24,984 nt of DNA, taken from Roseivirga sp. UBA6061 (GTDB taxonomy: Bacteria; Bacteroidota; Bacteroidia; Cytophagales; Cyclobacteriaceae). Under the pieces are notes generated by a model. The model saw only the letters and a program-made list of their open reading frames with translations, was not told the origin of the DNA and did no database searches. Positions 1-24,984 of this stretch are shown piece by piece (position 1 is the stretch's first letter; every line of letters begins with the position of its first letter). Where the stretch lies: NCBI GenBank assembly GCA_002427745.1, contig DIYF01000181.1, forward strand, positions 1 to 24,984. The letters run 5' to 3'. The translations under genes and the position numbers were made by a program.

Positions 1-1039
1 CGCAGTTATCAGAAGTACAGTTAGAGGCAAAGAACTCAACGGCACTACCGGCACCTGGCACAGGCTCAGGCACGCTGACACCGCCACCACCGCCATTGCA
101 GTTAAACTGGATCACATCTTCAGGAGCGATGGTCACAGTTCCCACAGAGTTAAGACCTACATTGATGTTTTTAGTCACTACGGTAGGAGGAGTAATGTCC
201 TGAACCGTGACAATGATTTCCTGTGTACAGGTATTTCCATATTGATCTGTAGCGGTTACAGAAACAGTGTTCTCACCGAGGTCATCGCAGTCAAATTCGG
301 TTTCTTCTGCTTCAAAAGTCACTTCCCTGTCAGAGCAATCCAGATCAAGGTTGAAATCTCCCTGATGGTAGTTCACACCATCCCAGGAGTAGGAGAACCA
401 GCCTGAAAGACCAAAATTCGCATTTTTGCTGTTGGCGGCCTGACCTATCTGGAAACCGTACAGATAACTTGCTGGTGCGTGTTTTAAAACCAGCGTCTTA
501 CCCGCGTTGTCAGCAAGTCCAATGAGCTTACTGTCCTGGCTGAGATCCATTATATAGTAGCTCCAGTCCTGATAGCTTGTTCCTGCAAAATTTCTCTCAT
601 CTTTATAGGATCTGCCCAGCGCGCTCCAGTCAGTCCAGTTCTTTTTGTCGGATAGGTAAAGCTCTACCTGCCATTTATCCGTAGGGTTATTGGTGTTGTA
701 CAGGGTGCCGGTAATCGTGGCTGTGCCATCGGCATTCTCTTCGAGGATAGCCCCTGATTCAAACAGGAAGTCAGTAGAGCTTCCGGCAAAAGTGTTGTTG
801 CTCAACCAGACGGCATGATCATCACCTTCTGCACGGGAAGGGATGCAGATGGTGGAAGTGAAGCAATCTTCAAGGTTCTCAAGAGTGAGAGTTGCTTCGC
901 CATTTTCGTCTAAAGAGATCGTTTGATTGTTGTCTTGGCCAAATAACAGCACAGTAGAGAGGAGCAGGAATGCCCCGATAGCCATTATTCTCCTGGTCGG
1001 AAAGACCATACCTCTGTCAAAGAGAGATGCAGATTCCAT
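1..1039 (-). CDS. Secreted HYR-domain surface protein, N-terminal part (runs off left edge)
   Basis: Open frame of 346 codons reading leftward off the edge, so the C-terminus is missing. The N-terminus has a hydrophobic signal segment (about residues 17-35, ending near FGQD). Met1, Met11 and Met19 are all possible starts; Met11 gives the most classical signal peptide (TRR before the hydrophobic core). Residues of roughly 55-225 form a Trp/Tyr-rich globular module with conserved-looking phrases such as KWQVELYL and WTDWSALGRS, a module that I recognise from large Bacteroidota surface proteins. It is followed by an HYR-like repeat (DLGENTVSVTATDQYGN, then DITPPTVV, then a Val-Gly-Thr-Val-Thr strand) and a Gly/Pro-rich linker. 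HYR domains are Ig-like folds of adhesins and secreted proteins; the protein is probably exported, perhaps with a type IX sorting domain beyond the edge. Function is not defined; adhesion is an inference. Confidence 0.8.
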   Translation of the reverse strand, partial: MESASLFDRGMVFPTRRIMAIGAFLLLSTVLLFGQDNNQTISLDENGEATLTLENLEDCFTSTICIPSRAEGDDHAVWLSNNTFAGSSTDFLFESGAILEENADGTATITGTLYNTNNPTDKWQVELYLSDKKNWTDWSALGRSYKDERNFAGTSYQDWSYYIMDLSQDSKLIGLADNAGKTLVLKHAPASYLYGFQIGQAANSKNANFGLSGWFSYSWDGVNYHQGDFNLDLDCSDREVTFEAEETEFDCDDLGENTVSVTATDQYGNTCTQEIIVTVQDITPPTVVTKNINVGLNSVGTVTIAPEDVIQFNCNGGGGGVSVPEPVPGAGSAVEFFASNCTSDNC

Positions 1040-1163
1040 TATACACACGCGTTTTGGTAGAAAGTTGCAGCTAGATCGGTGCTACCTGAAATTGTCTTGA
1101 TTTATACGCAGACACGCCCTCCCCAGAAGGGCTATTTCGGTAACAGTAAAAGCGAAAGGTTCA

Positions 1164-1179
1164 CAAATATACAAAAATA
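1164..1179 (-). promoter_or_regulatory. Two overlapping TAnnTTTG -7 elements upstream of the HYR gene
   Basis: Read on the minus strand, TATTTTTG (1179-1172) is followed directly by TATATTTG (1171-1164). Both fit the Bacteroidota housekeeping -7 consensus TAnnTTTG. I see no TTTG at the expected -33 distance (a TTG is 24 nt upstream of the first), so only the -7 half is supported. A leader of about 120 nt would precede the start at 1039; it contains a small GCCCT/AGGGC inverted repeat (1116-1120 and 1128-1132). Confidence 0.35.
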
Positions 1180-1281
1180 TGTGATACACATACTTTTTTG
1201 AGTCAATTATATACATTAAAACTCTGTATATCAGATTGGTGTATAGATTTTTACATTACACACACTTACTATCTACCAATC

Positions 1282-2598
1282 TCACATCTGGTCAGGAAAG
1301 TTCTTTCCCAGTTGTTTGCTCGCCTTCGCTCCTAGCTGTTTTAACTTTTCTGTTTTCCTAATTAAATTATCCTTACCCGTCAGAAGCTTCTTTTCGGCAT
1401 CTGAGTAGGCTTTTTGCGTCATGTCCAGGTGCTTGCCTATATTTTTCAAGTCATCTGTAAATGCCACAAATTTATCGTAAAGTGCCCCGCTTTGCCGGGC
1501 AATCTCTATTGCATTTTTGTTTTGATACTCTTGCTTCCAAATGGAAGCGATCGTTCTTAAAGTTGCGATTAATGTCGCAGGGCTTACCACCACAATGTTC
1601 CTGGCATAAGCATCATTGAACAATTCAGGGTCCTGCTGTACTGCCAGTGTAAAAGCCGGCTCTATGGGGATGAAGAGCAGGACAAAGTCCAGACCGTCAA
1701 TTCCATACAGGTTCTGATAGCTCTTTTCTCCCAGGTTTTTGACATGATTTCTTACAGAAGTAATGTGCAGCCTGGTTTGGGCCAGTTGGTCTTCTTCCGA
1801 TTCCGCATTCACAAACCTTTCATAAGCTGTGAGCGATACCTTCGAGTCAATGATGATGTTTTTGCCTTCAGGAAGCCTAACTATCACATCAGGTTGAAAC
1901 CGTTTTCCTTCGGGAGATACCTCCGATACCTGGGTTTCGTACTCTCTTCCTTTTTCCAGGCCCGATTTTTCAAGGATTCTTTCAAGTATCACCTCTCCCC
2001 AGTTCCCCTGTGCCTTAGAATCACCTTTCAGTGCTCTGGTGAGATTTTTGGCCTCCTGAGTGATTTGTCTGTTGAGTTCTCCCAACTGCTTAATTTGCTG
2101 AGACAGGGAGGCACTTCGAACTACATCTTCCTTGTTGGTGTCCTCAACCCTCTTTTGAAACTCCTGAATCTTTTCTTTGAGAGGATCCAGCAGCTGTGAA
2201 AGGTTTTCTTTGTTCTGGGTGGTGAATTTCCGGCTTTTCTCTTCGAGGATTTCGTTGGCCAGATTTTTAAACTCAACAGCAAAGCGCTTGTTGAGTTTTT
2301 CTATTTCTTTTTCCTGATTGGCAAATCGGGTTTTGAGATTCTCATGCTCTGTTTGTGACCGGGTCAGCTGATTGCTCAAATCAAGTACGCGCTGTCTTTC
2401 CTGAGACAGTTCGGGTTTCAGTACCTGTACTTCTTTTTCAAGCATTTCTTTTCTTTCCATTGTCAGCGTGAGCTGAGTTTTCTCATGGTCAGCGTTTTGT
2501 TGATGGGTCCTGAGCTTTTTTCCGTAGTGTGCCTGTGTTATTAACCAGGTTACCAGTGCTCCTGTCATCAAACCTCCCGCCAGCCAAAAAATCTCCAT
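1282..2598 (-). CDS. rmuC: RmuC family DNA recombination protein
   Basis: A 438-aa protein of the usual RmuC length. It starts with one membrane segment (about residues 4-22), then a long coiled coil (about 25-195), then the RmuC core (about 195-370) with the PD-(D/E)xK nuclease-like signature: GNWGE at 198-202, QPDVIV with Asp237, and IIDSKVSL with Asp251 and Lys253. RmuC is thought to limit inversions at short inverted repeats, probably through a nuclease active at stalled or rearranged DNA; the biochemistry is poorly known. The membrane anchor plus coiled coil is typical. The ATG at 2598 is preceded 18 nt upstream by a TATATTTG -7 element that overlaps a palindrome. It is downstream of the MscS-like gene on the same strand with a 71-bp gap, but the promoter suggests independent transcription. 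Confidence 0.95.
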   Translation of the reverse strand: MEIFWLAGGLMTGALVTWLITQAHYGKKLRTHQQNADHEKTQLTLTMERKEMLEKEVQVLKPELSQERQRVLDLSNQLTRSQTEHENLKTRFANQEKEIEKLNKRFAVEFKNLANEILEEKSRKFTTQNKENLSQLLDPLKEKIQEFQKRVEDTNKEDVVRSASLSQQIKQLGELNRQITQEAKNLTRALKGDSKAQGNWGEVILERILEKSGLEKGREYETQVSEVSPEGKRFQPDVIVRLPEGKNIIIDSKVSLTAYERFVNAESEEDQLAQTRLHITSVRNHVKNLGEKSYQNLYGIDGLDFVLLFIPIEPAFTLAVQQDPELFNDAYARNIVVVSPATLIATLRTIASIWKQEYQNKNAIEIARQSGALYDKFVAFTDDLKNIGKHLDMTQKAYSDAEKKLLTGKDNLIRKTEKLKQLGAKASKQLGKNFPDQM

Positions 2599-2601
2599 AA
2601 C

Positions 2602-2624
2602 ATTTGTCTTTTAAGACAAATATA
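2602..2624 (-). promoter_or_regulatory. rmuC promoter -7 element inside a 9-bp inverted repeat
   Basis: TATATTTG on the minus strand (2624-2617) matches TAnnTTTG. It overlaps a perfect 9-bp inverted repeat, ATTTGTCTT / AAGACAAAT, separated by 2 nt (2602-2621). The expected start of transcription would fall inside the repeat, about 10 nt before the ATG at 2598. The symmetry could be an operator or a hairpin at the mRNA 5' end. No clear -33 element. Confidence 0.4.
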
Positions 2625-2669
2625 TTCCATTGAAAAGAGAAAGGGTATAAGCTTAGGGGCTAAGAGTTA

Positions 2670-3221
2670 TCAGGCAGTCACACCTATGTTTTCATAGTCG
2701 AGCTCTTCTAACTCTATTTGAAAGCCCAGGCTTGTGAGATGTAGCTTGAGATGATCTTCGAGTTCCTGATCCAGTTCCATAAAACTGTCCAGAAGACACC
2801 ATGGCTCAATGCTGATCTCCACATATTTCTCTTTCAGTCTGGTTACGTGCAACTTAGGTGCCGGACTTTTCAGGATTTTGGTGTTCAGATTTAAAAAGGA
2901 AAGAATGCTTTCCTTAACTCTTGACATGTCCTCGTTGTAACAGACGCTCATTGTGAGATCGAGCCGGATGATGTTTTTAGTAGAAAGATTGTGAAGACTG
3001 CTGCTATAGAACTTACTGTTGTCGATGATGGTAAGGCTGCCATCAAGATGTGTGATGGTGGTTTGAAGCAGACCTCTTTCAGCTACAGAGCCCAATTGGC
3101 CGTCTATTTCAATAAAATCACCTTTTTTGAAAGGCTTCAAAACCTTAAGTAACATTCCGCTGAAAGAATTGACCAACGGATTGAACGCTTTCTGTTTTAT
3201 GGCCGTAGCAACCTGATTCAT
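2670..3221 (-). CDS. MscS-like beta-domain protein lacking transmembrane helices
   Basis: A 183-aa protein that aligns with the soluble part of the small mechanosensitive channel MscS. Residues 8-28 resemble the end of pore helix TM3 (KAFNPLVNSFSGMLLKVL). Residues 29-75 are the beta domain (KPFKKGDFIEIDGQLGSVAE, then TTITHLDGS and TIIDNSKF, which replaces the usual IPN motif). Residues 85-180 are the alpha/beta cage domain. The membrane helices TM1 and TM2 are absent. The frame upstream of the ATG is closed by a TAA after 22 codons with no other ATG, and only 182 bp separate it from the next gene, so helices have not been missed by a late start. It could be a cytoplasmic assembly partner of other MscS channels, or a truncated channel. 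Small MscS-domain proteins of this kind are, to my knowledge, present in other Bacteroidota. Confidence 0.8.
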   Translation of the reverse strand: MNQVATAIKQKAFNPLVNSFSGMLLKVLKPFKKGDFIEIDGQLGSVAERGLLQTTITHLDGSLTIIDNSKFYSSSLHNLSTKNIIRLDLTMSVCYNEDMSRVKESILSFLNLNTKILKSPAPKLHVTRLKEKYVEISIEPWCLLDSFMELDQELEDHLKLHLTSLGFQIELEELDYENIGVTA

Positions 3222-3403
3222 AGCAGTCTTTCGTTTGGTACGGTATGCATAATTGCAATCCCTATACCAGTACGCCTGTTTTTCAGATTACCCTACTTTT
3301 TTGTCTCAGGAACTCAGTTTTATGCGTTTTATGACCGGTGTTAAGTCCCATAATGGGAATCCTGAAGGCTTTTTGGGAGCAGGCTCAGTCGTGTTCATTC
3401 ATA

Positions 3404-5779
3404 TCAGTGCACTGCCAGTTTATCAAGGATAATGACCCCTTTGGGGCTTTGATCAAAGACGAATTTAATACGCGTAATAGCTTGTCTGTCAAAGTCGGGA
3501 TTGGCAGCTGCTGTTTTCGCAAGGTCTATAAAGAAAGTATTATAAACTGCTTCAGAAGTCCCGGTCGATTGCAGTTCGGTGTTTTTCAAAACGTCCACAG
3601 TGATCTGTCGCTGCAGATAGCTGTAATCACTAAGGCGGGCACTTACCTGACGGCCCAAAGAGTCTTCGAGTACGATCGTGAAATCCAGTGGTTCGGGCGC
3701 CTTTTTCTCGTCATCCTCCTGCTCTTCTTCTTTTTCAGCATCTTCATCGGTCTCCTCGTTTTCATCACTCTCCGTTTCCTCCTTTGATTCCTCATCGTTG
3801 GATTCCTCTTTTTCTTTCAGCTCCTCATCTCTTTTTTTATCCGGATAGGTGCTCTCCTTTGATTCCGATAACTCCATAGTAAGTATAGAGGTGATGGAAG
3901 CATCGATGGGTTCTTTGAGTGCCAGCATAAAGCTGGCGGTGTCTGCTTCGTAGGCGAGACTGTCCCAGCCGATGTAAGCGGCCCGGGTGGCCTTATTCCC
4001 CCATTTCATACCCACGAGTTGTTCCCGCCAGACAGTCAGGTTTTCTGTGGTAATACTTCCACCAGAAGAAGTGGTGGTCAGGTCCAGGTCTTCTTCAAAA
4101 TCGACCAGCATTTTCCAGTCGGAGGATTGATACTGATTCAGGTAGATGGTTTCAGGTAGCCACTTCTCTCCACTTCGATGATCTTTGAAAAGAGCTTCAT
4201 ATGCTTTCCTGCCTTGTAGTGTTGCCTGTAAAAATGCACTGATGTAAACCTTACCAATAGTGAGCTGCTCTTCCATGGGCATGAGTGCGTCTACATTGAG
4301 CAGAGCACCAAAGGGGAACCCGGAGTCCCGGTTGCCCCAGGTGGTATTGAACTGTCCGTGGTTGGCTCCATAGATATAAACAGCGGACTTGAAGTAATAG
4401 GAAGAGTCGGTAAATTCTGTACGCTCATATTGGCGAAGCCCTGCGAAAGACTGTACGTCACCATCGTTGGCACCATGAAAAACAAGATAGTTAACGTTTT
4501 TTAGTGGAGTACCCGTGTTTCCGGGTTTATACTGGCCATCTACGGGGGCAATGGAAACTACTGCTTTGATATCGAAGTCGAAATCAAACACCTGCTTTGC
4601 ATCATCAGGATAGTAAGGAAGCTCATTAAAGAAGCCCGCAATGGCAGCAGCTTCACCTCCTCGGGAATGCCCCATCACAGCCAGATTCTCGAGGTCTACT
4701 TTGCCTTCAAATGGATTTTCTGGCTCATTGTTCCAGTTTCGCCAGTTTCTCAGGTGCTCGAGCAGTAGCCAGCCTCTTGTATCATTTTCCTCATCGAGCC
4801 CATCGGTAAAAAGGTCTGTCCAGCCACTATTGATGAAGTTTTCATCCACGCTGGTCATGATGATGCCATGACTGGCCAGTAACCGTCCCAGGTATTCATA
4901 ACCGGGGTCAGAATAATCATGCATACTGTGATTTCCATGAACGATAAGCGCCAGTGGAAAAGGTCCTTCTCCTTTCGGATACCACACGCGTCCGTTGATA
5001 GGGAGCGATTTTTCATCTACTCCCCAATAGCGCGTGCGAAGCTTTCCTGAGAACCCTTCCCAGTTGTCCAGTAGCCTTGAGCCATCAACTGAATCGGTTA
5101 CTATCGTGACTTCTTCTGCAAATTCAGGTCTTTGTTTGTCTTTACCGCTTCCGTAGGTCAGGTAGGCCACCTCATAGGGCCCGGGCTCTGCCGGATTGGG
5201 CAGGTTGATGTGTGCGGGCCTGAACTCTGTTTTCATAGCCGCGTTGATGTGCTCGGTTTCAGGTTCGAATCCGGTATCGGCCAACCAGATCAAACCCCAG
5301 ACCAGCCCGGCAAGACCAATAAGCAAACCGGAACCAGAGGTGATTTTCTGAATGAGGGTAAGGTCACTGCGGTTCTTTTTCTTCAGGGAGTAGAGTCCTG
5401 CTCCGGCTGCTCCGGCAAAAAGCACCACGAACAAAGGGAATTTCCATTCAAGATCTCCGGCCCCGTAGACAAAGTTCAACAGAAAGTAGGCACCGGGTAG
5501 CAGCCATATGAATCTTTTCGGCAGGCTTTTGATCAGTCCCAGCCCCAGCATTACCCCCGCACTGATTAAAAAGGCAATTGCCAGGCCAAGTAAAATCATG
5601 AGCAAACCGAAGTTGGTACCTGGTTGGGTAACAAACATCAGCATAGCCCCAATGGTCCATATGATAATGGTGGACGTGAGAATGGCCTTGTTGGCTCCTT
5701 TCCATGCAACGGGCCCCGGCTTGAACTTCCTGAAAAAAGTGACTATCGCAGACCAGACTTTCTTGAAAAAATTAATCAT
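3404..5779 (-). CDS. Membrane-anchored alpha/beta hydrolase with acidic insertion
   Basis: A 791-aa protein. Residues 31-170 hold about five hydrophobic segments (near 31-51, 57-84, 90-105, 114-132, 148-168). An alpha/beta-hydrolase fold follows (about 255-530): oxyanion-strand sequence ALIVHGNHS at 277-285, nucleophile elbow GHSRGG with Ser372, acidic residue in HGANDGD (Asp439 or Asp441), and His474 in GANHGQF. It resembles cutinase/dienelactone-hydrolase or platelet-activating-factor-acetylhydrolase-like esterases. The C-terminal part (about 545-791) looks like a beta-sandwich interrupted by a 60-residue stretch made almost only of Glu, Asp, Lys and Ser (638-697). The substrate is unknown; an ester of the envelope or outside medium is plausible. 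A TTTG-N19-TACTTTG promoter-like sequence precedes the ATG at 5779. Confidence 0.8.
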   Translation of the reverse strand: MINFFKKVWSAIVTFFRKFKPGPVAWKGANKAILTSTIIIWTIGAMLMFVTQPGTNFGLLMILLGLAIAFLISAGVMLGLGLIKSLPKRFIWLLPGAYFLLNFVYGAGDLEWKFPLFVVLFAGAAGAGLYSLKKKNRSDLTLIQKITSGSGLLIGLAGLVWGLIWLADTGFEPETEHINAAMKTEFRPAHINLPNPAEPGPYEVAYLTYGSGKDKQRPEFAEEVTIVTDSVDGSRLLDNWEGFSGKLRTRYWGVDEKSLPINGRVWYPKGEGPFPLALIVHGNHSMHDYSDPGYEYLGRLLASHGIIMTSVDENFINSGWTDLFTDGLDEENDTRGWLLLEHLRNWRNWNNEPENPFEGKVDLENLAVMGHSRGGEAAAIAGFFNELPYYPDDAKQVFDFDFDIKAVVSIAPVDGQYKPGNTGTPLKNVNYLVFHGANDGDVQSFAGLRQYERTEFTDSSYYFKSAVYIYGANHGQFNTTWGNRDSGFPFGALLNVDALMPMEEQLTIGKVYISAFLQATLQGRKAYEALFKDHRSGEKWLPETIYLNQYQSSDWKMLVDFEEDLDLTTTSSGGSITTENLTVWREQLVGMKWGNKATRAAYIGWDSLAYEADTASFMLALKEPIDASITSILTMELSESKESTYPDKKRDEELKEKEESNDEESKEETESDENEETDEDAEKEEEQEDDEKKAPEPLDFTIVLEDSLGRQVSARLSDYSYLQRQITVDVLKNTELQSTGTSEAVYNTFFIDLAKTAAANPDFDRQAITRIKFVFDQSPKGVIILDKLAVH

Positions 5780-5802
5780 ATCCTTTATAAGCAGTGATAG
5801 CT

Positions 5803-5832
5803 CAAAGTACAGAAATGATCAGTTGATTCAAA
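5803..5832 (-). promoter_or_regulatory. Putative promoter of the membrane hydrolase gene
   Basis: On the minus strand TTTG (5832-5829) lies 19 nt upstream of TACTTTG (5809-5803), which is one base short of the TAnnTTTG consensus. Spacing fits Bacteroidota housekeeping promoters. The ATG at 5779 is 23 nt downstream. Confidence 0.45.
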
Positions 5833-5872
5833 TGTGGTTGCAGCCGGGCGGTACTAACAGGTCATGAGGGTA

Positions 5873-6577
5873 CTACCATTGCGGAGTTCTGGGCCTGTCT
5901 TCATCATCTTTGTTTCTTGCCGGAAATTCCGGGGCTGGTTTTTCTATGATTGGGTCCGGTGTAGTCTCCGGTGTCGGAGCGGGTTTCGGTACCTGAACCG
6001 GGGCAGGGTCCGGAGCCGGGGTTACTTCCTGCAGCGGATCTGTAACTGTGGGCTCTTCTGTCTCTGGGGCTGGTGTTATAGGGGGCGAAAGAGCTTCTTC
6101 AGTTGTCTCCTGGATTTCCGGAGTTTCCGATGCTTTCGCTTCATGGCTCACAGGCTTTTCTGACTTGACGGTAGCAATACATTTCAGTTCTATGGCAATG
6201 GGGGTGGGCAGGGAGTTGATCTCTACCGTAGTGCGACAGGGTTGATTGTCTTTGAAGTATTCCGCATAAATCCGGTTATATGTTTTGAAGTCCGCTTTCA
6301 TATTGGTGAGAAATACGGTGACATCGACCAACTCATCCCAACTGCTACCTGAGGCTTCCAGGATCAGTCTCACATTCTTGAAAACAGACCTGCATTGTTC
6401 CTCAATATTGTAGGCGATGATGTTACCATCGGAATCCAGGGTTACTCCCGGTATCTCTTTGGTGCCTCTTTCTCTGGGGCCTACTCCGGAAAGAAACAAA
6501 AGGTCGCCTACTCTGCGGGCATGTGGATATAAGCCTACTGGCTCGGGAGCTTTTTCTGAATTAAAGGTGTCACTCAT
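5873..6577 (-). CDS. RidA-family deaminase (2-aminomuconate-deaminase-like) with Pro-rich tail
   Basis: I place the start at the ATG at 6577 (234 aa). An in-frame extension to 6706 exists but would overlap the upstream VOC gene by about 100 nt, and MSDTFNSEKAPEPVGLYPHA is a normal family N-terminus. Residues 1-137 are a complete RidA (YjgF/YER057c/UK114) domain: LLFLSGVGPRERGT, and PCRTTVEINSLPTPIAIE with Arg115 and Glu130, the carboxylate- and water-binding positions of RidA enamine/imine deaminases. The pattern is closest in my memory to 2-aminomuconate deaminase of the kynurenine pathway. No other kynurenine gene lies in the window, so the substrate is open. The last 97 residues form a Pro/Glu/Thr-rich, probably disordered tail that the family normally lacks. 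It is the last gene of the 9065-5873 operon. Confidence 0.8.
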   Translation of the reverse strand: MSDTFNSEKAPEPVGLYPHARRVGDLLFLSGVGPRERGTKEIPGVTLDSDGNIIAYNIEEQCRSVFKNVRLILEASGSSWDELVDVTVFLTNMKADFKTYNRIYAEYFKDNQPCRTTVEINSLPTPIAIELKCIATVKSEKPVSHEAKASETPEIQETTEEALSPPITPAPETEEPTVTDPLQEVTPAPDPAPVQVPKPAPTPETTPDPIIEKPAPEFPARNKDDEDRPRTPQW

Positions 6578-6602
6578 GGTCGGTTGTATTTGTGCCGGAA
6601 GC

Positions 6603-7052
6603 TCAGCTCCAGCTTTGTAATTCGATGATGTTGTCTTCCGGGTCGTAGATGTAGATGAACTGAATCGTGCCCACACCCTTGACCATATTTTCGCTAATTT
6701 CTCCAATTTTTGTGGCCCCGAGCTTCAGGGCTTTTTCTAGTATTTCGTAAACATTATCTACCTCAAAAGCGAGGTGGCCAAGTCCTTTGCTGTTGGGTCT
6801 TGGTTTGTCGGAATCAATAACCTCACGGTACTGATAGATTTCTAAAGTAGGACCTTCTGCACCATGGCCCGGTAAGGTAAGGTGCATGCCCTGCAGTGCC
6901 GCATTGGCTACTCCTGTACCTTTTTCCAGCCAGGCTCCCGATTGGTTCCTTTCAGGAGGCTTGGGGCGGCAGTCAAATACTTTGATGTAAAAGTCCGTCA
7001 GCCGTTTCCAGTCCCTGGCCACAATATTTGTATGGGCATACCGGATACTCAT
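6603..7052 (-). CDS. VOC (glyoxalase/bleomycin-resistance) family protein
   Basis: A 149-aa protein from the ATG at 7052, which follows the TAA of the upstream gene by one base (TAAGATG) and so fits translational coupling. An upstream ATG at 7082 would overlap that gene. Two beta-alpha-beta-beta-beta modules typical of the vicinal oxygen chelate fold are visible. Candidate metal ligands are His7 (YAHTNIV), Glu71 (LEIYQY), His93 (LGHLAFEV) and Glu144 (NIIELQSW), so it should be an active metalloenzyme rather than a binding-only member. The fold covers lactoylglutathione lyases, dioxygenases and epimerases; I cannot name the substrate. It sits between a small protein of unknown function and the RidA gene. 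Confidence 0.85.
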   Translation of the reverse strand: MSIRYAHTNIVARDWKRLTDFYIKVFDCRPKPPERNQSGAWLEKGTGVANAALQGMHLTLPGHGAEGPTLEIYQYREVIDSDKPRPNSKGLGHLAFEVDNVYEILEKALKLGATKIGEISENMVKGVGTIQFIYIYDPEDNIIELQSWS

Positions 7053-7053
7053 C

Positions 7054-7335
7054 TTACTGAGGTACCCAGATATGCCGGGCACTTATTTTTTCAAGCCTGG
7101 TGGGTACGTTAATTTGTTCTTTTGATTTACAATAGAATACAAACCCCTTGTAGGAGGTGCTGTATTTGTAATGGCTGTTCAAAAATCCCCCTCCCTCTTT
7201 TTCTATGACAAGGCCATCGTCCATTCTGGATATAAGCCTGCTGAATTCACTACTGTCAATTTTGACAATGGCACCGGAGGCTTTGATGGCCTCGTTGACG
7301 GCATGTGCCGCAGCGGCAGCTGCTGATCCACTCAT
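7054..7335 (-). CDS. Small conserved protein of unknown function
   Basis: A 93-aa protein starting with an Ala-rich helix (MSGSAAAAAAHAVNEAIKAS), followed by an alpha/beta part with FLNSHYKYSTSYKGFVFYCKS and ending HIWVPQ. I recognise the pattern as a small conserved hypothetical family of Bacteroidota but know no function. It has no signal peptide and no clear metal site. It lies within a compact operon: 1 nt after the stop of the acetyltransferase gene and 1 nt before the VOC gene start. Confidence 0.75.
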   Translation of the reverse strand: MSGSAAAAAAHAVNEAIKASGAIVKIDSSEFSRLISRMDDGLVIEKEGGGFLNSHYKYSTSYKGFVFYCKSKEQINVPTRLEKISARHIWVPQ

Positions 7336-7336
7336 A

Positions 7337-7783
7337 CTATAGCTTTTTTATCAACTCAATTTTATAATACTCAAGTTCGCCTTTTGGTTTGACATTATAG
7401 ATGCTGAATCCATTTTTTATCGCAAACTGAAGCATGGCCTTGTGTCGGTTTTGTGTCTTGAATTTTATCGATTCATAACCCTGTTTTTTGGCCCAGTCTT
7501 CCTGGTAGTCGGCCAGTTTTCCGGCTATGCCCGATTTTCTGTGTTCAGGTAAAACGCCTCCCAGCCAACTGTAAAAAGAGCCGTCTTTAAACCGATCATA
7601 ACCTATTTTACAACCGACAGGGAGACCATTCTGTTTGGCAGTCAGGATCAGGTGACTTGTATCTCTGAGTTCCTGCCGATAATAATCTGCGGGTCTTAGC
7701 TGATCAAACTCAGGCAGACGTTCCAGTAGCGAAAGTGCTTCGTCCAGGCTGGATTTCTCTATTTGGTAAGTACGATCAGGCAT
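7337..7783 (-). CDS. GNAT family N-acetyltransferase
   Basis: A 148-aa protein with the GNAT fold. The acetyl-CoA binding motif A is at residues 76-90: GVLPEHRKSGIAGKL, giving the R-x-x-G-x-A/G pyrophosphate loop at Arg82 to Ala87. The C-terminal part (NRHKAMLQFAIKNGFSIYNV) is the usual motif B. The acceptor is unknown. Its ATG (7783) lies inside the last codons of the aminopeptidase gene, an 8-nt overlap, so the two are translationally coupled. Function next to a proline peptidase may relate to amino-acid or peptide turnover, but this is inference. Confidence 0.85.
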   Translation of the reverse strand: MPDRTYQIEKSSLDEALSLLERLPEFDQLRPADYYRQELRDTSHLILTAKQNGLPVGCKIGYDRFKDGSFYSWLGGVLPEHRKSGIAGKLADYQEDWAKKQGYESIKFKTQNRHKAMLQFAIKNGFSIYNVKPKGELEYYKIELIKKL

Positions 7784-9065
7784 TCATCAAATCCTCTATT
7801 TCATCCGGGGCAAGGGGTACATCAGCCATCATGTTGATATGTCCGTTTTCGGTAATAATTACATCATCTTCCAGACGAATGCCTATGCTTTCTTCCGGAA
7901 TGTAGATGCCCGGCTCAACTGTGAAAACCATCCCCAGCTCAAAGGTTTTGTAAATGCTTCCCACATCATGAACATCGAGGCCCAAATGGTGTGAAGTACC
8001 GTGCATAAAGTACTTTTTGTAGGCCGGCCAGTCCTTGCTTTGGTTTTTGATATCGGTTTTGTCAATCAGGCCCAGTTCAAGCAGTTCACCCTCCATAATT
8101 CTGCCCACTTCCCTATGATAGTCCGGAAGGGTATTGCCGGGGGTAAGCATTTGGGTAGCCGCCTGTTTTACACGTAGTACTGCATCGTATACGGCCCTTT
8201 GTCTTTCGCTGAATCTGCCGTTTACGGGTACCACGCGTGTCATATCCCCGAAGTAGTTGGCATATTCGGCACCGACATCCATCAGTACAATGTCTCCGTC
8301 TTTTAGCTGCTGATCATTGTCGATATAGTGCAGCACACAGGAGTTGGCCCCTCCCGCAATAATGGGGTCAAAGGAAAAGCCTCGGGAGCGATTCATTTTG
8401 AACTCATGAATGTATTCTGCTTCCACTTCAAATTCCCAGACTCCCGGTTTGATGAACTCCAGAACTCTTCTGAATCCCTTACCTGTGATTTTACAGGCTT
8501 CCTGCAGTAATTCCGTTTCACGGGGCTCTTTGACAGCCCTCAGGTCGTATATGATCGGGGCCAGTCGCTCATACTGATGCATGGGATACTCGTTTTTGCA
8601 CCAGACAATAAAGCGGTCGTTACGCGTCTGTACTTCAGAACCGCTACGGATATGCTCATTGGTGTCCAGATAAATGTGGTCTGACTCTGCCAGTACGGTG
8701 CTGAGTATTCTTTCAAACTGGTCATTCCATAAAATGGTCTCTACCCCGGAAGTTTCGGTAGCTTCTTCTTTGGTGTATTTATGCCCTTCCCAGATCGCAA
8801 TCATCTCGCTGGTTTCCTTAAGAAAAAGTACTTCCCGGTAGCGTGGGTCCGGAAAATCCGGTGCAATCAGTAAGATAGATTCTTCCTGGTCTATTCCGGA
8901 GAGATAAAGCAGGTTGCTGTTTTGCCTGAAGGGCATAGTGCCATCTCCGTTGGTAGGCATAATATCATTGGAGTTGAATATGGCAACCGACCCGGGTTTC
9001 AGTCTGCTGCTGAGTTTTTCCCTGTTACGGATAAAGAGATTTTGGCCAATGGGGGCGTATTTCAT
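7776..9065 (-). CDS. pepP: Xaa-Pro aminopeptidase (aminopeptidase P, M24B)
   Basis: A 429-aa cytoplasmic metallopeptidase of the usual AMPP length. The N-terminal domain (about 1-175) includes FNSNDIMPTNGDGTMPFRQNSNLLYLSG, typical of AMP_N. The C-terminal pita-bread domain carries all five metal ligands: Asp263 and Asp274 (VLMDVGAEYANYFGDMTR), His359 (HGTSHHLGLDVHD), Glu384 (FTVEPGIY) and Glu399 (GIRLEDD). It removes N-terminal residues that precede proline and binds two Mn ions. It is the first gene of a five-gene minus-strand operon. A 77-bp gap to the upstream GT9 gene holds no clear TAnnTTTG promoter, so the operon may also receive read-through. Confidence 0.93.
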   Translation of the reverse strand: MKYAPIGQNLFIRNREKLSSRLKPGSVAIFNSNDIMPTNGDGTMPFRQNSNLLYLSGIDQEESILLIAPDFPDPRYREVLFLKETSEMIAIWEGHKYTKEEATETSGVETILWNDQFERILSTVLAESDHIYLDTNEHIRSGSEVQTRNDRFIVWCKNEYPMHQYERLAPIIYDLRAVKEPRETELLQEACKITGKGFRRVLEFIKPGVWEFEVEAEYIHEFKMNRSRGFSFDPIIAGGANSCVLHYIDNDQQLKDGDIVLMDVGAEYANYFGDMTRVVPVNGRFSERQRAVYDAVLRVKQAATQMLTPGNTLPDYHREVGRIMEGELLELGLIDKTDIKNQSKDWPAYKKYFMHGTSHHLGLDVHDVGSIYKTFELGMVFTVEPGIYIPEESIGIRLEDDVIITENGHINMMADVPLAPDEIEDLMNA

Positions 9066-9142
9066 AAGTGCTTTTTTAGAGTCGCAATACTCAGGTTTTC
9101 AGAGAGATTAAAGTAAACAGGAAAAAGCGAGATTAGGAAGGT

Positions 9143-10150
9143 TCAGCCTTTATTCGCTCGTTCAAAAACAGAGATCAGTTGCTGCGTATCGATATCGTAT
9201 CCACACTTGAAATGCCCCTTCGGGCAGGCCTTATAGCCATGTAGTCCGCAGGGGCGACAGTCGAGCTTTTCACCTACTTCCACCACCTGTGCAAAATCTG
9301 ATAAAGGTCCGAAGCCAAACTCCGGTACGGTAGAGCAGTAAATGGCACAGGTCCGGGCATTCACCGAAGAGGCCAGGTGCATGGGAGCCGAATCGTTAAC
9401 ATAGTTGATTACCGCTGTTTTCATCAGGGCAGCCGATTGCAGAAGGCTTATCGCACCACAGAGGTTTTGCACATGCTCAGCACCTGATTTATCTATGATT
9501 TCATCGCATAACTCTTTGTCTCCGGGAGCGCCCAGCAGATAAATCATTCCCTCGAAAGGCAGCGCTTTGATCAGATCTGTCCACTTCTCTTTAGGGTATT
9601 GTTTGGTAAACCACACAGAAGCCGGGGCCATGCATATATAAGGAGTGTCAGTGTAGGGCTTTACCTTCTCAAAGTCTTCCTGTGAAGGGTAAAGACGGGG
9701 CCTTTCTACCTGGTCATCGGTAAGAGCTTTGATCAGATCATTATTGCGTTCTGTCTCATGCACTCCTTCTTCAATACGATGCGCAATTTTGTGCGTAAAT
9801 GCCCATGAGAAGGGGTTTTTGTCAAAGCCGATTTTCACTTTCGCTCCTGAAAAAGCCGTCAGCATCCCGGAGTTGGCAAAGCGCTGAATATTAACCACCA
9901 GATCGTATCGCTGCTTGCGTATTTTCCCGGTCAGCCTGAAAAGGTTCTTATATTTTCCTCCCTTTTTGTCCCAGATGTGAACTTCCCTGAGTTTAGGATG
10001 GTTTTTAAGCAGTGACTCATTGCCTTTTCTCAGAGCAAAGTCAATAGCGGCTTCAGGGTAAAACTGATGAATTTTTTCAATCAGGCCCGTGGCCAGTATG
10101 ACATCTCCGATAAAGGCAGTTTGTACGATTAAGATCTGCTTATGGCTCAT
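9143..10150 (-). CDS. Glycosyltransferase family 9 (heptosyltransferase-like)
   Basis: A 335-aa GT-B enzyme of the GT9/ADP-heptose:LPS heptosyltransferase family. The N-terminus ILIVQTAFIGDVILATGLIEKI is the family nucleotide-fold start. The C-terminal domain has APASVWFTKQYPKEKW and NDSAPMHLASSVN, the donor-binding region. The last 40 residues contain four cysteines (Cys298, 301, 309, 316) in the C-x-x-C...C-P-x-x-HF-x-C arrangement common to GT9 members. It should add heptose or a related sugar to the lipid A core on the cytoplasmic face. It is divergent from the DUF2652 gene, with a TATATTTG element 17 nt upstream of its ATG. Confidence 0.92.
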   Translation of the reverse strand: MSHKQILIVQTAFIGDVILATGLIEKIHQFYPEAAIDFALRKGNESLLKNHPKLREVHIWDKKGGKYKNLFRLTGKIRKQRYDLVVNIQRFANSGMLTAFSGAKVKIGFDKNPFSWAFTHKIAHRIEEGVHETERNNDLIKALTDDQVERPRLYPSQEDFEKVKPYTDTPYICMAPASVWFTKQYPKEKWTDLIKALPFEGMIYLLGAPGDKELCDEIIDKSGAEHVQNLCGAISLLQSAALMKTAVINYVNDSAPMHLASSVNARTCAIYCSTVPEFGFGPLSDFAQVVEVGEKLDCRPCGLHGYKACPKGHFKCGYDIDTQQLISVFERANKG

Positions 10151-10167
10151 TCAACAGGTGTTCATGG

Positions 10168-10184
10168 CAAATATAGAATATTTG
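10168..10184. promoter_or_regulatory. Palindrome with back-to-back -7 elements between divergent genes
   Basis: CAAATATAGAATATTTG is a 7-bp inverted repeat with a 3-nt centre. The left arm read on the minus strand gives TATATTTG (10175-10168), a perfect TAnnTTTG, serving the GT9 gene. The right arm read on the plus strand gives AATATTTG (10177-10184), seven of eight matches, facing the DUF2652 gene whose ATG is 53 nt away. Neither has a visible -33 partner, so the plus-strand promoter is doubtful. Confidence 0.35.
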
Positions 10185-10237
10185 TTAAGCCCTTTTTGAG
10201 CATTGGCCGTAAGTAAGGATCAGGATTTACCAGACAT

Positions 10238-11308
10238 ATGCAACAGGCAACCATACTTATACCGGATATCAGTGGTTACACCCGCTTTTTAACCAAGACG
10301 GAACTCTCGCATAGTACGCATATTATCAACGAGTTGCTCCAGGTAATTGCCGATTCTATTCAGCATCGTTTTACGCTGGCTGAAATAGAGGGGGATGCCT
10401 TGCTCACCTATGCCAAAGGGCGTGTGCCTCAAGAGGAGATTGAAGCGATTTGCCGCGAGGTTTTTCTCAATTTCCACTACTTTCTCAAGGTCATTGAAAG
10501 AGATAGCGTATGCCGTTGCGGAGCCTGCCAGGGTTCTTCTGATCTGTCACTTAAGTTTGTTATTCACTACGGTTATTTTGATGAGATTAAAATAGCCCAG
10601 TTTACCAAGCTTTCCGGGCCTGATATGATTATCGCTCACAGGCTTTTGAAAAATAGTGTGCCCGGCAACGAGTACATCCTCCTTACGGATGACTATCTCA
10701 GAGCCGGGGAGGGAGAGAGTTCTCAGTTTGACTGGGTAAGGAGTAACGACCTTTATAGCATTATCGGTAATGTGAATTATCAGTATGCCGGCTTAAGTCA
10801 CCTGCTGGATGAAGTGGAATCTCCAGAATCCCGTGAAGACCTGATCAAGCTGTTTGGCCTGGCAAGAAGCCTGGACTTTGAAATTGCGGCTCCCATTGCC
10901 ATGGTACATCATGCCCTTACCGACAATAGTGAAAAGGCCAATTTTGTACATGGGTTGAAAAGTGTTGAAGCAGACTCTGCCATTAACAGGGTGGGCAGTA
11001 GTCATATCTGTGAGTTTGATGGTGATTCTTTTGATATCCAGACGCTTCAGACCACCGGAGACAATGATGATATCACCTATATAGAAAAAGCCCGCTCTGC
11101 CAATACAGGACATACCATGCTGGCGTACTATGAGCTGATCAGGTTGGATGCAGAAAGAACGAAGCTTATTTACAGAGGACTGACCGGTGACAGAAAGCCT
11201 TTGCCCGGCCCCATGGAAGACATGGTGTATCAGCAGGCAAGCAATGGATTGACCAGCCTAAAAAACTATGTAGAAGATCAGTTCTCCAGAACACGCAAAG
11301 CCGGATGA
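10238..11308 (+). CDS. DUF2652 protein: cyclase-like domain plus SRPBCC-like domain
   Basis: A 356-aa protein. Residues 1-150 match DUF2652, related to class III nucleotide cyclases: ILIPDISGYTRFL carries Asp10 where cyclases have the first metal Asp, AEIEGDALLTY carries Asp53 at the second, and GPDMIIAHRLL (127-137) corresponds to the GDxVNxAxRL helix. The catalytic Asn is Ile and the purine-selecting Lys is Glu, so activity on ATP or GTP is unlikely. A CxCxxC group (Cys92, 94, 97) is a possible metal site. The second half (about 210-345) looks like an SRPBCC/START-like ligand pocket with an HxxC-poor, strand-rich pattern; that reading is less certain. It may be a sensor with a bound small molecule. 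It has its own upstream region shared with the divergent GT9 gene. Confidence 0.75.
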   Translation: MQQATILIPDISGYTRFLTKTELSHSTHIINELLQVIADSIQHRFTLAEIEGDALLTYAKGRVPQEEIEAICREVFLNFHYFLKVIERDSVCRCGACQGSSDLSLKFVIHYGYFDEIKIAQFTKLSGPDMIIAHRLLKNSVPGNEYILLTDDYLRAGEGESSQFDWVRSNDLYSIIGNVNYQYAGLSHLLDEVESPESREDLIKLFGLARSLDFEIAAPIAMVHHALTDNSEKANFVHGLKSVEADSAINRVGSSHICEFDGDSFDIQTLQTTGDNDDITYIEKARSANTGHTMLAYYELIRLDAERTKLIYRGLTGDRKPLPGPMEDMVYQQASNGLTSLKNYVEDQFSRTRKAG

Positions 11309-11317
11309 AAAGCATCA

Positions 11318-11345
11318 TTGGGTTTGATGAATTCTCGTATCTTTG
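11318..11345 (+). promoter_or_regulatory. Promoter of the M16 peptidase operon
   Basis: TTG (11318-11320), 17 nt, then TATCTTTG (11338-11345), a full match to the Bacteroidota TAnnTTTG element. Transcription would begin near 11350-11352, giving a leader of about 15 nt that contains the AGGAG site used by the first gene. Confidence 0.6.
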
Positions 11346-11353
11346 TGGCCTTT

Positions 11354-11358
11354 AGGAG
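11354..11358 (+). promoter_or_regulatory. Shine-Dalgarno site AGGAG that decides the M16 start
   Basis: AGGAG lies 8 nt before the ATG at 11367. It favours that ATG over the upstream in-frame TTG at 11343, which would lie inside the -7 promoter element. A good SD site is uncommon in this phylum and in this window. Confidence 0.6.
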
Positions 11359-11366
11359 ATTCCGTG

Positions 11367-12602
11367 ATGGTTGACTATAATTTGTTTACACTCCCCAATG
11401 GCATTCGCGTAGTACACAAAGAGGTGAGCAATACCAAGATTGTTCACTGTGGCTTCATTCTCGACATAGGTAGTCGGGACGAGCGTGAGGAACAGCTGGG
11501 TATAGCCCATTTTTGGGAACATATGGCCTTTAAGGGTACCAACAAACGGAAGGCCTTCCACATTCTGAACAAGCTGGATTCGGTAGGAGGGGAACTGAAT
11601 GCCTATACCACCAAAGAGAAGATATGTTTCTATGCCTCTGCTCTGGATAAGCATATGGAGAGTGCTTTTGAGCTCTTGCAGGATATCACCTTCGATTCCA
11701 TCTTTCCCGAAAAACAAATCGAGAAAGAACGTGGGGTGATTCTGGAAGAAATGGCCCTGTATCATGATAGTCCGGAAGATGCCATCCAGGATGAGTTCGA
11801 CAGGGTGGTTTTTAAGGATCATCCGCTCGGAAAGAATATACTGGGTACGCAAAGCAGTGTGCGCTCATTTCACAGACAGGATTTCAAAGATTTTCTGAAA
11901 GCCAATCTGAATACCGAAAAAGTGGTTTTTGCTTGTGTAGGCAACGTGCCTCTTAAGAAAATTAAGCGGCTGGCAGACAAGTATTTCAAGCCCATACCAC
12001 ATTACAAGGCCGAAAAGAGGCGCATTACTTTTGAAAACTATATTCCCTGCAGCGAGATAAACCACAGAAACATTACCCAGGCACATTGTGCCATTGGTAC
12101 CACGGCTTATGAACTGAGTCACGCCAACAGGCTTCCTTTCTTTATGCTGATGAACATTTTGGGAGGGCCCGGCATGAATTCCCGGCTCAACCTGGCTCTC
12201 AGAGAGAAATACGGCTTTGTTTACAATGTAGAGGCAAGCTATCATCCGTTTTCTGACACAGGTCTTTTCTCCATTTTCTTCGGTACGGAGCCCGGGCAGG
12301 TAGAGCGGAGCCGCAAGCTTGTGCTCAAGGAGCTCAAAAGATTGAGAGAGCAGCCCCTGGGCAGCCTGCAACTGCATATGGCGAAAGAGCAGATGATAGG
12401 GCAACTGGCCATGGCCGAAGAGAACAATACCAGCCTGATGCTGATGATGGGTAAGAGCATTCTCGATCTTGAAAAAATCGATGGTCTGGATGTCATCTTT
12501 GAACGAATCCGAAAAATCACATCCTCACAGCTTCAGGATATCGCAAACGAACGACTTTTGGAGTCACAACTGAGTCATTTAACCTTCCTTCCAGAAAACT
12601 GA
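11367..12602 (+). CDS. M16 family zinc metallopeptidase (pitrilysin-like)
   Basis: A 411-aa protein from the ATG at 11367. The inverted zinc motif HxxEH is present as HFWEH (His48, Glu51, His52), followed by the third-ligand region VILEEMALYHDSPED (Glu127/128). The N-terminus FTLPNGIRVVHKEV and the block AHFWEHMAFKGTNKR are classic for processing-peptidase-like M16B enzymes. The C-terminal half contains the second, inactive M16 domain with LREKYGFVYNVEASY. One half of the clamshell pair may be two such domains in this chain, or it may dimerise. It probably degrades or processes peptides; no signal peptide is visible, so it seems cytoplasmic. Its TGA overlaps the ATG of the next gene (TGATG), so the operon is translationally coupled. 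Confidence 0.93.
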   Translation: MVDYNLFTLPNGIRVVHKEVSNTKIVHCGFILDIGSRDEREEQLGIAHFWEHMAFKGTNKRKAFHILNKLDSVGGELNAYTTKEKICFYASALDKHMESAFELLQDITFDSIFPEKQIEKERGVILEEMALYHDSPEDAIQDEFDRVVFKDHPLGKNILGTQSSVRSFHRQDFKDFLKANLNTEKVVFACVGNVPLKKIKRLADKYFKPIPHYKAEKRRITFENYIPCSEINHRNITQAHCAIGTTAYELSHANRLPFFMLMNILGGPGMNSRLNLALREKYGFVYNVEASYHPFSDTGLFSIFFGTEPGQVERSRKLVLKELKRLREQPLGSLQLHMAKEQMIGQLAMAEENNTSLMLMMGKSILDLEKIDGLDVIFERIRKITSSQLQDIANERLLESQLSHLTFLPEN

Positions 12603-13243
12603 TGGATTTTCTTCCCGGACCTATTCAAGAATACACTGAGCAGCACACCGATGCCGAATCACCGCTGCTGAATGAGCTGACACGCGAAACCCATAAGAAG
12701 ATATTGATGTCCCGTATGATTTCAGGGCATCTTCAGGGACGTGTACTGGCCATGCTTTCTCATATGATCAGGCCCCAAAGAGTACTGGAGATCGGTACTT
12801 TCACGGGGTATTCTGCGCTGTGCCTGGCCGAGGGACTGGCCCCTGGCGGGAAAATCATTACCATAGACAAAAACGAAGAGTTGGAGTCGATGGCAAGGCG
12901 CTACTTTGCCAAATCAGACTACGAACAGGCCATTGATTTCTATGTGGCTGATGCTATGGAGCTTATCCCTACCATTGGAGGGCCGTTTGATCTGGTTTTT
13001 ATCGATGCGGATAAGATTAATTACTACAATTACTTTAAATTAGTACTCGAAAAAGTTCGGCCCGGAGGCTTCATTGTAGCCGATAATGTGCTTTGGAGTG
13101 GCAAAGTGATAGAAACCGGGAAGAAAACTGACAGCGATACGCAAGCATTACGGGATTTTAACCGTTTGGTTCATGCAGATGATCGGGTTGAAAAGGTACT
13201 CTTTCCGATCAGAGATGGGTTAATGGTTATAAGAAAAATATAG
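12602..13243 (+). CDS. O-methyltransferase, catechol-OMT-like (COG4122)
   Basis: A 213-aa class I SAM-dependent methyltransferase of typical length. SAM-binding motif I is VLEIGTFTGYS (61-71); Asp89 in IITIDKN binds the ribose; the metal-site residues are Asp135/Asp137 (FIDADK) and Asp161-Asn162 (DNVLWSG). These residues place it in methyltransferase family 3, whose members methylate catechol-like or other hydroxylated substrates with a divalent metal. The natural substrate in bacteria is generally unknown. It is coupled to both neighbours: start overlaps the M16 stop (TGATG), stop overlaps the transglycosylase start (TAGTG). Confidence 0.93.
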   Translation: MDFLPGPIQEYTEQHTDAESPLLNELTRETHKKILMSRMISGHLQGRVLAMLSHMIRPQRVLEIGTFTGYSALCLAEGLAPGGKIITIDKNEELESMARRYFAKSDYEQAIDFYVADAMELIPTIGGPFDLVFIDADKINYYNYFKLVLEKVRPGGFIVADNVLWSGKVIETGKKTDSDTQALRDFNRLVHADDRVEKVLFPIRDGLMVIRKI

Positions 13244-15240
13244 TGAGGAAAACCTTATTATCAGTCATCATCTTAGTGATGGCTTCGCTAAGTACTTTAG
13301 CGCAAGCCCCTATGATGGTCCCTTCCGAAATGGAATTTGCCGGTATCAAGCTCAAGATTACTTCGGGCGCCCGGCAGGAAATCGCAGAAACACTCGACCT
13401 GCTCACGCGCAGTCAGTATCATTTCCAGTTAAAAGCAGATCGGTCTAATCTCTACATGCACTTTGTGGAGGAGGTACTCCGTAAAGAGGGCATTCCCGAT
13501 GATTTTAAATACCTGGCTATTCAGGAAGGGGAGTTTATCTCTGATAATGTCTCCACTTCCAATGCGGTAGGCTTTTGGCAGTTCAAGAAGGCCACAGCTC
13601 AGGAATTCGGGCTACGCGTGGATAACATGGTAGATGAGCGCAAGCATATCATCGCTTCTACTATTGGTGCTACTAAGTATTTTAAGCGGAGCAACTTTGT
13701 TTTTGACAGCTGGTTGCTGTCGTTACAATCTTACCTGCAGGGGCTTACCGGTACGCAGAGATCTGCCTCCGATCGTCTCTATGGTGCCAAAAAGGTAGAA
13801 ATCAATAAAAAAACGCACTGGTACATCAAGAAGTATCTGGCTCATAAACTGGCCTTTCAGGATTTTGTAGGATCGGGCAGAAGACACCCTGAAGTGAAGC
13901 TCGATGCCTTTGAAGGCAAGGGGAAAACCCTGCGTCAGGTGAGTAATCAGGTCGATGTGAGCTATGATGAACTGAAGCGTTTCAACAAATGGCTCAGCCA
14001 GTCCAAAATACCTTCAGAGAAATCGTACAAAGTGATTTATCCCGTCAAAAGCGGACGAAAACCTATTGCGCAGAACGACAATCCATCGGACAGAAAAAAT
14101 ACGGGAGGCGGCAGTAAAAAGAGCTCAACCGGAAATAGAAAATCCAATCCAGGTTCGGGTAGTACCACAAAGAAGTCCGGAGCGAGTAAATCCGGCACCG
14201 CCACTACGACCAGCCGTTCAGGTAGACGCTATTCGGGAGTAAGGCCGGTTGAAGGCAATGTAGGGGCGTTTCCCAGGGTCACCGGTAATCGTTCCAGAGA
14301 ATACGAGGCAGGCGCCATTAAGCTGAATGGTATCCCTGCTATCAGAGCCAGAAGCGGAGATAATCTGCAGTCTCTCTCTAAAAGAGCCGGGCTGAGCATT
14401 TATAAGCTCAAAGTACTTAACGATATAGGGGCCAATGGAAATGTACGAGCGAATAAGTACTACTACCTGAAAAAGAAGAAGAACAAAGGGAAGGTCCATT
14501 ACCATATTGTTCAGCCGGGAGAGACCCTCTGGGGTATTTCTCAGGACTATGGTATCAAACTGAAAAAATTGCTGCATAAGAACCGAATGCGCAAGGAAGA
14601 AGAGCTGAAAATAGGACGCGTGCTTTGGTTAAGGTTTATCCGCCCTACCAGGGTGCCTGTTGAGTATAGCAATGTGAAGGTGGTGGGGAAATCCGTAGCG
14701 GCAGAAGACCGCCTGATACAGGAGGTTTCGCCTTCTTATAAACCTTCTGTGCGTGACAGCAGGCCTGTTACCAAAGTGGTGGAGAAAAAGCCGGAAAGAG
14801 AGCCGGAAGAGCCAACGGAAGTGTTTGTAGCCCCAAGAAAGCCCAAAGCGCTGGTGGCCGGTAAAAAGGATACCATCATCACCCATGTAGTCAAACCAAA
14901 GGAATCTTTTTATGCCATATCGCGAAAATATGGCCTGGATATTGATGACATTCTTGACTGGAATAACCTCAATGTGATGGATGGCTTACAGATTGATCAG
15001 CAGCTTAAGCTGGTAGTGCCGAAGAGCCATTTCAAGGTGGAAAAAACGGTGGTGACGCCAGTCAGGAAGGAGAATACTACGGCAAGTGATTTTACCACGC
15101 ATGAGGTAAAGGCGGGAGAGACCTTATGGAGTATTTCCCGTATCTATGGTGTAACGGTAGAGGAGATCCTCAAATGGAACAATAAGGAATCGAACGATCT
15201 TGCGTTAGGAGAGCGACTGAAAATATTAAAGAAAGATTAG
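13243..15240 (+). CDS. mltD: LysM lytic transglycosylase (MltD-like)
   Basis: A 665-aa exported protein with a GTG start that overlaps the previous stop by one base (TAGTG). Signal peptide about 1-20 (TLAQAP). Residues 60-210 are an SLT/goose-lysozyme-type transglycosylase domain: YLAIQEGEFISDNVSTSNAVGFWQF gives catalytic Glu95, in the slot where MltD normally reads ESxF. Four clear LysM modules (about 365-410, 420-463, 547-592, 619-663) and a weaker one (225-268) bind peptidoglycan. A Ser/Gly/Lys-rich disordered linker covers about 270-330. It should cleave the MurNAc-GlcNAc bond to form anhydro-muropeptides during wall remodelling. The symbol is by domain similarity only. Confidence 0.9.
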   Translation: MRKTLLSVIILVMASLSTLAQAPMMVPSEMEFAGIKLKITSGARQEIAETLDLLTRSQYHFQLKADRSNLYMHFVEEVLRKEGIPDDFKYLAIQEGEFISDNVSTSNAVGFWQFKKATAQEFGLRVDNMVDERKHIIASTIGATKYFKRSNFVFDSWLLSLQSYLQGLTGTQRSASDRLYGAKKVEINKKTHWYIKKYLAHKLAFQDFVGSGRRHPEVKLDAFEGKGKTLRQVSNQVDVSYDELKRFNKWLSQSKIPSEKSYKVIYPVKSGRKPIAQNDNPSDRKNTGGGSKKSSTGNRKSNPGSGSTTKKSGASKSGTATTTSRSGRRYSGVRPVEGNVGAFPRVTGNRSREYEAGAIKLNGIPAIRARSGDNLQSLSKRAGLSIYKLKVLNDIGANGNVRANKYYYLKKKKNKGKVHYHIVQPGETLWGISQDYGIKLKKLLHKNRMRKEEELKIGRVLWLRFIRPTRVPVEYSNVKVVGKSVAAEDRLIQEVSPSYKPSVRDSRPVTKVVEKKPEREPEEPTEVFVAPRKPKALVAGKKDTIITHVVKPKESFYAISRKYGLDIDDILDWNNLNVMDGLQIDQQLKLVVPKSHFKVEKTVVTPVRKENTTASDFTTHEVKAGETLWSISRIYGVTVEEILKWNNKESNDLALGERLKILKKD

Positions 15241-15282
15241 GCACAGCGGTGTCTTCTCATTCTGTACATTTTGAACTGATTG

Positions 15283-16242
15283 ATGAACAAACTTTTTCTT
15301 ACTGCCATTTTGTTTGGCTGGTTAAGTTGTATTGCCTTCGCTCAAGGCAAGGATACGACAGCAGTAGCTGATTCTACTCAGGTACCCGCTGTCAGCGATA
15401 CAATACCGGCCAAACCCGATAGTCTTATTTTCTGGAAACAAGGCGTGAAAATGAACATTAACCTGCAGCAGGTTGGCTTGACCAACTGGGCGGCCGGTGG
15501 TGAATCTTCTTTTGCGGTCGGCACCGTCATTGAGGGCCACATGAACTATGAGAAAGGCGAAGTGGTCTGGGAAAATAATGCGAAGATCGGTTATGGTGTG
15601 ATCCGAAACGGAGGCGAAGGAAATCGCTTTGAAAAGACCGATGATTTGCTCGATCTGACCTCCAAATACAGTCAGAAGTTCAGCGAGAAAGTGCTTATGT
15701 CTACCGCGATAAATTTCAAGACGCAGATGGATGAGGGAGTGAGAATTGAGAATGCCGGAACGGAAGACGAAGAAAGAGTGCTGATCTCTGATTTTATGTC
15801 TCCGGGCTATTTGCAGGCCTCCCTGGGGCTTTCCTATCGTGATGAAAAAGCTTTTACCACTACCCTGGCGCCTTTTACAGGCCGTTTTACCTTTGTGCTG
15901 AACGATACACTTTCTAAGCAGGGAGCTTTTGGGATTAACCCGGGAGACAAAATCAGGTCTGAGGCTGGTATCAGCTGGACGGGTGGGTATAAGAAGGATG
16001 TTTGGGAGAATGTGAAATTTCAGAGCAGCTTCAACTTCTTTTCCAACTATGAGAAGTTTCCCAATACGGTAGTCAACGTACAGGCAGGGCTGAACATGAA
16101 GGTGAACAACTTCATCTCTTCTAATATCAGTTCCCAGCTCATTTATGACGATGACGTAATTGTCACCCGCAATGATGGCAGTATGGGGCGGGATATTCAG
16201 CTAAAAAATGTGATAAACGTAGGGTTTACCCTGGGCTTTTAG
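15283..16242 (+). CDS. DUF3078 outer-membrane beta-barrel protein
   Basis: A 319-aa protein. I choose the ATG at 15283 over the TTG one codon earlier. A signal peptide (about 1-20, ending AFAQ) precedes a short Thr/Ala/Asp linker. The body starts with WKQGVKMNINLQQVGLTNWAAGGESSF, the hallmark of DUF3078 (a Bacteroidota family), then alternating amphipathic strands and a C-terminal Phe (NVGFTLGF) as expected for an outer-membrane barrel inserted by BamA. Function unknown. It is 42 nt after the transglycosylase gene and probably belongs to the same transcript. Its stop overlaps the stop of the convergent dnaX by 4 nt. Confidence 0.88.
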   Translation: MNKLFLTAILFGWLSCIAFAQGKDTTAVADSTQVPAVSDTIPAKPDSLIFWKQGVKMNINLQQVGLTNWAAGGESSFAVGTVIEGHMNYEKGEVVWENNAKIGYGVIRNGGEGNRFEKTDDLLDLTSKYSQKFSEKVLMSTAINFKTQMDEGVRIENAGTEDEERVLISDFMSPGYLQASLGLSYRDEKAFTTTLAPFTGRFTFVLNDTLSKQGAFGINPGDKIRSEAGISWTGGYKKDVWENVKFQSSFNFFSNYEKFPNTVVNVQAGLNMKVNNFISSNISSQLIYDDDVIVTRNDGSMGRDIQLKNVINVGFTLGF

Positions 16243-18028
16243 AACTCCGGATCTAGCCCTAACTTATCCTGTAGGTCTCTGAGAGCAGGGTATTTCTTTT
16301 TCAGGTGCTCGAATTTTTCCTGATCGGTATAGAGCATTTTTTCCTTATCAATCTGTACCTGCAGCGCCTTCAGTGTGATGGTGTCATTTTTCAGGCCATC
16401 TCTTATACTCTGTAGCACATCGGATTTTACCTTTTCAAAAGCAGACTCTAGCGCCTCATTGGCAATTTCCAGGGTGATGGCATGTCCGTCTACATGGTAC
16501 TTCTCCTTCAGGATCATAACTTCCTGATGGTTGCCGGCCGCTTCCATTTTTCTTAGAAAAATCGCCCACTGATCACGGATGTCCTCCTCTGTAAAAGGTT
16601 CTCTGCGGCTGTTGGCATTTCCTATGACCACCTTTTCCTCTTCCTGATCTTTATCCTCCGGCTGATTGATCTTTTCTTTCAGCGAAGACATATCCGGAAT
16701 GTTGAAGGTCCGGGAAGGAGACTTTTTAGGCGACCTGGGAATAGAAGGAGTGGCGACCGGGTCAGCAGGGGCGGCCGTTGTAGCAGGAGCAGTTGCCGGT
16801 GGTACAGTGGGGGCTGGCGCTGCCGGGCCCGAAGGATGACTTACAGGATTTTCGGGCTTCTGAGCTGTGGCCTCTGCTTTTTGGGGAGCTTGAGAAGGCT
16901 CAGCCTCTTCAGCTAGGATTTTTTTTTTGATGAGTCACCTTGAGTGCTCACTTGGGTCAGGCTGATGGCCGATTTCAGGTGGGCCATTTTAACCAGGCTA
17001 AGCTCCACATGAAGCCGCTGGTTTTTGCTCGATTTATAATTGATATCACAGCTGCTGGCGATATTCAGAGCTGTGAGCATAAATGACAAAGGTATTTTAT
17101 CACTTTGCTCCTTATAGCGAGCTTTGATATTGTCTGATACCTCCAGCAGGCCTATGGTGGCAGTGTCTTTTGAAACCATCAGATCACGGAAGTGAGCGGC
17201 CAGTCCCACAATAAAGTTGTGTCCGTCAAAACCTTTCTTCAGTATCTCATCAAAGGTCAGCAAAACATTGGCTGTATCCTCAGCAAAGAGATAGTCCGTC
17301 ATTCTGAAATAGTAGTCATAATCCAGAATGTGCAGGTTGTCTATCGTGGTTTGGTAAGAGACCTTTTTGCCATGAGAAAAGGTAACAATCAGGTCAAACA
17401 ATGAGAGGGCATCTCTCATAGCACCATCTGCTTTTTGGGCAATCAGGTGTAAGGCCTCATCTTCAGTTTCTATACTCTCTTTATCAGCGATTTTTTGTAG
17501 CTGATTGGAGATGTCGCTTACTTCAATTCTGTTGAAATCAAAGATCTGACAACGGGAGAGAATAGTAGGGATTACCTTGTGCTTTTCAGTGGTGGCCAGG
17601 ATGAAAATGGCATAAGATGGCGGCTCTTCCAGGGTCTTCAAAAAGGCATTGAAGGCCTGGTTTGAGAGCATGTGCACCTCATCTATGATATATACCTTGA
17701 ACTTTCCCTGCTGTGGAGGGTAACGTACCTGGTCTATCAGATTACGGATGTCGTCCACCGAGTTATTGGAGGCGGCATCAAGCTCGTAAATGTTGAAGGT
17801 GTCATTGCCTGCCAGCGGATTATCAATCTCCTGATCGTTGATCATCCGCGCCACAATACGGGCACAGGTGGTTTTGCCCACACCTCTGGGACCGCAAAAC
17901 AGCAGTGCCTGAGCGAGTTGGTTGTTGTCTATAGCGTTTTGAAGCGTAGTGGTAATGTGTTCCTGGCCTACTACCTCCTCAAAGCCAACCGGTCTGTATT
18001 TCCGTGCTGAGACAACAAAATTTTCCAT
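16239..18028 (-). CDS. dnaX: DNA polymerase III subunit tau (dnaX, full length by -1 frameshift)
   Basis: Full-length tau is encoded in two frames. Frame one (18028 to the A run at 16928-16919) gives ATPase and collar domains. After a -1 shift on the A run, the reading continues without a stop as ILAEEAEPSQAPQ, through a Pro/Ala/Thr-rich linker (about residues 371-445) into the C-terminal domain (…SLKEKINQ… to LGLDPEF) and stops at 16239. That totals 596 aa, the size expected for tau in this phylum. The C-terminal domain (about 450-596), with EDIRDQWAIFLRKM and LYTDQEKFEHLKKKYPAL, is what normally contacts the polymerase and helicase. There is no convincing separate promoter or start for it; the ATG at 16691 lies inside the same domain. 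A one-base error in the homopolymer in the sequence is the rival explanation. Confidence 0.85.
16887..16914 (-). promoter_or_regulatory. Hairpin just downstream of the dnaX slippery run
   Basis: Read on the minus strand: AGCT (16914-16911), GAAGAGGC (16910-16903), loop TGA, GCCTTCTC (16899-16892), one bulged A, AGCT (16890-16887). About ten base pairs form with one A/C mismatch and one G-U pair. It begins 4 nt after the A run and overlaps the zero-frame stop. This is a sensible position for a frameshift stimulator, although the stem is only moderately stable by eye. Confidence 0.45.
16913..18028 (-). CDS. dnaX: DNA polymerase III subunit gamma (dnaX, zero-frame product)
   Basis: The 371-aa zero-frame product ends SSKKKS and TAG right after the A run. 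Residues 1-165 hold the AAA+ clamp-loader ATPase: Walker A GPRGVGKTT (46-54, Lys52), Walker B with Asp116-Glu117 (IIDEVHML), sensor 1 at ILATTEKH and the SRC arginine finger (158-160). Residues 165-225 are the lid and 225-360 the collar domain. Loads the beta sliding clamp with delta and delta'. The product stops just after the collar, where gamma stops in other bacteria. The Cys4 zinc module between Walker A and the ELDAASN motif seen in E. coli DnaX is missing here (MINDQEIDNPLAGNDTFN). Start ATG at 18028 is unambiguous (MENFVVSARKYRPVGFEEV). Confidence 0.9.
   Translation of the reverse strand: MENFVVSARKYRPVGFEEVVGQEHITTTLQNAIDNNQLAQALLFCGPRGVGKTTCARIVARMINDQEIDNPLAGNDTFNIYELDAASNNSVDDIRNLIDQVRYPPQQGKFKVYIIDEVHMLSNQAFNAFLKTLEEPPSYAIFILATTEKHKVIPTILSRCQIFDFNRIEVSDISNQLQKIADKESIETEDEALHLIAQKADGAMRDALSLFDLIVTFSHGKKVSYQTTIDNLHILDYDYYFRMTDYLFAEDTANVLLTFDEILKKGFDGHNFIVGLAAHFRDLMVSKDTATIGLLEVSDNIKARYKEQSDKIPLSFMLTALNIASSCDINYKSSKNQRLHVELSLVKMAHLKSAISLTQVSTQGDSSKKKS
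16919..16928 (-). promoter_or_regulatory. Slippery A10 run in dnaX
   Basis: Ten consecutive A on the coding strand. Zero frame reads TCA-AAA-AAA-AAA-TCC-TAG; one base back reads AAA-ATC-CTA-GCT and stays open to the end of tau. AGGTGA, a good match to the Shine-Dalgarno consensus, lies 6 nt upstream (16940-16935), as in E. coli dnaX where an SD-like site stimulates the shift. The run also allows RNA polymerase slippage as in Thermus dnaX. Confidence 0.75.
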
Positions 18029-18119
18029 TGCCGCAAGATATAAATTGTCGTTAAGATGTCAGGGGTTTGGGTGTTTAAAGTTTTTGCCTTTTTGACTTCC
18101 AACACCCAAACGCCAAAAC

Positions 18120-18578
18120 TTAAAAGCGGTAGCGGATATTGATCCCGTACTGGCCACCCAAAAAGTCATCACGGCCAATCAGGCCAATAGCAGGTCGATA
18201 GTCGATACCAAAGGTAACAGGGAACTCCTGAATGGCGTATTCTATGCCGATTTCTCCGGCTGCTGCCAGGGTAAAATCATCAAAGAGACCCAGTTCTCCG
18301 CCAAATCCAAAGTACCAGTCAAAGCTATCTACAATATTCATTTTGAAGTCGTAGAGGGCAGAGATGGCCAGGCCATCGTCAAAGCCCAGGTTGGCGTGCA
18401 GGGTTTCACCCAGGAAAGGCGTCATGGCATCCAGGGTAAACGAACTGCCAAAAGTGTCTCCCAGTCTGATACCCAGCTCAAATTCATCCGGCAGATTGAC
18501 TGAAGATTGTGCCTGAAGACTTTGAGCTCCTAAAAAGAAGGTAATCAATGAGATACAGCGAATAAGTGTTGTTTTCAT
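18120..18578 (-). CDS. Small outer-membrane beta-barrel protein
   Basis: A 152-aa exported protein. Signal peptide about 1-24 (ISLITFFLGAQSLQAQ). The mature part alternates polar and hydrophobic residues in short strands (FELGIRLGD, YFGFGGELGLF, AAGEIGIEYAI, FTFGIDYRPAIGLIG) and ends in NIRYRF with a terminal aromatic, the beta-barrel insertion signal. With about 125 mature residues it would be an 8-strand barrel of the OmpX/OmpA-like size. No specific function can be given. It lies 91 bp upstream of the dnaX start on the same strand; no terminator is visible between the two. Confidence 0.8.
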   Translation of the reverse strand: MKTTLIRCISLITFFLGAQSLQAQSSVNLPDEFELGIRLGDTFGSSFTLDAMTPFLGETLHANLGFDDGLAISALYDFKMNIVDSFDWYFGFGGELGLFDDFTLAAAGEIGIEYAIQEFPVTFGIDYRPAIGLIGRDDFLGGQYGINIRYRF

Positions 18579-18791
18579 AAATAATTGACGTTTTCGAATT
18601 GCAATGTTACTGTGACAGGAACGAAAAAGCTATTAAGTTTGTGTCTTGTTTCAGGGTTTTCACGTAAAGAATTACGGACGCTGATCAAGTTTAAGAACTA
18701 CAGCAGAAGGCTGTATATACATCATCATCTTTGCTTCTAGGGTTGGGATGATAATGAGACATCAAAGCTGTGAGCGCAGATGTCTTGGCAT
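18579..18791. other. Intergenic region between barrel gene and tmRNA
   Basis: No gene seen. One TAnnTTTG match on the plus strand (TAAGTTTG, 18634-18641) has no -33 partner and lies 150 nt before the tmRNA. A weaker CATCTTTG at 18728-18735 is closer. The tmRNA 5' end is normally made by RNase P, so either is possible. Confidence 0.3.
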
Positions 18792-19156
18792 GGGGCCGAC
18801 TGGAATTGACAGTAGGTGCAATGCAGGTGTAAGCATGTCGGGAGTTGTTGGTATTTCCCGTAAACAAACCTTCAACATTTTAATTGGCGAAAGACAATAC
18901 GCCCTAGCTGCCTAATCAGATTTAGATAGCAATGTGTCTCACTGACCCCACCGTTCTGCCGGGTTGGTATATGAGGCATCACAAGCAGAACTGGTGCCGG
19001 TAGGTCTGTGATACCGGCATAAGATTAATCGCAGATAAGGATTATTTCTGGTTGGTTGCTGACCTGGATAGTTTCGAAAATCAATAGCAAATAAACATGT
19101 AGAAAGCGCTTAGTATTCCTTATCTGGACCAGGGTTCGAATCCCTGCGGCTCCACC
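18792..19156 (+). ncRNA. ssrA: tmRNA (ssrA)
   Basis: Transfer-messenger RNA for ribosome rescue. The 5' end GGGGCCGACTGGAATTGACAG is the tmRNA signature. The 3' end CGGCTCC (19147-19153) pairs with GGGGCCG to give a 7-bp acceptor with a G3-U pair, the alanine identity element; A19154 is the discriminator. The T arm is CAGGG-TTCGAAT-CCCTG (19130-19146). The full CCA is not encoded (ACC then T), so it needs 3' processing. Length about 365 nt is normal. The tag ORF is annotated separately. tmRNA 3' ends are frequent attachment sites for integrating elements. Confidence 0.95.
18886..18915 (+). other. tmRNA peptide-tag reading frame (GERQYALAA)
   Basis: GGC GAA AGA CAA TAC GCC CTA GCT GCC TAA encodes GERQYALAA and stop. 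The end YALAA is the protease-recognition signal for ClpXP-type degradation. A Gly-Glu start fits the tags known from Bacteroidota; Arg-Gln in the middle is less usual. The resume codon GGC is inferred from this comparison. Confidence 0.85.
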
Positions 19157-19197
19157 TTCGCCCACCGAAGCTCCTTAGAGCGAAGGTGGGCTTTTTT
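19152..19197 (+). terminator. Intrinsic terminator of ssrA with two alternative stems
   Basis: GCCCACC (19160-19166) pairs with GGTGGGC (19185-19191), enclosing GCTC/GAGC, and is followed at once by six T (19192-19197). A second perfect 10-bp pairing uses CCACCTTCGC (19152-19161), which includes the end of the tmRNA acceptor, with GCGAAGGTGG (19180-19189). Confidence 0.85.
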
Positions 19198-19333
19198 ATT
19201 CCTCAGGGCTACGAGCAGGGATTAAGTATCTCATGCGGGCTTCTGTGGAGAATCTCCACTATTTTCTTATTGATTTATGATAGCCAAAATTGTAGCTCCG
19301 GGCTGAAGTGATTACCTGTTTGTATATTCTGGA
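19198..19333. other. Gap after the tmRNA terminator, with a short palindrome
   Basis: No gene seen. GTGGAGA-A-TCTCCAC (19245-19259) is a perfect 7-bp inverted repeat followed by a T-rich stretch. It is a weak terminator candidate or a protein-binding site. Confidence 0.3.
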
Positions 19334-19570
19334 ATGCATACAGTTTACATTCTCAGATGTGCCGATGGATCGCACTATGTGGGTTGTACCAATAGCCTGC
19401 AGAATAGAATGTTGAGGCATAACAGAGGAGAGGTTCATTATACAAAATCGCACCTACCACTGGAAGTTATTACCACGATTAACTTTGAAGGCAGGTACAA
19501 GGCCTATGCCTTTGAGAAATACCTTAAGTCTGGCTCAGGTCGGGCATTTATGTACAAGCGCTTGATTTAA
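19334..19570 (+). CDS. Small GIY-YIG nuclease family protein
   Basis: A 78-aa single-domain protein of the UvrC/Slx1-type GIY-YIG superfamily. VYILRCADGSHYVGCTN carries the VYI and YVG forms of the GIY/YIG motifs, then the catalytic-type Arg (NRMLRHNRG) and the C-terminal FEKYLKSGSGRAF with the metal-binding Glu. Length matches the stand-alone bacterial members (80-100 aa), whose role is mostly unknown. It may be a DNA endonuclease; such genes often move with mobile elements. It lies directly after the tmRNA, at 136 bp from the terminator. Confidence 0.9.
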   Translation: MHTVYILRCADGSHYVGCTNSLQNRMLRHNRGEVHYTKSHLPLEVITTINFEGRYKAYAFEKYLKSGSGRAFMYKRLI

Positions 19571-19629
19571 AGCGAGGCATGTTGCCTGCTCTGAGCTCAA
19601 CTTAATAAAGCTCTGTTTTTTTAACCTCG

Positions 19630-19977
19630 TTAAACCACTTCAAGGGTATTCAGGTGATGCTTCACCTTGATACTTGCGCATAAAAGTTCGTAACACTCTT
19701 CGGCAACAAGGAGCAAATGATCAGGCTCTTCAGAAATGGAATGTAAGTGGGCATTTAAAACAAAACTATCATAGATGTCAAACCATTCCTCAAATGGCTC
19801 TTTCCCTAACCCCATCAATTGAGAAATGACCTCATAAAGCTTGAGAATGTACTCATCTGTATGCAGCTCAATCTTCCGAAGATTGCCGATGAGCTGATTG
19901 TGCTTTAAATCTGCTTGAATGAGGATGATTATGATGTCTCTATTTGTGTTAGAGTCTGGTTTGCTGTGTTCGCTCAT
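19630..19977 (-). CDS. Hypothetical protein (115 aa)
   Basis: I do not recognise this protein. It is helical throughout by composition, acidic (IELHTDEYILKLYEVISQL, PFEEWFDIYDSFVLNAHL, LLLVAEECYELL), with no signal peptide or membrane segment. It is convergent to the GIY-YIG gene and divergent from the HTH gene, with a repeat-rich 146-bp control region at its start. AT-rich flanks and position suggest an accessory gene. Confidence 0.55.
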   Translation of the reverse strand: MSEHSKPDSNTNRDIIIILIQADLKHNQLIGNLRKIELHTDEYILKLYEVISQLMGLGKEPFEEWFDIYDSFVLNAHLHSISEEPDHLLLVAEECYELLCASIKVKHHLNTLEVV

Positions 19978-20005
19978 TTCTCGTTTTAATTGATTGGTTA
20001 AACCT

Positions 20006-20113
20006 TTACAGAAAATCTGTACAATTTTAAAGAATTCATTTCAAATGAACAAACGCTTTTAAAGAATGAATATACATTCTTTAATTTTATCCGATATTAC
20101 TTACAGAAAATCT
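20006..20113. promoter_or_regulatory. Repeat-dense divergent control region
   Basis: Between the 115-aa gene and the HTH gene. It contains: direct repeats TTACAGAAAATCT at 20006-20018 and 20101-20113; direct repeats TTTTAAAGAAT at 20025-20035 and 20057-20067 (32 bp apart, three helical turns); inverted repeat TTCATTT-C-AAATGAA at 20035-20049; inverted repeat TTAAAGAATG / CATTCTTTAA with a 6-bp spacer at 20059-20084. The arrangement resembles operators for a helix-turn-helix repressor that controls both divergent genes. Confidence 0.55.
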
Positions 20114-20123
20114 TAAAAAAGAG

Positions 20124-20342
20124 ATGACTGAGTTAGGAGTGTACTTAGCAAAAAGATCAATTAACAAGTCAGAGGTTTCACGAAAAACAGGGATTAGTAA
20201 ACCGAGATTGAGTGAGCTTACCTTAAAAGAGACGGCACATTTAAGAGCCAGGGAGCTGTACCTTATTTCTATGGCTATTGGGGCTGACCCTTGTGAGGTA
20301 TTGAAAGAAATTTTTGACGATGTAGAGTTGAAAAATAGCTAG
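20124..20342 (+). CDS. HTH (XRE/Cro-like) DNA-binding protein, 72 aa
   Basis: A 72-aa Cro/C1-type helix-turn-helix protein. INKSEVSRKTGISKPRLSEL (about 13-32) is the HTH, followed by ELYLISMAIGADPCEVL, which completes the five-helix fold. There is no extra domain, so it is probably a regulator only. It is followed after 3 nt by a 59-aa gene, forming a two-gene unit. Palindromes upstream suggest it represses its own promoter and perhaps the divergent gene. Confidence 0.8.
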   Translation: MTELGVYLAKRSINKSEVSRKTGISKPRLSELTLKETAHLRARELYLISMAIGADPCEVLKEIFDDVELKNS

Positions 20343-20345
20343 ACC

Positions 20346-20525
20346 ATGAATGAAAACCTTACCAAGGAGGACCTAGATTTCATTCTTACATCTTTGGACT
20401 ACACAAGGTTGAAATTTGAGGATTATCAAGACTACCCCGATTACAAGTTTAAACGGGAACGTTTGGATAGAGTAGAGCAAGTAATAGCCAGGGTAAGGAA
20501 GTTGAAACAAGACTGGATCGATTAG
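20346..20525 (+). CDS. Small protein (59 aa) paired with the HTH gene
   Basis: The ATG at 20346 opens 60 codons ending in TAG at 20525. It encodes a charged helical protein: MNENLTKEDLDFILTSLDY at the N-terminus, KFKRERLDRVEQVIARVRKL at the C-terminus, with a Tyr/Asp-rich middle (DYQDYPDY). No signal peptide or membrane segment. The start is 3 nt after the HTH stop, so the two are co-translated. A real gene is suggested by coding-like composition and placement. Function unknown; a partner or toxin-like role would be speculation. Confidence 0.6.
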   Translation: MNENLTKEDLDFILTSLDYTRLKFEDYQDYPDYKFKRERLDRVEQVIARVRKLKQDWID

Positions 20526-20723
20526 AGGAAAACATATATCATTCCTACCGATCGACAATCACCTCCCTCAAATCACACGAAGCGCCAGGTTCACTCGCTT
20601 TCTCAAACATTGACTAAATAGTCATTTCCGCGAAAGAGGGAATCCCTGTCGCCACCTGAATTATCATATAAAGTATAAGGCACGGGGGTATGACAATTCA
20701 TCGGAAGAGTTTTATTTTGAGCT
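20526..20723. other. Intergenic region with a REP-like hairpin
   Basis: No gene seen. TGACTA-AA-TAGTCA (20611-20624) is a palindrome. It runs into 20621-20646, a sequence resembling widespread REP-type repeats: ATTTCCGC, GAAA loop, GAGGGAAT, a hairpin with one G/A mismatch. Confidence 0.35.
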
Positions 20724-21077
20724 ATGCTTGAAATACTCATTCAACTCATCATTACGCCCCTAGTACTGCTTATGGCTTCCAAAAGCATGAAGGGCGTTTA
20801 TATCAAAGATGCTCGGGCAGCTTTTTTTACCTCCCTGGTGATCTTTATTGTGGGCTTTGTGGCGGGTTGGCTGCTTACCCTGATTTTCAATATTGCTACA
20901 CTGGGGCTGTTCTGGATGGTTGGGCTGGGAGTCGTTACCCGGGTTTTGGCCTATGCCGTAATCATCGAGGTGATTGATCAGTACCGGGATGATTTTGATA
21001 CCGATGGTTTTTTACCCTCTCTGTGGCTTTCTATTCTGTTGGCCATTACCTGGGGTGTCATCGACTATTTGGTCTGA
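20724..21077 (+). CDS. Phage-holin-4/YvlD-like small membrane protein
   Basis: A 117-aa protein with four hydrophobic segments (about 2-20, 33-53, 58-80, 97-117) and short charged loops (MKGVYIKDARAAFFTS, IDQYRDDFDTDGF). The arrangement and the turn GxGxVTRVLAYAV match the phage_holin_4_2/DUF360 type, common in chromosomes and not evidence of a prophage by itself. Function unknown; membrane stress links are known for YvlD. It is followed by a terminator-like hairpin. Confidence 0.7.
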   Translation: MLEILIQLIITPLVLLMASKSMKGVYIKDARAAFFTSLVIFIVGFVAGWLLTLIFNIATLGLFWMVGLGVVTRVLAYAVIIEVIDQYRDDFDTDGFLPSLWLSILLAITWGVIDYLV

Positions 21078-21081
21078 TAAA

Positions 21082-21107
21082 AAAAGAGGCCTCTGCAAGC
21101 CTCTTTT
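21082..21107 (+). terminator. Hairpin terminator after the holin-like gene
   Basis: AAAAGAGGC (21082-21090) and GCCTCTTTT (21099-21107) form a 9-bp inverted repeat with an 8-nt loop. It is preceded by A residues and ends in four T, so it may act in both directions; the core stem is GAGGC/GCCTC. Confidence 0.7.
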
Positions 21108-21158
21108 AAAATATCCATATACACTTTAATTCTACCTTGGTTGTCCCGAAAGTATAGT

Positions 21159-21187
21159 AGGGTAAATTAAATAGTTGAATTTATCCT
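21159..21187. repeat. Imperfect inverted repeat upstream of the second HTH gene
   Basis: AGGGTAAATT (21159-21168) and AATTTATCCT (21178-21187) match in nine of ten positions around a 9-nt centre. It may be an additional operator. Confidence 0.35.
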
Positions 21188-21219
21188 ATAATTTTAAAGA
21201 TAAAACAATAATTTCTTGA

Positions 21220-21261
21220 AGTCAACATGTAGGTTGACTATTGAGTCAAATGATATGTTTT
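21220..21261 (+). promoter_or_regulatory. Promoter with palindromic operators of the second HTH gene
   Basis: AGTCAAC (21220-21226) and GTTGACT (21233-21239) form a 7-bp inverted repeat; TTGACT (21234-21239) pairs again with AGTCAA (21244-21249) 4 nt further on. These three half-sites overlap a promoter: TTG (21234-21236), 17 nt, TATGTTTT (21254-21261; seven of eight matches to TAnnTTTG). The ATG is at 21271. Autorepression by the HTH protein is the simplest reading. Confidence 0.6.
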
Positions 21262-21270
21262 ACTTGATTT

Positions 21271-21528
21271 ATGGATGAGCGAAAAGTCCGAAAAAAAGAA
21301 CAATTGGTCGCTTTTGGTGAACACCTGAGGTCTCTCAGAATGGACCAGGGCTTAAGTGGTGTGCAGTTTGCCGAAAAGCTGGGGGTCGACAAACAATTTT
21401 TGAGTCGACTGGAATTAGGACAAAGCGATCCCCGCATTACTACCTTGATCAGGCTGGCACAGGCCCTGGATATGCAACTCTCCGATCTGCTCAATCAAAT
21501 GAAGTATCCACCTAGTCTGGAGGAGTAA
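21271..21528 (+). CDS. HTH (XRE/Cro-like) regulator, 85 aa
   Basis: An 85-aa Cro/C1-type protein. LRSLRMDQGLSGVQFAEKLGVDKQFLSRLELGQSDPRITTLIRLAQALDM covers the five helices, with the recognition helix around KQFLSRLE (41-48) and the family turn LGQSDP. There is no sensor domain. The start ATG is 9 nt from the putative -7 element. It is most likely an autorepressor or regulator of the nearby genes; the targets are not visible. Confidence 0.85.
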   Translation: MDERKVRKKEQLVAFGEHLRSLRMDQGLSGVQFAEKLGVDKQFLSRLELGQSDPRITTLIRLAQALDMQLSDLLNQMKYPPSLEE

Positions 21529-21531
21529 GCC

Positions 21532-21610
21532 TTCGCTAAAGCTTCGGCTTACAATGTGGCCTGCTATAGTTTACGATGTGGTATTCGCTGAGGCTTCGGC
21601 TTACAAAGTG
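21532..21610. repeat. Imperfect tandem direct repeat (27 bp units, 52 bp apart)
   Basis: Units 21532-21558 and 21584-21610 both contain GCTTCGGCTTACAA with TTCGCT before it; three of 27 positions differ. The intervening sequence has loose similarity to what follows the second unit, so this may be a degenerate 52-bp tandem duplication. Confidence 0.6.
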
Positions 21611-21637
21611 TTCTGGTATGTTCAATCAGAGGTGGGC

Positions 21638-22426
21638 TTAGAGAAATCTGGTAAAAGCTTCGGGATTGTTCAAAAACTGCTTCATGATGGTGAAGTGCTC
21701 AGTTTCTTCAAAGCTGGTTTCTTCAATGCGCTCACCAAACTCGTATAGCTGGCTGTGAGGCAAAGTCATAAGAATAGGGGAGTGTGTGGCAATAATAAAC
21801 TGACAACGAGCTTCTTCTGCCAGGTTCTTGATCATAGCATAAAGGCTCAGCTGGCGTTGGGGAGAAAGGGCTGCTTCCGGTTCATCTATCAGGTAAATGC
21901 CTTCAGGCTGTAGCCTTTGCTGAAGTACTTTGATAAAGCCTTCGCCATGAGAGACCTGATAGAGATCTCCGTATTTTCGCCTAAGCGCTTCCTTCTGACC
22001 ATAGATAGAGCCAACAGCCTGCTTCAGGCCGGTACCGGAAAGATTTTTTTCAAAATCTACAATGTCCTTGTCCAGTTCTGAATCAATGTTTTTCAGGCGC
22101 TTTGCAAAACCGAAATAGTCTTCCGCTCTGAAGAAAAAACCACGATGTACTTTCTGTGTATGCCAGCGTCCTCTCATGCTGTCACTGAGGAGGCGTACTC
22201 CTTCAAGCGATTCATCCCGTTCAAGGTCGGTACTGCCAATGGCGGGCAGGTTCATGTAAATCGCCAGGGATTTGAGTAAAGTAGACTTGCCTGATCCGTT
22301 TTCACCTACAAAAATGGTGATGGGTTCGGTAAACCACATGCCCTTGAAGTTTCTGAAGCCGGGCAGGTTGAAAGGGTAGCTGTCTATACCTGCGGGCGGT
22401 AGATTGAAGCCCTGGAAATAGATCAT
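21638..22426 (-). CDS. AAA/ABC-type ATPase (COG3910-like)
   Basis: A 262-aa SMC/ABC-like ATPase without accessory domains. Walker A GENGSGKST (41-49, Lys47), signature-like VSHGEGF (Ser159, Gly161) in place of LSGGQ, Walker B YLIDEPE (178-184, catalytic Glu182) and the H-loop THS (His215). SHGE in the signature with the short insert is the mark of the COG3910 predicted ATPases. Role unknown; related proteins are found in DNA repair and defence contexts. Its ATG overlaps the stop of the helicase gene by 4 nt (ATGA), so both are made from one mRNA and probably act together. Confidence 0.88.
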   Translation of the reverse strand: MIYFQGFNLPPAGIDSYPFNLPGFRNFKGMWFTEPITIFVGENGSGKSTLLKSLAIYMNLPAIGSTDLERDESLEGVRLLSDSMRGRWHTQKVHRGFFFRAEDYFGFAKRLKNIDSELDKDIVDFEKNLSGTGLKQAVGSIYGQKEALRRKYGDLYQVSHGEGFIKVLQQRLQPEGIYLIDEPEAALSPQRQLSLYAMIKNLAEEARCQFIIATHSPILMTLPHSQLYEFGERIEETSFEETEHFTIMKQFLNNPEAFTRFL

Positions 22427-24633
22427 TCTTTTGGGTTTTTGAACTTATACCAGGCCATGGCAATTTTCACATGTGCATAGGTATATTCAGCTCCGAGCTT
22501 TGCCTTGATTTCATTTAAGCCATTTACTTCCGGTGTAATCAGGCTCATGATGTTTTCCAGCATCTGTTTATCTATAAGTTCCAGAGGGTCGAGTTCACCC
22601 TTCTGTATATACTGGCTCAGGTGGCCCTCTATGGTGCTGGTAACGAGTCCGCGCTCTTTGGCAATTTCTTCTGCAGTTTTACCCTCTTTGTAAAGCTTGT
22701 AAGATACCTCGGCTGTGGGCGTTTTGTCACCTGTTGCCTTTTTTCTGCTGGTTTTTTTCTCCTGTTTTCTGGAGGCAAGTCTGTCCTTTGGCTGTAAATC
22801 CTGCCGGGTGAGTACTTTGCTTTCAGCTGCAAACTGCAGCAGCATGTTTACTTTGCGCAGCGCTTCTGATTTGTTAAAGGCTGCCTGCTCCAGCTCTTTA
22901 AGCTCTTTGCGATAAGTTTTGAGCTTAGACTTGTCTTTCAGGTTCAGTTCATGGTTAGTCAGGTCTTTCGATAACTTTTCAAGCAGAGGTGAAAAGTAGC
23001 CGGTGGCTTTGGCCACCCGTTCTGTCAGCAAAGGGAGGTAGTCACCATCTGTATTTGTGATTTTTTGCACCTGCCTGATAAAGCCATCACTCACATCTTT
23101 CATGGGAAGTATCTCAGCCAGCAAATCCCTGGTCCATTGATGATAGCGCTGTTTGAGCGAGCGGTTTTCCTGTTTGTTAAAGCTGTGTTCATGGACTCTG
23201 AAACCGTTCATCAGCTCTGTAAGGTCGAAGGATGAGGAAGTGAGCCTGGCCAGATATGCCTTGCGTTCGGCATCCAGTTTTTGCGTAAGCTCAGCCTCGT
23301 TGGCTTTGGAAGCCACAAAACTCTTCATACTCTCACTCAGCCCAAAGCCCTCGTTGGGTATTTTAGAAGAGAGCACGAGCCCCTCTATGGAGGTAAGTCT
23401 TGACAGGGCCACATATACCTGACCCTGTGCAAAGGCTCCTGAGAGGTCCAGAATGGCCTTCTCAAAAGTGAGCCCCTGGCTTTTATGAACCGTTACTGCC
23501 CAGGCCAGCTTGAGCGGGTATTGCTCAAAACTTCCCAGGATTTTTTCTTCTATTTCGTTGGTTTCCTTGTTGAGGCTATAGCGCTTGTTTTCCCACTTGT
23601 GCAGGGGCACTTCCACGATGTTACCATCTTCAAAGGTGACCAGTATTTGCTTTTTGCTCAGCTCACTGATGTAGCCAATGCGGCCATTGAAGAACTGTTT
23701 TTCTTCTGAAAGGTCGTTTTTGATAAACATTACCTGGGCTCCCTCCTTAAGCTCCATATCCCGGGCGGTAGGAAAGATGTGCTCCGGGTAATCTCCCTCG
23801 ATATGTGCGGCAAAAGAAATGACGGGGCTGTCAAGAGCTTTCAGCCGCTGGCTGTTGATGTCATCAGCTTTCCGGTTGTGAGTTGTCAGGTGAATGTAGC
23901 CTTGTTCAGATAGCTTCTGATGATCATCTCTGTATCGTTGATTGAGCAGATCGATATCTTCAGTCGTTTGTCGGTTTTCCCGGAAGCGGTTCAGCAGGCT
24001 GATAAATTTCTGGTCACTTTGCCGGTATACCTTTTCCAGTTCTACATGAATAGGAGGATTGTCTCTGAGTGCTTTTGCTTCAAAAAAGTAGCTGCTTTTA
24101 TAGTATTCAGAGAGCACCTGCCATTCTGTGTCTTTCACCACGGGAGGCAGTTGTAGCAGGTCTCCGATAAACAGTACCTGTAAACCTCCGAAAGGCTGGT
24201 GTTTTCGCTTTCTCAGAAAACGCAGCATATGGTCTATGCAGTCGAGCAGGTCGGCCCGAAGCATACTTACTTCATCAATGATGAGCAATTCAATTTCCTT
24301 GATCAGATTGCGTTTGGAAACGTTGAATCTCAGGTTGGAAAAGAGGTTGAACAGGGTGGTAACCTGCGCATTGACATCTGGCGGCTGAATGCGCTCCGGT
24401 ATAAAGGCTCCGAAGGGGAGCTGCAGCAGCGAGTGCAGGGTGACACCCTCGGCATTGATAGCAGCAATACCCGTAGGTGCTGCCACTACGGTTTTTTTAT
24501 GGGTATGCGCTACAATGTGCTTCAGAAAAGTAGTCTTACCCGTGCCGGCCTTTCCTGTAAGGAAGATATGCCGGTCGGTTGTATTGATGTAATCGGCAGT
24601 GATTTGGGCCAGTGTGCTCAGTTCGTAAGACAT
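22423..24633 (-). CDS. PIF1-like superfamily 1 helicase with C-terminal HTH domain
   Basis: A 736-aa protein. Residues 1-430 are a PIF1/RecD2-type SF1B helicase: Walker A GKAGTGKT (27-34), motif Ia with APTGIAAINAEGVTLHS, Walker B LIIDEVSM (Asp120-Glu121), motif III GDLLQLPPV, a WAVTVHKSQGLTF motif V and YVALSRLTSIEG motif VI. A long charged helical middle (about 440-640, Lys-rich near 625-640) is followed by a C-terminal HTH_40-type domain (about 642-690: SYKLYKEGKTAEEIAKERGLVTSTIEGHL), as in RecQ-like proteins. It probably unwinds DNA, perhaps structured or G-rich DNA. It lies first in a two-gene operon with the ATPase. Confidence 0.9.
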   Translation of the reverse strand: MSYELSTLAQITADYINTTDRHIFLTGKAGTGKTTFLKHIVAHTHKKTVVAAPTGIAAINAEGVTLHSLLQLPFGAFIPERIQPPDVNAQVTTLFNLFSNLRFNVSKRNLIKEIELLIIDEVSMLRADLLDCIDHMLRFLRKRKHQPFGGLQVLFIGDLLQLPPVVKDTEWQVLSEYYKSSYFFEAKALRDNPPIHVELEKVYRQSDQKFISLLNRFRENRQTTEDIDLLNQRYRDDHQKLSEQGYIHLTTHNRKADDINSQRLKALDSPVISFAAHIEGDYPEHIFPTARDMELKEGAQVMFIKNDLSEEKQFFNGRIGYISELSKKQILVTFEDGNIVEVPLHKWENKRYSLNKETNEIEEKILGSFEQYPLKLAWAVTVHKSQGLTFEKAILDLSGAFAQGQVYVALSRLTSIEGLVLSSKIPNEGFGLSESMKSFVASKANEAELTQKLDAERKAYLARLTSSSFDLTELMNGFRVHEHSFNKQENRSLKQRYHQWTRDLLAEILPMKDVSDGFIRQVQKITNTDGDYLPLLTERVAKATGYFSPLLEKLSKDLTNHELNLKDKSKLKTYRKELKELEQAAFNKSEALRKVNMLLQFAAESKVLTRQDLQPKDRLASRKQEKKTSRKKATGDKTPTAEVSYKLYKEGKTAEEIAKERGLVTSTIEGHLSQYIQKGELDPLELIDKQMLENIMSLITPEVNGLNEIKAKLGAEYTYAHVKIAMAWYKFKNPKE

Positions 24634-24842
24634 GTTTCAATAATAGCGAAAATCAATGATGTACCCGGGGATAGTTATCTTATTCTGGCCCGTGCAGGCT
24701 GGCTCTGAAATAGAGTTTTGTCATTTTCCTGTCTATGGACTTTCGAAGCACCAACGGAACCCAGGATTAATACGCTAACCGTTTCCGACACAACCAGCTG
24801 AACAGACAGGGAGATCATGGGCGTCATGTTCTATATTTGTAT
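24634..24842. other. Divergent intergenic region at the helicase start
   Basis: No gene seen. TATATTTG at 24832-24839 (plus strand) is a full -7 match for the right-edge gene, only 3 nt before its ATG; no -33 partner is visible. Nothing of the kind is clear for the helicase. Confidence 0.35.
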
Positions 24843-24984
24843 ATGTCCTGCCCTACGCATAAAATCCAGTATGATTCCAGAGAGCTGGCAGAAAGCGCTC
24901 TGATCGACCAGCATATCTACAAGGGATTTCAGCCCCATGAAGGTCCGCAGGATGTCTATGAGTGTGAGATTTGCGGCTACTGGC
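24843..24984 (+). CDS. Small zinc-ribbon-like protein, N-terminal part (runs off right edge)
   Basis: 47 codons open to the edge: MSCPTHKIQYDSRELAESAL at the start and DVYECEICGYW at the end. A Cys pair CxxC (CEIC) plus the early Cys3 and His6 suggest a zinc-binding fold with C-x-x-H and C-x-x-C knuckles. The family of small CxxC proteins with this start is common in Bacteroidota but functionally unknown. Only the N-terminal part is visible. The -7 element at 24832-24839 implies a leaderless or very short 5' leader. Confidence 0.6.
   Translation, partial: MSCPTHKIQYDSRELAESALIDQHIYKGFQPHEGPQDVYECEICGYW

Follow-up and report, generated by a model that had tools for sequence, protein, structure and literature searches.

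The window analysed here is a stretch of 24,984 nucleotides from Roseivirga sp. UBA6061 (contig DIYF01000181.1), whose minus strand carries a dnaX gene divided between two reading frames at a run of ten A (A10). Read along the minus strand, the junction is GAC TCA TCA AAA AAA AAA TCC TAG, and the features around it are as follows.

16913..18028, minus strand: gamma, the zero frame of dnaX with its stop (371 aa: AAA+ ATPase, lid and domain III); NCBIfam PRK14971 positions 1-374, TIGR02397 E = 2.3e-116
16935..16940, minus strand: SD-like AGGTGA, with at most weak evidence of selection
16919..16928, minus strand: A10 run, the putative slippage site; invariant in 18/18 same-genus loci
16913..16915, minus strand: TAG, the zero-frame stop ending gamma, one codon past the run
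16909..16911, minus strand: TGA shutting the third frame (that of an mRNA short of one A), 7 nt past the run, read from the sequence
16887..16914, minus strand: possible hairpin, unconserved in the genus, with wider folds no better than shuffles
16239..16919, minus strand: tau C-terminal part in the -1 frame (226 aa); PRK14971 positions 387-612, E = 2.5e-23

An earlier note on this DNA had described dnaX as split at an A10 run just before a stop, with the -1 frame continuing through the tau C-terminal part, and both descriptions were borne out. A10 (16928-16919) is followed by TCC and by the TAG at 16915-16913, 3 bases downstream of the run, and the -1 frame stays open for 225 codons beyond the TAG, to 16239. 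The gamma and tau pieces matched adjoining parts of a single model, NF011531/PRK14971 (1-374 and 387-612 of 614), either piece by itself scoring under the model's curated cut-off. If an added A in the mRNA or a -1 ribosomal shift were to connect the tail with gamma, the predicted tau would be ~596 aa. Pfam scans of the tau tail piece from the window found no domain; stand-alone homologues of the tail carry the precomputed Pfam family PF28557. Stops lie in both non-tau frames 3 and 7 nt past A10, and the run itself holds A AAA AAA twice in the zero frame. The 8.18 Mb genome has just 5 stretches of ten A on either strand, the dnaX run included, a rarity that excludes chance as the origin of the run.

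Two known dnaX systems yield the same pair of products that the window gene would yield. Escherichia coli dnaX relies on a ribosomal -1 shift on A_AAA_AAG with an SD element and a hairpin (PMC3711429, PMC5009743, in the sections available); there, tau is the zero-frame product, the heptamer ends in AAG and a hairpin follows, none of which holds at the window. Thermus thermophilus dnaX, according to the available sections of PMC1088944 and PMC5009743, relies on transcriptional slippage on A9, and mRNA length classes decide the product, as is proposed likewise at the window. The window resembles Thermus in having at least nine A between the gamma and tau parts and stops close by in both non-tau frames, but the zero-frame product is tau in Thermus and gamma at the window. 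By this analogy, the window dnaX may work like that of Thermus, though arranged differently.

The arrangement has a closer published precedent. In the part of their paper available to us, Antonov et al. (2013; PMC3711429) listed 17 dnaX genes from 12 genera that need recoding for tau, nine of which had a ten-A run, and from sequence proposed transcriptional realignment for these. The window gene is of this type, with the gamma stop in the zero frame, tau in the -1 frame at the DNA level and A10 between them, and we likewise found two adjacent dnaX ORFs whose poly-A junction is kept in relatives. A split A10 dnaX with slippage inferred was therefore already published in 2013, and the window is a further case. 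The survey below adds three features that are absent from the available text of PMC3711429, namely single-frame relatives that retain the run, stops in the third frame and ribosomal replacements.

The arrangement was uniform within the genus. A search of 19 genomes gave 18, including our own, with a usable dnaX 3' end (G008, a weak partial match, was left out), and all 18 loci had A10, a stop exactly one codon on and a -1 frame open for 203-239 codons.

We further investigated the occurrence of the run across the Bacteroidota. A dnaX match was obtained in 281/295 genomes of the family, 124/128 of the order, 106/109 of the class and 107/109 of the phylum. The survey loci comprised search-returned and hand-picked stretches, spread over genera and including both short and long open frames. 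Of 309 loci collected, 301 were counted after removal of 5 duplicates and 3 that were open to the locus end; 80 named loci were kept apart from the 301, as several are the same contigs. A run of A9-A11 was found at the gamma/tau junction in 270/301 loci (223 A10, 33 A9 and 14 A11, where some of the A9 and A11 genomes may be homopolymer miscalls). By distance from the window, this equated to 18/18 loci in the genus, 98/99 in the family, 58/62 in the order, 68/79 in the class and 28/43 in the rest of the phylum, and the 31 loci lacking a long run were distributed as 1, 4, 11 and 15 from family to rest of phylum. Comparison of A runs among relatives, which the earlier note had suggested, showed a widespread long run, but the tau frame behind it varied. 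The same note had held that an unbroken dnaX frame lacking the run in relatives would count against a programmed site. Such loci do exist (29/301, with 0 in the family, plus 11 Pontibacter loci outside the count), and a continuous dnaX that retains the long run was commoner (96/270).

Tau lay in the -1 frame, corresponding to one added A, in 167 of the 270 long-run loci, in the zero frame, as in Thermus, in 96 and in the +1 frame, corresponding to one A fewer, in 7, although split:continuous proportions must not be read from this hand-picked, non-random survey. Three of the seven -A loci have A10 (L179, L307 and L341); L341 carries an extra C before the run compared with its relatives. On a single FastTree tree of the gamma part, on which all of these change counts rest, the 301 loci required at least 46 frame changes and at least 39 changes in run phase, and the A10-only subset (223 loci) at least 35 and at least 31, respectively. 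Among the 21 genera of the home family with two or more loci, 17 were in a single state and 4 were mixed. Genera g13, g26, g71 and g80 were continuous throughout, yet kept A9 or A10. Three of the mixed genera (g29, g37 and g63) each hinge on one genome of differing run length and may reflect miscalls; g36 was mixed though A10 was present in every locus.

The stops behind the run were far closer than expected. Both non-tau frames were shut within 5 codons at 75.6% of the 270 loci compared to 9.1% at control positions, with a median of 3.3 against null medians of 14.2-21.0; the loci are related rather than independent, and these figures and those that follow are effect sizes, not probabilities. 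The third frame, for which the null was the same frame at other positions of the same gene's tau part, was shut within 5 codons in 86% of split loci (null 34%, n = 167) and in 68% of continuous loci (null 30%, n = 96). If -1 ribosomal frameshifting alone mattered, this frame, which lies beyond its reach, should be unconstrained, and its closure therefore favours slippage. Taken rank by rank, third-frame medians fell outside the null for split loci of the family, order and class and for continuous loci of the class, at the edge of the null range for split loci of the outer phylum, and inside it for the genus and for continuous loci of the family, order and phylum. As several single-rank medians fall within the null, the third-frame signal rests on pooled, related loci.

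The earlier note had framed the run with an SD-like motif upstream and a hairpin downstream. AGGTGA is indeed present (16940-16935), and within the genus the window species alone has it, with GGTGA found at the SD-like position in 8/18 congeners. SD-like 4-mers occurred at 80/270 long-run loci compared to 8/270 at one upstream control, an apparent excess that shrank against 60 synonymous shuffles (mean 72, range 59-87), and the motif therefore found little support as a stimulator, its count being what the amino acids predict. Mean anti-SD pairing energy (-3.85) was still a little stronger than in any of the 60 shuffles (-3.73 to -3.27), consistent with a contribution to frameshifting from SD pairing that may exist but would be weak. 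Likewise, a local fold exists, with the 30 nt starting 3 nt past the run folding at -11.1 kcal/mol compared to 0.0 to -7.6 in 17 congeners, but it is not conserved in the genus, and the wider folds at the window were at shuffle level (81 nt around the site, z = +0.29; 50 nt downstream of the run, z = +0.44), so a conserved downstream hairpin was rejected. Over all long-run loci, folding was near background downstream, with a small excess (z < -2 in 9.6% versus 4.4% at control), and showed a small excess upstream (15.6% versus 7.4%). At one locus (L035), a perfect-looking, terminator-like stem, CCCCTTC..GAAGGGG, ends one base before A10.

In-frame A_AAA_AAG at the run end was found in only 43/270 loci and is absent at the window, where the run is followed by T and the zero frame reads TCA AAA AAA AAA TCC. 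A pattern search, which does not amount to tRNA annotation, saw only tRNA-Lys(UUU) in our own genome. Across 19 genomes the same search gave UUU only in 16 and CUU as well in 3 (G454, G528 and G574); the UUU-only set mixes long-run and ribosomal-type genomes, and a sole tRNA-Lys was accordingly discarded as a discriminator of mechanism.

Two of the loci lacking the long run had clear ribosomal signals. L055 carries A_AAA_AAG in frame with a strong hairpin (z = -4.4) and has tau in the -1 frame; L158 carries the same heptamer in frame with a still stronger hairpin (z = -6.6), has tau in the zero frame and meets a -1 stop after one codon. In its heptamer, early -1 stop and hairpin, L158 resembles E. 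coli dnaX as described in the available sections of the papers cited above. Both are alone among their relatives. The other seven genomes in the genus of L055, including that of L058, keep A10, and of the eight family genomes that include L158, six others have A9-A11 and one (G400) gave an N-terminal piece only. We regard L055 and L158 as well-supported candidates for conversion from slippage to ribosomal frameshifting. Pontibacter is tentatively a further one. All 11 of its loci among the 80 named (L240, L242, L244, L246, L248, L252, L253, L255, L257, L259 and L261) have A7 then G and a continuous frame, meet a -1 stop at once and carry a short stem 5-6 nt downstream. The folding z of this stem ranged from -0.8 to -3.2 and was below -2 in 7/11 loci; no covariation was seen in it across the 11 loci, the core pairs being invariant and the outer pairs broken in 2 and 3 of 11. 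Other loci showed weaker or no such signals. L181 has A7G, a continuous frame and A_AAA_AAG in frame, but no hairpin (z = +0.8); L227 resembles it, with A7G and a split frame. L138 has A8. L292 (AAAAAAC, z = -1.8), L351 (AAAAAAA, z = -1.5), L382 and L401 (both GGGAAAG, z = -0.4 and +1.6) and L318, in which no tail was found, were not counted as ribosomal.

The conservation described above strongly supports, at the level of sequence, programmed production of gamma and tau. The mechanism, which the earlier note had left open between a ribosomal shift and slippage, is now better accounted for by transcriptional slippage, because the run is retained independently of frame, both non-tau frames are shut early and ribosomal stimulators are weak or absent, and also because two of the 31 no-run loci carry A_AAA_AAG with strong hairpins. 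We put at roughly three in four the probability that dnaX is a programmed two-product gene in which RNA-polymerase slippage on A10 is the main source of frame heterogeneity. RNA polymerase would copy A10 with variable length. A faithful mRNA would be read to the TAG one codon past the run and give gamma; an mRNA with one added A, or other 3n+1 additions, would fuse gamma to the C-terminal frame and give tau; and an mRNA with one A fewer would meet TGA within three codons and give a gamma-like product. We infer a mainly transcriptional rather than ribosomal origin for the heterogeneity, and any product ratio would be inferred too.

Across much of the Bacteroidota, dnaX then probably carries an old, frame-independent slippage switch, in which ~A10 is kept whilst the frame drifts among three arrangements, some lineages having swapped the run for ribosomal signals (L055, L158 and possibly Pontibacter). 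Drift behind a kept run would be tolerated because slippage would supply every frame and nearby stops would turn the unwanted frames into gamma. This wide, frame-independent retention of the run is the part that appears new, and it was not met with among the titles and abstract openings listed for dnaX, slippage and frameshifting in the open-licence PMC library, or in the available sections of the three papers cited here.

Slippage and a ribosomal share could also act together in tuning the gamma:tau ratio, a possibility that overlaps with the slippage explanation and that we consider fairly unlikely. The ribosome may contribute because A10 contains A_AAA_AAA in frame, so that the run allows both processes, and the bias towards +A loci (167 versus 7 -A) fits -1 ribosomal frameshifting too, though 96 of the 167 belong to one family. 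Folding slightly above control upstream and downstream of the run points the same way, as does the anti-SD pairing; indeed, the pairing-energy result and the rank-by-rank stop check weaken the case for slippage and widen the scope for both mechanisms together. A conserved ribosomal stimulator, however, was found neither at the locus nor in the genus.

That tau is made by ribosomal -1 frameshifting on A_AAA_AAA within the run, as a role-reversed E. coli type, we judge improbable. The available sections of Atkins et al. (2016; PMC5009743) mention the reversed arrangement, point out that changing one base can exchange the roles and describe such cases as ribosomal. The heptamer occurs twice in the zero frame, and of the 174 long-run loci with tau outside the zero frame, 167 have it in the -1 frame. 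In addition, tRNA-Lys(UUU) was the only tRNA-Lys that the pattern search detected in our own genome, there is an upstream AGGTGA, and pairing with the anti-SD is on average slightly stronger over the loci than in the shuffles. Against this, a length of ~10 rather than 7 is retained while the run shifts codon phase, and in the pooled data the third frame is shut too. The hairpin is unconserved and SD-like 4-mers are not in excess, tau is in the other frame at seven loci, of which three have A10, and both loci with clear ribosomal signals lack the long run. Transcriptional slippage remains the preferred source of tau.

It is very improbable that dnaX is decaying, with gamma as its sole product and the tail a remnant. 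The tail is catalogued as a stand-alone protein, hypothetical in one Roseivirga record, as a remnant might be; however, the -1 frame exceeds 200 open codons in all 18 congeners, and the own C-terminal 160 aa matched 215/270 tails (0/28 of those from outside the class). Moreover, between the tail at the window (L002) and that of its nearest sister (L003), dN was 0.136 and dS 2.73 (dN/dS ~0.05), the one usable comparison out of six, with dS near saturation and the other five giving no dS estimate, which indicates purifying selection on the tau tail between the two species. Finally, although homopolymers are prone to error and lone A9 or A11 exceptions inside genera (L039, L069 and L086) may be miscalls, the sequencing or assembly indel in a truly single-frame dnaX that the earlier note had allowed for is not credible and was dropped, as 18 assemblies would all have to share it, the split arrangement being identical in 17/17 other congeners with a readable dnaX 3' end and recurring at most of the loci retrieved from the family.

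These data suggest how a large phylum, the Bacteroidota, makes its two clamp-loader subunits, and they offer natural comparisons between related species with zero-frame and shifted tau, and between polymerase slippage and its ribosomal swaps. They also expose an annotation problem, in that the tau half stands as a separate entry, which the Roseivirga record mentioned above names a hypothetical protein and a few other records name gamma/tau.

Further A10 stretches were seen in the same genome. One (L421; G000:C96:8104-8113) starts at codon 5 of a frame opened by ATG. Beyond the run, the 392-codon body of what looks like a cystathionine-lyase-like PLP enzyme is out of frame with that ATG. Of two matching proteins, P0004 (95% identical) is single-frame and lacks the long lysine stretch, and P0008 (100% identical) has 330 aa; candidate causes of the split are slippage, phase variation, decay or an error of assembly. 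Two contigs, at the end of G000:C90 (L420) and the start of G000:C51 (L419), end in the same A10 stretch, with ORFs that correspond to the transmembrane and the C-terminal domain of LiaF; they seem to be one LiaF-like gene that the assembly broke at A10 between its two domains. Near dnaX, a tmRNA gene lies on the plus strand (window positions 18792-19156) with the tag GERQYALAA. The adjacent ~2.5 kb (19160-21638) holds short ORFs only, among them two proteins that we take, judging the motifs by eye, to be helix-turn-helix-like and one that we take to be GIY-YIG-like.
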